Shown here piece by piece: positions 1-64,000 of a stretch of DNA of 64,000 nt. The position numbers and the translations under genes are program-made. Position 1 is the stretch's first letter. Every line of letters starts with the position of its first letter. Under the pieces are notes generated by a model that was not told the origin of the DNA, did no database searches, and was given only the letters and a program-made list of their open reading frames with translations. This DNA comes from Candidatus Vecturithrix granuli (lineage in GTDB: Bacteria > Moduliflexota > Moduliflexia > Moduliflexales > Moduliflexaceae). The DNA is taken from contig DF820466.1 in assembly GCA_000739535.1 (NCBI GenBank), forward strand, positions 146,573 through 210,572, read 5' to 3'.

Positions 1-944
1 TCAATGCTATCCTCTTCCTGAAAGTCGAGTTTGAGCCGATACAGCGGAAAATCAAAACCTTCCGGCGCGGCTGACATCGGACAATAGATCATTTCATTGG
101 CCTTGACTTTCTGGCTCATGGAACCACTGCCATACGCGCTCACCGAGGTATTGAAATTGTAATTAAGACGCTGGCGGAAATCTGCGATCACCGATTGGTC
201 GGAAATCTCGCAGCGGGGAGGATTGATGTCGAATTCATGCGGAACTGCTCGATTGCCAAAAATCTTTTCTTTGCCCTGCTCGGCCAGTATCCGTTGAAGA
301 GCGATAATATTGACTCCGCGCCGCCGCAGATTCATAGCAAGCGTGGCGCTGTGTTCAAGCACGCTCAATCGGTGTAAGCCTTGTTCCGGGGTACGGCCAA
401 TTGTAAAGGGGCCATGTCCTCTGACGATGGTCACGATGTTCTCTTCCAGATATTTGGGAATGCGTTCTTCCATTTCCGGCGATCCCACTGGTTGAATGTA
501 ACTGCCGACTTTGATTGCACCAAGTGTGTATGCACCGAACAGGTCAAGGGGATAGAATTCAAATTCATCCCGCCCTTTCTGATCCTGCCCCAGATAGCGC
601 AAAAAAATCTGGGTTTCGACCGTATCAAAAGAAATCATCGTGCTTTGAATCGAATGGGCATGCACAATCGCTTGTGCTTCGGGAATCTGTAAAATTTTGC
701 GGTGAATCGTGGATTCCGTTGATCCGCGCGCATCGCCCCAACTGACATCAGAAAATTTGACCGGCACAATATCGCGTGGAATTAACGCCCCGCACTGGGA
801 CCCGCTCGCCGTGATATAAAACAAATCCGGATCGTCCGGGTCGCGCATCGAAAGATTGCCGCTATGCGTATTGTTGGCGTTAATGCGAGCTAACGCCACT
901 CCGACGAGATACAATTTTTCGTAAATAGAACGTATATCTGCCAT
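1..944 (-). CDS. Class II aldolase/adducin-family protein, 3' end beyond window
   Basis: Reading the minus strand from an ATG at 944 gives 314 open codons that run off the left edge, so the C-terminus is missing. The first ~215 residues are a class II aldolase/adducin fold. Visible are SGN near residue 30, a catalytic-type Glu at about 77, the HAH zinc pair at 95-97 and a third His at about 177 in RGHGPF. These zinc enzymes cleave or epimerise sugar phosphates such as fuculose-1-P or ribulose-5-P. The protein continues at least 100 residues past the usual ~215-residue length, and I do not recognise that extension. No convincing Shine-Dalgarno precedes the ATG; the bases there belong to the flank of a long hairpin. 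It lies just downstream of the AOR gene on the same strand. Substrate unknown. Confidence 0.8.
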   Translation of the reverse strand, partial: MADIRSIYEKLYLVGVALARINANNTHSGNLSMRDPDDPDLFYITASGSQCGALIPRDIVPVKFSDVSWGDARGSTESTIHRKILQIPEAQAIVHAHSIQSTMISFDTVETQIFLRYLGQDQKGRDEFEFYPLDLFGAYTLGAIKVGSYIQPVGSPEMEERIPKYLEENIVTIVRGHGPFTIGRTPEQGLHRLSVLEHSATLAMNLRRRGVNIIALQRILAEQGKEKIFGNRAVPHEFDINPPRCEISDQSVIADFRQRLNYNFNTSVSAYGSGSMSQKVKANEMIYCPMSAAPEGFDFPLYRLKLDFQEEDSI

Positions 945-952
945 TGTTGATC

Positions 953-1041
953 ACTACAAGGATTTCTCATAAGCAAGGATTTGGAGTGTCAAAGCTCTGC
1001 TTTGACACTCCAAATCCTTGCTTATGAGAAATCCCTGTAGT
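953..1041. repeat. Near-perfect 43-bp inverted repeat (ACTACAAGGATT family)
   Basis: Arms 953-995 and 999-1041 are complementary over 43 positions with a single mismatch, around a 3-nt loop (TCT). The outer ends read ACTACAAGGATTT and its complement, an end sequence shared with elements near 9.9-10.06 kb and 45.7 kb. It starts 1 nt after the AOR stop codon and ends 8 nt before the aldolase start, so it fills nearly the whole gap. Confidence 0.9.
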
Positions 1042-1042
1042 T

Positions 1043-3052
1043 CTACACAAAATCCTGTAATTCCAATTTATGAATGGTGTCCTGAGTCGGGATACCCTCC
1101 TCATCCCATCCCAGCGATTGATAATATTCCTGGTGCATTTGCTCAAAGGCGTCGCGATTGCAGACGGCAATACGCTCGCCGGTATCAACCGGGATTTCAA
1201 AAAAACGAGCAGGCAGCCAGTCATCATTTTTTGTAAAACCGCAGCGAATATTGAACAGGCGTTCCAGAGTCAGCGTGCGCCAGGCGGTTTTTTGGAGCAG
1301 CCCGGCGTTATAAGACAGACCGGTCACGGCATTCACCAGCAAAGCATATTCATCTAAGGTAATGGAAAATGAGCTGTAAACGCAAGCCCCGATAATATCA
1401 AGGACGGTATTGCTGAACGCGGCATTTTTCGAGATCAACGCGCTGCCTTCAATCCGATCTCCCGGCCATTCGGCGTACCCGGCGCAATAATCTTTCGCCG
1501 CTGTGTAACCGCCTTCCAGATGACAGGCCCCGCGATGACTCATTTCATAGCCCAAAGCTTGCGTAAAGGACGTGCGCGGATCGTATGCCGGCATCTCCTG
1601 TTTTTTGATCGTCATCGAGAATTCCGGATGTCCGTAACGTTCACAAAAACGATATGAACCTGAGGCCAGATATTTGCCAATCCCGCGCAAATTGCCGATC
1701 TCGTGTACCAGGGGAGCCAGAATGTCGGCATTGCCAAACGCCGGTTCGCCATACTGTTCAATAAAGGTTTTTGTATCCTCTAATAACTGTTTTTCTTGCG
1801 AAGAAGCCGCATTTCCCTGAGATTTCACGTATTCATACAGTTCAATAAATGCGGCAATCGTTCCCCCTAAGGAAATAGTGTCAACGCCATAGCGGTTGGC
1901 CCAGTAATTCGCCTGCACAATTACGGGTAAGTTATAGATGGATAAATTCGCTCCTAACAATGCCACGGTTTCAAATTCCGGGCCTTCACCTTCATCAATC
2001 AGATTGCCTTCCCCATCGATCAACTGGGTTTTGCGTTTACACAAAATCGGACAGCTGTAACAGGTGCCCTTTTTGACCTTGACCTTCGTTACTCCGGGTT
2101 TGGCTTTGGCCGCGTGTTGACGCAGGGCTTCTCCGGTGATTCGTTCAATATCTTCCGGTTTGTGATACGTATCTCGCATGTTATTATGAACAAGTTGTCC
2201 GTAATTATTCACCATGCCGCATAGACAGAGAGACCCCATTGAGGAGAGCGAGCCATAGTGCTCTTCTTTGCGGGAAAATTTGCCGACCTCAAGTTTGATT
2301 TTGGCCTTGAACGCGGCTCCGCTTTCGTTTTTGAAATCCAAACTTTCTTCATCAGCAACTTCTATCGTTATAGATCGATCCGGAACAACCGCAATCGCAT
2401 ACAAATTTTTCGCGCCAAACACAGCCCCGCCGCCGCCGCGTCCCAGGGAACGGCCTTTATCGTTGGTGATTGAGGCAAAATAGGCCCCTAATTTTCCAGC
2501 CTGTCCAATGGTAAGAACACGGGCACCTTGCGGGAGTTCGGCGGCTAACGTGTTTGTTGTATCTCTGGTATTGGCCTCTCGAAAGCGGTCGGCGGTGTGA
2601 AATTCGACTCCGGCGCTTGAAATCACCAGATAGATTGGGGTATCCGCTTTCCCGGTGATATACAGCACATCGTAGCCTGTTTTCTTGAGCGCGACGCCCC
2701 AGTAACCGCCGGAATCGCTGCTGCCAAGCCCTTCGGTGAGAGGAGACTTAAAATTCGCATGAAATCGTCCCGAAGTCGGCATTTTGGTGCCGGTCGTCGG
2801 TGCTGTGGCAATAATCAGCGGATTGTCCGGCGATAACGGATCGACCTCGGCAAACGCATTGCGATAGCGATCGTTTTGCTCAAGCCTTGAAAAATGCTGA
2901 AATAAAAATGCGATTCCCAGTCCTCGCCCGCCAAGAAAGCGTGCCGCGAGGTCAGGAGCCAACGGTTCAGCATGATACGTCTGCAAGTCAAGATCGACAA
3001 ATAATACCTTACCCATATATCCTTTGGGTAAGTGCATGGTATTTTCTTGCAT
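1043..3052 (-). CDS. Aldehyde:ferredoxin oxidoreductase (AOR family)
   Basis: A 669-residue protein of the tungsten/molybdenum bis-pterin AOR family, which oxidises aldehydes to carboxylates with ferredoxin. The N-terminal AOR domain (GYMGKVLFVDLDLQ, then FLGGRGLG at about 39-46) is clear. The [4Fe-4S] ligands appear as C331-x2-C334-x3-C338, with the fourth Cys at 557 in DIIGAC. A DPR...GYEMSHRG stretch at about 491-508 is the usual pterin-proximal region. It is somewhat longer than typical ~610-residue members, with small insertions near 53-75 and 235-265. The start is supported by AGAGGA about 8 nt upstream. Cytoplasmic. Substrate subfamily (AOR, FOR, GOR or benzoyl-CoA-reductase type) cannot be assigned from sequence alone. 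No pterin-synthesis gene adjoins it. Confidence 0.93.
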   Translation of the reverse strand: MQENTMHLPKGYMGKVLFVDLDLQTYHAEPLAPDLAARFLGGRGLGIAFLFQHFSRLEQNDRYRNAFAEVDPLSPDNPLIIATAPTTGTKMPTSGRFHANFKSPLTEGLGSSDSGGYWGVALKKTGYDVLYITGKADTPIYLVISSAGVEFHTADRFREANTRDTTNTLAAELPQGARVLTIGQAGKLGAYFASITNDKGRSLGRGGGGAVFGAKNLYAIAVVPDRSITIEVADEESLDFKNESGAAFKAKIKLEVGKFSRKEEHYGSLSSMGSLCLCGMVNNYGQLVHNNMRDTYHKPEDIERITGEALRQHAAKAKPGVTKVKVKKGTCYSCPILCKRKTQLIDGEGNLIDEGEGPEFETVALLGANLSIYNLPVIVQANYWANRYGVDTISLGGTIAAFIELYEYVKSQGNAASSQEKQLLEDTKTFIEQYGEPAFGNADILAPLVHEIGNLRGIGKYLASGSYRFCERYGHPEFSMTIKKQEMPAYDPRTSFTQALGYEMSHRGACHLEGGYTAAKDYCAGYAEWPGDRIEGSALISKNAAFSNTVLDIIGACVYSSFSITLDEYALLVNAVTGLSYNAGLLQKTAWRTLTLERLFNIRCGFTKNDDWLPARFFEIPVDTGERIAVCNRDAFEQMHQEYYQSLGWDEEGIPTQDTIHKLELQDFV

Positions 3053-3315
3053 GAATATATCCTCTTCTATTGTGTAGTCGTATTTAGTGAATTGTTGCGG
3101 AAATTCGTATTCTCAGTCCTGCAACAATTTACGGCCTGATCAGACTTTCCTTCTCCGCGTACTAAATTGAATACGATCCAAGAATTTTTACTGTGATAAT
3201 AAAACATGCCATGAAGATAGCATGAAAATTGTCAAGAAGAATGATAGGCTTGTGGACCAGTTCTTCGTCCTGATACACTCTCCCAAATGAGGAATCTATT
3301 TCTGCTTATTCTTGA

Positions 3316-4683
3316 TTATTCAATTTTCGCTAATACGTGCAAAATGTATTTCTGTTTATTAGCGTCTGAGCGCAGATGCAGATGTTCGAGGTGTCGCCGG
3401 TTATGAAGGAACATCTTTTCATAATCAAAGTCATACAACCTGGTCAACACGTGTTCAACCACTTCTGCGGTGCTGGGGTCGCTAGTCATTGGGACGAGCA
3501 GCATACTTTGAGTTTCCGGGGAGTATTCAGGGATGATGTCACGCAGAGAATGCCCCTTGGTCAATCTTCGTTGCAGCTCTTTGATTTCATACCAGGCAAA
3601 TAACATCGCGTCTTGATATTGTTGCAAGACCTGGATTTGCTGTTGTTTGTTCATTGTTACGACATCATGTCCTTTGCTCAAGAGCGTTTCATCTTCAATG
3701 CGCGCCAGACGGGATTCGATCAGATCAGCAGAATAGTCGGCATAGAAGTAGTTCACCAGAAATTCGATGACCCGTTGTTTGTCCTGTAACGGGATAAATT
3801 GCACGGTGGGGCCATCTTCAGGTTGATAGTCTTTCTGCTGGTAGATCACAACGGTTTTTGAGGGCGCAGCTTTGGCTTTGGTTTCAAGCGGCTTCTGGCG
3901 GATTGGCTCGATGACCCCATAATCTTCAGGTGCCAAAGTGGTCAACGGATCGCCAGTAAGATCGAGCAGAAAATGTTCCTGATCCGGGCGTGTGACCTGT
4001 AAGGGGTTTTGACTCTCCACATTTCGAAAGATCGCCACTCCGCCAAATAAGCGCGTATAAAATGAGCTGAAGGATTTGCTCGTCTGAATCGGACGTAAAT
4101 CATATTCACGAATATCCCCCACCTGTCCGACAAGCTGCAAGATTTTTTTCGGAAGCGCGCTCTCGTTCTCAAGCAGCAAATCCGGGTTGGTTTGTAGTTG
4201 TTTGACATAGCCCTGTAATTCCCGCGCTTTGGAGAGAAATTTTGAGGGCGTGTGCAATTCCAGGTGGACCCGTTCGATCAACAATAAATCTTCCAGGGTC
4301 TCATACGCTCGCACTCCATCGTCAAGTTCCCCGTACATGCCATCCACGCGTGTCGCCAGGCTGATGCCGGACAGATACTGCTGGTACAACATGGCGAGCA
4401 ATTCGCCGTCAAAGGAAAACTCTTCGTGTAGTAAATCTGCATTCTTTTGATCCGGCGAGACCACGATACAATAACGGTGAGCGGGGCCGGACTGCAGATA
4501 ATTTTCCCCGAGTTCCTCTTCCAATTCCCGCGACTCTCCGCGTTGATCAATATAAAATGAGGTCTGGCTGGTGCGTTTCCCGACGGCGGCTTCCAGGGCG
4601 CGATTGTAGTTTTCGACCAGATCCCCTTGTACATGAAACAGCGTCTCAATAAGCATCCCATTGCGACTCAATGATTCTAACAT
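3316..4683 (-). CDS. Uncharacterised protein of AAA+ cluster (DUF6638-like)
   Basis: A 455-residue soluble protein without signal peptide or membrane segment. From memory its N-terminal pattern (YNRALEAA, then a FYIDQRGESRELEEELGENY segment, then IVVSPDQKNADLL) resembles the DUF6638 family, which is found beside AAA+ ATPases and coiled-coil proteins. I cannot verify that by search. The C-terminal half is helical, with heptad-like runs near 330-400 that end in HLHLRSDANKQKYILH. It is the last gene of the minus-strand cluster. It begins 3 nt after the brnA stop, so it is probably translated by coupling with the antitoxin gene. The likely ancestral neighbour is the AAA+ ATPase upstream. No catalytic motif is recognised. 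Confidence 0.6.
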   Translation of the reverse strand: MLESLSRNGMLIETLFHVQGDLVENYNRALEAAVGKRTSQTSFYIDQRGESRELEEELGENYLQSGPAHRYCIVVSPDQKNADLLHEEFSFDGELLAMLYQQYLSGISLATRVDGMYGELDDGVRAYETLEDLLLIERVHLELHTPSKFLSKARELQGYVKQLQTNPDLLLENESALPKKILQLVGQVGDIREYDLRPIQTSKSFSSFYTRLFGGVAIFRNVESQNPLQVTRPDQEHFLLDLTGDPLTTLAPEDYGVIEPIRQKPLETKAKAAPSKTVVIYQQKDYQPEDGPTVQFIPLQDKQRVIEFLVNYFYADYSADLIESRLARIEDETLLSKGHDVVTMNKQQQIQVLQQYQDAMLFAWYEIKELQRRLTKGHSLRDIIPEYSPETQSMLLVPMTSDPSTAEVVEHVLTRLYDFDYEKMFLHNRRHLEHLHLRSDANKQKYILHVLAKIE

Positions 4684-4686
4684 AGT

Positions 4687-5028
4687 TCAAAATGTTCCTT
4701 CTCTCGTTTGTTGTGAATGCAACTGGACTACAGAAAATGTTTGCTGGAGTACATGCTCAATTTCCTCACGGAAAAGATCTTTCATCGTTTTTGCGGAAAG
4801 CCATTCTCGCAACGCCTGATTAATTAAGTTTTCACAACTTTGAGCTTCTGAGACCATCTCGTGAAAATGTTCAAGGATATCTTCGTCAATATGAATAGCT
4901 GTTTTCATTCGCGCTGCTTCAAAGCGTTGTTTTCGAGCGACTGGACCTCGTTGAATACGTGCTGAATCCGGTGGATGTTCGCGCATATATTGTTGATAAT
5001 CAAATTCTTCCTTTTTGATAGTATTCAT
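4687..5028 (-). CDS. brnA: BrnA-like ribbon-helix-helix antitoxin
   Basis: A 113-residue protein starting at MNTIKKEEFDY. An upstream in-frame ATG at 5100 would overlap the toxin gene and is less likely. The region around residues 41-75 (MKTAIHIDEDILEHF...CENLINQALREWL) is the BrnA/CopG-type DNA-binding and dimerisation motif. BrnA antitoxins neutralise BrnT and autoregulate the operon. The toxin-like gene ends 4 nt upstream, in the usual brnT-brnA order. The C-terminal ~30 residues form an amphipathic helix with many Gln and Glu, longer than in many BrnA proteins. The stop lies only 3 nt before the next gene start, which makes the antitoxin part of the host operon. Confidence 0.75.
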   Translation of the reverse strand: MNTIKKEEFDYQQYMREHPPDSARIQRGPVARKQRFEAARMKTAIHIDEDILEHFHEMVSEAQSCENLINQALREWLSAKTMKDLFREEIEHVLQQTFSVVQLHSQQTREGTF

Positions 5029-5032
5029 GTAA

Positions 5033-5285
5033 CTATCTCCCTTCCGCATCAAATGCAGTGATGATACGATATAGAGGTAAATCTTCTTCGCTATATACAA
5101 TAACTAATATTCGATTCCAGGGAGTTTGACCTATCCATAACCAACGATTTTCATATCCTTGAGGATCTGGAGCCCTCAGCACCATTGGGATCGTCAAATG
5201 CAGCAACAACTTCGTGAAATTTCAGATGGTGTTTTTTTACGACGGTAGAATATTTTTCTTCATCCCAATTAAAACCAATATCCAT
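5033..5285 (-). pseudogene. brnT: BrnT-like toxin, frameshifted
   Basis: From the ATG at 5285 the minus strand reads MDIGFNWDEEKYSTVVKKHH, followed by FHEVVAAFDDPNGAE, a typical BrnT start. Reading then fails at a TGA after SSRI. A +1 shift at the CCC run near 5173-5175 restores APDPQGYENRWLWIGQ and continues to RIITAFDAEGR and a stop at 5033, ending where BrnT should. BrnT toxins are small ribonucleases of RelE-like fold that are inhibited by BrnA. One base in the homopolymer is extra, either a real inactivating mutation or an assembly error. The gene is too short in either frame to appear as a long ORF. It sits between the AAA+ ATPase and brnA. Confidence 0.75.
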
Positions 5286-5304
5286 TGTATTATGAAACCC
5301 GTAT

Positions 5305-7266
5305 TCAAAATTGTAAGGCTTTCTTGATCGTGTCTTCTTTTTGGCGCAACATATCGCGCATCAAGCTTTTTAAGGCTTCGAGCCTGGCGAAATCGGCCTG
5401 AGTGCCCTGGTCAAGCTGTTCCTGGTAATATTGGATTTGCGCCTGCACGTCCCACATCAAACTATTGTAGCCGCGCGTCACATGCCCTTCGGCTTCGGTT
5501 TTGGCGAAGCGTTCTTCCGAATCGAAATAGCGCTGCGCTTCCTGGAACAGAATGTCAGGGGTGATCGGTTCGTAGAGTTCAATCAATTTCTGCACTTTGG
5601 TTTCAAAGGGCTGGTCAAAATAAAGCGACCGATTCTCAAACCATTCGCGCGGCAGATCGAAATCGGCGCTGCGTTCTTTGATCGCTTCCATAATCGCCCG
5701 CGACGAACGGCCGGTAATTTTAGGATTTTTCTCTTTGAGTTCCGCCACAAAGCGTCCGAAATCGAGCAACGTCGCGCCTTTGTATTTCTGAAATTCCTCA
5801 GCCATGTAAGCCGCAACATCCGATCCGCTGCTCTTCTCTTCCTTGCCGGAAACCTGCGTGGCAAAGGGGTCGTAGCCTTTTTCGATGCGCACCAGGTTAT
5901 TTTTAAAGAGCTTGCCGCCTAAAATCAGCATAATATCGGCAAAATCTTCAGCAGTCGTCGGCCCGTCAATCAGCAAACGATCGTTAAAACGGTTGCGTAA
6001 GGCGTCGTCAAGTCCGGTCGGTTTATTAGAGGCCGCAAAATTGATCACATTGCCGCGCCGCAGGGTAAACACGCCGTCCAGATATTGCATCAAAATGTTG
6101 TTAATATCGTTGTCCGCGCCCTGCGCATCGTTGCGCGAGGAGGTCAGGAGGTCAATGTCATCGAGGATGCCGAGGCTTAACATTGCTGGATTCTGGGTGA
6201 CAGAAAGCCGTTGTAACAGGATTTTGCCGGTTTTGCCGTAATACTCATCTTTGATCGACTGATCCACTGTAAAAATCGTAAAGGGCACGCTGACCTGGGC
6301 GCTGCGTTCTTGCAGTAATGTCATGGCTAAGCGGAACAAAGACGATTTCCCGGTGCCAGGCAAACCGTCGTAGAGGCTGGTCCAGGCTAAGCCGCCAAGC
6401 TCCAGAATCGGATTCATTTGACGCTGAAAATCGTATAACACCAGTCGTTCCACGTAGCGGCTGATTTTCTTTTTGGCGTGACGGTTGCCGACAATTTCTT
6501 CGGGACGGATCGGCTGGAAGGTCAACGCTTGCGCTGCGGCGGGGGCGGCGCTGATACTTTTGTCTTCGTAGCCTTCCAGCACCACAAATTCATCCATGAT
6601 ACGGAATTGATAGCCGCTCAAATGGCGATCAAGGTCGGGATACGCATCTTTCTGCTCCAGCGCGAGGGCGGCGTATTTATCGAACACATCTTTGACAATG
6701 ACGGCAAACGCTAAGGAGGATTCGAATTGTTTCCGAGTTTCTGCCTGTTTCAACAGGTAGGCATAGATTGGGGCTAATAAACGGCGAATTACGGCTTTCT
6801 CCGGTTGGGAGGAATCGAGCGATAACGGTAAATCCGACAGATCCGCTTTCTTTTCTGAGGTCTCCACCCCTTCCGCGCGAATGAGAGCGTCCATCTTTTT
6901 TGAAACATACAGCGACGCGCCGTAAGTCGCATAATCATGGCAGAATCCGCGCAAGCGATCAATCTCCTGATTTCCGGTAAGTTCAGAGCTTGGGGTCGCG
7001 ATCAATTTTTGTTTCAATCCAATTTTATCGGACAGGAGTTCAGAGATCCCTTGAAACACCTGCATCCCTTCACGGATAGCAAGGTAAGTATCCCGTTCCA
7101 CATTGCTCATCACATATTGTTCATCCGGGTCGAGTTTGAGCATCAATTCCGGGAGCGATTGGGTTTTGCCTCCGAAACGATAGGAAGTAAATAGTTCTTC
7201 GACCGGTTCTTTATATTTTGCAATCTGGTCTTTGCCAATATCTACCGGATTATTTTGTTCATGCAT
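5305..7266 (-). CDS. AAA+ ATPase
   Basis: A 653-residue cytoplasmic protein with a helical N-terminal ~250 residues followed by one AAA+ module. Walker A is GLPGTGKS at 301-308 and Walker B is LGILDDID at 365-372. Sensor-1 is the Asn of AASN near 414, and arginine-finger candidates lie in ALRNRF at 422-427. A further helical region follows, with SGRSSRAI-like motif sequence (TGRSSRAIMEAI) typical of the AAA+ lid. The start overlaps the end of the upstream gene by 8 nt, showing translational coupling. Such ATPases remodel or assemble partner proteins, and here the partners are presumably the coiled-coil and unknown proteins of the same cluster. The fold is certain; substrate and role are unknown. 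Confidence 0.85.
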   Translation of the reverse strand: MHEQNNPVDIGKDQIAKYKEPVEELFTSYRFGGKTQSLPELMLKLDPDEQYVMSNVERDTYLAIREGMQVFQGISELLSDKIGLKQKLIATPSSELTGNQEIDRLRGFCHDYATYGASLYVSKKMDALIRAEGVETSEKKADLSDLPLSLDSSQPEKAVIRRLLAPIYAYLLKQAETRKQFESSLAFAVIVKDVFDKYAALALEQKDAYPDLDRHLSGYQFRIMDEFVVLEGYEDKSISAAPAAAQALTFQPIRPEEIVGNRHAKKKISRYVERLVLYDFQRQMNPILELGGLAWTSLYDGLPGTGKSSLFRLAMTLLQERSAQVSVPFTIFTVDQSIKDEYYGKTGKILLQRLSVTQNPAMLSLGILDDIDLLTSSRNDAQGADNDINNILMQYLDGVFTLRRGNVINFAASNKPTGLDDALRNRFNDRLLIDGPTTAEDFADIMLILGGKLFKNNLVRIEKGYDPFATQVSGKEEKSSGSDVAAYMAEEFQKYKGATLLDFGRFVAELKEKNPKITGRSSRAIMEAIKERSADFDLPREWFENRSLYFDQPFETKVQKLIELYEPITPDILFQEAQRYFDSEERFAKTEAEGHVTRGYNSLMWDVQAQIQYYQEQLDQGTQADFARLEALKSLMRDMLRQKEDTIKKALQF

Positions 7267-8389
7267 ACATTTCCCCCGTGCTGGTTATGCCAAACATTTT
7301 GGTCTGGTCCTTCAAGCTGATATTCAGATTATGGACTTTTTGAATCAAACGGTGCGGCATCAGAATATACTGCGGCGACCCTATTACCGGGCTGAAATTC
7401 CCGGTGAATTCATCGCCTGAACGCCAGCCTTTCAACCATTCGCGAAAACCGACCCGCTCTTCTTCGCCGACTCTGAGGACAGTGGATTTGTTAAACATCA
7501 TGATATAATCCTGGGGCGACTCAATCAAGGCCTGAACCGTCGGACTGTTTTCGGTATAGGCGCTGTAAAACGGCCCAATATCAAAGCGTTCGAGATATTC
7601 GAGTTGGACGCCTTCAATATCTTCAATTTTGCGGGCCAGGTAACGCAGCTCAAGGTTCACCACGGTGGATAATCCACCCAGAATGGCCTGCTTCAATGCC
7701 TCTTCCCAGGTTTCGTGATTGGGATAGGTTTTCCCCGGAATTTTTAAATATAACGTATAAAAGCGCGGAATATTGTGATGATCATCCAGACGCTCAAACG
7801 AAAGCGTGCAATAGTGTATCTGCTGCTCTGCCTTCACGTGGACGGGCGGATAAATGCGCAACGGTTCGGGCATCGTGAGCACTTCAAGGGTTTCATAATA
7901 TTTACGGGCAAGCTTTTGCAGAATCACATCGCGCGGAAAAGAGCCGCGAAAGAGCATAAATAAGGCATCATCAACCAATTTCTCATCCTTTGGAAGTTGT
8001 TGCAGTTCCCTGATCGTCTGTTCTTTATCAGTCACCAGAAATTTAAAGTCTCGAACAAACACGGGGAAGCCCGAATCAGTTGGATCGATGGTGCAGGAGA
8101 GCCTGATATCGCTGTTCGGTTTCGAGGCTTCAAGGCGGTGCTTTAACAAAATTGCGTCAAGCGTACCGCTGAGTTTCTTGATATACCGCAAAAATGCAGG
8201 ATTATTGCCGCCGTCATTCGGAAGGTGCTGCACGATTACCCCGCTCATAGCCCGCAGCATACTCGCCAACATGCTTAAATGGGAACGGGCCTCTTCTGAA
8301 CTCAAGGTCTTAAAATTTTTGTGATCCACGTGCAAATCAACGGAATGCTCGACAATCGTGGTTTGACTGCTATCTTTAATTGGCATCAT
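7259..8389 (-). CDS. Uncharacterised protein of AAA+ cluster
   Basis: A 376-residue soluble protein, starting at the ATG at 8389 because GGAGA lies 6 nt upstream; a 22-residue upstream extension has no such site. I recognise no domain. It contains a helical N-terminal third (EEARSHLSMLASMLRAM) and a central mixed region (IHYCTLSFERLDDHHNIPRF). The C-terminal part carries a LELRYLARKIEDIEG helix and ends in SLKDQTKMFGITSTGEMYA. No signal peptide, membrane segment or catalytic motif is visible. Its 3' end overlaps the AAA+ ATPase start by 8 nt, so the two are very likely made in fixed ratio and act together. Confidence 0.7.
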   Translation of the reverse strand: MMPIKDSSQTTIVEHSVDLHVDHKNFKTLSSEEARSHLSMLASMLRAMSGVIVQHLPNDGGNNPAFLRYIKKLSGTLDAILLKHRLEASKPNSDIRLSCTIDPTDSGFPVFVRDFKFLVTDKEQTIRELQQLPKDEKLVDDALFMLFRGSFPRDVILQKLARKYYETLEVLTMPEPLRIYPPVHVKAEQQIHYCTLSFERLDDHHNIPRFYTLYLKIPGKTYPNHETWEEALKQAILGGLSTVVNLELRYLARKIEDIEGVQLEYLERFDIGPFYSAYTENSPTVQALIESPQDYIMMFNKSTVLRVGEEERVGFREWLKGWRSGDEFTGNFSPVIGSPQYILMPHRLIQKVHNLNISLKDQTKMFGITSTGEMYA

Positions 8390-8531
8390 GCTCGTTCTCC
8401 ATTCCCTCCGTCTGGGGGTCAATACCTGTCGCTTCTGCAAGAAACACCTGTTCATACAAGGTTTCTGCCATGACTCTCTTCTTTCTCATACGCTGAGTTT
8501 GCCCGTTCAGTATGACACCGAACGGTTCAAA

Positions 8532-9695
8532 CTATTCATTATAGCGTTCTTTTTGAGAACGTTGAGCGTCTTTGCGAATCTGATCGTAACGTTCATTAAA
8601 ATTGCGCATGGTCTCTTCCATGCGATCCATATAGCCCTTCATCACTTTCTCATCGATCAACTGGATTTCTTCACGCGCCAGCGTGGCATCGCTGACGGAT
8701 GTGGCGGCCTGAGTGATGATATCCACGGACTGGTCAGTGGCAGCATTCACCGCTTTGTCCAGAGATTCCATGCCTTTAGTCGTCATCATCACCTTCACCG
8801 CTTCCGGCGCGGCCAGATAAATTTCGGTCACGTTATCAATTTTTTCTTTCACCATGGTGGCCTGGCGGCCTAAATCGCGCACCATTTTTTCAAACGCGTC
8901 GCGCGATTGTTTGTTGGCTTCCAGGGCTTGCTGGGCCTGATTGTAAATCGTGAAAATCTGGTCGTATTCGTTGCGCAGTTCAGTCAGCTGTTTGTGCATT
9001 TCATTCAACTCTCCGGCAAGCTGCGCTTGTTCCTGGGGCGTCGCCGATTTATAGACATCATCTTTCTGTTTATAGGCATCTTCCAGGGCGTCAAGTTTTT
9101 CCTTGAGGGCTTCTTCTTTTGGTTCGTATTCGGCAATCTTACCGGTAATCACATCCGCATTGGCCTGTAAACGGGTATAGGTGCCCACAGCTCCTTCGCG
9201 TACTTCGCAGATTTCTTTAAACAACTGTTCGCCGTAATCCAAAATCAGTTGCAGATTTTCTTTGGGACTTTGGGAACGTAAGCGTTCGATCCGCATACGA
9301 TTCGCGGTTTTGCGCGTGAAGGGAATGAAGGCTAGTATTTTTTCAAGACCCTGGTAATTCTGCCCCTGAGCCGCAAACTGCACATAATCCGTCAGATTTT
9401 CGGTCAAGCCTTCGGCCAGATCAGCGATGGTCTGCTTGTATTCCCCATATTGATTGAGGCCGGCGTCCAGTTTCGACATTTCGCCGTTTATTTTTTCCTT
9501 ATTCACCGAATCCCACTTGTTAAACATCTGATTGGCTGTATCCAATTCCTTATATAGATCGCTGCTCAGGGATTCACGCGAACGTCGGAGTTCTTCCAAT
9601 TGTTTGGAATGTTCTTGTATTAATCCTAATTTCTTTTGCTTCTGCTGGTTGGAGTATTCTTGTGTTTCCCCTGATTTTTTTTGTTTCTGCGCCAT
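8532..9695 (-). CDS. Long coiled-coil protein, TelA-like in pattern
   Basis: A 387-residue highly charged protein, almost entirely predicted coiled coil (EEL, KEL and EKL heptads from 30 to 380), with no signal peptide or membrane segment. The middle segment, around residues 115-195 (LAFIPFTRKTANRM, then a GEQLFKEICEVREGAVGTYTRL-like stretch), resembles TelA/toxic-anion-resistance coiled-coil proteins in layout; that is an impression, not a search result. Similar genes beside AAA+ ATPases are sometimes labelled microtubule-binding protein in annotations, which reflects only the coiled coil. The start has a strong AAGGAGGG about 9 nt upstream. It is the promoter-proximal gene of the cluster and a probable scaffold for the AAA+ partner. 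Confidence 0.7.
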   Translation of the reverse strand: MAQKQKKSGETQEYSNQQKQKKLGLIQEHSKQLEELRRSRESLSSDLYKELDTANQMFNKWDSVNKEKINGEMSKLDAGLNQYGEYKQTIADLAEGLTENLTDYVQFAAQGQNYQGLEKILAFIPFTRKTANRMRIERLRSQSPKENLQLILDYGEQLFKEICEVREGAVGTYTRLQANADVITGKIAEYEPKEEALKEKLDALEDAYKQKDDVYKSATPQEQAQLAGELNEMHKQLTELRNEYDQIFTIYNQAQQALEANKQSRDAFEKMVRDLGRQATMVKEKIDNVTEIYLAAPEAVKVMMTTKGMESLDKAVNAATDQSVDIITQAATSVSDATLAREEIQLIDEKVMKGYMDRMEETMRNFNERYDQIRKDAQRSQKERYNE

Positions 9696-9808
9696 AAGCT
9701 TACCCTCCTTGTAAAAAACATGTATATAAAATTTGAGAATATACAGTCATTTCATTTGCATTCCCGAACTTTTGCGTCACATAATTGAAATTCCCCTCTC
9801 ATGTTATT

Positions 9809-9838
9809 AATAGACAGGATATACTTTCAGACTGTCAA
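9809..9838 (-). promoter_or_regulatory. Candidate sigma-70 promoter for the AAA+ cluster
   Basis: On the minus strand TTGACA (9838-9833) is followed 18 nt later by TCTATT (4 of 6 matches to TATAAT). This would start transcription about 105 nt before the coiled-coil gene. The -35 is perfect and the -10 weak. Confidence 0.35.
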
Positions 9839-9919
9839 GAGAAGAATCACTTTCTTGAGAAAAAAATTCATGGCAAGATTTCTATTGACTTTTTTCGCTG
9901 GTGTTTTGAGGGTTTGAGT

Positions 9920-10057
9920 AACTACAAGGATTGAGTATACATAAGGATTGGAAGTTTCTCAATTTGCATGTTAAAACTACAGGGATTTCTTGTAAGGAGG
10001 ATTGGTTTTCGGGATGTCCCCACTCTTTAATCCTTCGTAAATGCAATCCTTGTAGTT
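9920..10057. repeat. Compound ACTACAAGGATT-family repeat
   Basis: One half unit begins AACTACAAGGATTG at 9920. A second begins AACTACAGGGATTT at 9976 and pairs imperfectly over ~30 nt with a right arm ending in AATCCTTGTAGTT at 10057. Each unit has a second AGGATT about 10-12 nt inward, as in the 953-1041 element. Confidence 0.75.
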
Positions 10058-10092
10058 TTCCACAATTTTCAACAAAACACTGACAGACACAC

Positions 10093-11463
10093 ATGGCACA
10101 CATGATCGCCAAAAACAGCATCCATACACTTACCATTACAGCACTGAATGATCAGGCTCAGGGATTAGGAATGCTGGATGGCATTCCGATCATCGTCGAA
10201 CAGGCGCTTCCTGGCGAACGAATCGAAGTCAAAATCATTAAAGTCACCCCAATCTATCTGGTCGGCAAATTATGTTCGGTGCTCGCGCCAGCGCAGGATC
10301 GGACACAGCCGTTCTGCCAGGTTTTTACCCGCTGCGGCGGCTGCCGTTTGCAGCACCTCAGTTATCCGGCGCAGTTGGATTTCAAAACCGATCTGGCCAG
10401 AGCACAGGTCAGTCAGGTGAAAGAGTTGCAAACCGTCCGCATTCATACAACGATTGGTATGGACAGCCCATTTCATTATCGTAATAAAGCCTTGTATCCG
10501 GTCGGACTGAGACAGGATAAGATTGTCATGGGATTTTACGCCACACATTCGCATGAAATCATCGAACATCCGGTCTGCGGCATTCAGGATGCACGAATTG
10601 ATCGCGTCATGGCTCACATCCGCCAATTTCTTGAATGCAGCCGGATCAGTATTTATGACGAAACCCAACACAGTGGATTGCTGCGACACGTGCTGGTCCG
10701 GATCGGGATGCGCAGCGGCGAAATCATGGTCGTCCTTGTTATAAACGGGCGCGATCTGCCTGACAAAGATCGGTTCATTTCTTCACTGACCCACACCATG
10801 CCTGAAATCAAAAGTCTGTCGCTCAATTGCAACCAGGAAAAGACCAACGTGATTTTAGGCATCGAGAACCGCGTCATTTTTGGTAAATACACGATCAGAG
10901 ATGAGTTGGGAGAATTTCAATTTGATATTTCCCCATCATCCTTTTATCAGATAAATCCTCGCCAAACCGAGATGTTATACCGCAAAGCGGTCGAATATGC
11001 TGCGTTAAGCGGAAAGGAAACCGTTGTCGATCTGTATTGCGGAATTGGAACGATCTCCTGTTTTTTGGCGTGTCAGGCTCAGCAGGTCTATGGCATAGAA
11101 GCAGTTGAGTCGGCGGTTCATGACGCCAGAAACAATGCGGCCCTGAATGCACTCAAGAATATTGAATTTCTCCAGGGAGAGGCCGAAGAAAGGTTGCGCG
11201 AACTCGCGGACCGAGACGTCCGGCCTGAAGTTGTCGTCGTTGATCCGCCGCGCAAAGGGTGTGAACAGAGTGTACTCGACGCCATTATCGCCATGCAGCC
11301 GCAGCGCATGGTGTATGTCTCCTGCGCGCCTAAAACCCTGGTACGCGATCTGGGCTATTTAGCCCGAAATGGAATGCAACCCCTTGAAATTCAGCCTATT
11401 GATCTGTTTCCGCACACCACGCACGTGGAATGCGTCACACGAATCGAACGAAAAGATCGCTGA
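10093..11463 (+). CDS. rlmD: 23S rRNA (uracil-5-)-methyltransferase RlmD/RumA type
   Basis: A 456-residue TrmA/RumA-family enzyme that methylates C5 of uridine in 23S rRNA (U1939 in E. coli). An N-terminal TRAM domain (about 8-60) precedes the iron-sulfur ligands C75, C81, C84 and C162, spaced as in RumA. The SAM-binding loop is VVDLYCGIGTIS at about 312-323, followed by VVDPPRKGCE. The nucleophilic Cys is C411 in VYVSCAPKTL. Length matches the family. No clear Shine-Dalgarno is seen before the ATG; the next Met (residue 4) is an equal candidate. It stands alone, divergent from the AAA+ cluster. A RlmCD-type or tRNA m5U54 (TrmFO-like) role cannot be fully excluded. Confidence 0.9.
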   Translation: MAHMIAKNSIHTLTITALNDQAQGLGMLDGIPIIVEQALPGERIEVKIIKVTPIYLVGKLCSVLAPAQDRTQPFCQVFTRCGGCRLQHLSYPAQLDFKTDLARAQVSQVKELQTVRIHTTIGMDSPFHYRNKALYPVGLRQDKIVMGFYATHSHEIIEHPVCGIQDARIDRVMAHIRQFLECSRISIYDETQHSGLLRHVLVRIGMRSGEIMVVLVINGRDLPDKDRFISSLTHTMPEIKSLSLNCNQEKTNVILGIENRVIFGKYTIRDELGEFQFDISPSSFYQINPRQTEMLYRKAVEYAALSGKETVVDLYCGIGTISCFLACQAQQVYGIEAVESAVHDARNNAALNALKNIEFLQGEAEERLRELADRDVRPEVVVVDPPRKGCEQSVLDAIIAMQPQRMVYVSCAPKTLVRDLGYLARNGMQPLEIQPIDLFPHTTHVECVTRIERKDR

Positions 11464-11611
11464 TAACGCTCCGAATTCGCCATTCGCCACAAGATCGGGC
11501 TTCTCAGTGAAAATGTTCTTTCGGAGTAAAACAATTGACAAAAACAAGAAATATTATCAAAAACGTTTCGCATGTCATAATCGCTCATCAACGCCGTTTT
11601 TTTAGAACGAG

Positions 11612-11637
11612 AAAGATGTCTATACCCCGACATCTTT
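11612..11637. repeat. 9-bp perfect hairpin overlapping a promoter
   Basis: AAAGATGTC (11612-11620) and GACATCTTT (11629-11637) pair perfectly around an 8-nt loop. The right arm overlaps the -35 hexamer of the promoter candidate at 11635-11662, so it could be an operator or the rlmD transcript end. No T-run follows. Confidence 0.5.
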
Positions 11638-11662
11638 GAAAGTGGGCAGTTATCTGTATAAT
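11635..11662 (+). promoter_or_regulatory. Candidate sigma-70 promoter upstream of GNAT pseudogene
   Basis: A perfect -10 TATAAT (11657-11662) is preceded by TTTGAA or TTGAAA with a 15-16 nt spacer, about 33 nt before the ATG. Confidence 0.4.
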
Positions 11663-11694
11663 ATCCTGTTAGGCAACCCCTTGGTATACACATT

Positions 11695-12527
11695 ATGATG
11701 GAGAGGAGCATTGATATACGACAAGCGACCCTGAATGATGCCGAAGGCATTGCGATGGTCAAGCGCCTCGTATGGCCTGGTGAAGACGTGAATGTGGCAC
11801 AGATCAGTCGGGCTATTGCTCATGAGCAGCATGTCACACATGCCGCAGTGGACGGCACTACGATTGTTGGCTTTGTTGATGGTTTTTTGATATACAACCC
11901 TTCCTTGCACCTCCGGTGGGAAGTGGATTTACTGGCTATTCATCCTGCGTATCGTGGACGGCAATATGGAGCCAGACTGGTAGAACAGACAACCCAGGTT
12001 GGGCGTCAGCGAGGCCCACACGTTGTGCGTGGATTGATTCGTGTCAATAACATCGCCAGTCAGCGGACATTTGCCCGGTGCGCCTATCGTCAGACCCCCA
12101 CATCCAAACACTGTATGTCGCCTCGCCTGAGTGTCAAAAGGCCGCCATCCATGCCTTTGCTTAGAACTGGAACGCAATTCCGGTCACGACTCTTACGTAC
12201 AGTGGATGGTGGTTGGAAGCGACATTGCAGGAACAGGAAAACACCCTGCTTCCATGCCTAAACGATCTGAAACAGGCAGTGGTCGGGATTATTCTCGGAA
12301 CTGAAGAAACAGCGTTTCACAGGGCAGCCCAATCGGCTGGTTTTAGCGCTATAGGCCAATTTCATGAGTGGCAGCATGTTAATTGTCGCCACGGTTGAAA
12401 AAATCCGAGAAATGTTGGCGCAGGTGAACCAGGCCAATCGAGAACAAATTCAGGGAGCACTGCCGATAATATGGCACGTCCGGCTGAAGTCCTCGAACAA
12501 ATAGTCACTGTATTCAAGGCGTCGTAA
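11695..12527 (+). pseudogene. GNAT acetyltransferase, multiply disrupted
   Basis: The first ~130 codons encode a GNAT acetyltransferase: DIRQATLNDAEGI, then VDLLAIHPAYRGRQYGARLVEQ with the acetyl-CoA RGRQYG loop. The frame then breaks at the C-run near 12095-12099. The shifted frame reads HIQTLYVASPECQKAAIHAFA, meets an in-frame TAG at 12162-12164, and continues NWNAIPVTTLTYSGWWLE to GFSAIGQFHEWQ. Another shift near 12385 leads to LIVATVEKIREMLAQ and ends near 12527 in EQIVTVFKAS. The original was probably one ~275-residue protein. It carries at least two frameshifts and one stop, so it is decayed rather than a single sequencing slip. The ORF that runs to 12261 is an artefact of the first shift. 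Confidence 0.75.
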
Positions 12528-12542
12528 TTTGTACTCGTACAG

Positions 12543-12633
12543 GATCAAATTAATTTTGCCAGGTTCGTAGTTCTTGCTTTAGCGGATTTCCGACTAAAGT
12601 TAGGATTACGAGCTTGCCAGAATTAATTTGGTA
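12543..12633. repeat. Inverted repeat with ~27-nt arms
   Basis: The left arm 12543-12569 (core CAAATTAATTTTGCCAGG) pairs with the right arm 12607-12633 with about four mismatches. The inner loop holds a smaller dyad (CTTTAG...CTAAAG). It separates the GNAT pseudogene from nudC, which converge here. Confidence 0.65.
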
Positions 12634-12658
12634 AAGTATTCGTGTAAATAGGATCAAC

Positions 12659-13477
12659 TCAAGAATAATTTTCCACAAACCAGTCAATCAATCTTCTGGC
12701 AATGCTAACTTTTCCTGGTATATCAGGCAGCTTATCAGCGCGAAACCACCCGGCTTCCAGAATTTCCTCTTGATCGACCCTGATCTCGCCTCCGGCATAT
12801 TGCGCGGTAAACCCGACCATGAGAGAATCGGGAAAAGGCCAGGGTTGGCTGCCAAAGTAGCGAATATCTCTCACCTCAATCCCTACTTCTTCTTGCACTT
12901 CGCGGTGTACACAATCCTCAAATGTTTCTCCCGGTTCAACAAACCCGGCGATCACACTGTATAACCCATGAGGGAAACGCGGCGCATTGGCGAGTAAAAT
13001 CTGCTGATCTTTGATCACTGCCACAATAATCGCCGGAGAAATTCTGGGATAGGTTGTCAATTGACAGTGGGTACAAATTTTCGCGCGTTGTCCATCCAGC
13101 AGTACGGTCTGACGTCCGCAACGTCCACAGTACTGGCTGTTGCGATCCCAATTCATCACCTGAAATGCTCGCCCGGCAAGCCAGAAAAATTCTTCAGGCA
13201 GCACGTTATATAACGGACGCAAGGCTCGAAATGCCATATCTGCGGGCACAAAATTTTCCGCGGCATCGAGTTCAGCCGAAAAACACGCAATTCCATCCAG
13301 TTGCCCAAGATATTGGGTTCGAAGAACGTGAAGAGACAATTCTTCTGGTTGAGAAATTTTAGGGATGTGCGCGTGTTCATCAGTCAAGTGAACGAGTAAC
13401 TCATTTTCTCTGAACATAAACCACCAGGCGGGTTCATGCTGCGAAAGCGATGGGATAATGGATGATGTAAACGGCAT
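12659..13477 (-). CDS. nudC: NAD(+)/NADH diphosphatase NudC
   Basis: A 272-residue Nudix hydrolase that cleaves NAD(H), and in E. coli removes NAD caps from RNA. The zinc ribbon CGRCG...CTHC lies in the middle (about 135-155). The Nudix box GFVEPGETFEDCVHREVQEE follows, continuing VGI. The NudC-specific SQPWPFPDSLM motif is intact, which makes the assignment specific. I place the start at MPFTSSIIPSL (13477), with AGAGA about 7 nt upstream. A longer 315-codon reading from 13606 only translates the 13500-13592 inverted repeat. Length then matches the family (257 in E. coli). It is a single gene between a pseudogene and a response regulator. Confidence 0.93.
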   Translation of the reverse strand: MPFTSSIIPSLSQHEPAWWFMFRENELLVHLTDEHAHIPKISQPEELSLHVLRTQYLGQLDGIACFSAELDAAENFVPADMAFRALRPLYNVLPEEFFWLAGRAFQVMNWDRNSQYCGRCGRQTVLLDGQRAKICTHCQLTTYPRISPAIIVAVIKDQQILLANAPRFPHGLYSVIAGFVEPGETFEDCVHREVQEEVGIEVRDIRYFGSQPWPFPDSLMVGFTAQYAGGEIRVDQEEILEAGWFRADKLPDIPGKVSIARRLIDWFVENYS

Positions 13478-13499
13478 ATCATTCTCTGGCAGCGAAAAA

Positions 13500-13592
13500 G
13501 TTGTCAATAATGCCGCTGTTCGTTGAGCGGAGTCGAAGGGAACGGCATTCCGTTCGTTTCGACTCCGTTCAAGGAGCAGGGTTATTGACAAC
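13500..13592. repeat. Palindromic element with GAGTCGAA core
   Basis: Outer arms GTTGTCAATAA (13500-13510) and TTATTGACAAC (13582-13592) are perfect. Inner arms centre on GTTGAGCGGAGTCGAA and its complement with a few mismatches. The same core with different outer arms occurs at 39060-39182. It lies just upstream of nudC. Confidence 0.85.
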
Positions 13593-13696
13593 TTCACTGC
13601 TAGCACTGCTCTCTCATAAAGGTGTTGATAAATTTTCAGATAGAAAAATCGGAAAGTTCGTCATGATGAGGTTAGTAATCATGAACAATGCTGGAT

Positions 13697-14623
13697 TCAT
13701 GTTTTCTGCTCGGTGGAAAATTGAATGGGCTGACATGGCAATTCTGGAGTCTGGAGCTGCTTGGTCATGGTAATCATATTGCCCTGCGCATTCCAGAACA
13801 CCTTATCCATAAAAGAGGTAATAATGAAGATCCCCCGACCAGTCGGAATAATATGAAGCGGGTCGGAAAAACGGAGTGTACCGGGATCAAAGCCTTTGCC
13901 CTCATCCTGGATTTCAAAGGTTAAGTGATCTGATGTAATTTCGCAACGGATGATGACTTCGCGATCAGCGTATGCCGGATCAACTTCGCGCTCTTTGAGG
14001 AGTGTTTCGAATTTTTCCGGATTTTCGTTTTTGATGGCTGAAGAAATTTCTAAATTTCCATGAATGATCGCATTGACGAGTGCTTCGTGCAGGCATAAGC
14101 CGATATTGCGGACATTAATTTTGTGCAACTGGCAAAACGGTTTCACCCGGCTTTGTAAAAATGCTCCGGCTGTAGTAATAAGTTGGGTCTGGCTATGAAT
14201 ACAGATCTCAATGTGTTCATGAAAACAAGGTAAATCCGTAAACTGCTTTTTTTTGTTTTCCTGTACAGCTTCGAGTTTTTCAAGAATAGTAATGAGTTCC
14301 TGAGCTTTGAAGGGTTTTAAAAGAAAATCAAACGCCCCCAGTCGTAACACATCAATTGAAGATTGGATGTCTTCGTACCCGGTAATAATGATGACCGGCG
14401 TGTCATATTCCTTTTCCCGCAAGCATTTCAGCAGTTCAACTCCATCCAAAACTGGCATTTTAATGTCGGTCACGATCACATCAAATTTATGAGGCTGTTC
14501 TAAAAAGAGTTCCCACCCCTGTTTCCCATTCAACGCTTCTGTAATCGAATGGCCATATTTGGTCAGTGGTCGTCGTAAAAGTTTCAACAGGTTCGTTTCG
14601 TCATCAATTAATAAAATATTCAT
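13697..14623 (-). CDS. Response regulator with RsbW-like ATPase output domain
   Basis: A 308-residue protein. Residues 1-120 are a receiver domain with the acidic pair D7-D8, the phosphoacceptor D53 (VTDIKMPVLDG) and K103 (LLKPF). The rest is a serine-kinase/anti-sigma type HATPase: N box HEALVNAIIHGN near 188, G1 box DEGKGFDPG near 247, and GRGIFII near 274. Such domains in RsbW/SpoIIAB proteins bind sigma or anti-anti-sigma factors. Fusion to a receiver suggests phosphorylation-controlled partner switching. No HisKA phosphoacceptor is seen, so it is not an ordinary sensor kinase. It is divergently transcribed from the CheA-like kinase, its plausible phosphodonor. No sigma or STAS partner is present here. 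Confidence 0.88.
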   Translation of the reverse strand: MNILLIDDETNLLKLLRRPLTKYGHSITEALNGKQGWELFLEQPHKFDVIVTDIKMPVLDGVELLKCLREKEYDTPVIIITGYEDIQSSIDVLRLGAFDFLLKPFKAQELITILEKLEAVQENKKKQFTDLPCFHEHIEICIHSQTQLITTAGAFLQSRVKPFCQLHKINVRNIGLCLHEALVNAIIHGNLEISSAIKNENPEKFETLLKEREVDPAYADREVIIRCEITSDHLTFEIQDEGKGFDPGTLRFSDPLHIIPTGRGIFIITSFMDKVFWNAQGNMITMTKQLQTPELPCQPIQFSTEQKT

Positions 14624-14853
14624 GGTTTACGAATACCAATCCGGCAGAAATCTTCCCTGGAAGAGAAATCTCAGGATCATCGAAAATTCTGTGCTTACCA
14701 CGCCTTATCATATAGAATACATTTTACACAAGAATAGTATTCACGTCAAGGACAAAGAGAAGAGAAATATCATCTCTGCTCTTCTATGGGCAGAGATTCT
14801 TGAAAAACAGCTACTTCTGTAGAGATGTCAGGAGGTTTTTTCCGAGAGCACAC

Positions 14854-14865
14854 GCGAAATTTCGC
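14854..14865. promoter_or_regulatory. 12-bp palindrome before cheA-like gene
   Basis: GCGAAATTTCGC is a perfect palindrome 37 nt upstream of the kinase start, directly followed by TTGACA (14866-14871). It could be an operator, or a fragment of the GCGAAA REP family seen at 39.2 and 50.1 kb. No -10 is found at the proper distance. Confidence 0.3.
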
Positions 14866-14902
14866 TTGACAGAAGACGGATATTCAGGAAACAAGAGCAT
14901 GT

Positions 14903-17200
14903 ATGGCAACGATCAACCGAGATTTTTTTATTGCGCAGTTTAAAGAAGAAGTTGACGATCATGTGCATCGCATTACGCAAAAGCTGTTTCAACTTGAAGA
15001 ACAACCTGGCGATTATGGACAATTGATTGAGGAAATCTTCCGCATTGCCCACACTCTCAAAGGCTCTGCCAGAATGATGGGGTATGCGGATATGAGCGCG
15101 TTAGCTCATAAAATGGAAGATCTTCTGGTTGAAATTCGGGATGGACATGTGAAACTGAGCGCTACTATCATTGATCTACTCTTTTATTGTGTCGATACGG
15201 TGAATTATCTGGCGGAAGGGATTTCCAAACAGATTAAGCGTACAGCTAATATCGAGGATTTCACCAGGCTTTTTCAGGATGTGCTCGCTGAACGACCGGT
15301 GGAAATCCCTCACCTCCAAACCCAGATCATCAAAGCTGAAATTCCTCAGGAACCTCCGGCCGAAGCTCCGGTGAGTCCTGTCATTCCCTCTCCATTCCCA
15401 GAACATGAAGAGCGGCAATATGTCCATATTCACACCACAGATTTAGACGCCATCTTAAATCTGGTGGGAGAAGTCATTATCAATCAATATCGCTACGAAG
15501 GGCAACAGGCAACGTATCAGGAACTTCTTCAGGATCTGCGCGAACATCAGCGTGAGCTGAGCGAGTTACAACAACTTGTGCAGCGGGAAAACGGAACGCT
15601 TCCGGCGCGTATATCTTCTCTGACGAGTGATCTGGAGCGATCAGCCACTGACATGCTGCACAAAAGTAAACAATTGCTGAAAAATTTTAGAACTGATGGG
15701 CAGCACATGCGTATGGCCGTGAATAAACTCCAGGAACAAGTTATCAATGTGCGCATGGTGCCTGCCTCTCGAATCTTTCATTTGTTTCCCCGATTGGTAC
15801 GCATGACGGCCAGACGCCTGGATAAAACGATTGATTTGACGTTACGTGGAGAAGAGACGAAAATAGATACCCGGATTATCGAGGAGATGCGCGATCCCCT
15901 GATTCATCTGGTACAGAATGCCATTCACCATGGAATTGAAAGTCCGGAACAACGACAGAGCTTGGGGAAAAATCCGACCGGATTAATCATTCTTTCCGCC
16001 CGTCAGGAAGGCAATCGAATTGTGTTGAGCGTTCAAGACGACGGGCAGGGGATTCATGCCGAACAGATCAAAAATCTTGCAATTAAACAGGGCTTAATCT
16101 CCCATCGAGATTTTAAGAGCATCAGTGAGCAGGAGATCCTGGAAGTACTCTTTCATCCAGGGTTTAGCACCTCTGAGATTGTTGATGATATTGCCGGACG
16201 AGGATTTGGGTTAAATATCGTCAGAACGCATGTTGACCGGATTCAGGGCGAAATTGAAGTCCATACTCAACCTGGAAAAGGAACGGAATTTGTGATGAAA
16301 TTACCACTAACCCTTACCATGATGAATGCCTTATTGGTACAGGTGGGCAGTGAAATCTTTGCGATTCCAACGATTGCTGTTGAAAAAACCGTTGATATTT
16401 CGCTGGAAGATATGGAATATCTCGGCAATATCCCGGTAGTTGTCGTGGATGGTGGGTTACTACCCCTCTTCGAATTACACCAACTCCTATTTGGTTCGGC
16501 GACCGGAAAACCAGCATCTTCCTCTTCCTATCGTGTTTTGGAAGATCATTCCCGGAAAACCGTGATCGTACTGCGCGCCGAAGAACGCCGGATTGGTTTT
16601 CTTGTAGATGATTTGGTTGAAGAACAAGAAATTGTGATTAAACACTTAGGCCCTTGCTTGAAACGCGTACGCAATGTGGCCGGAGCGACAACCGTGCGCG
16701 GCGAAGTGATCATTATCCTTGCGGTTCGCGATCTTGTTCGGTCGGCTGATGCCTTTCTGGAGGGAAGTTCAACTATAATGTTCTCGCAGAAGACGAATTT
16801 GCGCCAGGTTTCCACGTTACAAACTGATCGTCTTACGCCGCGAATTTTGCTTGTTGATGATGCTATCAATACCCGTGAAGTGGAACGGATTATCCTGGAA
16901 AGTGCAGGTTACGAAGTTGTCCTGGCTGATAATGGGGTCCAGGGGCTTGACTATCTTCAAAAAGCGCCTTTCGATCTGGTGATTACGGATATTGAAATGC
17001 CACAGATGAATGGATTAGAGTTGACAAAAATGATCAAGCGCGACGAACTGCTTCATAATCTTCCGGTCATTATTATCAGCACCAGAGGAACAGAAGAAGA
17101 GAGGCAGCAAGGGCTGCAAACCGGCGCAGCGGCATACATTGTGAAAGGAGAATTTGATGAACAACGTTTGCTTCAAATTGTTGATGCTTGCCTCGCCTGA
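14903..17200 (+). CDS. CheA-like hybrid histidine kinase (Hpt-P3-HATPase-CheW-REC)
   Basis: A 765-residue cytoplasmic kinase. An Hpt domain with phosphoacceptor H50 (RIAHTLKGSARMMG) comes first, then a Pro-rich linker near 145-165. A dimerisation and HATPase region follows (N box HLVQNAIHHGIESPEQR near 332, DDGQGI, GRGFGLNIV), then a CheW-like domain (TLTMMNALLVQVG onward). A C-terminal receiver has its acceptor in VITDIEMPQMNG near 693. This order is that of PilL/ChpA/FrzE-type hybrid CheA proteins. It lacks the P2 domain of E. coli CheA. No cheW, cheR, cheB or mcp gene adjoins it; a chemoreceptor gene occurs only at 41-42.6 kb. It diverges from the REC/RsbW-like gene, suggesting a signalling pair rather than flagellar chemotaxis. 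Confidence 0.9.
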   Translation: MATINRDFFIAQFKEEVDDHVHRITQKLFQLEEQPGDYGQLIEEIFRIAHTLKGSARMMGYADMSALAHKMEDLLVEIRDGHVKLSATIIDLLFYCVDTVNYLAEGISKQIKRTANIEDFTRLFQDVLAERPVEIPHLQTQIIKAEIPQEPPAEAPVSPVIPSPFPEHEERQYVHIHTTDLDAILNLVGEVIINQYRYEGQQATYQELLQDLREHQRELSELQQLVQRENGTLPARISSLTSDLERSATDMLHKSKQLLKNFRTDGQHMRMAVNKLQEQVINVRMVPASRIFHLFPRLVRMTARRLDKTIDLTLRGEETKIDTRIIEEMRDPLIHLVQNAIHHGIESPEQRQSLGKNPTGLIILSARQEGNRIVLSVQDDGQGIHAEQIKNLAIKQGLISHRDFKSISEQEILEVLFHPGFSTSEIVDDIAGRGFGLNIVRTHVDRIQGEIEVHTQPGKGTEFVMKLPLTLTMMNALLVQVGSEIFAIPTIAVEKTVDISLEDMEYLGNIPVVVVDGGLLPLFELHQLLFGSATGKPASSSSYRVLEDHSRKTVIVLRAEERRIGFLVDDLVEEQEIVIKHLGPCLKRVRNVAGATTVRGEVIIILAVRDLVRSADAFLEGSSTIMFSQKTNLRQVSTLQTDRLTPRILLVDDAINTREVERIILESAGYEVVLADNGVQGLDYLQKAPFDLVITDIEMPQMNGLELTKMIKRDELLHNLPVIIISTRGTEEERQQGLQTGAAAYIVKGEFDEQRLLQIVDACLA

Positions 17201-17234
17201 AATTTCCAGAGTATCTTAACCTAAAAAAACAATG

Positions 17235-17267
17235 AAAAACCAGGTTTTTGACAAAAACCTGGTTTTT
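17235..17267. terminator. Bidirectional intrinsic terminator
   Basis: Two perfect 15-nt arms (17235-17249 and 17253-17267) around a 3-nt loop form AAAAACCAGGTTTTT and its complement, ending in TTTTT. It lies 35 nt after the CheA-like gene. It would be translated if the next gene were started at its first ATG (17232), which argues against that start. Confidence 0.75.
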
Positions 17268-17291
17268 GAGGACTTACAAGGAGAAAAAACG

Positions 17292-18089
17292 ATGAAAGTC
17301 TATATCAGCGTTGATATTGAAGGAACCGCTGGCATTACACATTGGAATGAAACCGACAGAAATTCTCCAGACTATAAAGCGTTTCAGGAACAGATGACAA
17401 ATGAAGCCGTTGCCGCTTGTGAAGGAGCGTTGAAAGCCGGGGCAACCGAGATTTACATGAAAGATGCGCATGGCTCCGGACGAAATCTGATCACCTCAAA
17501 ACTTCCGGAAGAGGTGCGGATCATCCGGGGCTGGAGCGGACATCCGTTCTGCATGGTGCAGGAGCTTGATGATACGTTCGATGCAGTTTTGCTTGTCGGC
17601 TATCATTCGCGTGCCGGTTCAGATGCGAATCCCCTAGCGCACACTTTGCGCACAGCTTATGAGTATATCAATATTAATGGAGTGTATGCGTCCGAATTTC
17701 TGCTGCATTTGTATGCCGCCGCCCATGTGGATGTGCCAGTTGTGTTTGTTTCCGGCGATGAAGGTTTGTGCTGGGACGTGTCCGCGTTGAATGAACGCAT
17801 TACAACCGTCGCAGTCAGCAGCGGCATTGGCAACTCAAGTATAAGCATCCATCCGAATCTTGCCGTGAAACGAATCCGAGATGGGGTTGAACTCGCGCTG
17901 AAAGGTAATATCGAACTGTGTAGGCTAATTCCCCCGGAACATTTTCATGTGGAAATTCGCTATAAAGAACACTATAACGCTTACAAAGCCGCATATTATC
18001 CCGGTGCAACCCGCATTGATACGCACACCATCGGGTTTGACACCAGGGATGTATTTGAGATTCTTCGCATGTTGTTGTTCATTGTATAA
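17292..18089 (+). CDS. M55-family D-aminopeptidase (DppA-like)
   Basis: A 265-residue zinc peptidase of family M55, typified by Bacillus subtilis DppA, which releases D-amino acids from short peptides, probably of cell-wall origin. Visible zinc ligands are D8 and E10 in VYISVDIEGTAG, then KDAHGSG near 58-64, a GYHSRAG histidine near 102-108, and the SGDEGLC acid near 152-158. I start it at ATG 17292, with AAGGAG about 9 nt upstream. The ATG at 17232 would read through the terminator hairpin. Cytoplasmic by analogy. It is the first gene of a plus-strand run leading to tgt and secDF. Confidence 0.88.
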   Translation: MKVYISVDIEGTAGITHWNETDRNSPDYKAFQEQMTNEAVAACEGALKAGATEIYMKDAHGSGRNLITSKLPEEVRIIRGWSGHPFCMVQELDDTFDAVLLVGYHSRAGSDANPLAHTLRTAYEYININGVYASEFLLHLYAAAHVDVPVVFVSGDEGLCWDVSALNERITTVAVSSGIGNSSISIHPNLAVKRIRDGVELALKGNIELCRLIPPEHFHVEIRYKEHYNAYKAAYYPGATRIDTHTIGFDTRDVFEILRMLLFIV

Positions 18090-18179
18090 TCTATGACAGC
18101 GACAATTCAAGAAAATCCTTGACAAAAGCACAGAAGAAATATTTGCAGTGCTGTTTTGCTTGCTAAGGGATAAAAGGGG

Positions 18180-18941
18180 ATGGAATTATTTTCGCTGCCT
18201 GCCGTCTATGATACGGCATTTCAATTCAGAAATGCTCGCAAAGCGATCGATTTTATTGAGGAATGCGTTCGAACGTATGGCGGAACGCCGGTCTCTTCGG
18301 TCGTCGATATTGCCTGTGGCACAGGACACTATACGTGCGAGTTTGCCCGGCGCGGGTTGAATGTCTATGGGATAGACATTAGCCGAGCAATGTGCCGGTA
18401 TGTCAGGCAAAAAGCGGAAACAGAAGCCTTGACGGTTCAAGTGTTTTGCTGCGATATGGTGGATTTTTCCTTGCCCAGGCAGTGTGAATTAGCGGTCTGT
18501 TTTTTTGATTCGTTAACCTATTTACCGACACCGCAGGCCATGATCTCCCATTTTCGTTCCGTCGCCAGGCTGCTTCTGTCCGGATCGCTCTATATTCTCG
18601 AACTTGGAGTGATTGATAGTTTTGATAATCACAATGTTGAAGAAGTCTGGACTGAAAATCGGCGCGATTTTTTTGTCACTTCTGCCTATTTTCGGGAGGG
18701 CGCAATTCTTGATGACCGATTTCAGGAACATTGTACGTTCCGCGCAGTGTATCAAGAACACTGCGCGTTTTTTTCGCTGAAATATCTGAAACTCGCTCTG
18801 ACCCTGAAAACGTTTATGCGACTTCTCGACCAGGCAGGCTGTTTTACGCTATTGGCACTCTATGATGATTTTGACGCGAGCGCATTGCTGGATCAAGAGG
18901 AAGTGCCCTGGCGGATTATTGCCATTCTACAACGACATTAA
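18180..18941 (+). CDS. Class I SAM-dependent methyltransferase
   Basis: A 253-residue methyltransferase. Motif I is VVDIACGTGHYTCEFARRG at about 41-59, followed by GIDIS, CDMVDFSLP and a post-motif CFFDSLTYLPT, a Methyltransf_25/11-like arrangement. Substrate unknown. RBS AAAAGGGG directly precedes the ATG. The segment EHCTFRAVYQEHCAFF near residues 181-196 contains a repeated QEHC(T/A)F and coincides with a terminator-like hairpin in the DNA at 18741-18774. It looks inserted relative to what I expect for the family. It is followed 15 nt later by tgt. Confidence 0.82.
   Translation: MELFSLPAVYDTAFQFRNARKAIDFIEECVRTYGGTPVSSVVDIACGTGHYTCEFARRGLNVYGIDISRAMCRYVRQKAETEALTVQVFCCDMVDFSLPRQCELAVCFFDSLTYLPTPQAMISHFRSVARLLLSGSLYILELGVIDSFDNHNVEEVWTENRRDFFVTSAYFREGAILDDRFQEHCTFRAVYQEHCAFFSLKYLKLALTLKTFMRLLDQAGCFTLLALYDDFDASALLDQEEVPWRIIAILQRH
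18741..18774 (+). terminator. Intrinsic-terminator-shaped hairpin inside the methyltransferase gene
   Basis: CGCGCAGTGT (18741-18750) pairs perfectly with ACACTGCGCG (18758-18767) around a 7-nt loop and is followed by seven T residues. A smaller hairpin (GGAAC/GTTCC) lies directly upstream at 18724-18740. Both are inside the coding region. Confidence 0.6.
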
Positions 18942-20090
<1,149 letters not shown>

Positions 20091-20159
20091 TGTGGCATGT
20101 CGAAGGTTAATAGTAGCAATATGTAACATCACAGTGAGTTGTATAAAGGAGGACCAAAT

Positions 20160-20501
20160 TTGATCGGATTGATACATTCAACGCAGTTGCTTCTTGGAGC
20201 CGCCGGAGGTGGAGATCCTATGCAGGGATTAATTTCCTTCATGCCTCTGATCATTATCTTTGTCATTTTTTATTTTCTGTTGATCCGTCCGCAGAAGAAA
20301 AAACAACAGGAGCACAAACAAATGCTCGATAATCTCAAGCGGGGCGATAGAGTCATGACGACAGGCGGTATTTACGGAACTATCGAGGGATTAACCGACA
20401 CGACGCTTCAACTGAAAATCGCAAACCAGGTGAAGATCACTATTGCCAGAAGTGCGATTGCAGGCTTACAAAAGGGCGACGTCAGTGAAGAGAACCAGTA
20501 A
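20160..20501 (+). CDS. yajC: Sec translocase accessory protein YajC
   Basis: A 113-residue single-pass inner-membrane protein that associates with SecDF-YidC. The hydrophobic segment LISFMPLIIIFVIFYFLLI is followed by the diagnostic RPQKKKQQEH and by DRVMTTGGIYGTI. I start it at TTG 20160, because AAAGGAGG (20145-20152) lies 7 nt upstream. An earlier in-frame TTG at 20139 would place that Shine-Dalgarno inside the gene. It sits between tgt and secD; its stop overlaps the secD ribosome binding site. Confidence 0.93.
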   Translation: MIGLIHSTQLLLGAAGGGDPMQGLISFMPLIIIFVIFYFLLIRPQKKKQQEHKQMLDNLKRGDRVMTTGGIYGTIEGLTDTTLQLKIANQVKITIARSAIAGLQKGDVSEENQ

Positions 20502-20513
20502 GGAGGGACAATT

Positions 20514-22067
20514 GTGGATAAGCGGTTAAAATGGAAGGCAGCATTGGCTGTCGCTCTGATTGTGATCGTTGGAGTATATTTAGTATTTCGTTTGAGTGCC
20601 ATTAATCTTGGCCTGGATTTGCAAGGCGGACTCCACCTGGTGCTGGAGGTACAGGCCGATAAAGTGATCGAAACGGAACTGGTACGGGCTAAAGATGCCC
20701 TGAGTCAGGAATTGAAAAAAGCGCGGATCAAATTTGACGCCATGAATGTGGACACTAACAACGCGCTCACTATTACGGCCTCAACGCCAGAAGATCTCAC
20801 CCAGATTAAGGACTATGTGACCAAAGAATTTCCGAATTTGGAGAACAAAGACCTGGTCAGCACAGGCAAAAGCGTGACGTTTGGCTTACAGGAAGACGTG
20901 GTGACGCATTGGAAAGACAATGCGATCCGGCAGGCCTTGATAACCATCCGCAATCGAGTTGATGAATTTGGACTGACCGAACCCGTGATCCAACGCCAGG
21001 GCAAGAACCGGATTATTGTGGAGTTAGCCGGAGAACGAGATCCGCAGCGCGCGATTGACCTGATTGGCAGAACGGCGGAATTGCGGTTTCAACTCGTGAA
21101 AGATTTTGCCGCCACAGAAGACGATCTCTTGAAACGCTATGATGGAAATGTGCCTGCGGGCTATGAAATTTTGCCCGGGGCTCCTGAAGCCACATCAAGC
21201 GGGAGTTTTGGTGCGTACCTCGTAGAAACAGAGGCGAAAGTGACCGGCGCGGACCTCAAAGATGCCCGTGTCTCCAAAGATGAAATGAATGCACCAGCGG
21301 TCAGTTTTGAATTTGATCGTAATGGTGCAAAGCGTTTTGGGACCTTAACCGAACAGAATATCGACAAGGCGCTCGCAATCGTGTTGGATGGCATGGTGCA
21401 ATCGGCTCCGGTGATCCGATCCAGAATTACGGATCGCGGGCAGATTACCGGGAGTTTTACGGCGGAAGAAGCCAATGATCTGGCGATTGTGCTGCGAGCC
21501 GGAGCGTTGCCGGCTCCGGTTAAGATTTTGGAAAATATCAGCGTGGGCCCGACCTTAGGCGAAGATTCGATTACGGCGGGCAAACGTGCGATTGTCATCG
21601 GCGGCCTGTTGGTGGTCATTTTTATGGCGTTCTATTATAAAATGTCCGGAATCGTGGCCGATATCTCACTGTTATTCAATTTTCTCTTTATCATGGGGAC
21701 CTTAGCGTATTTTGGCGCAACCTTAACCCTTCCCGGTCTAGCCGGTATGGCATTAACCATCGGTATGGCCGTTGATGCGAATGTGTTAATTTACGAACGG
21801 GTGAAAGAAGAATTACGCCGCGGAAAAACTCACCGTTCTGCGTTTGAAGCCGGGTTTAGCCGGGCGAATTTGACTATTCTCGATGCCAATTTAACCACGC
21901 TGATTGCGGCAATTGTGTTATTCCAATTCGGAACTGGCGCAATTAAGGGCTTTGCAGTCACCCTGAGCATTGGGATTCTTTCGACGTTATTTACCGCTCT
22001 GGTTCTGTCGAAAATCATTTTTGACGTGCTCTTTCAGAGTGGCAAAGTAAAACAGATCAGTATCTAA
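20514..22067 (+). CDS. secD: Protein translocase subunit SecD
   Basis: A 517-residue inner-membrane RND-type subunit that uses proton motive force to pull secreted proteins from SecYEG. An N-terminal membrane segment is followed by GLDLQGGLHLVLEV and a large periplasmic P1 region with VDEFGLTEPVIQRQG. The family signatures SFTAEEANDLAIVLRAGALPAPV and GLAGMALTIGMAVDANVLIYER come next, then the C-terminal membrane bundle. The start is GTG 20514 with AGGAGG 7 nt upstream. Length is compact compared with E. coli (615). Partner secF follows after a ~100-nt gap that contains a hairpin. Confidence 0.97.
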   Translation: MDKRLKWKAALAVALIVIVGVYLVFRLSAINLGLDLQGGLHLVLEVQADKVIETELVRAKDALSQELKKARIKFDAMNVDTNNALTITASTPEDLTQIKDYVTKEFPNLENKDLVSTGKSVTFGLQEDVVTHWKDNAIRQALITIRNRVDEFGLTEPVIQRQGKNRIIVELAGERDPQRAIDLIGRTAELRFQLVKDFAATEDDLLKRYDGNVPAGYEILPGAPEATSSGSFGAYLVETEAKVTGADLKDARVSKDEMNAPAVSFEFDRNGAKRFGTLTEQNIDKALAIVLDGMVQSAPVIRSRITDRGQITGSFTAEEANDLAIVLRAGALPAPVKILENISVGPTLGEDSITAGKRAIVIGGLLVVIFMAFYYKMSGIVADISLLFNFLFIMGTLAYFGATLTLPGLAGMALTIGMAVDANVLIYERVKEELRRGKTHRSAFEAGFSRANLTILDANLTTLIAAIVLFQFGTGAIKGFAVTLSIGILSTLFTALVLSKIIFDVLFQSGKVKQISI

Positions 22068-22110
22068 CACTATCGGAACTCAATCAGTAGATGGAGAATC
22101 CTGAATGCAC

Positions 22111-22157
22111 ACGCCGTAGGCAGTAAACAGTTTCTGTTTATTGCCTATTGTCGGCGT
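22111..22157. repeat. Dyad element between secD and secF
   Basis: ACGCCGTAGGCAGTAAACAG (22111-22130) pairs with the segment 22134-22157 around a TTT loop, with a 4-nt bulge in the right arm. It contains the CAGTAAA-type microrepeat that also appears in the 59.0-59.16 kb element. Confidence 0.7.
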
Positions 22158-22169
22158 ATTGAACGGAAT

Positions 22170-23240
22170 ATGGAGTTACAACAGCAGGTACAAGAAAAAC
22201 TCAGATTTGATTTTATTGGAAATCGGAATATTGCCTTTGTGATTTCAATTGTGTTAATTGTGCTTGGAATTGGCTCGATCGTAGTCAAAGGCGGACTGAA
22301 TTTCGGGATTGATTTTGCAGGTGGAACGCTAGTAGAAGTCCGTTTTACGGAGACTCAGGAAGTTGAAAAAATTCGAACCGCTGTAAATCAAGCAAATGTG
22401 GGGAATTCGGTCATTCAGCCCATGGGCGACGGAGATATCGTCTTGATCCGAGTCCAGAGTTCTAGTAGAACTTCCGAAAGTAATGACACCGGCCAGGATG
22501 AAGGCAAGAAAATTACACTGGCGCTGGAAACGGTGTTTGGAAGAGACAATTTTGAAGTCCGGCGTGTCGAACAAGTTGGTCCGCAAGTAGGGAGTGAACT
22601 GCGTAGAAGCGCCCAACTCGCGATGTTGTTTGCGATTGCCGGGTTAGTATTGTATATTTCCTGGCGTTTTGAAGCTAAATTTGCTTTGCCTGTAGCCATT
22701 ATCGCTGTGGTGACAATCGGATTATCGTCATGGAACGTTGCGATTTCGTTGATTATTCTGCTGGCGTTAATTGCGGTCTCTGTGGCCTGTATCGTGTTTG
22801 ATTATCATTTTGCGTTCGCTGCAATTATTGCGTTGATTCACGATGTCGCGATTACTGTGGGAGCGTTTTCTATTACTAATCGAGAGATCACGCTGCCGGT
22901 CATCGCAGCTCTCTTAACCATTATCGGTTATTCGTTAAATGACACGATTGTTGTCTTTGATCGAATTCGTGAAAATCTGCGCTTAATGGCCCGCAAAGCC
23001 CCGATCGACATCTTGAATTCCAGCATCAGCCAAACGTTAAGCCGGACCATATTGACTTCGCTCACCACGTTATTGGTCGTTGTTGTGCTTCTTGTAGCAG
23101 GTGGGCATGTCATTAACGATTTCGCCTTTGCCTTATTTATCGGTATTATTGTAGGAACCTATTCCTCAATTTTTGTGGCAACGCCGCTCTTATTTATCTG
23201 GAACAAGCGAGCCAAGGGTGGAATTTTCAAAAAAGCCTGA
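22170..23240 (+). CDS. secF: Protein translocase subunit SecF with extra hydrophobic insertion
   Basis: A 356-residue SecF, the partner of SecD. Family signatures are GLNFGIDFAGGTLVEVRF at about 42-59, VGSELRRSAQLAML near 140, IIALIHDVAITVG near 219-231 and TIIGYSLNDTIVVFDRIREN near 250-269. Between YISWRFEAKFAL (to ~173) and HFAFAAIIALIHD (from ~213) lies an additional strongly hydrophobic stretch of about 40 residues, where typical SecF proteins join directly. It could form an extra membrane hairpin. Only a weak ACGGA precedes the ATG, so translation may depend on coupling with secD. Confidence 0.95.
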   Translation: MELQQQVQEKLRFDFIGNRNIAFVISIVLIVLGIGSIVVKGGLNFGIDFAGGTLVEVRFTETQEVEKIRTAVNQANVGNSVIQPMGDGDIVLIRVQSSSRTSESNDTGQDEGKKITLALETVFGRDNFEVRRVEQVGPQVGSELRRSAQLAMLFAIAGLVLYISWRFEAKFALPVAIIAVVTIGLSSWNVAISLIILLALIAVSVACIVFDYHFAFAAIIALIHDVAITVGAFSITNREITLPVIAALLTIIGYSLNDTIVVFDRIRENLRLMARKAPIDILNSSISQTLSRTILTSLTTLLVVVVLLVAGGHVINDFAFALFIGIIVGTYSSIFVATPLLFIWNKRAKGGIFKKA

Positions 23241-23252
23241 CACGCGAACGAG

Positions 23253-23287
23253 CCTGGAGTCGGCAACGGGAATATTCCGACTCCAGG
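23253..23287. repeat. 11-bp perfect hairpin after secF
   Basis: CCTGGAGTCGG (23253-23263) pairs perfectly with CCGACTCCAGG (23277-23287) across a 13-nt loop. It begins 12 nt after the secF stop and lies between secF and the cNMP-domain gene; no T-run follows. Confidence 0.65.
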
Positions 23288-23332
23288 ACGCTGAACCGCT
23301 CCGGGCGCGAAAAGAACGAGTGGGGGAAACGT

Positions 23333-24685
23333 ATGTTAACGAGTTTCAAAAATTTGGTCGGGAAAAAGACCAAAGAAGATACACAGGTGAATACCTATGT
23401 CAGCATTCTGGAAAACAATCCAAAGAATCTGAATATCCGCTTGAAGCTCGGGGATCTGTATGCGAAACTCGGGGATACTGCGGCGGCCATTCGGGAATAT
23501 ACCATGGCGGCGGTGCAGTATGCCGATGAAGGTTATCTGGTGAAAGCGATTGCCGTGAATAAGATCATCGTCAGATTGGATCCATCCAGAAAAGAAGCCT
23601 TAGACCGCTTATCAGATCTTTATTTTCAACGCGGTGTGGCGGCGGATCCGTTAGTGGAACGGTATCGAGAAGCACAAAAAAAACAGGAAGAGTTTTCGAT
23701 CGGGTCAGGAGAAGACCTTGAGATTCCCACCATCGACTCTCCTGGAACAGAAAGGCAGTTCACGCCAGATACCCAGATGTTTCGCAATATCGATCAAGGA
23801 CCGGATCTGACGCCCTATCTGCCGCAGGTGCCTCTCTTAGCCACACTTTCAGAAGAAACGCGCCTATGGCTGCAAAAACATTCGACTATGCACACTTTTG
23901 CTGCCAATGAACGCATTCTTGAGCAACAGGGTGAGCCAGACGCGCTCTTTGTGCTGCTCGAAGGTACCGCAAAAATCTATACACAAGACAAAGAACACCA
24001 GGATACGCTGCTCGATCACCTCAAACCCGGCAGTTTTTTTGGAGGGACCTCCCTGTTTGAACCTGTGCGCCAAATCCAGGCTGCCGGCAGTGAAAGTCAT
24101 TTTGCTGTGGTGACGGATGAGACCTGCATCTTGTTAGAAACGCCGAAACCGATGCTCGCCGCGTTAGTGAAAAAGGAGCCAGATTTTTCTGAAGCCTTGC
24201 TGATGGAATATTATAAGCGCAAAACCTCTGATAGTACCTTAGCCCGCGTGCCCTTGTTCAGTTTTCTTGACCCAGTCGAACGACGGAAAATCGCTGAACA
24301 CCTCTCGCCGGTCAATATCCGCAAAGGCGTCACCATCATTACCGAAGGCGATATCGGCGACAGCATGTACATTATCAAGTCCGGTCAGGTGGGTGTCTAT
24401 ACCACGCTGATGGAAGACGATGGGCTGAGTGTGATCAAAACTGATCAAGAACGGTTACACTTGGCGACCTTACAAGAAGGAGATTTTTTCGGCGAGCAGG
24501 CGCTGATCACGAATGAACCCCGATCTGCGACGATTATCGCTCTGACAGAGGTCCAGTTATTTAAGTTCACGAAACAAGATCTGGCTGTGGTGGTGAAACA
24601 GTATCCGCGCGTGGGGGTGCTGCTGAAGAAATATCACCAACAACGCATTTCTGATACGCTGGAATCGCTGAAATCGATCTGGTAA
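23333..24685 (+). CDS. TPR protein with two cyclic-nucleotide-binding-type domains
   Basis: A 450-residue cytoplasmic protein. Residues ~15-110 form TPR-like helices (LKLGDLYAKLGDTAAAIREYTMAA). Two cNMP-binding beta-roll domains follow, at about 160-285 (FAANERILEQQGEPDALFVLLEGTAKIY) and 300-425 (KGVTIITEGDIGDSMYIIKSGQVGVY...GDFFGEQALITNEPRSATIIAL). The second has the FGE...PRSAT phosphate-binding cassette expected for cAMP/cGMP binding. The first reads FFGGTSLF and lacks the Arg, so it is probably non-binding. No DNA-binding HTH follows, unlike CRP. Possibly a second-messenger-responsive scaffold. GGGGGAAA precedes the ATG. Confidence 0.82.
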   Translation: MLTSFKNLVGKKTKEDTQVNTYVSILENNPKNLNIRLKLGDLYAKLGDTAAAIREYTMAAVQYADEGYLVKAIAVNKIIVRLDPSRKEALDRLSDLYFQRGVAADPLVERYREAQKKQEEFSIGSGEDLEIPTIDSPGTERQFTPDTQMFRNIDQGPDLTPYLPQVPLLATLSEETRLWLQKHSTMHTFAANERILEQQGEPDALFVLLEGTAKIYTQDKEHQDTLLDHLKPGSFFGGTSLFEPVRQIQAAGSESHFAVVTDETCILLETPKPMLAALVKKEPDFSEALLMEYYKRKTSDSTLARVPLFSFLDPVERRKIAEHLSPVNIRKGVTIITEGDIGDSMYIIKSGQVGVYTTLMEDDGLSVIKTDQERLHLATLQEGDFFGEQALITNEPRSATIIALTEVQLFKFTKQDLAVVVKQYPRVGVLLKKYHQQRISDTLESLKSIW

Positions 24686-24731
24686 GCGCGCCGGAAATGA
24701 TAGGTGCGGCGTGCGCGCAAGTGTTCGTGTT

Positions 24732-26021
24732 ATGATGAGATACGATTCCGATCCTCAGGTTGTTAAGCGCATCTTCGTCGAGGCTGAAGCCTTGCAAGCG
24801 GTTGTGAACCGTCCTGGGAGTTCAGGAACGATGGCTCTTTCATTTTTTGACGAACTCGAACCCCTGATCACGCCGTTGCTGGCGACGCTTGATCATTTTG
24901 CCAAGTTACACGTCTTGAACCCGCAATTTTCATTGAGCCGCTTTAGTGCGTCCTATGTTGAACGCGAACTCCTGGCGCTTCAGACCAGCATCAGCCAGGT
25001 ATTCACGAATCGACCCTTTACAAGCGTTTCTGAACAAGTGGAATGGCATCGCCAACGCTTTCTCTCTTCTGCCGGCCGGCGCGACAATGAACACCTGGCG
25101 ATCATGTTGTTGCACAAAATCGCGCAACTGCTCGACACATACTATGTTGAGCGGATTCGGCGCATGCACTTTGCGGCCGTGTTGAATGAATTTGTGGGCT
25201 GGTCAGAGCATATCGAGACCCACGGGCACCATGATGTGCATGCGGTGATTCTGTTTGCTGAAAAAATCGCGCGCGATCAGGCTGTGCTTGATCACCGAGC
25301 CGAAGTGGTACGCGAAATTTGCCTGCTCGTGCAAGAACGCGTCTTTCTTACGACCCCGGCTGAGGAGGCCGAGATGCTTCTCCCGACCACTGCACTGGAA
25401 TTCAGTCAGGTGTATTCGCCCTATTTGCTTGAGTTGTATGAAACTTTGCTCGAAGACATGGAAATTGTGGCGATTGCCCAACAAGATTATGCAGCCTTTG
25501 AACGCTATTGCCAGCAGCAAGAGATTGAAGTGTATGAAGAATATCATGATGCACTCAAAACGCACTTGAAAGAATCGATAGCCTTGATTGCGGCAGATAT
25601 TTCATCAACCTTGCAGACCATACAGGCGGCGAATTTACTTGTACAGGCCGACCAGATTTACAGACGCTATGCGGATGTCGAGACGCCAGCGGAAATCCTG
25701 GGACAGAATCTGTCGCACGATATAGGACTGTTGAAACGCACGATCCAACACTTCAAAGGGGCTTTGCCTGCGCGGGCGCAGGAGTATGCGACCGTGCTCC
25801 AAAAAGTGAAAAAGCTGCGCGGCGACATTATGAAGCCGGCCATTGAGGTCTATGGAGAATATCTGAATAATCCCACGGAGTTTTTTCAGCAACTCCCGCA
25901 GCGCCAGGCTGTCTGGATTCCTATTCTGGAGAGCGCATTAGCCTGTCTTGAACAAGAGGATGAACTCTACCAGAAGTGCGCTCACCTGAAAACCCAGATT
26001 GATAGGCTGATGGCGACCTAA
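24732..26021 (+). CDS. Uncharacterised all-helical protein
   Basis: About 429 residues, strongly alpha-helical and rich in Glu, Gln and Leu, with no signal peptide, membrane segment or known motif. Segments such as EHLAIMLLHKIAQLLDTYYVERIRRMHFA and VEVYEEYHDALKTHLKESIALIA-type helices suggest a helical bundle or scaffold. The start is uncertain. ATG 24732 is chosen; GTG 24711 and ATG 24831 (AGGA 6 nt upstream) are in frame. It follows the cNMP-domain gene by ~45 nt and ends 3 nt before the nucleotidyltransferase gene, so it belongs to the same operon. Function not recognised. Confidence 0.6.
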   Translation: MMRYDSDPQVVKRIFVEAEALQAVVNRPGSSGTMALSFFDELEPLITPLLATLDHFAKLHVLNPQFSLSRFSASYVERELLALQTSISQVFTNRPFTSVSEQVEWHRQRFLSSAGRRDNEHLAIMLLHKIAQLLDTYYVERIRRMHFAAVLNEFVGWSEHIETHGHHDVHAVILFAEKIARDQAVLDHRAEVVREICLLVQERVFLTTPAEEAEMLLPTTALEFSQVYSPYLLELYETLLEDMEIVAIAQQDYAAFERYCQQQEIEVYEEYHDALKTHLKESIALIAADISSTLQTIQAANLLVQADQIYRRYADVETPAEILGQNLSHDIGLLKRTIQHFKGALPARAQEYATVLQKVKKLRGDIMKPAIEVYGEYLNNPTEFFQQLPQRQAVWIPILESALACLEQEDELYQKCAHLKTQIDRLMAT

Positions 26022-26024
26022 CCC

Positions 26025-26774
26025 ATGACGATGAAAGCCATGATTTTTGCCGCTGGTTTCGGCACACGTCTGTATCCGTTGACCGCGACTCGTCCCAAAG
26101 CCCTGCTCGAAGTGCATGGGACTCCATTGTTGGAACTCATCATTACACGCTTACGCTGGTATGGATTCCGTGAACTGATCATCAATGTACACCATTTTGC
26201 GGACCAGATCATCCAATTTCTTGAGGCCAGACAATACTTTGGGTTAGAAATTCAAATTTCACGTGAAAATGACCATTTGCTCGACACTGGCGGCGGCTTG
26301 AAATGCGCGGCCTGGTTTTTTGCCGATGGCGCGCCCTTTCTGGTGCATAATGTGGATATTCTCTCGGATCTGGATTTACGCGCCCTGTACGCCTCACACC
26401 TTCACACAAAAGCTTTGGCGACGCTGGCAGTGAGTACGCGCCCATCAACGCGCTGCCTGTTATTTAATCAGGATTCAGTTCTGTGTGGATGGCAGAATCG
26501 CCAAACGCAGGAACAAAAAATTGTCCGCCTTGCTGACGCCGAACTGCTCCCACTGGCTTTCAGCGGGGTACATGTCATTGATCCGGCGCTGTTCGCGTTC
26601 ATGCCGAAACAGGAGGTGTTTTCCATTATTGATGTGTATCTTCAGGCGGCGGCCACGCATCGGATTATTGCGTTTCCGCATGATCATACCCGCTGGATTG
26701 ATGTGGGCAAAAAAGAGAACCTGGCTCGCGCCAGCGAAATTGTCCAGGCTCTCCGACAAAAAGAAGGCTGGTGA
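26025..26774 (+). CDS. Sugar-phosphate nucleotidyltransferase (MurU/RfbA-like)
   Basis: A 249-residue NTP_transferase protein that would couple a sugar-1-phosphate to an NTP. The nucleotide-binding signature MIFAAGFGTRLYPLTATRPKALLEV is at about 5-29. LLDTGGGLKCAAWFF and the metal-binding HNVDILSDLD near 107-116 follow, and RWIDVGKKENLA closes the domain. Length and the compact form fit MurU-type (N-acetylmuramate-1-P uridylyltransferase) or HddC-like enzymes more than the longer RfbA or GalU. A cell-wall recycling kinase (amgK) that would confirm MurU is not nearby. The start lies 3 nt after the previous stop, without its own Shine-Dalgarno. Confidence 0.82.
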   Translation: MTMKAMIFAAGFGTRLYPLTATRPKALLEVHGTPLLELIITRLRWYGFRELIINVHHFADQIIQFLEARQYFGLEIQISRENDHLLDTGGGLKCAAWFFADGAPFLVHNVDILSDLDLRALYASHLHTKALATLAVSTRPSTRCLLFNQDSVLCGWQNRQTQEQKIVRLADAELLPLAFSGVHVIDPALFAFMPKQEVFSIIDVYLQAAATHRIIAFPHDHTRWIDVGKKENLARASEIVQALRQKEGW

Positions 26775-26777
26775 ACG

Positions 26778-27698
26778 ATGTCCCCAATCAACATTCCCTA
26801 TCAGGATCTGATCCTTTTACGCAAAAATCAGGAATTGACGAACATTTATGATGTTGAGATGCGGCATCTGGATGTTTTGCGACAGTATGAAACGATTGAG
26901 TGCCATAGCGTCGTGTATCCGTATAGTCGCAAAGTCTGCGCCAACCATCTTGCCTTTTTTCCGTTTGAGGAATATGTCAAAGATATTTTAACACAGCAAA
27001 AATCCGCGTATGTGACAATAGCGAGGAATGTTCATAAGGGTTTCGGTGTCGCGCTGGGGCTAATGATTCTTGTGTTGTTCTTGCTGTACAAGCCGGAGGA
27101 TTTGCTTTCAGTGGGGTCGATCGTCTCAATCGTCGGAGCGTATATCATGGGGAAAGAACTCTGGGATGATTTGGAACGCTTTCTGATTACGCTGTCTAAA
27201 ACCTGGCGTATCCGCTATCAAGAACCGTATTATGCCTTCCAATTGGAAAAACATACGACACTGACCCATTACTCATCCTTCGCTAAACAACATCGTTACG
27301 GTAAACCGAGCCTCTTGGCTGAAAAAATGGATTTTATTGAGCAAAGCAACTCGCAAACGGTGCGCTTATGTTTTCATCACGCTGATCTTCCAGCATCTAA
27401 CGAAAACTCTGGTCACATCTTCTCGATGCATGTGGATCCCTCAGTGCTCTCAGACTTTGAGCAAGAGGGATTTCTGTTTGGCGTGAAACTGAGCCTGAAT
27501 CGCCGGCGGTGGGGCGGTCTGAGGCAGTGTACGGAACTCTTTCAATCGATCCACAAAGGTGCGTATGGGGCCTTAGATGACCGGGGCATCTGGGTAGAAA
27601 ATGCCGTGTTTTATCGCAAGACTCTGGTCTATGGCAGAGTGAAACTGTTTCTGACAAGCGGCCTGATGCCGCAGACAAAGATTATCGCTCAGGCATAA
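26778..27698 (+). CDS. Uncharacterised membrane-associated protein
   Basis: A 306-residue protein with one or two hydrophobic segments near residues 91-118 (VALGLMILVLFLLY, then VGSIVSIVGAYIMG), flanked by soluble domains. The N-terminal part (SPINIPYQDLILLRKNQELTNIYDV) and the C-terminal part, ending in GRVKLFLTSGLMPQTK, match no family I know. No signal peptide. It is 3 nt from the upstream stop and 6 nt from the downstream start, so it is firmly inside the operon with the nucleotidyltransferase and the radical SAM gene. Confidence 0.6.
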   Translation: MSPINIPYQDLILLRKNQELTNIYDVEMRHLDVLRQYETIECHSVVYPYSRKVCANHLAFFPFEEYVKDILTQQKSAYVTIARNVHKGFGVALGLMILVLFLLYKPEDLLSVGSIVSIVGAYIMGKELWDDLERFLITLSKTWRIRYQEPYYAFQLEKHTTLTHYSSFAKQHRYGKPSLLAEKMDFIEQSNSQTVRLCFHHADLPASNENSGHIFSMHVDPSVLSDFEQEGFLFGVKLSLNRRRWGGLRQCTELFQSIHKGAYGALDDRGIWVENAVFYRKTLVYGRVKLFLTSGLMPQTKIIAQA

Positions 27699-27704
27699 TA
27701 GATT

Positions 27705-29495
27705 ATGAAGCCAAAAAAGAAGCTGGTTTTTGTGCAACTGCCGATTCCACGCCTCGCCATCACGCGTGAGGATCACAACCTGCCCGTGGCGGCCCTGGTT
27801 CTACAAGCGTATCTCCAGGAGCAGCCGATTGCCAAGCATGTTGACATACAGCTCCTCGACCCGGATCTCCAGAACTATGGCTCTGATGAGACGATTCTGC
27901 GAGAAATCCTGAAGCTTGCGCCGGATGTGGTGGGGTTGTCGCTGTACTGCTGGAATGTGGAACGCTCGCTGTATCTTGCGGAACAGATTAAACGCGCCTC
28001 GTCATCTGCGGCTGGCGCGTCTGGTCCCTTGCTTGTGGCTGGCGGACCGGAGGTGACGCCGGATAACAACTTACTCGGGCACACGGCGATAGACGTGTAT
28101 GTGTATGGCGAAGGAGAATATCCCGTGAAGCTCCTCTTGGAAGCGTCTATTAACCAGAAAGAATGGGCGGAGAAGATGTTCGACAACATTCCAGGCACGA
28201 TGTTTGTTCAAAACAGCGTGTGGCGGGTCAATCCACCTCAACGCCAGGCCGTGGATCTCAATCAGACCACGCCAGCGTATCTCAAGAATCTGGTGCCACG
28301 CGCCAATTGGAACGAGATGTTTGTGGAGACCATGCGCGGGTGTCCGTTTGCCTGTCGCTTTTGTTATTACAACAAAAATTGCGGCGGCCTTCGCTATCTT
28401 GATTGCGAAACCGTGCTGCAACTGGTGCGGTATGCGCGTGATCAGCAGTATCGGGAACTCTTTCTGCTCGACCCTTGTTTTAATCTTCGTCCGGATCTTG
28501 AAATGTTGTTGGGCCACATAGCGTTGATCAACGCTGATCGACAGGTCAAGATTGCCACAGAACTACGGGCGGATATGATTGACGACCATCTGGCGCAACT
28601 ACTGGCAGATGCGGGGTTCTCTGAGGTGGAAGTCGGATTGCAGAGCATTCATACGGAGACGATGCAACAGATTGGACGCAGGCACAACCTGGATCAATTT
28701 TTACGCGGCTGCCATGCAATGCTGGTGCGAGGCATTGCCACCAAAGTCGATCTGATTGTGGGCTTACCAGGGGATACGCTGGAGAAGTTCAAGCAGAGCG
28801 CGCGTTGGGTGAAACGTGAAGGATTGGCGGAGGATCTGCAAGTGTTCTGTCTGAGCGTGCTGCCGGGCACCTTTTTTCGTGCCCATGCGGAGGAACTGGG
28901 GCTGAGGTATTCGCCGTTGCCGCCCTATTATCTGCTCTCTGCCCCGGATTGGCCTGCAGAGGACATTACTACGGCCTTTAGCTGGGCTGAAGACTATTTC
29001 GGGATGAGCTTTGAACCGGATTTGGAGGAAGAATGTACGCTTCAGCCAGTGTTAGATGGAAGATTTCAGGAAATCCTTCAACTTGACCCATCGCACCCGT
29101 GTCAACTGCCCGGGGCGACCACCTCAATCACAAAATGGGTAATCGGGCCAATTCTGAAGGCTGACGATCTGTTCACGCACTTGCCGGTGATGCAGCATTA
29201 CACGAAAAATAACCCTTACAGTATCTATCACGTTTATATCGAGCTTCAGCAAGAAATTCCACTTGACGCGCTCTTTGACTTTTATCCAGCCTTTACCTTG
29301 CTCAAGCAGCAATTTATTGATCGAGATTTGAGCGTATTGAGCGTTGATGCAACGGCGATCTTTCATTATCAAATACAAATTTTACTGAAAACGTCCATGC
29401 TCTCTCGTTTTTCTCAACAGTATCTCGCCGCCTTACAACAGCATTTTCCTGTTGAGATGGTAGGAACAAATGCAGAGGTCAAAGACGAACTTTGA
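27705..29495 (+). CDS. B12-binding-domain radical SAM protein
   Basis: A 596-residue enzyme. The N-terminal ~170 residues resemble a cobalamin-binding Rossmann domain (APDVVGLSLYCWNVERSLYLAE; VAGGPEVTP; YGEGEYPVKLLLEA). The canonical DxHxxG lower-ligand motif is not obvious. The radical SAM cluster CPFACRFCYYNKNC is near 212-225, and EVGLQSIHTETMQQIGR lies in the barrel. The C-terminal ~180 residues are unassigned. Such proteins include P-methylases, hopanoid and bacteriochlorophyll enzymes and many of unknown substrate. The product cannot be inferred, but operon partners (nucleotidyltransferase, membrane protein) suggest modification of a surface or lipid-linked molecule. Confidence 0.85.
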   Translation: MKPKKKLVFVQLPIPRLAITREDHNLPVAALVLQAYLQEQPIAKHVDIQLLDPDLQNYGSDETILREILKLAPDVVGLSLYCWNVERSLYLAEQIKRASSSAAGASGPLLVAGGPEVTPDNNLLGHTAIDVYVYGEGEYPVKLLLEASINQKEWAEKMFDNIPGTMFVQNSVWRVNPPQRQAVDLNQTTPAYLKNLVPRANWNEMFVETMRGCPFACRFCYYNKNCGGLRYLDCETVLQLVRYARDQQYRELFLLDPCFNLRPDLEMLLGHIALINADRQVKIATELRADMIDDHLAQLLADAGFSEVEVGLQSIHTETMQQIGRRHNLDQFLRGCHAMLVRGIATKVDLIVGLPGDTLEKFKQSARWVKREGLAEDLQVFCLSVLPGTFFRAHAEELGLRYSPLPPYYLLSAPDWPAEDITTAFSWAEDYFGMSFEPDLEEECTLQPVLDGRFQEILQLDPSHPCQLPGATTSITKWVIGPILKADDLFTHLPVMQHYTKNNPYSIYHVYIELQQEIPLDALFDFYPAFTLLKQQFIDRDLSVLSVDATAIFHYQIQILLKTSMLSRFSQQYLAALQQHFPVEMVGTNAEVKDEL

Positions 29496-29519
29496 CGCTC
29501 CTGGAAAGGAGGAATGACG

Positions 29520-31307
29520 ATGACACTCAGGAAAACGAAAATCGTGTGTACAATCGGGCCAGCCGTCCAGGACCTTGAGAAATTGAAACAGTTGCTTGTA
29601 GAAGGGATGAATATTGCCCGTTTGAATTTTTCGCATGGGGATCATGCGTATCATGCTGAAAGCATTGCTATGATCAGGGACGCCAGCCGACAAAGCGGAA
29701 TTCCGGTGGCATTGCTGCTCGATACGAAAGGGCCGGAAATTCGTACTGGCCGTACAAAAGACGATCAAACGATTCTCCTGCTGTCCGGGAAAAACATTAT
29801 TTTGACAAGTGAAGAGGTCGAAGGCACGGAAGAACGTTTGAGTATTTCATATACACATCTACCTCAAGAAGTCTCGCCAGGAAAACATATCTACATCGCG
29901 GATGGCGTCATTGACCTGGAAGTTCGGAGGGTTGAAGGCAATGACATTCATTGTATGATCAGGCAAGGCGGGACGATTGGAAGCCGGAAAAATGTCAATG
30001 TGATCGGAGTCAGAACAGCGCTTCCGGCGATAACGGAACAAGATGAACGCGATATTGTATTTGGCATTACGCATCAGGTTGATTTTATTGCCGCATCCTT
30101 TGTTCGCAAAAGCGGCGATATTCTGGAAATTCGCAAAATTTTGGAAGAGTATGGCTCAAAAATTGATCTGATCGCGAAAATTGAGGACGAGGAAGGTGTG
30201 GAGAATATTGATGAGATTCTCAAGGTCTCCAATGGGATTATGATTGCGCGAGGCGATCTGGGGGTGCAACTGCACACCGAAGATATTCCTCTGGTCCAAA
30301 AACGGATTATTCGCAAATGTCACAATACGAATAAGCCTGTGATTACGGCGACGCAGATGCTAGATTCGATGATCCACAATCCGCGCCCGACGCGAGCCGA
30401 ATCCTCAGATGTCGCCAATGCTATTTTCGACGGCACCGATGCCGTGATGCTATCCGGGGAGACCGCCTCAGGTCAATATCCGATTCTGGCGGTGCAAACC
30501 ATGCACAAAATTGCGGTTCGCGTGGAAAATTCGGCAGAATATTGTGAAAAAATGAGGCATTATTTTGATCTATCCGAGTCAACCTTCAACATTGCGACCG
30601 CCGTTGCGCAATCAGCATATATGATCGCCAGGAATATTGGGGCGTCTGCCATACTCGCTCCAACGCTGCGCGGTAATACCCCCAAGTTGATCAGTAAATA
30701 TCGTCCGGAACAAGCTATTATTGGAGTCGCAACCACCGAAAGCGTCCAACGGAATCTCTTGCTGTATTGGGGAGTCTATCCGATTGTGAGTGGTTTGGCG
30801 TCCGGTTCGGATGTGATGATCAATAATGCGCTGGCGATTGCTCTGCAGAAAAAATATATTTGTAATTCAGATCGAGTCGTCACGGTGGCTGGTATCCCGA
30901 TCAATTCGCCCGTGATGCTCAATACGATTCGCGTGCATGTGATTTCAACAATTCTTGGCAAAGGACGTGATGGTTTTGGGAAAATCAAGACCGGTCATAT
31001 TGTGAAAGCCAGAGATTTGGGGGAAGCGGTCTTACGCATAGAGGGCAACGGGCATGAAATTTTACTCACGAATGCTCTTGATCATCGTTTTAAACCGTTG
31101 CTCTCAAAACTCACAGGGATTATCCTGGAAGACTATTCCACCGTGCCTCACGAGGAAATGTTGATGCTGAATCCGGAATTGACAATGATCTCTGGGGTCG
31201 CCGATGCACTCGCGATCTTTGAGTCTGATCTGACCGTGAGCATCGATGGGGAAGAAAAATTAATTTACGAAGGTCTTGTGACTGAAAAGGGAGGAAGTGA
31301 AAATTGA
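29520..31307 (+). CDS. pyk: Pyruvate kinase with C-terminal swivelling-type domain
   Basis: A 595-residue pyruvate kinase (PEP + ADP to pyruvate + ATP). The substrate loop MNIARLNFSHGD, the catalytic Lys in LIAKIEDEEGVENIDEI, GDLGVQL and TATQMLDSMIHNPRPTRAE are all intact. Beyond the usual ~470 residues it carries a C-terminal domain (about 515-590, ILLTNAL...VPHEEMLM...) like the ECTS/PEP-utiliser mobile domain of Bacillus-type enzymes, with the His kept in VPHEE. I choose ATG 29520, 7 nt after AAAGGAGG; the ATG at 29514 is too close. The last codons lie in a TGAAAAT tandem repeat. Confidence 0.95.
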   Translation: MTLRKTKIVCTIGPAVQDLEKLKQLLVEGMNIARLNFSHGDHAYHAESIAMIRDASRQSGIPVALLLDTKGPEIRTGRTKDDQTILLLSGKNIILTSEEVEGTEERLSISYTHLPQEVSPGKHIYIADGVIDLEVRRVEGNDIHCMIRQGGTIGSRKNVNVIGVRTALPAITEQDERDIVFGITHQVDFIAASFVRKSGDILEIRKILEEYGSKIDLIAKIEDEEGVENIDEILKVSNGIMIARGDLGVQLHTEDIPLVQKRIIRKCHNTNKPVITATQMLDSMIHNPRPTRAESSDVANAIFDGTDAVMLSGETASGQYPILAVQTMHKIAVRVENSAEYCEKMRHYFDLSESTFNIATAVAQSAYMIARNIGASAILAPTLRGNTPKLISKYRPEQAIIGVATTESVQRNLLLYWGVYPIVSGLASGSDVMINNALAIALQKKYICNSDRVVTVAGIPINSPVMLNTIRVHVISTILGKGRDGFGKIKTGHIVKARDLGEAVLRIEGNGHEILLTNALDHRFKPLLSKLTGIILEDYSTVPHEEMLMLNPELTMISGVADALAIFESDLTVSIDGEEKLIYEGLVTEKGGSEN

Positions 31308-31325
31308 AAATTGAAAATTGAAAAT
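31298..31325. repeat. Heptanucleotide tandem repeat (TGAAAAT)x4
   Basis: Four perfect 7-nt units span the pyk stop codon and the start of the short gap to the convergent UPF0280 gene. Confidence 0.9.
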
Positions 31326-31336
31326 TGAGGAATATT

Positions 31337-32080
31337 TTACATGGGGGAAGAGGTTTTCACAAGCTGTAAATTCCCCCATACGCCGAGTTCTTTGCCGACA
31401 ATAATGACCGCGCCTTCGACGCCGGGTATCTGGGCGGCAAATTGTAGCCCCTGTTCAATATGAGCAGGAGTCGAAACCATATTGCCCATCGCTGTAGCAC
31501 AGGCGTCGGCTAAGGCGGTTGAGCGAGCCAGAATCACGGCCGCATCCGCTTTGCCAAAACTGAGCGAAGGCCCAACAGTCCCCGATGAGGTACAGACTCC
31601 GCAAGGCATCTGTGATGCGGCGATTTTCAAGGCGATCTTTCCGGTGAGGGGTGAATTTCCGGCATAAATACCAATGATTCGATCGCGCGTTCCGGCCAGA
31701 AAAATATCGCCGCCATTTTCCACAAGCAACTCAGGCGAAAAGGGCAATAACGTTTTGCCGACATATTCTGCAATCGCCCCGGCCACAGATGCAAATGGTC
31801 CAACTTCGGCCTGCTGAGCCGCTGCCGCCATGGCCTGGATAATCGACGGCGATCCGGATTTCACAGGGATTGGCTGCAAAGAGAGGCGAAAATCAGGATA
31901 TTGGGCAATATACTGTTCTAGCTGAGAACGGTAATATATTAAGGTTTGCCGGGCGAGATCCGTCAGATCGCGCTGAGCAAGCAGTAACAGGTCGCTTTCC
32001 TGAATTGTGACGCGAAACTGCACAAGTTCATCTGCCTGGATCCATTGCTGATATGTTCGTATTCCAAAGCCTTTTGGCAT
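31337..32080 (-). CDS. UPF0280 (COG2122) ApbE-like protein
   Basis: A 247-residue protein of the UPF0280 family, distantly related to ApbE. Typical segments are GPFASVAGAIAEYVGKTLL near 110-130, ENGGDIFLAG, MPCGVCTSSGTVGPSLSFGKADAAVILA and ALADACATAMGNMV. From published work on methanogens, COG2122 proteins take part in anaerobic homocysteine synthesis from aspartate semialdehyde, together with COG1900 (DUF39) and NIL-domain ferredoxins. I start it at ATG 32080, 9 nt after AGAGGA; a GTG at 32098 is less likely. The NIL-ferredoxin gene lies upstream on the same strand, across a ~200-nt REPIN-containing gap. Confidence 0.88.
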   Translation of the reverse strand: MPKGFGIRTYQQWIQADELVQFRVTIQESDLLLLAQRDLTDLARQTLIYYRSQLEQYIAQYPDFRLSLQPIPVKSGSPSIIQAMAAAAQQAEVGPFASVAGAIAEYVGKTLLPFSPELLVENGGDIFLAGTRDRIIGIYAGNSPLTGKIALKIAASQMPCGVCTSSGTVGPSLSFGKADAAVILARSTALADACATAMGNMVSTPAHIEQGLQFAAQIPGVEGAVIIVGKELGVWGNLQLVKTSSPM

Positions 32081-32131
32081 GTCAAACATTCCTCTCACAA
32101 AAACAGGTATGTTTCCTCTATAAAGCGATGT

Positions 32132-32184
32132 TTGTAGTGAACGCTTCAGCGTTTTATCACGCCGCTGAAGCGGCTACTACAAGC
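32132..32184. repeat. REPIN-like element (GTAG ... CTAC), AACGCTTCAGCGTT type
   Basis: GTAG (32134-32137) precedes the palindrome AACGCTTCAGCGTT (32140-32153). An inverted partner CCGCTGAAGCGG (32162-32173) is followed by CTAC (32174-32177). Outer flanks TTGTAGT and ACTACAA extend the symmetry. This is the layout of paired REP sequences mobilised by RAYT transposases. Confidence 0.8.
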
Positions 32185-32280
32185 CTGATGTTGAGCGAGT
32201 GCGTATTTTATATTCGTTGTATTTATATCATTCGATGACTTCTCATAAATTCCTCTACCAATACAACAGACACTTCATAT

Positions 32281-32700
32281 TTACAAGCTGATGCTGACCG
32301 CTTTATAAGCGCACACTTTCAGGCAAATTTCACAGGCAATACACTTTTCTTTATCAAATGAAACTGTCATGGTCGGTCGTGATACCGATAATGCGCCTGT
32401 CGGGCACAAGGAGACGCACGCCGTACAATGTGTACAGCGATCTTCATACCACACGACATCCTGCGCTAATGGCTGATAGTGTACCCCAATCCGGGTCAGG
32501 TAATCTAACCCACGGTCAATATTTTTTTGACTGCCTTGCACCTCGATCACCAGCATCCCTTTTTCTTCGGAACCTTGACCGGGGGTCACTTGAGCTTTCA
32601 GAATATTAGTGATCAAATTATAATCTTTGATCAGATGATATGTCACAGGCTGTTGTACTACAGCCTGTGGAAATGATAAGACATAAGTTTTTTTGATCAT
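32281..32700 (-). CDS. NIL-domain 2[4Fe-4S] ferredoxin
   Basis: A 139-residue protein. Residues 1-75 form a NIL domain (KKTYVLSFPQAVVQQPVTYHLIKDYNLITNILKA-like ligand-binding fold). Two [4Fe-4S] motifs follow: CTHCTACVSLCPTGAL and CIACEICLKVCAYKAV. NIL-ferredoxins of this kind serve in anaerobic homocysteine biosynthesis with COG1900 and COG2122 proteins, and here the COG2122 gene is the downstream neighbour. Start MIKKTY at 32700 is chosen. The 31-codon upstream extension is poor in protein-like sequence, and GGAA lies ~11 nt from this ATG. The DNA of codons 11-19 contains a 10-bp perfect hairpin. Confidence 0.88.
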   Translation of the reverse strand: MIKKTYVLSFPQAVVQQPVTYHLIKDYNLITNILKAQVTPGQGSEEKGMLVIEVQGSQKNIDRGLDYLTRIGVHYQPLAQDVVWYEDRCTHCTACVSLCPTGALSVSRPTMTVSFDKEKCIACEICLKVCAYKAVSISL

Positions 32701-33079
32701 AGTTGATTTTTCCAGAATATTGTTATTTAGGAATTCTCTGTCATCTTCGCTCCTACCCGCAAAAATTTTGAATGAAGTACTTATGAGAAGCACTTATGAA
32801 ATGTATAGGGAGATTTGTCAACTTTTGATTTCCTTGAACAAGCTCATGTTTAAGGAACATATAGTAAATCTCCTCTAAGGCTATTCATTTTTTTTCACAA
32901 AACATTTTGCATAATTTAACAACCAATTATAATAAAGAGTTGACATCTTCATAAGAGTGAAAGAAAAATAAAGAAAGACTTCTTCATGATGCCTGGTCTT
33001 GGAGATTCAACAACATAGACACCTGATATTGATAGGTAGCGCCCTCTGATAACCTGACGTTCAGGAGAATGCGAAAAGC
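32701..33079. other. Divergent intergenic region (NIL-ferredoxin / hybrid kinase)
   Basis: About 380 A+T-rich nt without a gene. A perfect TATAAT (32928-32933) faces the kinase, but its best -35 (TTGCAT, 15-nt spacer) is weak. A TTGACA at 32940-32945 has no matching -10. No strong dyad was found. Confidence 0.6.
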
Positions 33080-36000
33080 ATGAATGCACACACACAACAG
33101 ATGAAAAATAACTCTGCTGTTCAACTTTTACAAGAAATTGAGCGGTTACAATCTCTGGTGGCTGAATTACAATGTTCAGAAATAGAACGAAAACGGGCCG
33201 AACAGATCAACCAGACCTTATTCAATATTTCAAATGCGGTCAATACGACGTTTAATCTGGATCAGTTATATCGCTCGATTCATAAAGCCCTGGGAGCGAT
33301 TCTCGATGTCAGGAATTTTTATATTGCCATCTATCACCAAGAAGATGATTCGGTGACATTCCCGTATTTTGTCGACGAAGTTGATCATATCTTTCCTGAA
33401 ATCAAAAATGTCAGTCAATCACAGTCATTAACCGGAGAAGTGATCCGAACCGGAAAACCCTTATTGATCACCAAACAAGAGATCATGCTTCGTTACAAAA
33501 AGGCACTGCACGAAGAACTCGGAACCCCGGCTGAAATTTGGATTGGCGTGCCCTTAAAAATTCAGGATGAAGTCATCGGCGTAATCGCCGCGCAAAGTTA
33601 TACGGACCCGCACCAATACAGCTATCACGATATTGATGTGCTGATGTCGGTCTCGGATCAAGTCGCCATAGCGATAGAACGCCAGTGTAATGTTGAATTG
33701 CTGAAGGCCAGTGAACAAAGGTATCGGAATTTAGTGGAAAATATTGATGGCATTATCTTTGCCACGGATGAACGGGGGATATTTACTTATATCAGCCCTG
33801 CGGTCAAGCATATTATAGGCTATAGTCAGGAAGATATTCTCGGAAAAATTCCAATCCATTTTGAACTTCAAAAACCTGAACCATACAGTCCCAAACGTTG
33901 GCGGAAACATTTCATTTCAGGAGAAACTGACGCCCGAAATTCTTATGAAGATATCATTCATGTGGAGGATCGGCGACGTGTGCACGATGTGCTCGATGGT
34001 GCGTTACAGCAGCTCGCGCCGTACAAGATCGAATACCGGATTATCCGTCAGGACGACAAAGTGCAATGGGTGTACGAAAAAGGATTAGCGTTGCAGAGCG
34101 ATCATCACGAGATACACTTAGAAGGGGTGATTCTGGATATTCAGGAACGGAAATATGCTGAAGAAATTAACCAGACCTTATTTAGCATTTCCAACGCGGT
34201 CAATATGACGGTGAACCTGAATGATTTATATGAGTTAATTCATTATTCTTTGCTGCGAGTCGTAGATGTGTCGAATTTTTATATTGCCCTGTACGATAAA
34301 GAACGCGATCTCATTCAATTTCCTTACAATACCGATGACGTAGATACTGATGTTGCAGAAATCACCAACGCCAGTCAATCGGACAGCCTGACCTCACAGG
34401 TGATTCACACCGGGAAACCCTTGTTATTGACTGCCCAAGAGCATGAAATTCTAAAGGAACAACGTGGGATGGATATTGTCGGCATTCCTTCGGCGGTATG
34501 GCTTGGAGTACCGCTCATTGTGAACGGCGAAGTCATTGGGGCGATGGTTGCCCAGCACTATACGGATTCTAATCGCTATGATCGACGGGATGTGGAAGTC
34601 TTGTGTTCGGTGTCTAAACACGTGGCTATCGCCATTGAGCGCAAAAAAGCCTATGAAGATCTCCGGAAGGCCAAAATTGCAGCTGAAAGTGCGAATCAGG
34701 AATTGATCCGGGTGAATCAACAGCTTGAACAGGCGATGACCAGAGCAAATGAGATGGCAACACACGCGAAAAATGCGACCCGATCGAAAAGTGCGTTTCT
34801 GGCGAACATGAGTCATGAAATTCGCACGCCGATGAATGCTATTATTGGCTTAACATCGTTAATGCTTGAAACTCAATTGACCGATAAACAACGCGATTAC
34901 CTCAATAAAATCCATCGTTCAAGTCATGCGCTGCTCGATCTGATGAATGACATTCTGGATTTTTCAAAAATTGAAGCCGGGAAACTCTCCCTGGAACAGA
35001 TCGAATTTCGAATCCATGACCTGATTGATATTCTGATTGACATGTTCGCCGGGAAAGCTGCAGAAAAAGGAATTGAACTGATTCCTCAGGTGGCTCCAGA
35101 AGTTCCTCTGGCGCTTGTCGGAGATCCCCTACGCTTACGTCAAATACTGATTAATCTGACCAATAATGCTCTAAAATTCACGAACGGCGGTGAAGTTGTG
35201 ATTAAAGTCGATGTAAAAGCGCAGTGCGACGATCGCGTTCAGCTTGTCTTTTCAGTCTCAGATACTGGCATTGGCATCCCTGACGAGCAAATTTCGAATT
35301 TATTCGATTCCTTTGTGCAAGGCGATGGCTCAACCTCCCGTCAATATGGTGGGACAGGATTAGGTTTGGCAATCTGCAAACGGTTGGTTGAAATCATGCA
35401 GGGTAACCTCTGGGTGGAGAGTTGTCCCGGGCAGGGCAGCACCTTCGGTTTCACAGTAGAATTCGGATTATTACCTAATAAGCAAGCACAGATGATTTTA
35501 TCACCAATTGAACTTCAGGGGTTGAGAGTTCTGGTTGTTGATGATAATTCCAAGTCGCGCGAACTCCTCAAGAAGATGCTGACATCGTTTGCGTTTCATG
35601 TGACGCTGGCCAAGTCGGGCAAAGATGCGCTGCAACTCCTGGAAAATGCGGTTGACAAACCAGCCTATCACTTGATTCTGCTCGATCTCATGATGCCAGA
35701 CATGGATGGCATTAACACAATCACCCACATCCGTAAAAATCCCTATTTTGAAGACATTCCGATTATTCTGCTGCTGGTATTTGGCCGTGAGGATATGATG
35801 CAGCAAGCCAGAGCCGCAGGCGCTAATGGGTTTTTGATGAAACCACTCAAACAGTCCTCGCTCTTTGAGACAATTATGGAATTGTTTGCCCACAAGTCGC
35901 TTCACGAACTTCCGAACCGAACTTCTGCCGGGTGGGAGGATCTCGATCTGATTCGCCACCTCAAAGGGGCTCACATCTTGCTGGTTGAGGATAGCAGCGT

Positions 36001-36706
36001 CAATCAACACGTCACCGTTGAAATCCTCAAAAAAGCGATGGTCTCGGTCGATACGGTCAACAATGGCCTGGAAGCGCTACACGCGATCCGTTCCAGGAAA
36101 TATGATCTCGTGCTCATGGATATCCAAATGCCGGTCATGGATGGGTATCAAACGACACAGGAAATTCGCAAGGATCCCGGAAATTCTGCATTACCGATCA
36201 TCGCATTTACAGCGTATGCGATGAAAGGCGATCGGGAAAAATGCCTGAACATCGGGATGAATGACTATCTCTCGAAACCAATCGTCATTCAACAATTGTT
36301 TTCCACGTTAGCACGTTGGATTCCCTCTGCTGCTCAACGAGAACTTGATGAACAGCCTGTCGAGCTTATTACTCTTCCAAACCAGACCAATAAAGAGGCG
36401 AGTGATCGAAAAAAACCGTCTGGAATGAAAATTTGTACAAAAAGAACTGGACATGAGGCCAACATTCCCATAAATTTTACAATAGCCCTTAGAAAATTGA
36501 ACGATCTTCTTGAACAGAGAAATTTAGAGGCTGAAGAATATTTCATGTTGTTAAAAGAGCATTTACGTGGAGAGATATGCTGCGCCAATGACCTTCAATG
36601 TCTTGAACATGATATGAGCAATTTGGATTTTGATCACGCAAAAATACCATTACAGTCAATTGCCAGCCTGTTAGGGATCACGTTGAAAGGACAGGTGCAT
36701 GAATAG
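33080..36706 (+). CDS. Hybrid histidine kinase, GAF-PAS-GAF-HisKA-HATPase-REC-REC
   Basis: A 1208-residue cytoplasmic sensor with no membrane segment. GAF1 (about 45-205) and GAF2 (about 360-520) are recent-looking duplicates; both begin EINQTLF(N/S)ISNAVN and share NFYIA(I/L)Y. A PAS domain (about 212-350) separates them. HisKA phosphoacceptor is H579 in MSHEIRTPMNAIIG. The N, G1 (SDTGIGIP) and G2 (GGTGLGLAI) boxes follow. Receiver 1 has acceptor D869 (LLDLMMPDMDG); receiver 2 has D1014 (LMDIQMPVMDG). The last ~100 residues are helical, without an Hpt histidine. In receiver 1 the usual Thr/Ser region reads ILLLVFG. It overlaps the diguanylate cyclase gene by 8 nt, its likely output. Confidence 0.93.
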   Translation: MNAHTQQMKNNSAVQLLQEIERLQSLVAELQCSEIERKRAEQINQTLFNISNAVNTTFNLDQLYRSIHKALGAILDVRNFYIAIYHQEDDSVTFPYFVDEVDHIFPEIKNVSQSQSLTGEVIRTGKPLLITKQEIMLRYKKALHEELGTPAEIWIGVPLKIQDEVIGVIAAQSYTDPHQYSYHDIDVLMSVSDQVAIAIERQCNVELLKASEQRYRNLVENIDGIIFATDERGIFTYISPAVKHIIGYSQEDILGKIPIHFELQKPEPYSPKRWRKHFISGETDARNSYEDIIHVEDRRRVHDVLDGALQQLAPYKIEYRIIRQDDKVQWVYEKGLALQSDHHEIHLEGVILDIQERKYAEEINQTLFSISNAVNMTVNLNDLYELIHYSLLRVVDVSNFYIALYDKERDLIQFPYNTDDVDTDVAEITNASQSDSLTSQVIHTGKPLLLTAQEHEILKEQRGMDIVGIPSAVWLGVPLIVNGEVIGAMVAQHYTDSNRYDRRDVEVLCSVSKHVAIAIERKKAYEDLRKAKIAAESANQELIRVNQQLEQAMTRANEMATHAKNATRSKSAFLANMSHEIRTPMNAIIGLTSLMLETQLTDKQRDYLNKIHRSSHALLDLMNDILDFSKIEAGKLSLEQIEFRIHDLIDILIDMFAGKAAEKGIELIPQVAPEVPLALVGDPLRLRQILINLTNNALKFTNGGEVVIKVDVKAQCDDRVQLVFSVSDTGIGIPDEQISNLFDSFVQGDGSTSRQYGGTGLGLAICKRLVEIMQGNLWVESCPGQGSTFGFTVEFGLLPNKQAQMILSPIELQGLRVLVVDDNSKSRELLKKMLTSFAFHVTLAKSGKDALQLLENAVDKPAYHLILLDLMMPDMDGINTITHIRKNPYFEDIPIILLLVFGREDMMQQARAAGANGFLMKPLKQSSLFETIMELFAHKSLHELPNRTSAGWEDLDLIRHLKGAHILLVEDSSVNQHVTVEILKKAMVSVDTVNNGLEALHAIRSRKYDLVLMDIQMPVMDGYQTTQEIRKDPGNSALPIIAFTAYAMKGDREKCLNIGMNDYLSKPIVIQQLFSTLARWIPSAAQRELDEQPVELITLPNQTNKEASDRKKPSGMKICTKRTGHEANIPINFTIALRKLNDLLEQRNLEAEEYFMLLKEHLRGEICCANDLQCLEHDMSNLDFDHAKIPLQSIASLLGITLKGQVHE

Positions 36707-37643
36707 AAAAGAACCAAAACAAACCATTCTGATCGTGGATGATATTCCCACGAATATTAAAGTACTGGGCGATACGTTAAAAAAAGAGTTTACGGTTCGC
36801 TTTGCTACCGATGGTCTGAAAGCGCTTGAAATCGCCCAATCATCTTCTCCGCCCGATATCATTTTACTGGATATTATGATGCCCGGCATGGATGGCTATG
36901 AAGTTTGCCGCCGCTTAAAGGCGAGTGAACAAACTCAACACATCCCGGTGATTTTTATTACCGCGCTGAGCCAGGAAGAAGATGAAACCAAAGGATTAGA
37001 GCTTGGCGCCGTTGATTATATCACCAAACCATTTAGCTTACCTATCGTGAAAATTCGCGTCAAAACCCATCTGGAACTCAAACGTCATCGTGATATGTTA
37101 GAACGGCTCTCAATGTTAGACCCTTTAACAGGCATTCCTAACCGTCGTCGTTTTGATGAAATATTCGAACTAGAATGGAAACGGGCTGAACGAGATGCAA
37201 CGTTTTTAGCGCTGATTATGATTGACATCGATTTTTTTAAAAATTTTAATGATCAGTATGAACATCAGAGTGGTGATGAGTGTTTGATCCAGGTGGCTCA
37301 AACGCTTGTTCACTCGGTACATCGCCCGGGCGATTGCCTGGCGCGGTATGGAGGAGAAGAATTTGCGTGTATTTTACCAGGAACCGATATTCAAGGGGCT
37401 TTGCGAGTGGCTGAAAACATGCGTGAAGAGATTGAAGGATTGCAGATTCCTCATGACCGCTCACCTGTATCCCCTTATGTCACGATCAGCCTGGGAGCCG
37501 CTAGTATCCTTCCGGCCAGGATGAATTGGCCTGAAAAATTGTTGACAGGAGCAGATCATGCCTTGTATCAAGCGAAAGGTGAAGGACGAAACCGCGTCAA
37601 AATTGTTGATATTAACCTGGGCGCGGTCTTCGATTCTCCATAA
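36699..37643 (+). CDS. Response regulator diguanylate cyclase (REC-GGDEF)
   Basis: A 314-residue PleD/WspR-like protein that makes cyclic di-GMP when phosphorylated. The receiver (1-125) has D13-D14 and phosphoacceptor D58 (ILLDIMMPGMDG). The GGDEF domain (about 135-310) begins DPLTGIPNRRRFDE and has GGEEF at about 218-222. An RPGD inhibitory site sits five residues before the active loop, so product feedback inhibition is expected. The ATG overlaps the stop of the hybrid kinase, strong evidence that they form a cognate pair. Confidence 0.95.
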   Translation: MNRKEPKQTILIVDDIPTNIKVLGDTLKKEFTVRFATDGLKALEIAQSSSPPDIILLDIMMPGMDGYEVCRRLKASEQTQHIPVIFITALSQEEDETKGLELGAVDYITKPFSLPIVKIRVKTHLELKRHRDMLERLSMLDPLTGIPNRRRFDEIFELEWKRAERDATFLALIMIDIDFFKNFNDQYEHQSGDECLIQVAQTLVHSVHRPGDCLARYGGEEFACILPGTDIQGALRVAENMREEIEGLQIPHDRSPVSPYVTISLGAASILPARMNWPEKLLTGADHALYQAKGEGRNRVKIVDINLGAVFDSP

Positions 37644-37658
37644 AAGGGGGGACAACAG

Positions 37659-38801
37659 ATGGCATGGATTCAAAAAACCCTCGATACACTGGACAAATTG
37701 ACGATTTTATCTCAGGATTCGCAGTATGACCTGGCATGCGCCTGCGGCAGCCACGCTGAAGATCGGCGGTATCGTTCGACTCAAGACACCTGGATTTATC
37801 CGGTGGCGATGCCTTACCGGCGCAAAAAAACGTTTTTGTTTAAAACCTTGCTTTCGAATGTGTGTGTGAACGATTGTAAATATTGCCCGCTGCGTATCAA
37901 TCAGGATCCCAGACGCTGCACCTTAACACCTGAAGAGTGTGTGAATGTGTTTTTTGAGTATCTCCGCTCCGGAAAAGTCATGGGCTTGTTTCTCAGCAGC
38001 GGTGTGATTGGCACACCGGATCACACGATGGAGCGGATTAATACGATTGCAGCGATGCTCAGGCGCAAACAATTCAAGGGCTATATTCACTTGAAAGTGA
38101 TTCCGGGAGCGTCGGATGCGGCGATTGAAGAAGCCGTCTCTCTCGCCAGCGCTGTATCTATTAATATCGAGGCTCCGGGGGAACAGAATTTTCAAACCCT
38201 GTGTTCCAGTAAACAGTATCTTGACGATGTGATCCGCCCGATGAAATTGATCCATCAACTAACCCAAAAAGGATCGCCGTACAGCCATGTGAAACAGACG
38301 ACCCAATTTGTGGTTGGCGCCGCCAATGAAACTGACCGGGAACTTATTCAATACGTCACAGGATTGTATCGGCGTTTACACTTGCAGCGCGTTTATTTCA
38401 GCGCGTATCAAAGGGGATTGGGAGAAACCGATCTGCCCGGGGAACACAACGGTGTGAGCAATAAGGATTTATTGACCCGTGAACATCGACTGTATCAGGT
38501 AGATTGGCTTCTCCGAAAATATGGGTTTCAGGCGGAAGAAATTCCCCTGGATCGCCAGGGAAATTTAGCGCTCAATGCGGACCCCAAAGAAATCTGGGCA
38601 CAGACTCATCCTGAACGATTTCCACTCAACATCAATACCGCCAGCAAAGACGATCTGTTGCGCGTGCCCGGATTCGGCCCTCTTACTGTAAATAAAATTC
38701 TGACATTCCGAAAAACCGGAAGAAAAATTCGGAATATATGGGATCTCGGCAAACCCAACAAACGCCTGGAGAAAGCCGCCAATTACCTGATCTATTCCTA
38801 A
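37659..38801 (+). CDS. Radical SAM protein with C-terminal helix-hairpin-helix (UDG-linked type)
   Basis: A 380-residue enzyme of the putative DNA modification/repair radical SAM family usually encoded beside a uracil-DNA-glycosylase-like gene. The N-terminal DKLTILSQDSQYDLACACGSH is characteristic. The cluster is CVNDCKYC near 68-75, and LKVIPGAS follows in the barrel. The C-terminus (INTASKDDLLRVPGFGPLTVNKIL, about 330-353) is a helix-hairpin-helix DNA-binding motif. The usual UDG partner is absent within this window; a small membrane protein follows instead. GGGG-type Shine-Dalgarno precedes the ATG. Substrate is undetermined for the family. Confidence 0.88.
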   Translation: MAWIQKTLDTLDKLTILSQDSQYDLACACGSHAEDRRYRSTQDTWIYPVAMPYRRKKTFLFKTLLSNVCVNDCKYCPLRINQDPRRCTLTPEECVNVFFEYLRSGKVMGLFLSSGVIGTPDHTMERINTIAAMLRRKQFKGYIHLKVIPGASDAAIEEAVSLASAVSINIEAPGEQNFQTLCSSKQYLDDVIRPMKLIHQLTQKGSPYSHVKQTTQFVVGAANETDRELIQYVTGLYRRLHLQRVYFSAYQRGLGETDLPGEHNGVSNKDLLTREHRLYQVDWLLRKYGFQAEEIPLDRQGNLALNADPKEIWAQTHPERFPLNINTASKDDLLRVPGFGPLTVNKILTFRKTGRKIRNIWDLGKPNKRLEKAANYLIYS

Positions 38802-38944
38802 CGGTGCCTGACTGATGTTGATAAATTTTTTGCGGAGAATTGACTTTTGCTGGTTAGATCGTAAGATGACAAATGTAGAATATGAAAACTCATTCAAAGG
38901 AATTCACATGAATTGGCGCTCACCCGACGCAATGAAAATATGAT

Positions 38945-39006
38945 GTAGTGCGAAACTCGAGTTTCGCGGTTGTCAACGGATGCGCGAAACTGGAGTTTCG
39001 CGCTAC
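38945..39006. repeat. REPIN-like element, GCGAAACT type, copy 1
   Basis: GTAG opens the element and CTAC (39003-39006) closes it. Two palindromes of the GCGAAACT-NN-AGTTTCGC kind are separated by GTTGTCAACGGAT. Confidence 0.88.
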
Positions 39007-39059
39007 ATTTTCAAAGGAGCTCTTCATGTGCTTTGGCAAACACACCACCGACACATGAA

Positions 39060-39182
39060 AATTTGGTAATGGTTAAATGGTAAGTGATGCGTTCCCTGAG
39101 CGAAGTCGAAGGGAACAGTGAGCGGCTCGTTTCGACTTCGCTCAACGAGCGGGCATCACTTACTATTTAACCACTACCAAAA
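39060..39182. repeat. Palindromic element with GAGCGAAGTCGAA core
   Basis: Arms of about 55 nt pair with few mismatches. The outer ~30 nt (from AATTTGGTAATGG through TAAGTGATGC) are private to this copy, while the inner GAGCGAAGTCGAA core matches the 13500-13592 element. Confidence 0.88.
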
Positions 39183-39206
39183 TTCTCTGTTTGTGGGAGA
39201 TGGGAT

Positions 39207-39267
39207 GTAGCGCGAAACTCCAGTTTCGCGGCTGTCAACGGATGCGCGAAACGGAGTTTCGCGCTAC
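39207..39267. repeat. REPIN-like element, GCGAAACT type, copy 2
   Basis: GTAG (39207-39210) and CTAC (39264-39267) bound two CGCGAAA...TTTCGCG palindromes with the spacer GCTGTCAACGGAT, almost identical to copy 1. It ends 7 nt before the AAAGGAG of the next gene. Confidence 0.9.
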
Positions 39268-39286
39268 GTTTTCAAAGGAGAACGCT

Positions 39287-39685
39287 ATGGCAGTAAAAGG
39301 GGCCGGAGGCACAAACGGCGGCATCGGGCAGTTTTTTATCGGGTTAATCATGATTATTGCCGGAGGGTATCTTTTCCTCAACGCGATTCATATCAGGCAT
39401 GAGTTTCATTTAGGATACCGGTTATATTCCTTTGGCACATTCAATCTAACGAGTGGAATGGTTTTGATCCCGTTTATTTTCGGCATTGGTTTGATATTTT
39501 ACAATTATAAGAGCATTCTGGGGTGGTTGCTGACTGGGGCATCTCTTATCATGCTGGGGTTTGGGATTATTTCTTCCCTGCAATTTCAATTGCAAGATAT
39601 GTCGGCCTTTGAACTCTTGACCATTCTCGTATTACTGGTTGGAGGCATCGGCTTATTCCTTAGTTCGTTTCGCACGTATGATTAA
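39287..39685 (+). CDS. Small integral membrane protein, unknown
   Basis: A 132-residue protein with four hydrophobic segments: about 16-33 (FFIGLIMIIAGGYLFLNA), 54-71 (GMVLIPFIFGIGLIFYNY), 75-94 and 107-126 (LTILVLLVGGIGLFLSS). The N-terminus is Gly-rich (MAVKGAGGTNGGIG). I start it at ATG 39287 with AAAGGAG at 39274-39280. A longer ORF from 39191 translates the REPIN. I do not recognise the family. It precedes an MBL-fold hydrolase with a 17-nt gap. Confidence 0.65.
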   Translation: MAVKGAGGTNGGIGQFFIGLIMIIAGGYLFLNAIHIRHEFHLGYRLYSFGTFNLTSGMVLIPFIFGIGLIFYNYKSILGWLLTGASLIMLGFGIISSLQFQLQDMSAFELLTILVLLVGGIGLFLSSFRTYD

Positions 39686-39702
39686 AAGTGGATAAACACA
39701 TT

Positions 39703-40482
39703 ATGAAGACAAGTACCTATGAGAAATCCATAGCGGCACCCTCACAACGCCAACGGTATCATGGCTTGATATTGCAACAAGGCACGCTCCCTCTTCATCC
39801 GAACAGAACGTTCGACAGAACAACTGAACACCGTTGTACCACCTCACTGATTTGGCCAGAACATTCTCCTCCTGGATCTAAAAACACGATCATCATTGAT
39901 CCCTGTTTTACCGCGACAGGGTATCAGTATGCGCAAAAGCAGCTTAAAACCCTGGATATCTCCTTCAAGGATCTCGGCTACATATTCATTACGCATCGCC
40001 ATATTGATCATGTACTGACTCTGCCTGAAAAGAAAAAACATCCCTATTTTCAAAAAGAGAGCACTCTTCTGCTGCCAGATATTGATGTGATTCCCTGTCC
40101 TGGTCATGCGCCAGATTTGCAAGCTCTGGTGTTCCGTTCGACATCGAACGAGCAAGTCTGGGTGGTTGGCGATGCCATCTTGAACTTACGATGGCTCAAC
40201 GCCTGGCAGTATTATTGGCCGAATGTTTACACCTCGCAACAAGTGGTACAAACCTGGAACAGCATCGCCCAAATTTTATCACAGGCAGATATGATCATCC
40301 CGGGACATGGAGAACAATTTTATATCACCGCGGCTTTACTGACAACATTGCTTGAAACCTTTCCCTCGGCTGAATATGCGAGGGAATGCCCAGAGGTCGA
40401 ACCCCTTCTCAGGCAGCGCCAGCAACAATTATTGGAACACGAGGCCCAAAGCCATGCAACCTTCTCTGGTCAAACTGAGTAA
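39703..40482 (+). CDS. Metallo-beta-lactamase-fold hydrolase
   Basis: About 259 residues with the MBL metal-binding pattern THRHIDHV near 100-107, then CPGHAPD near 131-137, GDAI near 156, and PGHGE near 205. These supply the usual two-metal ligands. The first motif is HxHxDH-like but reads HRHIDH. The spacing and short length fit small hydrolases of the glyoxalase II/RNase Z superfamily; the substrate is unknown. A GTG 15 nt upstream is an alternative start. The 3' end overlaps kptA by 29 nt, so the two are co-translated. KptA works on RNA 2'-phosphates, but a functional link is only positional. Confidence 0.8.
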   Translation: MKTSTYEKSIAAPSQRQRYHGLILQQGTLPLHPNRTFDRTTEHRCTTSLIWPEHSPPGSKNTIIIDPCFTATGYQYAQKQLKTLDISFKDLGYIFITHRHIDHVLTLPEKKKHPYFQKESTLLLPDIDVIPCPGHAPDLQALVFRSTSNEQVWVVGDAILNLRWLNAWQYYWPNVYTSQQVVQTWNSIAQILSQADMIIPGHGEQFYITAALLTTLLETFPSAEYARECPEVEPLLRQRQQQLLEHEAQSHATFSGQTE

Positions 40483-40996
40483 ATTTCTCAGTTTTGTGCT
40501 GCGCCATAATCCTGCCTCTATCGGGTTATCGCTCGACCCCGCTGGCTGGGCGCAAGTTGACGAGCTTGTCATGGCTGCCCGGAAAGCCGGAAAACCCCTC
40601 ACCCAAGAACTTCTGCGACACATCGTCACCCAGAATGACAAACAGCGATTTTCTTTGAGTACAGACGGGCAGAAAATTCGAGCCAATCAGGGGCATTCGC
40701 TTGCGGTCGATTTGGGGCTGGAACCGCTAACGCCGCCCGATGCATTGTTTCATGGCACAGCCACGCGTTTTTTGCCATCAATTCAGAAGGAAGGACTTTT
40801 ACCCGGCGGACGTCTTCACGTGCATCTTTCTCCTGATGAACAGACGGCGATCAAGGTGGGGCAGCGGCATGGAAAACCCGTAGTGCTAAATATCCAGGCT
40901 GCCCGGATGGCCGCCTGCGGCTATCAATTTTATCGTTCCGCAAACGGCGTCTGGCTGACAAACAGAGTACCAGTTGAATTTATCATGTTCCCATAA
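40454..40996 (+). CDS. kptA: RNA 2'-phosphotransferase Tpt1/KptA
   Basis: A 180-residue KptA that moves a 2'-phosphate from RNA to NAD+, giving ADP-ribose 1'',2''-cyclic phosphate. Conserved elements are KLSKFLSFVLRHNP at the start with the catalytic Arg/His, the winged-helix part to ~75, and IRANQGHS, LFHGT and VHLSPDEQTA in the NAD+-binding half. Start MQPSLVKLSK at 40454 matches family length; a 34-codon upstream extension overlaps the MBL gene and is dismissed. Its bacterial role is unsettled, since bacteria lack yeast-type tRNA splicing. ADP-ribose-type capping or RNA repair are proposed roles. Confidence 0.93.
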   Translation: MQPSLVKLSKFLSFVLRHNPASIGLSLDPAGWAQVDELVMAARKAGKPLTQELLRHIVTQNDKQRFSLSTDGQKIRANQGHSLAVDLGLEPLTPPDALFHGTATRFLPSIQKEGLLPGGRLHVHLSPDEQTAIKVGQRHGKPVVLNIQAARMAACGYQFYRSANGVWLTNRVPVEFIMFP

Positions 40997-41040
40997 TTTC
41001 GTTATTGCCGCAACATCACCACCCGATAGTCATACACACT

Positions 41041-42648
41041 TCACTCATACCTGGTAAATTCGTCGTCAAACTGGTCGTATCCCAGTTCACCATTGCGCGG
41101 GCTGATCGCATGATGTCTGGCTCTCTGCTCAGTTCGTCGCGTGATTTCCGGCTCCGTATCATCTCTACGCTGAGCGATAGATGTCCTTCGGGACTTAGCA
41201 GAGGCTTCGGAAGAATCGGATTGCGCGCTTTCTTCTGCAAGGTGAAAAAATGCGACGCTATATTGAAGTTGTTCTGCCTGGCTGGCAAGCTCTTCAGATG
41301 TCGAACTCATTTGCTGCGACAGGGAGGCATTTTGTTGAATAATCTGGTCAAGCTGCTGAATAGCTTTATTAATCTGTTCAACTCCGGTATTTTGTTCATG
41401 ACTGGCTGCACTGATTTCCTGAACCAATTCCGACGTTTTTTCGATATCCGGAACAAGTTTCTCTAACATCTGTCCGGCTTTTTCTGCAATCGCCACACTG
41501 GTCGTCGCCAGAGTATTGATTTCTGCGGCGGCGGTTTGGCTGCGTTCCGCCAGTCCGCGCACTTCCGAAGCCACAACAGCAAAACCGCGCCCGTGTTCCT
41601 GAGCGCGAGCGGCTTCAATGGTCGCATTCAACGAGAGCATTCGCGTTTGACGAACAATATCTTCAATGAGCAAGATTTTCTTGGAAATTTCTTGCATGGC
41701 GTTGACGGTTTCAATCACGGCTTTTCCGCCTTCACGAGCATTATGAGCGGCTTGCAGGGCGATTTTTTCGGTTTGCTGGGCGTTATCAGCATTTTGGCGG
41801 ATATTGGCAGCCATTTGTTCCATCGAGGCCGAGGCTTCTTCCGCTGAGGCTGCCTGATGGGTTGCACCTTTTGACATCTCGATGGCGCCGCGACTCATTT
41901 GCTGACTCCCCAATGCCACATTATTCGCACCGCTTTTTATATCGGTTAAAACCTTTTGAAGTTTCATGATCATCTGGTTGATCGCGCGTAACAGGACTCC
42001 CATCTCATCTTCGCGATCAACTGTTAAGGTGTGCGTGAGATCTCCATCGGCCAGACGACTCACAAACTCAACCACCTGGCTTAATGGTTGCAGCAAGATT
42101 CCACGAACCAATAACGTTAATACAATCACGATGAGTGCATCAAGCACCAACACTTGAATGGCTGTTTCAATAAGAGATTCTGCAAGTTCTTCTTGAAGAT
42201 ATTGCGAGGTAACGAATACTTTAACCTCTCCAAGCATAACTTCATCGCTTTCAATTTTCTGACTGGTCGTAAAATAGCCTTGTTCAGGAAGAAGTTCAGA
42301 CTTTTCAATAATTTCTCCTGTTCCTGTGCGCGAAAAAGCATAGAGTAATGTCTCTCCTTCCAGCACAAATACCCCGGAAATAATGTTAGATTTCATTTCA
42401 GCCAGAATGACATTACGAGCCATGGCCTCATCATAATCAAAAATGGCCTTTCTCAGACTTGTGGCCAGGCGTATTGCCGCAAGTTCTGCTTGTTCCTTTA
42501 ATGCCTGTGTCATACTTACTGACCTGGTTTGATACTGATAAATCCCGAACAACAAAAGAAAAATGGTAATTGTCAAGATAACTAAGACGCTCACTTTCAG
42601 TAATAAACTTTTTCGTCTGCCTCTCGATGCTTTTTTTTCTTTTGCCAT
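41041..42648 (-). CDS. Methyl-accepting chemotaxis protein
   Basis: A 535-residue chemoreceptor. A cytoplasmic Lys/Arg-rich start is followed by TM1 (about 17-37, [19 protein letters not shown]). A ~120-residue periplasmic domain and TM2 near 162-182 ([16 protein letters not shown]) come next, then HAMP. The signalling hairpin has [32 protein letters not shown]. The periplasmic part looks like a small single-domain sensor without a recognised ligand motif. The C-terminal tail is Arg/Ser-rich, ending in [13 protein letters not shown], not the NWETF methylation tether. Start MAKEKK is chosen over an upstream ATG. No che genes adjoin it. Confidence 0.93.
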
Positions 42649-43043
42649 AATCTCTTCTCTCCTTGCCATAAAAATGATAAGCTTGATTCCTATGAACATA
42701 TCCTAATATCAGATTCCAAAAGTCAAGCGAAATCTCAAACCCTAGAGGATTTCTCAACCTTGTCCGATTATTTCTCTAAAACAAACAGATTCAGTTCTCT
42801 TTTCTCTTGACAAACTCATTTCGCAACCAACTTGTTTAATAGACATGATCGAAAATAGAACACTGATGGGACTGATTGAACTGATCTCCATTGATTTTTC
42901 GAGAAGAATGGCGTGTACTCCATGCTGGTTCTCATGATCATAAACCGTGTCCTGAATTCATTCTCATCTCAGTAAGCATCGGCCCAATCAGTCCCCTCAG
43001 TGTTCTATTTAAGAATTTTTTTATCGGTAGAAGGAGGAATTTC
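42649..43043. other. Divergent intergenic region with long-loop inverted repeat
   Basis: About 395 nt between the chemoreceptor and the DUF697/SHOCT gene. It contains the 22-nt inverted repeat at 42857-43006. Apart from that I see no gene, RNA or promoter with both hexamers. Confidence 0.7.
42857..43006. repeat. 22-nt inverted repeat with 106-nt loop
   Basis: The arm 42857-42878 (AGAACACTGATGGGACTGAT...) matches the complement of 42985-43006 with one mismatch in 22. The long loop shows no ORF. Confidence 0.75.
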
Positions 43044-43616
43044 ATGGAAAATCAACAACAGGCTGAAAAAATTATCAAAGAGCACGTGCTCTGGGCGCTT
43101 GGGGCCGGACTCGTTCCTATTCCGCTTATTGACGTGGCGGCCGTCACGCTCGTCCAACTCGATATGCTCAAGCAATTGTGCCGTTTATATGGAAAAGATT
43201 ATTCCGATTCAGAAGGGAAAGTGCTCTTATCGGCTCTGACCGGTGGAACGCTGGCCCGACTTGGCGCCAGCGCGCTGAAAGCCTTACCCGGTATCGGCAC
43301 CCTGCTCGGCGGCGTCTCAATGACCATTATGTCCGGCGCATCAACCTATGCGGTCGGACGTGTGGCGATTGCACACTTTACCTCCGGAGGCAATTTGTTT
43401 GATCTCGACTTACATTCTGCCAAAAAAGTGTATGAAGAAGAATTTGAAAAAGGGAAAACCTATGCCTCCAATCTGGAAAAAGAGAAAAAGGCGACATCTT
43501 CATCGCCTGATGACGTTATTAGCAAATTGGAGAAGCTCGCGCAGTTAAAAGAAAAAGGGGTTATTACTGAGGAGGAGTTTGAGGTGCAGAAACAGAAACT
43601 CCTGGAACGTTTATAA
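43044..43616 (+). CDS. DUF697-like membrane protein with C-terminal SHOCT module
   Basis: A 190-residue protein. The N-terminal part (IIKEHVLWALGAGLVPIPLIDVAAVTLVQLDMLKQL) and the central ALTGGTLARLGASALKALPGIGTLLGG hydrophobic hairpin resemble DUF697-type membrane-associated proteins. A charged linker rich in Lys/Ser precedes a SHOCT module at about 157-190 (KLEKLAQLKEKGVITEEEFEVQKQKLLERL). SHOCT is a short oligomerisation helix pair. AAGGAGGA precedes ATG 43044; a longer ORF upstream is noncoding. The next gene starts 2 nt downstream and carries a nearly identical SHOCT tail, implying a common complex. Confidence 0.8.
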   Translation: MENQQQAEKIIKEHVLWALGAGLVPIPLIDVAAVTLVQLDMLKQLCRLYGKDYSDSEGKVLLSALTGGTLARLGASALKALPGIGTLLGGVSMTIMSGASTYAVGRVAIAHFTSGGNLFDLDLHSAKKVYEEEFEKGKTYASNLEKEKKATSSSPDDVISKLEKLAQLKEKGVITEEEFEVQKQKLLERL

Positions 43617-43618
43617 GT

Positions 43619-44653
43619 ATGAAGATTTTGTGTATTCTGAATCCGATTGCAGGAGGGGGAAGAACTGCGGCGCAGGTCTCTGCAGCGATTCACCATATTT
43701 TTCGAGATGCCGGGATCGAGTATGATATCGTATATACGCAGCATTCCGGAGATGGATTGGCGATTGCAAAACATGCCGAGAAAAATGCCTATAGTCATGT
43801 GATCGCTGTCGGAGGCGACGGAACCATCAATGAAATTGCTACAGGTCTTATCGGAACAGATCTTATTCTCGCCATTATCCCCGTTGGCTCAGGTAATGGA
43901 TTAGCGCGGGCCTTACAGATTCCTTTCGACTATCAGGAAGCTTGCCAACTGCTGCTGCACGGGACGTCTAGAGCAATTGATGTCGGGCAGGTCAACGATC
44001 GCTATTTTTTTGCCACATCCGGGATCGGGTTTGATGCGTATGTTGGGAAGCAGTATAATGAACACCTCGGACATTCCAGAGGGATTCTGCCCTATTTTCA
44101 GATTGCGGCCACAGAATATTTTCACTACACGCCCCAGAAAATCACGCTTGAATATCAAGGAAAGACCTTTACCTGCACCCCTTTTGTGCTCACGGTCGCC
44201 AATGTCGAACAATATGGCGGCGGGGCCATTATTGCCCCGGAGGCCGCGCCGGATGACGGATTGTTTGACGTGGTCATTATCCCTCAAACGCCGCTGCTCA
44301 AAACTGTCTATCATCTGCCCCGGCTTTTTAACGGGACAATTGATACCCTACCGGATTTTATCACACACAAAACCGCCGCGTTGACGATTACGCGCCCTGA
44401 ACCTGGACCAGTGCATGTTGACGGAGAAACCTTTCTTGCCGGACAATCGCTGGAATATACCCTGCTCCCTCAAGCACTGCGTATTCAGGTGCCTGAAAAA
44501 ACGGTTCCCCGGTCAACGCCTAAAAAGCCAGGCAAGTCATTTTCTGGAAATACGCTTGAATTGTTAGAAAAGCTCTCGCGATTAAAAGATCGAGGTATTC
44601 TGACCGATGAAGAATTTGAGGAACAAAAGCGCAAGCTTTTAGAGCGATTGTAA
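43619..44653 (+). CDS. Diacylglycerol/sphingosine-kinase-family lipid kinase with SHOCT tail
   Basis: A 344-residue DAGK_cat protein of the DgkB/YegS/LCB5 superfamily, which phosphorylates lipid hydroxyls with ATP. Signature segments are ILNPIAGGGRTA at about 6-17, VGGDGTINEIATGL near 62-75, PVGSGNGLARAL near 87-98, and the C-terminal PEPGPVHVDGETF. After residue ~300 comes a linker and a SHOCT module (LLEKLSRLKDRGILTDEEFEEQKRKLLERL), absent from ordinary family members (about 290-310 residues). It starts 2 nt after the DUF697/SHOCT gene, so the pair is cotranscribed. Lipid substrate unknown. Confidence 0.9.
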   Translation: MKILCILNPIAGGGRTAAQVSAAIHHIFRDAGIEYDIVYTQHSGDGLAIAKHAEKNAYSHVIAVGGDGTINEIATGLIGTDLILAIIPVGSGNGLARALQIPFDYQEACQLLLHGTSRAIDVGQVNDRYFFATSGIGFDAYVGKQYNEHLGHSRGILPYFQIAATEYFHYTPQKITLEYQGKTFTCTPFVLTVANVEQYGGGAIIAPEAAPDDGLFDVVIIPQTPLLKTVYHLPRLFNGTIDTLPDFITHKTAALTITRPEPGPVHVDGETFLAGQSLEYTLLPQALRIQVPEKTVPRSTPKKPGKSFSGNTLELLEKLSRLKDRGILTDEEFEEQKRKLLERL

Positions 44654-44661
44654 CAGTTTTA

Positions 44662-44686
44662 AGCCTGACGATTGATGCGTCAGGCT
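44662..44686. terminator. Hairpin between convergent genes
   Basis: AGCCTGACG and CGTCAGGCT form a perfect 9-bp stem with a 7-nt loop, 8 nt after the lipid-kinase stop and 12 nt before the mntP 3' end. It is preceded by TTTT-A and lacks a strong T-run, so it is a moderate bidirectional terminator candidate. Confidence 0.5.
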
Positions 44687-44698
44687 CCGCGGAGAATT

Positions 44699-45274
44699 TC
44701 AGGATGAGAAGACGCCATGGTCGCGTAAGATATTCAGGCCAATCAGCCAGAGCATGCTCCCGCCAGCAATTTCGGCATACATGACCAGATGCGAAAAGCG
44801 ACAGATCATTTTCCCCAGGTGCAGCCCTAACACGGTAAATCCCATTGCCACAATTCCGATAATCACGGCCGGCAAAAAAATTGTGACGTCAAGCATCGCC
44901 AGACTTAATCCAACGGCTAAAGCGTCAATGCTTACTGCTATCGAAAGCATCACCAGCGTCATCCCTCTGGTTGGATCCTTTTTTGAGCAACTATTTTTTT
45001 CCTGGGCAAAGGCTTCTTTGATCATGTGTCCGCCGACAAACAGGAGGAGCGCGCAAGCGACCCAATGATCATAATCAGCGATAAAACTGCGAACCATCGA
45101 ACCGCCGCCCCAGCCGAATATGGGCATTAACGCCTGAAACAAACCGAAGTGCCAGGAGAGTCGAAACGTTTGTCGAAAATTGACGGTTTTTAAATTCAGC
45201 CCAATCGCTACCGCGACAGCAAAAGCATCCATTGCCAGAGCGACGGCAAGCGTAAATGTGTGCAGGAAGGTCAT
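44699..45274 (-). CDS. mntP: Manganese efflux pump MntP
   Basis: A 191-residue six-helix inner-membrane exporter of the MntP family (DUF204). Two inverted half-repeats each carry the conserved Asp motif: ALAMDAFAVAVAIGL near residue 16 and AVSIDALAVGLSLAM near 118. The intervening FGLFQALMPIFGWGGG is also typical. It removes excess Mn(II). It starts 3 nt after the DUF1667 stop and so seems attached to the glycerol operon. No yybP-ykoY riboswitch-like leader is possible in that gap. Confidence 0.93.
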   Translation of the reverse strand: MTFLHTFTLAVALAMDAFAVAVAIGLNLKTVNFRQTFRLSWHFGLFQALMPIFGWGGGSMVRSFIADYDHWVACALLLFVGGHMIKEAFAQEKNSCSKKDPTRGMTLVMLSIAVSIDALAVGLSLAMLDVTIFLPAVIIGIVAMGFTVLGLHLGKMICRFSHLVMYAEIAGGSMLWLIGLNILRDHGVFSS

Positions 45275-45277
45275 AGA

Positions 45278-45661
45278 TCAGCATCCTTCCTCGATGGTTT
45301 CCAGATTACGGGTGGTGATCACATCTATTCCGGTTCCGGCAAAATTTCTGATGACTGGTGTTCCAATCTGCAAAGGAGCTTCCAATTGTAAGCGATAAAT
45401 AGCGTTGAGCAAGGCGTTGATATGTTTGATTGGAATCGGCTCACTGGTGCGCACCGGAATGCGTTTCATCACCCCATGTTCGATGGAGGCGGTAGCGGTC
45501 ACCATACGGCGCGGATCATAATATTCCTGTCGTGCATACTCAATGCCGCGCTTACACGAATGATGATACACCGCTTTGATGTCGCCGTTTTCAATTTCCA
45601 ATTCCAGGCGACATCCTAACGGACAGGTAATACAGACCATTTCTTTGAGTTCTACTGCCAT
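45278..45661 (-). CDS. DUF1667 iron-sulfur-type protein of glycerol operon
   Basis: A 127-residue DUF1667 protein. The N-terminal CITCPLGCRLEL and the later HHSCKRGIEYA supply four conserved cysteines that probably hold an Fe-S cluster. The rest (RMVTATASIEHG..., RIPVRTSEPIPI) is typical of the family. DUF1667 genes regularly follow glpA-like and FAD/NAD oxidoreductase genes, as here, and the product is thought to be an electron-transfer partner of that glycerol-3-phosphate oxidation complex. A 150-nt gap with a hairpin repeat separates it from the oxidoreductase gene. GGAGAAG precedes the start. Confidence 0.88.
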   Translation of the reverse strand: MAVELKEMVCITCPLGCRLELEIENGDIKAVYHHSCKRGIEYARQEYYDPRRMVTATASIEHGVMKRIPVRTSEPIPIKHINALLNAIYRLQLEAPLQIGTPVIRNFAGTGIDVITTRNLETIEEGC

Positions 45662-45681
45662 TGTGTAAAGCTTCTCCTGGG

Positions 45682-45785
45682 AAACTACTAGGATTTCGTG
45701 TAGGAAGGATTCCTGACAACGAATTGGTTGGCGTGAACCGAACCCTGCCTCTAAGAATCCTTCCTACACAAAATCCTTGTAGTTT
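45682..45785. repeat. ACTACAAGGATT-family hairpin inside glycerol operon
   Basis: Arms beginning AAACTACTAGGATTT (45682) and ending AAATCCTTGTAGTTT (45785) pair over ~31 nt with two mismatches. An inner loop of ~40 nt contains a smaller TTGGTT/AACCGAA dyad. The second inward AGGATT is conserved. Confidence 0.85.
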
Positions 45786-45812
45786 CATTGTGTCGGTTTT
45801 TATCACGATTTT

Positions 45813-47087
45813 TCAAAAAGCTGAGAGTTGTTCTTCAATACTTACCTCGATTTGCGCCGGGATGTCTTCGCGCTTGCCCAGCATGTCCTCGGGGGGCAGC
45901 GTAAGATGGATCATTTCAGAGGGCTGCACCTGACGTAATTTTTTGCGCTTGATCACCGCGCCATCGGCCCTGATATTCAGAGAAACGTCGCGTCCGACAA
46001 TCAGCGGGCGCAAGAACAACATCACTTCCTGATGTGGGTCAATGCGGTTCGGCGTCAGATAGCGCACGTTATTGCCCGGCACAAGCCGCGTTTGTTTTTG
46101 ATTATGAGCGGGCCCGCGTTCTAAAAAGCGCAGCACTCCCTGCGCGCAGCGCCCGGATTCTTCACTGACAAAATCCACTAAATCGTGAACGTGCAGCACA
46201 TTGCCGCAGGCAAAAATCCCATCAACAGAGGTCATCAAGTCTGAGTCCACCAGCGGGCCGCCGGTAATATGACTTAACTTGACGCCCGCGTCAATCGAAA
46301 GTTCATTTTCCGGCACCAATCCTACGGATAAAAGCAGGGTATCGCACGCGAAAGTCTGCTTACTCTCCTCAATCACTTGCCGTCGTTCGTCAAGTTTGGC
46401 AATTTCGACGCCCGACACGCGGTCGCGGCCAAAAATATTGGTCACCACATGGGAAAGATAGAGCGGAATATCGAAATCGTCCAGACATTGCACAATATTG
46501 CGCACCAATCCGCCCGGATAGGGCATGATTTCCACGACGGCTTTGACTTTGACGCCCGACCACGTCAGGCGTCTGGCCATGATCAGGCCAATATCGCCGG
46601 AGCCGATAATCACGACTTCTTTGCCGGGCAGAATGCCGTACATATTCACGAGCTTTTGCGCAAATCCGGCCGTAAAAATGCCGGCCGGCCGCGTGCCCGG
46701 GATCGAGATATTGCCGCGATTGCGTTCGCGGCAGCCCATCGCCAGTACCACTGCTTTGCTGTCAATTTCCACGACCCCGAATCTCTGAGATAACCCAACC
46801 ACCTGACGTTCAGCGTGCAGTTCGGTGACTGAGGTCGCCAGATAGACATCAACGTTCGAGGCGTTAATACGTTCAATCAGTTTTTCGGCGTATTCAGGAC
46901 CGGTCAGATCAGCCTTAAAATGTCGTAATCCAAAACCATTATGAATACACTGCATTAAAATCCCGCCTAAGCTGGGTTCACGTTCCACTAAGGCCACGCG
47001 GCATCCGGCCTGCGATAATTCATACGCCGCCGACATCCCGGCCGGGCCGGCTCCAATCACAGTCACATCATATTCTTCCTTTCGCAT
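45813..47087 (-). CDS. NAD(P)/FAD-dependent oxidoreductase of glycerol operon
   Basis: A 424-residue flavoprotein of the pyridine nucleotide-disulfide oxidoreductase fold. The FAD-binding VIGAGPAGMSAAYELSQAG is at about 10-28. The NAD-binding VVIIGSGDIGLIMARRLTWSG lies near 159-179. The second FAD contact is VDGIFACGNVLHVHDLVDFVS near 287-307. There is no CxxxxC redox disulfide. In related operons this subunit passes electrons from the GlpA-like dehydrogenase to NAD or another acceptor. I start at ATG 47087, 5 nt after AGAGG, rather than the GTG two codons earlier. It begins 9 nt after the dehydrogenase stop. Confidence 0.9.
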   Translation of the reverse strand: MRKEEYDVTVIGAGPAGMSAAYELSQAGCRVALVEREPSLGGILMQCIHNGFGLRHFKADLTGPEYAEKLIERINASNVDVYLATSVTELHAERQVVGLSQRFGVVEIDSKAVVLAMGCRERNRGNISIPGTRPAGIFTAGFAQKLVNMYGILPGKEVVIIGSGDIGLIMARRLTWSGVKVKAVVEIMPYPGGLVRNIVQCLDDFDIPLYLSHVVTNIFGRDRVSGVEIAKLDERRQVIEESKQTFACDTLLLSVGLVPENELSIDAGVKLSHITGGPLVDSDLMTSVDGIFACGNVLHVHDLVDFVSEESGRCAQGVLRFLERGPAHNQKQTRLVPGNNVRYLTPNRIDPHQEVMLFLRPLIVGRDVSLNIRADGAVIKRKKLRQVQPSEMIHLTLPPEDMLGKREDIPAQIEVSIEEQLSAF

Positions 47088-47096
47088 AGACACCTC

Positions 47097-48542
47097 TTAT
47101 TCTTCCTGGATATTGGCTGATAATGCGCCTTGCACCAGATAGCTTTGCCCGCCCCGCTTTGTGATTTGCTCAAACGCCATCCCTGTTTCTCGTCGCAGGA
47201 TTTCCATGACGCGATACGTGCAGAATCCGCCCTGACAGCGCCCCATACCAGTGCGCGTCGCAAATTTGATCGCGTCAATTGTCGTATGTCCCTGGCGAAT
47301 CGCATGTACGATTTCAGCCTCGCTCACTTTTTCACAGCGGCAGACCACACTGCCATAAGCCGGGTTTTCTTCAATCAGGGCGTCTAATTCGGTCAGGTCT
47401 AATTGACGGATCTTTTTTTTACGCGGTCGGTACGGATCGTAGTCCGGATCTTCGACGAGTTGGACGCCGGCCTTTAACAGAAGATCCTTGACCATTTCAG
47501 CAATCGCCGGAGCCGCGGTCAAACCTGGCGATTGAATGCCTGCCACTTGAATCAGAGTCGGAACTTTTTGGCTGCGGGCAATGTAGAAATCATCGCCTTT
47601 GATGGTTGGACGCAGGCCGACAAATTGCGTGATAATGTCTTTGAGTTGGATGCCTGCCACCATCTGGCGCACTTGTTCCAAAATTTGTTCCATCCCGGCG
47701 GTTGTGGTTGCTCGATCTTCTTTATCATCAATTTCTACGGCGGTCGGGCCGATCATGAGCGTACCTTCCACCGTCGGAATCACTAAAATCCCTTTCGAAG
47801 TTTTGGTGGGTACCGGAAAGATCACAGATTTCACGATACTCCCGACCCGTTTATCTAAAAGTAATTCTTCCCCTTTTCTGGGAGTAATCGTGAACTCTTC
47901 CGCCCCTGCGAGCTGGCTGATCATGTCAGCGTAGAGACCAGCGGCATTGACCACAAAACGCGCTGTAAACTCTTTCGAACCGCTCAACACGCGCAAGCCG
48001 CCGCCGACAGGTTCAATGGCTTCTACCGGGGTATTGGTAAACAATTCTAACCCATTTTTTTGCGCATTCTCAACTATCGCAAAGATCATCTCATACGGTT
48101 CCACAATCCCGCCGGTTGGGGCATAAATGGCTTCACGAATGTCAGGGGTCAAGTTCGGTTCCATTTCTAACGCCCGTTCACCGGAGATCAATTGTAAATA
48201 CGGCACGTGATTTTTCACGCCCTGGAAATAAAACGCCTCGATCTGCTGGACTTGTTCGTCGTTCATGGCGACCATAAGAATGCCGCTGCGCCGGAACGGG
48301 AAATTGAGTTCCTGGGAATATTGTTCGTACAGCAGGTTGCCGCGCGCACACAATTTCCCTTTGAGCGATCCCGGTTTTTCGTGAAATCCGGCATGAACGA
48401 TCCCGGAATTCGATTTGGAGACGCCAAAAGACACATCCGCTTCTTTTTCCAGCAAGGCGACTCGCAGTTGGTAGCGGCAAAGCTGCCGCGCAATGGACGA
48501 ACCGGTAATCCCTGCGCCGATAATGATCACGTCATATTCCAT
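47097..48542 (-). CDS. glpA: GlpA-like glycerol-3-phosphate dehydrogenase with BFD [2Fe-2S] domain
   Basis: A 481-residue FAD enzyme that oxidises glycerol-3-phosphate to dihydroxyacetone phosphate. The FAD-binding motif DVIIIGAGITGSSIARQLCRYQ opens the protein, followed by the DAO fold with FVVNAAGLYAD near 196. The C-terminal ~85 residues are a BFD-like [2Fe-2S] domain, with CRC near 408 and RCQGGFC near 442. This is the short GlpA/LhgO-like form used with a separate NAD/FAD subunit and DUF1667, rather than the E. coli GlpABC set. Spacing: 12 nt after glpK, 9 nt before the oxidoreductase. Confidence 0.88.
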   Translation of the reverse strand: MEYDVIIIGAGITGSSIARQLCRYQLRVALLEKEADVSFGVSKSNSGIVHAGFHEKPGSLKGKLCARGNLLYEQYSQELNFPFRRSGILMVAMNDEQVQQIEAFYFQGVKNHVPYLQLISGERALEMEPNLTPDIREAIYAPTGGIVEPYEMIFAIVENAQKNGLELFTNTPVEAIEPVGGGLRVLSGSKEFTARFVVNAAGLYADMISQLAGAEEFTITPRKGEELLLDKRVGSIVKSVIFPVPTKTSKGILVIPTVEGTLMIGPTAVEIDDKEDRATTTAGMEQILEQVRQMVAGIQLKDIITQFVGLRPTIKGDDFYIARSQKVPTLIQVAGIQSPGLTAAPAIAEMVKDLLLKAGVQLVEDPDYDPYRPRKKKIRQLDLTELDALIEENPAYGSVVCRCEKVSEAEIVHAIRQGHTTIDAIKFATRTGMGRCQGGFCTYRVMEILRRETGMAFEQITKRGGQSYLVQGALSANIQEE

Positions 48543-48554
48543 AACACCCTCGCT

Positions 48555-50139
<1,585 letters not shown>

Positions 50140-50205
50140 ATCTCATGTAAAATCTATGATCCTTTGTACTCATAACCGATATTATTCCAGAAACTCAGAA
50201 CGGTT

Positions 50206-51369
50206 TTATTTTGGCAAGGAAAAAGATTCCGAAATCGAGATGTCTGGCAAGGTGAATCTGAATGTCGAGCCTTTGCCAACTTCACTCTCTACCCAGATAT
50301 TGCCGCCGCATTTCTGCAAGAATGCTTTACAGAGAATCAAGCCTAATCCCGTGCCTTTTTCGCCAGCCGTGCCAGGTTGCCAGTATCCCGCACCAGGTTG
50401 AAACAACGCTGCAAGCTGTTCGGCAGGAATACCTGTGCCGGTATCCGCAATAACTACTTCGAGTATCTGCTCTCTGAACGCGGCTGAGAGTTCAACCACG
50501 CCGCCAACCGGTGTAAATTTGATCGCATTGGAAAGTAAATTTCGAATAACCGTGTCCACAAGTTTCACATCCGTACTCAGAACGATCCGTTCCTGAGTGA
50601 GCAATGTGAGAAGAATCTGTTTTTGTTGAGCCTGGGGCCTGAACAGGGCAAGGTTTTTAGCGAGAATGAGTTGAATATCAACCACTTGAGGGTGGATTTC
50701 GATCAGCCCTTGCTGGATTTTGGCCCAGGTGAACAGATTTTGAAGCAGGGCATGATAATTTTCTACCGCAGCCTGTAATTGATCCGCTGTCGATGGAATC
50801 TCATCATATCGTTTGTTGTAAACATCTTGTTTAATCTGCTCTGCCAGAGTAAAAATTCCGGCAAAGGGGCTTTGCAAATCGTGAGAAATGATAGAAATAA
50901 ATTGATCCTTGCTGGCATTTAACTCGCGTAATTGTTCGCGCTGCTCTTTAATGAGCGCGTTCTGTTCTTGAAGCTGCTGATACTGCTTGCGAATCAGCAG
51001 ATGAGCATTCACGCGCGCCAGCACTTCTTCAGCGTGAAACGGTTTGGTCACGTAATCCACGCCGCCGACCTTGAATCCTTTCATTCTGTGCGCCATGTCT
51101 GCAAGCGCGGTCATGAAAATGACCGGAATATCCCGGGTATCCTTACGGGCCTTTAATTGTTGACAGGTTTCGAATCCGTCCATGCCAGGCATCATGACAT
51201 CCAGCAGAATAATATCCGGCTGAAACAGTGAGGTAATCTCGAGAGTTTCTTCCCCGCTTTGAGCCACGGCAATCTCAATTTGATGCTCTTTGAATGCTTC
51301 GATGAGTACCTGGAGATTTTCAGGAGTATCATCAACAAGCAAAATATGGCTTTTTTCATGGTTTGTCAT
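50206..51369 (-). CDS. Receiver-histidine kinase (REC-HisKA-HATPase)
   Basis: A 387-residue cytoplasmic protein. A receiver (about 8-125) with acceptor Asp in ILLDVMMPGMDG near 57 is followed by a coiled-coil linker. HisKA follows with the phosphoacceptor in IISHDLQSPFAGI near 168, then the N box (NLLSNAIKFTPVGG), G1 (ADTGTGIP) and G2 (GEKGTGLGLIL). Receiver-first kinases are usually phosphorylated by an upstream hybrid kinase. The preceding gene is such a kinase, and the two overlap by 14 nt. Start MTNHEKSH is chosen (GAGGG upstream); MRET 4 codons earlier is possible. Confidence 0.92.
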   Translation of the reverse strand: MTNHEKSHILLVDDTPENLQVLIEAFKEHQIEIAVAQSGEETLEITSLFQPDIILLDVMMPGMDGFETCQQLKARKDTRDIPVIFMTALADMAHRMKGFKVGGVDYVTKPFHAEEVLARVNAHLLIRKQYQQLQEQNALIKEQREQLRELNASKDQFISIISHDLQSPFAGIFTLAEQIKQDVYNKRYDEIPSTADQLQAAVENYHALLQNLFTWAKIQQGLIEIHPQVVDIQLILAKNLALFRPQAQQKQILLTLLTQERIVLSTDVKLVDTVIRNLLSNAIKFTPVGGVVELSAAFREQILEVVIADTGTGIPAEQLAALFQPGAGYWQPGTAGEKGTGLGLILCKAFLQKCGGNIWVESEVGKGSTFRFTLPDISISESFSLPK

Positions 51370-53914
51370 TGTTTCCCTCATGTTGTTGTAAATGTTGCGT
51401 AATACACTCAGAAATTTTTCGAAACTGAAAACGGTCTGTGAATCTTTCAATCTGAACAATAAACGGAAGATAGTCAGGGTTCTTTGCTTTTAATGTGGAT
51501 GTATATTTCTGAAGTCCCGTAATACATTGCATATTCGCTAATTTCAGCAATTCCTGCAATTCCACCTTTGTGGGAATGGCTGGCAGGAGCGTTTCACATG
51601 GTTGCGACAAATCCAGAGCAGGAGTGCTCGCCTGTTCCGGAGCATAGATCCATTCCAGACCTGAGTGTTGTTTGATTTTCTCCAACAAAAGTTCAAATTG
51701 GACCGGTTTTCGCAAAAAATCATTTCCTCCGGTCGCCAGAAATTGCTGTTCAAGGTGTTGAATGCTGGCAGCCGACACCCCGATCACAATCACCGCATGT
51801 CCGCCGGGTAACTGTCGAAGTCTTCTGGTTGCCTCAAGCCCGTCAATGCTCGGCATCCTTATATCTATTAAAATCAGATCAGGATGAAAGCTCTCAAATT
51901 TTTCCAACACATCCTGTCCATTAAGAGCTTCCGTCACCTCAAACCCAAGGGAGAGCAGAAATTCTTTCAGCATACTTCGATTGTCCTGATTATCATCTGC
52001 CAGCAAGATTCGAAGCGCTCCCTGTTTTCTATCGGCGGCAGATAACCTGAATCCGATAATATTCAAGCGAGGTGTCTCCTGTGACAACTTGTTGACATGC
52101 TCTTTGCACGGCAAACACAGGTCAAACCAGAAAAGGCTGCCTTCGCCCGGCCTGCTTTGGACGTGAAGAGTACTTCCTATCAAACGAGCAATCCGTTGAC
52201 TGATCGTCAATCCCAATCCCGTGCCTTCTTTCTGTAACCGGGCTATCCCTACCTGATGAAACGGTTCAAAAATCTCCTGAATTTTTTCCTCCGGGATACC
52301 GATACCTGTGTCTTCAACCTCGAAACGAAGCCTTGCCGGTTGAAAACCGGCAGGAGCTGGTGGTGTAAAAGGCGTTTCATTGGTCTTACCTTCTGCTTGA
52401 GGGATCACGCGCAGCACGACCTGCCCCTTTTCCGTAAATTTCACAGCGTTACTCAATAGGTTCAACAGGATCTGGCGCAGACGTTTTTCGTCGCCATAAA
52501 CAATCTGGGGAATCTCAGGATTTTCCTGGTAGAGAAATGCAATGCCTTTCTGGGAAGCGCGAATCTGGATCATCTCCACAACGGTTTTGAGCGAGGAGGT
52601 TAATTCGAATTCCGCCCAATCTAACTCAATTTTCCCGGCTTCGATTTTTGACAGGTCTAAAATGTCGTTGATCAGGGTTAATAAATGTTCTCCACTCTTG
52701 TGAATCACCGCAATCGCATGGCGTTGTTTATCGGAAAGCGCAGTGTCGCGCTGAAGAATCTGCGTATAGCCTAAAATTCCGTTCAGAGGAGTGCGCAGTT
52801 CGTGGCTCATATTGGCCAGAAATTCACTTTTGGCATGATTGGCCGCTTCAGCCCGTTCTTTTGCCTGTTTGAGAGATTCTTCCATCTGTTTTCGTTCATT
52901 AATGGGCACATATAATTCGAGGATCGCCATCGGCTGATTCTGCTCATCGTTGATCGGAGTTGTAATTGTCTGAAACCAATTTTTGTGTTGATGGATATCG
53001 CTCAATTCTTTTTCAGAAACAGTGTTCACTTTTCCCTCTCGCCTGTCGAGTTGAAAGATGGGTGTGTTTTTTTCCGTCTGATATTCAGGAAAAATGTCGT
53101 GATACGCTTTCCCCTCAATCGGTCCGAACATCTGCTTCATGACATGATTCACCCACAGAATGGTCGAAGTGTTTGACATGACAATCAGGCCGGCCCCAAT
53201 ATTGTGCGTCACAGTTTCCAAACGATCCCGTTCAATACGTAAAGCGCGTTCAACCTGAAGGCGGCGTTTGATTTGCAGATTCAGCAGGAAAATACTTCCG
53301 AAAGAGAGGATAAACGCCGTGATATTTCCCAGAATCACAATGAAAAAATTCTGCTGCGACGTGGCTTGCGATTTTTCGAGCACGCTTACCAGCAGGATAT
53401 TTTCTTTCGCAGTGATCTCCGCCAGCACGTGTTGGATGTCTTCGAGAAAAAACTGAACAGGCGTCAACTTCTCACCTTGAAACTCAGGAACGGCCTCCGC
53501 CGTTTTTCGAATCTCAAGCACTCTCTGTAACGTTTCCAATTCTCTTTCAACTAAAGCCTCAAACCGGTCTAATTCGTCGTAGTCTCCGTTGGTGCTCTCA
53601 AGTAATTGACGTAATTGTCGGATTTCCTGGCGTATGATCGGGCGATTATGTAAGAAGATTTGCAAATGTTCTTCTTGACCAGTCAGAAGAAAATCACGGT
53701 GGCTGACAAGAGCGATATTCAGGTTTGCTTCCATCCGTCGCAGTAACTCAACGGTTTTATAGATGTTGAGTTTTTCTTGATCGCTCCGGTGTAACTCGTT
53801 CATATTCTGGTAGATCATCACGTCAATCCCTAGGGTAATCAAGATCAGAATCGCCCCGGCAAATCCGAGATAGACAATGATTTTTGAATGAGAACTTCCT
53901 GGCGGCATGTCCAT
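51356..53914 (-). CDS. CHASE3-type membrane hybrid histidine kinase
   Basis: An 852-residue inner-membrane kinase. TM1 is near 12-32 (VYLGFAGAILILITLGIDVMI). A four-helix CHASE3-like periplasmic domain (about 35-190) precedes TM2 near 197-215. A PAS domain (about 235-350) is followed by HisKA with the acceptor in MSHELRTPLNGILGY near 377, then HATPase (EDTGIGIP, KEGTGLGLTI). A receiver near 640-760 has DLILIDIRMPSIDG. A helical tail of ~85 residues lacks an Hpt histidine but resembles tails seen on other hybrid kinases. It is the upstream partner of the REC-kinase at 50206-51369. Confidence 0.93.
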   Translation of the reverse strand: MDMPPGSSHSKIIVYLGFAGAILILITLGIDVMIYQNMNELHRSDQEKLNIYKTVELLRRMEANLNIALVSHRDFLLTGQEEHLQIFLHNRPIIRQEIRQLRQLLESTNGDYDELDRFEALVERELETLQRVLEIRKTAEAVPEFQGEKLTPVQFFLEDIQHVLAEITAKENILLVSVLEKSQATSQQNFFIVILGNITAFILSFGSIFLLNLQIKRRLQVERALRIERDRLETVTHNIGAGLIVMSNTSTILWVNHVMKQMFGPIEGKAYHDIFPEYQTEKNTPIFQLDRREGKVNTVSEKELSDIHQHKNWFQTITTPINDEQNQPMAILELYVPINERKQMEESLKQAKERAEAANHAKSEFLANMSHELRTPLNGILGYTQILQRDTALSDKQRHAIAVIHKSGEHLLTLINDILDLSKIEAGKIELDWAEFELTSSLKTVVEMIQIRASQKGIAFLYQENPEIPQIVYGDEKRLRQILLNLLSNAVKFTEKGQVVLRVIPQAEGKTNETPFTPPAPAGFQPARLRFEVEDTGIGIPEEKIQEIFEPFHQVGIARLQKEGTGLGLTISQRIARLIGSTLHVQSRPGEGSLFWFDLCLPCKEHVNKLSQETPRLNIIGFRLSAADRKQGALRILLADDNQDNRSMLKEFLLSLGFEVTEALNGQDVLEKFESFHPDLILIDIRMPSIDGLEATRRLRQLPGGHAVIVIGVSAASIQHLEQQFLATGGNDFLRKPVQFELLLEKIKQHSGLEWIYAPEQASTPALDLSQPCETLLPAIPTKVELQELLKLANMQCITGLQKYTSTLKAKNPDYLPFIVQIERFTDRFQFRKISECITQHLQQHEGNNDKP

Positions 53915-54096
53915 ATTTTTTCTCCCATGCAGCGGTAAAATTGGTGTGTTACAGCATAATGCTGTACTTCAAGACACAGCGCATTTTCATCGAGCGCGTT
54001 TGAACGCAGATGACCGCGATGTTTGTTGGTTTGTCACCTGAATCAGGTCTAAAGTTCCCACTCCTCATCAGAAAAAATCGGCGGCTCATCATCGGG

Positions 54097-55938
54097 TTAA
54101 TGCCTTTCTCTCAACAGGAGCAGCATATCGCGTAATTGCTCTTCGTTACCTGCCATCTCCCATTTTTTTTGAAAATCTTCTTCTTGCACAATTTTGGCAA
54201 TGGCGGCTAAGGTTTTCAAGTGCCGGTCGCGTTCATCTTTTGTACCGAGCAGCACAAACATCGCTTTCACATGCTGGTGCGTCTCAGAAAAATGAATTCC
54301 ATGCTGGCAGCGGGCCACGAACAGATGAAAAATCTGCTCTCCCTCGACAACAACATGCGGAATCGCCACAAACGGCGTGATAGCCGTGCTGCAGTCCTGT
54401 TCGCGCTGCTGTAACTGGGTGAGGATATGTTCCTGGGATATTCCGGTTTTTTGCGCCAGGTGCTCAGCGATCATCCGAAACACGTCATCAATCTCAACTG
54501 CCCCTAAAATATCCACAACCGGAGAAGTTTTCAGCAATTGCACAAAAGGATCAGATGCCGTTTCATCGAGTTGATACAAAATCTGGCGCAACTCGGAATC
54601 GAGCGAGGAAGAGGAGAGCTCTTTATCCACAATCCGGGTAATCAGGTGGAGCAGCACATATTCCTGTTCGGCTTTTTTGCGCCCATACACGGCGTAGATA
54701 AACAGACCGACGATGACCACCCCGATACTCAGTTCCACAAAGGAATCCCCCATCTGGCTGATCAAGAGCATCCCCAGCGCAAATCCGCTAATTGGCAGCC
54801 AGGGATAAAGTGGAGCGTAAAATCCGGGTTGATACTCAGCAATTTGGCTTTCATGTAAAATAATGATCACAAGGCATGACAGGAGATGCGATGTCAGGGC
54901 AATCGTAGAAGCAACTTTTACGAAAGTGTCTATCCGAAACGTAAAAGAAGCGATGATCAATATTCCTGTCAATAATAAAGAAATAATCGGAGTGCGCAAC
55001 CGTCCTATCGTGAAACTGAACATACGCGGCAGCAAATTATCACGGCTTAATGCGGTAGGATACTGGGAAGCGGTCATGATGCTGAAAGCTGCGGATGTCA
55101 ACAAGGCAAATAAGGTAAACACGCTGCAGAAAACCACCCCTGGTTTTCCTGCCATGATTGCGGCGGCGTCAGCAAGGGGCGTCAGTGAACTCCGAATCTG
55201 TTCGGGTTTTAACACCCCTACGGTCACATATACCAGCACAACATAGATGATTGTCATGAGCAGGACGGCGGTAATAACCCCGAAAGCAAGCTGCTTTCGA
55301 GGGTATTTCACTTTTTCAGCAATACTGGTCACATTCAGCAATCCGCTAAAGGAAATAAAGACAAAGCCAGCGGTGGCAAAAATTGCTCTAGGGTTTTGCG
55401 TGATAAACATCGGAAAGTGCTCGCGGACAATATACAGTCTCCCCATGATCACATAGAATGCCACAAAGATCGCTAAACCACCTATTACCCAAATTTCAGC
55501 GCGAATCATTTTGGGAATTGCCAGAACATTCAGCAAGAGCAGCAACAGACATGTGACGATTGCAATTGAAATAAACGGGAATCCGGTAAAAACGTGCAGA
55601 ATTACGGCAATACCGAAAATGGCAAACGCGCTTTTTAACGAGATGACCAGCCAATTCACAATTCCGGCCATTGTACCGAGCAAAGGGCCTAAGCTGTGAG
55701 TGACGAAATAATATTCCCCGCTGACTTTTCCTCCACTTTCAGGAATCGCCGAGCACAATTCCGCGACATTACACACACTGATGAATGCAATCATCCCCGC
55801 AAACAAATATGAAAGATATACGGCCGGACCAGCCTCAGCATAGGCCATGCCTGGCAGGATAAAGATGCCGGCGCTCAGTGTTGTGCCCATCGCCAGGCTC
55901 AGCACATCGAAAAATATAAGCGGCTTGTAGTCTTTCAT
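54097..55938 (-). CDS. APC-superfamily permease fused to a PTS EIIA(fructose-type) domain
   Basis: A 613-residue inner-membrane protein. Residues 1-420 form an APC amino-acid/cation transporter with ~12 helices. The helix-1 signature is SLAMGTTLSAGIFILPGMAYAEAGP. The C-terminal ~150 residues (about 460-610) are a PTS EIIA type-2 domain: VVDILGAVEIDDVFRMIAEHLAQ, then PFVAIPHVVVEGEQIFHLFVA with the phosphorylatable His, and MFVLLGTKDERDRHLKTLAAIA. The fusion suggests transport gated by phosphorylation or ligand sensing. No EI, HPr or EIIBC gene is nearby. GAGGAG precedes the ATG. Confidence 0.9.
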   Translation of the reverse strand: MKDYKPLIFFDVLSLAMGTTLSAGIFILPGMAYAEAGPAVYLSYLFAGMIAFISVCNVAELCSAIPESGGKVSGEYYFVTHSLGPLLGTMAGIVNWLVISLKSAFAIFGIAVILHVFTGFPFISIAIVTCLLLLLLNVLAIPKMIRAEIWVIGGLAIFVAFYVIMGRLYIVREHFPMFITQNPRAIFATAGFVFISFSGLLNVTSIAEKVKYPRKQLAFGVITAVLLMTIIYVVLVYVTVGVLKPEQIRSSLTPLADAAAIMAGKPGVVFCSVFTLFALLTSAAFSIMTASQYPTALSRDNLLPRMFSFTIGRLRTPIISLLLTGILIIASFTFRIDTFVKVASTIALTSHLLSCLVIIILHESQIAEYQPGFYAPLYPWLPISGFALGMLLISQMGDSFVELSIGVVIVGLFIYAVYGRKKAEQEYVLLHLITRIVDKELSSSSLDSELRQILYQLDETASDPFVQLLKTSPVVDILGAVEIDDVFRMIAEHLAQKTGISQEHILTQLQQREQDCSTAITPFVAIPHVVVEGEQIFHLFVARCQHGIHFSETHQHVKAMFVLLGTKDERDRHLKTLAAIAKIVQEEDFQKKWEMAGNEEQLRDMLLLLRERH

Positions 55939-56451
55939 AACTCCTCAAGAAGCTTTGAAGGTTACTGGATTCTCACGCAAGAAAACTAAATCGTAATCGT
56001 ACCGCAAAAGAATTGTCAACAAAAATGACAAGCATGGAATTCACAGGCAGATTTTTATTGACAACACGCAGTAATGCGTTGTTTTTACGGAAAGGAATTT
56101 TCAAAATGGGATAGGCAGCAAGTCAACCTGAAACAAGGGCGAGGAAAAGCGAATGCTCCCATTGATCCTACGTGACAGGGGGATGAGAGAACAACTTGCA
56201 AAAGAAGGTCAGACCTCAAGCCCCGGTAAGTCCAATTCCATGCGACAGATACCTCCCGGCTGATCACACGGGATTTTTTCGGAAATTTTCTTGACAACGT
56301 GAGCAAGAAGTTTGAAAAAAAGAGTGTTCGGCGTCAAGCAGACACGTCACGAAAATAACGCCTAATGATGAGGCGTGCATGTATTGAGAAAGATGTCTCT
56401 GCTCTTCGTTGATCTTGAAAAAGCAATCTACCTTCAGGAGGTATTGTTATC
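55939..56451. other. Long divergent intergenic region
   Basis: 512 nt with no supportable gene. Small dyads are visible: ACGCA/TGCGT at 56066-56079 followed by a T-run (weak terminator shape), and ACGCCT/AGGCGT at 56358-56376. TTGACA occurs at 56057-56062 and 56291-56296 without a good -10. A structured RNA in the middle part cannot be excluded but matches no family I know. AGGAGGT before 56452 is the ribosome binding site of the next gene. Confidence 0.6.
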
Positions 56452-57465
56452 ATGAGCACACAAAGGTTCACTTATACCTATGCGCACGAACGTCAGGTAG
56501 CGATTGAGGCGGTTGTGAAAGCCTGTCGTTTATGCCGGGCGATTCAATCCAATTTGACTGCTGAACACAAAATCTCTAAAGCCGATACATCGCCGGTGAC
56601 AGTGGCGGACTTTGGCTCGCAAGCCCTGATTGTTTCGCATCTGCTCCGGGCTTTCCTTCAGGATGCCATTGTCGGCGAAGAAAGCGCGACGTTATTGCGC
56701 CAACCGGAACAGGCATCCTTGAAGGCGCACGTCGTCAACCTGGTCAATCGCATTGATCCGCACTTGAACGAAACCGAGATGTTAGACGCTATTGATTACG
56801 GCGCGCAAACCTGCGATTTTACGCAGCGTTACTGGACTCTTGATCCGATTGACGGCACCAAAGGTTTTCTGCGCGGCGATCAGTACGCGGTCGCCCTGGC
56901 ATTAATCGAGCATGGTGAACCGGTCGTCGGAGTGTTGGGATGTCCGAATTTATTGTTGAATCCCGCCCAGCCTGAACAGGGACAGGGCTGTTTGCTGACA
57001 GCCGTCAAAGGTCAGGGCGCGGCGATTTATACGCTTGAGGGAACACGAACGCACTCCATCAGCGTCGCGCCAGTCTCCGAACCATCACAAGCGCGATTCT
57101 GCGACTCTGTTGAAGCGGCGCATGCATCTCATGCCGAACATGCCAAAATTGCTGAACTGCTTGGCATCACAACCCCCTCCTATCGTATTGACAGCCAATG
57201 TAAATATGCGATTGTGGCGCGGGGAGAAGCCTCAATTTATCTGCGCATCTCCCCCACACCCAATTATCGCTCCTGGATCTGGGATCATGCGGCCGGAACG
57301 ATTGTTGTCCAGGAAGCCGGTGGAAAAGTCACGGACATGGATGGTTATCCTTTAGATTTCTCGCTCGGCCGAAAGCTGTTTAAGAATTCCGGCGTCATTG
57401 CAACCAACGGCCTGCTGCATGAAATTGTGCTTGGCGCTATTCGCCAAATGATAAAAAGGAGGTAG
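56452..57465 (+). CDS. 3'(2'),5'-bisphosphate nucleotidase, HAL2/SAL1-like
   Basis: A 337-residue member of the lithium-sensitive inositol-monophosphatase superfamily, most like HAL2/SAL1/CysQ enzymes that dephosphorylate PAP and PAPS. Metal-site motifs are VGEES near 75, LDPIDGTKGFLRGDQYAVALALIE near 143-166, and WDHAAGTIVVQEAGGKVTD near 277-295. The DGTKGFLRG form favours the bisphosphate-nucleotidase branch over inositol phosphatases. A strong AGGAGGT precedes the start. The lipoprotein gene follows after 5 nt. No sulfate-assimilation genes are nearby. Confidence 0.88.
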   Translation: MSTQRFTYTYAHERQVAIEAVVKACRLCRAIQSNLTAEHKISKADTSPVTVADFGSQALIVSHLLRAFLQDAIVGEESATLLRQPEQASLKAHVVNLVNRIDPHLNETEMLDAIDYGAQTCDFTQRYWTLDPIDGTKGFLRGDQYAVALALIEHGEPVVGVLGCPNLLLNPAQPEQGQGCLLTAVKGQGAAIYTLEGTRTHSISVAPVSEPSQARFCDSVEAAHASHAEHAKIAELLGITTPSYRIDSQCKYAIVARGEASIYLRISPTPNYRSWIWDHAAGTIVVQEAGGKVTDMDGYPLDFSLGRKLFKNSGVIATNGLLHEIVLGAIRQMIKRR

Positions 57466-57470
57466 GGACA

Positions 57471-58022
57471 ATGCGTAAACAACTATTTTGCACGATAATC
57501 ATCGGATTCATGACATTCAGTATTTTTGCATGCAACGATAGCGAAAATACATCTCAGCGTTCATCCAACACTCCTGGAAAAGAACAGCAAATCATTGAAC
57601 CCTGTGCATTAATATCGAAACAAGAGGCAGAAAAGTTAATTGGAGAACAACTGAAAGATGCGGAAATACGTGAGCAGGAAAAAGTCGGATTAAAATTATG
57701 TCTGTACGATTCAGTTCAAGACAACCTGAATAAATCCCTTCAAATCAGTGTCACGCAATCAGCGTTTATGGATAAAAAAACTCTCGAATCAGGACAATCG
57801 CCCAAATCTATTTTTGAATCACTTAAAGCAAATTTTGAAGAAGAACTGACGAAAGAGAATATTGGAGATGATGCTTTTATCGCCACGACGGGAATCCACA
57901 TCTTCAAAAGCGGCTATTATATTGTCATCAACGTAGGAAATATCAGTCCTGAACCCAACAGAGACATACTAAGAAACGCCGGTAAACTCGCGGTTGAAAA
58001 TCTGGAACAATTCATAAAATGA
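57471..58022 (+). CDS. Putative lipoprotein, DUF3558-like
   Basis: A 183-residue exported lipoprotein. The signal peptide MRKQLFCTIIIGFMTFSIFAC ends in a lipobox (IFAC), with Cys21 the expected lipidated residue. A Ser/Asn-rich linker follows. The domain starting EPCALISKQEAEKLIGEQL, with a second conserved Cys in KLCLYD, resembles DUF3558-like lipoproteins. Ligand unknown. The Cys has N at the following position, so outer-membrane sorting is possible if Lol rules apply. AAAAGGAGG precedes the ATG. Co-oriented with the nucleotidase. Confidence 0.75.
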   Translation: MRKQLFCTIIIGFMTFSIFACNDSENTSQRSSNTPGKEQQIIEPCALISKQEAEKLIGEQLKDAEIREQEKVGLKLCLYDSVQDNLNKSLQISVTQSAFMDKKTLESGQSPKSIFESLKANFEEELTKENIGDDAFIATTGIHIFKSGYYIVINVGNISPEPNRDILRNAGKLAVENLEQFIK

Positions 58023-58090
58023 TAAAGGAATTTCCATTGCCTGTGTACAGCAATTCAGAAATTCTTTGTACACCCAATCCTTGTAATTGC
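58022..58090. repeat. Degenerate ACTACAAGGATT-family end
   Basis: AATCCTTGTAATT (58076-58088) matches the right end of the family. GTGTACA (58043-58049) and TGTACAC (58067-58073) form a small dyad inward. The left end is too diverged to place. It abuts the acyltransferase ATG at 58093. Confidence 0.5.
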
Positions 58091-58092
58091 TT

Positions 58093-59013
58093 ATGAAACT
58101 TAAAAATTTTCGCATCATCCAATTGTTAGAATATCTTGCTATCATGGTAGTCGCCCTGCCGCTTTACTGGATGCCGCGCCGCATGGCGCTGCGAACCGGA
58201 GAATATATCGGAACATTAATGTATTACCTGCTGTCCCGCCGCAGGCAGATTGGCTTCAAAAATTTGACGATAGCTTTTGGCGAAGAATTCTCGGATCAGG
58301 AAAAAGAACGCATCCTGCGCTCCAATTTTCGGAATTTGGGAAAATCGATCGTCGAAGTGCTGCACTTTCCGAAAATGAGCAGGGATGACGTGCGCGCAAA
58401 AGTCACAATAGTCGGGCAGGAGAATTGCGTGAACGCCATACGCAAAGGGCGCGGCATGATTTATCTGGCGGCACATATCGGCAATTGGGAAATGTCCTCG
58501 TTTGCGCAATCGGCCGCCGGCTATCCTGCAAATATCGTGGTGCGTCCGTTAGATAATCGTTACCTCAACAATTTTATGGTGAAAGTGCGCACCATGTACG
58601 GTCATACCATTCTGTCCCGCAGAAACGGGATGCGCGACATGATGGCCGCACTCAAACGTAAAGAGCCTGTGGGCATTCTCATGGATCAAAACGCCAAACG
58701 CAGTCAGGGCATTTTTGTGGATTTTTTTGGCAAGTCTGCCAGCACCGTACCAGTGATTGCCATTTTAGCGTTACGGTATGATGCGCCTGTCATCCCCGGA
58801 TTCATCGTGCGTACCGGTTTTGATACCCACACCCTGTACTTTGGAGAAGAAATCGGAATTGAACGGACCGGCGATGCGAAAAAAGATATTGAAATCAACA
58901 CTGCGCGTCTTAATAAAATTCTCGAAGACTTCATCCGTCAATATCCTGATCAGTGGTTCTGGATTCATAATCGCTGGAAAACCCAACCGTATTCAGTGAG
59001 CAGTGAGCAGTAA
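58093..59013 (+). CDS. lpxL: Lipid A lauroyl/palmitoleoyl acyltransferase (LpxL/HtrB family)
   Basis: A 306-residue inner-membrane acyltransferase that adds a secondary acyl chain to lipid A. An N-terminal hydrophobic anchor is near 12-25 (LAIMVVALPLYWM). The catalytic HX4E motif is AAHIGNWEMSSF near 126-137. ILMDQNAKRSQGIFVDFFGK near 196-215 and FIVRTG follow, ending in YPDQWFWIHNRWKTQP, a hallmark of the family. Its presence implies LPS. The ATG has no clear Shine-Dalgarno. The last six codons (SVSSEQ) lie inside a CAGTNNN heptamer repeat, so the true C-terminus has been altered by that repeat. Confidence 0.9.
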   Translation: MKLKNFRIIQLLEYLAIMVVALPLYWMPRRMALRTGEYIGTLMYYLLSRRRQIGFKNLTIAFGEEFSDQEKERILRSNFRNLGKSIVEVLHFPKMSRDDVRAKVTIVGQENCVNAIRKGRGMIYLAAHIGNWEMSSFAQSAAGYPANIVVRPLDNRYLNNFMVKVRTMYGHTILSRRNGMRDMMAALKRKEPVGILMDQNAKRSQGIFVDFFGKSASTVPVIAILALRYDAPVIPGFIVRTGFDTHTLYFGEEIGIERTGDAKKDIEINTARLNKILEDFIRQYPDQWFWIHNRWKTQPYSVSSEQ

Positions 59014-59160
59014 TCAGTATTCAGTAGTCAGTAACGTGATGTGCAACTTCAATTGACTAACCCCAGACTTTAGCCTGGGGAATGGCGAAGCCACCCATTA
59101 TCCTCTTTCCTACGGCATAAATGCCGGAGTTAGTCATGAGTGATTACTGATTACTGTTTT
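58994..59160. repeat. Nested inverted heptamer repeats around a GACTAAC element
   Basis: Six CAGTNNN heptamers (58994-59035) are answered by inverted copies (59141-59157). Between them a segment 59055-59135 is bounded by GACTAAC and GTTAGTC and contains two hairpins, CCCCAGACTTTAGCCTGGGG (59061-59080) and CGGCATAAATGCCG (near 59113-59126). The inner unit resembles the palindromic ends of IS200/IS605-type or REP elements; no transposase is present. Confidence 0.75.
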
Positions 59161-59291
59161 CACTCTTTTTTTATTGACATGAACTCGTTAATTATAGTAC
59201 TCGTGTAAAAAGTTGGAAATCTTTCATGATATTAAGAATGTTCTCTATTCTTTCAATCATTCCATCGAGCAATTCATTGGAGGGAATAGTT

Positions 59292-61463
59292 ATGTCAAGC
59301 GACCGTCAACACACTGACCAGTCAGCAGCAGGAGGGCAGCCCCGGCTGTTAAGTGAATTTCCGTATCCGACTTACGAGGAGTGGTACGATGAGGCTGTCA
59401 AGCTTCTTAAAGGCGCGCCCTTTGAGAAAAAAATGCTCACAAAAACCTATGAAGGCATCACCCTGCAGCCGATTTATACGCAGAAAGATGTCGAAGGCCG
59501 GCCCCATATCGAATCGCTTCCCGGTTTTGCCCCATACCTGAGAGGAAATACGGCTGGCGGGTATCAAGAACAGCCCTGGCAGATTGCCCAGGAAATCTCC
59601 TGCGCCACACCCCGGGAAGTGAACGCGGCCTTACAGAATGACATGCAGAGAGGGCAAACCGCCGTCAATCTTGTATTTGATCGGGCGTCGCAGCAAGGTT
59701 TTGATCCTGATCACGCCAGGCGAGAAGAGATCGGACAGGGCGGCGCGTCTGTGGCGACGCTTGAAGACCTGAAAACAATTCTGGAAGGGATTGATCTTGA
59801 AGATACGCCGATTTTCATCCAGGCCGGAATTGCGTCAGTATCAGCGATAGCCCTCCTGGCAGCGCTTGCGCAAACCTCTCAAAAAGCGTTCGGAAAACTT
59901 CAGGGAGGCGTGGTAAACGATCCACTGGGCGTCTTAGCTTCGGAAGGTACGCTGCCTTATTCGATAGACACCGCCTACAAAAAAATGGCCGCAGCCACAA
60001 ACTGGGCTGTGAATCAGGCCCCGCAATTCAAAACCATCGGCGCTCAGGGCGCGCTTTACCATAACAGCGGCGCAAACGCAGTCCAGGAACTGGCGTTTAC
60101 GATTGCTACAGGGGTAGAATATCTGCGCGCCATGCAGCACGCGGGGTTAAGCGTAAACGATGTCGCGCCGCGCATGTTCTTCGTCTTTGGCGTCGGGACG
60201 CACTATTTCATGGAAATCGCCAAACTCCGCGCCGCGCGCGTGCTCTGGACGAAAATTGTGAAAGCCTTTGACGGCAACGCAGAAGCGCAAAAGATGACAA
60301 TCCACGTGCGTACCTCGTCCTGGAATACCACCGTCTATGATCCTTATGTCAATATGCTGCGCACGACCGTGGAATCCTTTGCCAGCGTGGTTGGCGGCTG
60401 CGATAGCATGCACATCGGCGCGTTCGATGAACCTATCAGACCGCCTGATGAATTTTCGCGGCGCATCGCCCGCAACACGCACCTTATTTTGAAAGAAGAA
60501 ACTCATCTGGATAAAACCATCGATCCGGCCGGCGGCTCCTGGTATGTCGAATCTCTGACCGATGAACTGGCGCGTAAAGCCTGGGCAGCATTTCAGGAAA
60601 TCGAAAAACAGGGCGGCATGGCTTGCGCCGTGCAAGCAGGCATTCCGCAGCAAGAATCGGAACAAATTGCCCAGCAGCGCAAGGCTAACCTTGGCACCCG
60701 CAAAGACGTACTGATCGGAACTAATATGTATCCGAATCTTGACGAAAAACCGCTTGAAGCGCGTGACATTGACGCTGCCGTGCAGAAAGCCCGTGCCGAT
60801 GAGGTCGCTCGCTATCGCATCACGCAGGGCGGGAATGCGGCGTCTCTCCTCGCGGAAAAACTGCCGAAACTCTTGCAAAGCTCTCCTGGCGGCGTCATGC
60901 CAATGCTGATCGAAGCCGTTGCCTCAGGCGCGACTCTCGGAGAATTGGAAAAAAGCTCCATCCCGGCCGGGGACTCAGGAATCAGCGTCAAACCTGTCAC
61001 GATTCATCGCGGCGCAGAGATGTTTGAGACCCTGCGCAAGGCCGCAGAAGCGTATGCCGCCCGCACAGGTGCGCGTCCGAAAATCTTCATGGCGAACATG
61101 GGGCCGATTCCTCAGCATAAAGCCCGCGCCGATTTCTCGATCGGCTTCTTTGAAGTCGGCGGATTTGAGATGCTCAAAAACGATGGATTTCCTACGGTTG
61201 ACGAAGCGGCAAACGCGGCACTGGCGTCAGGAGCTCCCGCAGTTATTATCTGTTCGACCGATGAAACGTACCCTGAAATCGTCCCTGTGCTGACTCAGAA
61301 AATAAAAACCGCGAAACCTGAGACGATCATGATTCTGGCAGGTTATCCGCAAGAACATGTCGAGGCGTTTAAACAGGCCGGAATTGATGAATTCATCCAT
61401 ATCCGCGCCAATTTGCATGACATTGTCGCAAACCTGATGAACAAGCTGGGAATTCTTGCATAA
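59292..61463 (+). CDS. mutA: Methylmalonyl-CoA mutase small (beta) subunit
   Basis: A 723-residue subunit of heterodimeric methylmalonyl-CoA mutase. The TIM-barrel half spans about 15-560, with typical PAGGSWYVESLTDELARKAW near 413. The C-terminal half is cobalamin-domain-like (PKIFMANMGPIPQHKARADF near 597) but lacks DxHxxG, so it does not bind B12, as expected for the small subunit. I start at ATG 59292, 5-8 nt after GGAGGGAA; 22 further upstream codons are not protein-like. A 13-bp dyad separates it from the large subunit gene. Confidence 0.93.
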   Translation: MSSDRQHTDQSAAGGQPRLLSEFPYPTYEEWYDEAVKLLKGAPFEKKMLTKTYEGITLQPIYTQKDVEGRPHIESLPGFAPYLRGNTAGGYQEQPWQIAQEISCATPREVNAALQNDMQRGQTAVNLVFDRASQQGFDPDHARREEIGQGGASVATLEDLKTILEGIDLEDTPIFIQAGIASVSAIALLAALAQTSQKAFGKLQGGVVNDPLGVLASEGTLPYSIDTAYKKMAAATNWAVNQAPQFKTIGAQGALYHNSGANAVQELAFTIATGVEYLRAMQHAGLSVNDVAPRMFFVFGVGTHYFMEIAKLRAARVLWTKIVKAFDGNAEAQKMTIHVRTSSWNTTVYDPYVNMLRTTVESFASVVGGCDSMHIGAFDEPIRPPDEFSRRIARNTHLILKEETHLDKTIDPAGGSWYVESLTDELARKAWAAFQEIEKQGGMACAVQAGIPQQESEQIAQQRKANLGTRKDVLIGTNMYPNLDEKPLEARDIDAAVQKARADEVARYRITQGGNAASLLAEKLPKLLQSSPGGVMPMLIEAVASGATLGELEKSSIPAGDSGISVKPVTIHRGAEMFETLRKAAEAYAARTGARPKIFMANMGPIPQHKARADFSIGFFEVGGFEMLKNDGFPTVDEAANAALASGAPAVIICSTDETYPEIVPVLTQKIKTAKPETIMILAGYPQEHVEAFKQAGIDEFIHIRANLHDIVANLMNKLGILA

Positions 61464-61476
61464 CATGGGTTGAGTT

Positions 61477-61515
61477 GTTTGAGTGTTTGAAACAATTGAT
61501 GTCAAACACTTAAAC
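61477..61515. repeat. 13-bp dyad between mutA and mutB
   Basis: GTTTGAGTGTTTG (61477-61489) and CAAACACTTAAAC (61503-61515) pair with one mismatch around a 13-nt loop. Confidence 0.7.
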
Positions 61516-61533
61516 GCTTTTCCCGAAATAAAT

Positions 61534-63717
61534 ATGGCAACATCACCAGATTTTACACAACTTCACTATGACGACGTCAGCTTTCCGGCTGTTGATGAAC
61601 AACAGTGGCGCGAAACGCTTGAAGCGCAGACCGGCAAATCGGTTGATGAGTTGATCTGGCGCACGGTCGAGCAAATTGACGTCAAACCGCTTTATACGCA
61701 GCAGGATCTCCGGCAGTTTGAACATCTGGGCTATACGGCCGGAATCCCACCGTTTCTGCGCGGCCCCTATGCCACGATGTATGTGGTGCGTCCCTGGACG
61801 ATCCGTCAATATGCCGGATTTTCAACGGCTGAAGAGAGCAACGCCTTTTATCGCCGTAACCTGGCGGCCGGACAAAAAGGTTTATCAATCGCTTTCGACC
61901 TGGCTACACACCGCGGTTACGATTCGGATCACGAGCGCGTGGTCGGCGATGTCGGCAAAGCCGGAGTCGCCGTGGATTCGATCCTCGATATGAAAATCCT
62001 GTTCTCCGGAATTCCGCTCGATAAAATGTCGGTCTCCATGACCATGAATGGCGCGGTGCTGCCGATCATGGCTTTTTACATCATTGCCGCCGAAGAGCAA
62101 GGTGTGAAACCGGAGCAACTGGCCGGAACGATTCAGAACGATATTCTCAAAGAGTATATGGTGCGCAATACCTACATTTATCCGCCCGAAATGTCCATGC
62201 GCATCATTGCGGATATTTTTGAATATACCTCCCAACACATGCCCAAATTCAACAGTATCAGTATTTCGGGTTATCACATGCAGGAAGCCGGGGCGACCTG
62301 CGACCTGGAAATGGCCTATACTCTGGCTGATGGCGTAGAATATGTCCGCGCCGGACTGCAAGCCGGGATTGATATTGATAAATTTGCGCCGCGCGTGTCG
62401 TTCTTCTGGTGTATCGGCATGAATTATTTTATGGAAGTCGCCAAGATGCGGGCGGCGAGGATGTTGTGGGCTAAATTGATCAAACAATTCAACCCCAAAG
62501 ACCCGAAATCCATGTCGCTGCGCACGCACTCCCAGACCTCTGGCTGGAGTTTGACCGAACAAGACCCATTTAACAATGTGGCGCGTACCTGTCTGGAAGC
62601 CATGGGCGCGGCGTTGGGGCATACCCAATCCCTGCACACCAATTCTCTTGATGAAGCGATTGCCCTGCCAACGGATTTTTCGGCGCGCATCGCCCGTAAT
62701 ACCCAATTATTGCTGCAAAGCGAAACCGGAATCTGTAATGTGATTGACCCCTGGGGCGGCTCGTATTACGTGGAAGCGTTGACCCATGCCATCATGCATC
62801 GCGCCTGGGGCCATATTCAGGAAGTTGAGGAACTCGGCGGCATGGTGAAGGCCATTGACAGCGGCCTGCCGAAAATGCGTATCGAAGAAGCGGCCGCTCG
62901 GCGTCAGGCCTTGATTGATTCGGGACAGGAAACCATCGTAGGTAACAACAAATATCGGCTGCCTTATGAAGAACCGCTGGAAACGCTGGAAGTTGATAAT
63001 ACGGCCGTGCGGGAAAATCAGCTAAAACGCCTGGAACAATTACGCGCCGAACGGGATGAAGCCAAAGTACAGGCGGCCCTGGATGCGCTCACGAAATGCG
63101 CGGAAACCGGCGAAGGCAATTTGCTCGCCTTATCGGTTGACGCCGCCAGAGTCCGGGCGTCCTTAGGCGAAATTTCGTCTGCGATTGAAAAAGTCTCCGG
63201 ACGCCATAAAGCCATGATTCGCTCGATCTCCGGAGTATATAGCAGCGAATACGGTGAAGAGGAAGAAATCAGCAATACACGCCGGATGACGGATGCCTTC
63301 GAAGCCCGCGAGGGACGCCGTCCGCGCATCATGGTGGCGAAGATGGGGCAGGATGGACACGATCGCGGCGCAAAAGTGATTGCAACCGCTTTTGCGGATT
63401 TAGGCTTTGATGTGGACATCGGCCCTCTGTTCCAGACCCCGGAAGAAACCGCACGCCAGGCTGTCGAAAACGACGTGCATGTGATTGGCATGAGTTCGCT
63501 GGCGGCCGGCCATAAAACTCTGCTGCCCCAACTGGCGGAAGAACTGAAAAAGCTTGGGCGCGAAGATATTATGATCGTCGTGGGCGGCGTAATTCCGGCC
63601 AAAGATTATGACTTCTTGAAACAACACGGTGCGTCAGCTATTTTCGGCCCCGGCACGGTTATTCCGGTCGCTGCCCAGAAAGTGTTAGAAGAACTCCAGC
63701 AGCGGTTGGGGATATAA
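61534..63717 (+). CDS. mutB: Methylmalonyl-CoA mutase large (alpha) subunit
   Basis: A 727-residue catalytic subunit that interconverts succinyl-CoA and (R)-methylmalonyl-CoA with adenosylcobalamin, in propionate formation or use. The active-site [17 protein letters not shown] is near 79-95, and the barrel includes [20 protein letters not shown] and [14 protein letters not shown]. The B12 domain has the base-off ligand motif D607-G-H609-D-R-G612 in [12 protein letters not shown], then SSLAAGH and GGVIP. ATG 61534 is chosen over an upstream in-frame codon inside the dyad region. It forms an operon with the small subunit and a probable MeaB gene. Confidence 0.96.
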
Positions 63718-63740
63718 CAAAATTTCAAAGAACTAAACTA

Positions 63741-63843
63741 AGAAGAAGTTTCAAAGGACTACAGCGACTATAATGACTAAAGTTTGAGGAGGGATCTTTA
63801 ACTTGAGTCACTTGAGTCATTTTAGTCCTTTGAAACTTCTTCT
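63741..63843. repeat. 44-nt inverted repeat with GACT microrepeats
   Basis: The left arm 63741-63784 and right arm 63800-63843 pair at 37 of 44 positions around a 15-nt loop. The outer 21 nt (AGAAGAAGTTTCAAAGGACT...) are perfect. Inner parts consist of degenerate GACTNNA units. It lies between mutB and the next gene. Confidence 0.88.
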
Positions 63844-63873
63844 CACTTTAGCCACTTAACCAACCTTGATAAT

Positions 63874-64000
63874 ATGATTGATACAGCCAAACGCCCTGAA
63901 TGGGTGCCTGAAAATGGAGGGACAGAATTTGCCAGCCGGGTCATGCCGGGAGTTGCTGCTGAATATGAAGGCATGGCCGTGCAGGCATCTGATGATCCGC
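63874..64000 (+). CDS. Probable MeaB-type GTPase, N-terminus only
   Basis: 42 codons from ATG 63874 run off the window. The start MIDTAKRPEWVPENGGTEFA, followed by SRVMPGVAAEYEG, resembles the short leader that some MeaB/ArgK proteins carry before the GTPase domain. MeaB protects and loads methylmalonyl-CoA mutase, and its gene often follows mutB. No P-loop is yet visible, so the call rests on leader resemblance and position. Confidence 0.45.
   Translation, partial: MIDTAKRPEWVPENGGTEFASRVMPGVAAEYEGMAVQASDDP

Follow-up and report, generated by a model that had tools for sequence, protein, structure and literature searches.

A high-copy mosaic hairpin repeat family beside Shine-Dalgarno sequences in Candidatus Vecturithrix granuli

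REP sequences are defined by a GT(A/G)G motif located 0-2 nt 5' of a 7-20-bp stem with a short loop (PMC6006769, PMC3686654). Published REPs occur near the 3' ends of genes and lie at varying distances from downstream genes (PMC3733652). A second class of short repeats, the MITEs, has been reported in Beggiatoaceae genomes; the hupL MITE, which disrupts its gene, shows a 10-bp direct repeat and a 19-bp inverted repeat (PMC4853749). Gene exchange has also been reported among filamentous gliding bacteria, including KSB3, Thiotrichales, and Desulfonema (PMC6390638). The genome studied here is that of UASB270, i.e., Candidatus Vecturithrix granuli, a filamentous sludge bacterium of the candidate phylum KSB3/Modulibacteria (PMC4312070). 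We analyzed a 64,000-nucleotide stretch of this genome (the window) and searched all 21 of its scaffolds (8,384,694 bp; 8.38 Mb) for related repeats. No description of the family was found in the literature searched, with most subscription literature outside that search, and searching for its 12-nt end motif returned unrelated papers only.

Window elements and the family they represent

A first-pass annotation of the window described dispersed hairpins sharing ACTAC(A/T)AGGATT as their outer ends, with a second AGGATT further inward. These ends were recovered at 953/1041, 9921/10056, and 45684/45783, as was a degenerate single end on the minus strand, and the second AGGATT lies 10-11 nt inward in each (Table 1). 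The stretch at 9920-10057 had been read as one hairpin with matched arms; it is instead composite, with a solo C-type end joined to an 81-nt hairpin, given that 10 of 30 arm positions differ. Both the 89-nt palindrome and the type A hairpin fold far better than shuffled sequence. The stop codon of a minus-strand gene (1043-3052) abuts the palindrome, an rlmD-like gene (10102-11463) lies downstream of the 81-nt hairpin, and the type A copy reads GTAGT-TTCCC-AGGAG-N12-ATG into the gene at 45278-45661. More hairpin families are present in the window at 42853-43010 and 63733-63851 (AACACTGATGGGACTGATT type, GTTTCAAAGGACTACAG type), and a AACACTGATGGGACTGATT-type hairpin is also found between two facing C-type ends at C18:90174-90440.

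Table 1. Coordinates of repeat features in the window
Feature	Position	Strand	Details
Near-perfect palindrome, 89 nt	953..1041	.	43-nt arms, 1 mismatch, 3-nt loop; z -18.3; E/B-type arms (ACTACAAGGATTTCTCATAAGCAAGGATT) enclose inner hairpin GTGTCAAAGC-TCT-GCTTTGACAC
C-type solo end (ACTACAAGGATTGAGTATACATAAGGATT)	9921..9975	+	
Hairpin, 81 nt, D-like length	9976..10056	.	arms poorly matched; adjoins solo end 9921..9975
Distal linker ATGAATTGGCGCTCACCCG	38908..38926	+	preceded by AGGAA-N5; heads REP-hairpin array
REP doublet GTAGTGCGAAACTCGAGTTTCGCG...GCGCGAAACTGGAGTTTCGCGCTACAT	38942..39008	.	unrelated to the family; behind linker 38908..38926
Shine-Dalgarno AGGAG of minus-strand gene 45278-45661	45674..45678	-	5 nt beyond type A hairpin end
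Type A element, 100 nt	45684..45783	.	family core conserved, 29-nt arms; z -8.7
Distal-linker remnant, truncated, TTCATTGTGTCGG	45784..45796	+	
Degenerate C-type solo end ATTACAAGGATTGGGTGTACAAAGAATT	58076..58087	-	no hairpin; z 0.02

Genome-wide, the 12-mer ACTACNAGGATT occurs in 164 copies and its reversed-pattern control in none, which sets aside the chance frequency that the annotation had named as grounds for doubt. The pattern ACTACARGGATTN{8,13}AGGATT gave 125 matches, again with none for the reversed pattern. Pair anatomy, gene placement, and the Shine-Dalgarno (SD) statistics below derive from 2.33 of the 8.38 Mb, in stretches picked partly because they contain matches. This sample holds 70 inward-facing pairs and 43 solo ends. 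Most pairs group by length and sequence into subfamilies A (~101 nt, n = 27, with 99- and 100-nt variants), B (60-61 nt, n = 12), C (82-84 nt, n = 8), and D (78-81 nt, n = 7); odd pairs beyond these include near-perfect palindromes of 63, 64, 71, and 89 nt, and E and F types were also recognized. The solo E-type copies are in fact whole elements whose second end has diverged, with TAAGTAACTACAAGG on one side and ATTATTTGTAATCACTTA on the opposite one. Across several subfamilies, an end module, ACTACAAGGATT-N4-TA-N3-AAGGATT, recurs as inverted pairs, solo ends, and tandem units.

The annotation had also proposed a mobile unit with fixed ends. Its outline agrees with what we found, i.e., more than 100 dispersed copies, modular units, arrays, and occurrence in unrelated lineages, whereas ACTAC is not the outer boundary: A and B units continue into GAA/TTC and a linker, and E elements end in the terminal repeat TAAGTAACTACAAGG/...ATTTGTAATCACTTA. 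The family very probably constitutes a high-copy, non-autonomous, mobile, hairpin-forming mosaic repeat of the REP/BIME/MITE class.

A further proposal was that each copy has private arms, with substitutions matched on both. Arms of the 70 pairs differ on average at 3.53 of 28 nt, compared to 7.46 when arms are permuted among copies, and none of 2000 permutations was as low; arm complementarity therefore does extend beyond the window loci. Within subfamilies, however, mismatches were close to the permuted values (A, 1.81 vs 1.79; C, 4.13 vs 3.80; D, 4.40 vs 4.36). Since arms match between subfamilies and not within A, C, and D, the supposedly private arms reflect subfamily identity. A group sharing a CATA arm motif, in which B and E types are mixed, showed 4.87 mismatches vs 6.09 permuted (15 of 2000 as low), and this small within-copy excess may stem from the mixed subfamilies or from true palindrome-making events. 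The perfect palindromes are real exceptions to subfamily-only arm matching.

A larger unit beside Shine-Dalgarno sequences

The A and B hairpins form part of a larger unit. On one side, the hairpin ends 5 nt before an AGGAG SD sequence belonging to the gene or unit that follows; on the other, it continues into a linker that bears, at its far end, a separate AGGAG-N5-ATG and then a small hairpin. The full linker is TTCATNNYGCCGGGTGAGCnnnnGCTCATGNNAACTCCT or, read towards the hairpin, AGGAG-NTRTC-ATGAGCnnnnGCTCACCCG-NCNNN-ATGAA. Its AGGAGNNNNCATGAGCNNNNGCTCACCCG segment has 130 genome copies at no more than two mismatches and the reversed-pattern control has none. Payload orientation inside the unit is mostly fixed for A and B, and several copies have no distal linker or no linker AGGAG. 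The linker loops are variable, often TTCG, GCAA, GTAA, GTAG, or TGAC, several of which are stable RNA tetraloop sequences. The reading frame that begins at the linker ATG stays open through many copies, and a conserved peptide encoded by the A core was considered; this candidate was rejected, as the frame is lost in the 99- and 100-nt variants and loops such as TGAC introduce in-frame stops.

The same linker is common to A, B, and unrelated REP payloads, e.g., GTAGCGCGAAACTCCAGTTTCGCG doublets and CCGGACAAGG hairpins. Because one linker precedes quite different hairpins, units stack into arrays. Comparison of the arrays at C16:321k and C18:347k shows a whole B unit in one that is missing in the other, with boundaries CTCC/GTCC, a difference that unequal recombination between units could also produce. 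The window itself contains one such array, which occupies about 38908-39270 of the stretch 38897-39295; it consists of a linker and a REP doublet, then a linker of another type (ATGTGCTTTGGCAAACACACC), a GGTAATGGTTAAATGG element, and a further REP doublet. This array ends at the AAAGGAG-AACGCT-ATG of a gene, so that the SD-adjacent arrangement holds for unrelated REP hairpins too. Another element, with inverted ends TTTGGTAATGGTTAAATGG, occupies 39059-39184, and a related copy in the same genome (C11:92319-92541) sits within a type A hairpin; the direct repeat GGATTTCGTGTA on both sides of this copy suggests a target duplication of ~12 bp.

All 70 paired copies are intergenic, in sequence of which ~80% is covered by genes as called by a simple codon-usage script, and many lie between a stop codon and an SD sequence in likely operons. 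The first GGAG outward of the hairpin is found at an offset of exactly 6 nt on 33 of 140 sides, compared to 0.07 expected from random intergenic flanks. Moreover, 21 of the 70 copies have an outward-facing start codon 13-24 nt beyond their end, as do 0.66% of random intergenic points, and the usual layout is GTAGT-TTCNN-AGGAG-N4..13-ATG. GGAG is present in the SD region of 16 of the 21 genes that follow such copies, compared to 692 of 1792 genes overall.

Occurrence in other genomes

The end module was found in at least 106 loci of named genomes, mostly of Candidatus Parabeggiatoa, Thiomargarita, and a Thiotrichaceae bacterium, with few in Desulfobacterales. Counts of ACTACAAGGATTN{9,12}AAGGATT reached 492, 276, 150, 76, 52, and 50 in six Beggiatoaceae genomes (Parabeggiatoa and one Thiomargarita), compared to 102 in Vecturithrix granuli and 4 and 1 in two others; the control gave zero throughout. 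Neither the end module nor a closely similar linker pattern was present in 39 kin genomes of Vecturithrix granuli, including, for the module, one of the same family and two of the same order. A scan of viral contigs gave eight matches, none with the anatomy of the element.

Copies in Beggiatoaceae are mostly flanked by ATAACTAC...GTAGTTAT and also occur as tandem 29-bp arrays; neither the SD placement nor the linker was seen among them. As GGAG offsets are scattered in Beggiatoaceae, the SD-adjacent placement is a trait of the A, B, and D subfamilies in Vecturithrix granuli and not of the end module. Two loci of Candidatus Parabeggiatoa sp. nov. 1 (L152 and L168) carry end-module tandem arrays with periods of 29 bp and 59 bp. 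At an orthologous locus in two Thiotrichales genomes (L166 and L184), the repeat directly follows the stop codon in both, and one of them has an extra small gene resembling a Phd/YefM-type antitoxin. The end module has probably passed by horizontal transfer among filamentous bacteria that belong to different phyla. Its hundreds of copies in giant sulfur bacteria, members of another phylum, would constitute a non-coding addition to the reported gene exchange.

Mode of insertion and relation to known systems

The annotation had proposed looking for target-site duplications and empty orthologous sites, and neither search was productive. Flanking direct repeats of at least 4 nt showed no excess at the hairpin boundaries of 60 copies (extensions of 0-11, lengths of 4-12). 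Of 15 units, 1 has the same two nucleotides in front of its proximal and its distal AGGAG, where 4.3 would be expected; AGGAG and its neighbors are hence unlikely to be a target duplication. No clean empty site was found in Beggiatoaceae, where flanks are repeats themselves or too rearranged, or in the kin of Vecturithrix granuli, which are too divergent.

Twelve Y1_Tnp matches (genes or fragments) were identified in the genome, including an IS200-type protein at C18:601447. None of the Y1 genes considered, i.e., 8 of the 12 own-genome matches and 29 matches in other genomes including Beggiatoaceae, is clearly flanked by ACTACAAGGATT ends. A degenerate end copy (ACGACACGGATTTTCCATCAGCAACGGATT) precedes the Y1 domain match at C18:601447 by ~30 nt, although this could be a chance occurrence. 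Separately, a fragment of an IS200-type transposase gene at C16:67067-67261 (L042) ends exactly at a ACTACAAGGATTTCTCA end (C16:67249). These were the two cases of adjacency among the Y1 genes considered in this genome and eight foreign ones. When ORFs near the ends were clustered, no transposase gene family recurred beside them at the 106 foreign loci among the matches listed. The lack of a target duplication, together with the subterminal hairpins, suggests single-strand transposition by a Y1/HUH enzyme, and we regard movement of the repeat by such an enzyme as a tentative assignment, a little under even odds.

We consider it somewhat more likely than not that insertion is specific for SD-adjacent sites, as opposed to a pattern produced by selection alone or by a ribosome-binding site that the unit carries. 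Insertion would take place beside CTCCT, in the mRNA-complementary strand, leaving the native SD sequence of the gene in place. The far end of the unit would bring a new CTCCT next to a small hairpin, which would serve as the next landing site, and transposition would be single-stranded and catalyzed in trans by a Y1/HUH enzyme (IS200/IS605 or RAYT-like). Insertion beside CTCCT would account for the fixed offset, the gene-specific sequence past the proximal AGGAG, the near-constant distal spacer, the arrays, and the missing duplication; with a new CTCCT at the far end, further units could stack into head-to-tail arrays and mix with other REP hairpins. Overall, we lean slightly towards a mosaic hairpin repeat, non-autonomous and perhaps moved by a Y1/HUH transposase, for which the insertion site lies directly upstream of SD sequences. 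The most specific version, in which an HUH single-strand repeat targets the SD complement and its mock SD-ATG makes a new target, such that unrelated hairpins line up before genes, is possible, yet we hold it with considerable reserve. A family set with single-nucleotide regularity beside ribosome-binding sites would be a natural case of mobile DNA that recognizes the start signal of translation as its landing site, and it would directly affect how the downstream genes are translated.

The strongest alternative, though we think it unlikely, is that the unit carries an SD sequence which replaces the ribosome-binding site of the gene; units would insert anywhere just upstream of a start codon and the survivors would be those with correct spacing. 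The constant AGGAG offset from the hairpin on 33 sides, combined with a variable AGGAG-to-ATG spacing, is in keeping with this explanation, and an element-borne ribosome-binding site predicts much the same proximal pattern. However, past the proximal AGGAG both the sequence and its length differ from gene to gene, whereas the spacer at the distal AGGAG is nearly constant. Furthermore, CC as the two nucleotides before the proximal AGGAG is restricted to gene-proximal sites, a pattern suggestive of native sequence.

It is less likely still that the copies are classic MITEs, derived by internal deletion from a DDE insertion sequence. The transposase of that insertion sequence would recognize 28-bp terminal repeats containing two AAGGATT boxes and duplicate its target. 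The symmetric terminal repeats with their doubled internal box fit this model, and the divergent E-type terminal repeats TAAGTAACTAC/GTAATCACTTA could conceal a TA duplication. The MITE model is opposed by the direct-repeat analysis, which gave no excess at any tested offset, and by the failure of any transposase family to recur beside the ends at the 106 foreign loci. A fixed distance from SD sequences is also unusual for DDE-type MITEs.

A host-selected RNA device, i.e., a 5'-UTR hairpin or intercistronic stabilizer that spread by duplication rather than by mobility and sits near SD sequences because of its function, appears improbable. The exclusively intergenic location of the pairs, the stability of the RNA hairpins, and the many copies between stop codons and SD sequences in likely operons would suit such a device. 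Yet an Rfam 15 scan of the window gave no match at gathering score, the A arms lack pairing-preserving covariation, one linker serves arrays of unrelated hairpins, and other lineages carry the end module with no SD placement. The weakest alternative is hairpin-templated repair (quasi-palindrome correction) that homogenizes the arms of each copy, as the annotation had suggested; the perfect and near-perfect palindromes and the type A copy described next are in its favor, but we judge it highly improbable, given that within A, C, and D the arms of one copy are no more similar than those of different copies. In the type A copy at C14:274149-274247, the outer flanks mirror one another (GGTACATCTGAA / TTCAGATGTACC) for ~11 nt past the hairpin, which could result from a single template-switch event.

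Reading the family as a mobile mosaic repeat places it among several described systems. The TAACTGA direct repeats of Beggiatoaceae, Cyanobacteria, and Bacteroidetes are likewise intergenic, lie a few nucleotides before start codons, occur in distant bacteria, and are suspected to spread horizontally (PMC4679880). Those repeats, in contrast, are tandem heptamers of another motif without hairpin arms, and canonical ribosome-binding sites are rare beside them (PMC4679880). MITEs, including those of Candidatus Thiomargarita nelsonii, are also short, non-coding, high-copy inverted-repeat elements (PMC4853749). The present family shares with DDE-type MITEs terminal inverted repeats without a transposase gene; unlike the hupL MITE, none of its 70 paired copies lies within a gene and no duplication was detected. 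TIRYT elements likewise comprise inverted-repeat families and are tied to tyrosine transposases rather than GTAG REPs (PMC3733652), but several TIRYT repeats carry GGGGWSAS, which is absent from the ends described here, and none of the Y1 genes considered is clearly flanked by these ends. Non-autonomous IS200/IS605-type elements are characterized by subterminal hairpins, no target duplication, and fixed cleavage tetranucleotides at the flank and terminus. In the present family, hairpins are present, no duplication was found, and CTCCT stands both at the flank and at the carried unit end; its mode of action may resemble that of such derivatives and of REP/BIME mosaics.

The closest resemblance is to REP/BIME/REPIN systems with RAYT (TnpA-REP) enzymes, which also comprise short, high-copy, intergenic palindromes in inverted doublets and mosaics, with several families per genome and Y1/HUH genes present (PMC3733652, PMC6006769, PMC8266576). 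The intergenic location of every pair and the 164 motif copies conform to this class. As the annotation recognized, the layout is not that of a standard REP: the ends read ACTAC...GTAGT, with GTAG beyond the stem on its 3' outer side rather than 5' of it as the definitions demand (PMC6006769, PMC3686654). An inner GTAG does precede a 9-bp stem in type A, but with a loop of ~43 nt, and B, C, and E have no inner GTAG. No cognate RAYT gene flanked by the repeat was found among the Y1 matches examined. What sets the family apart from published REPs is the fixed distance of its hairpins, 5 nt, from the SD sequence.
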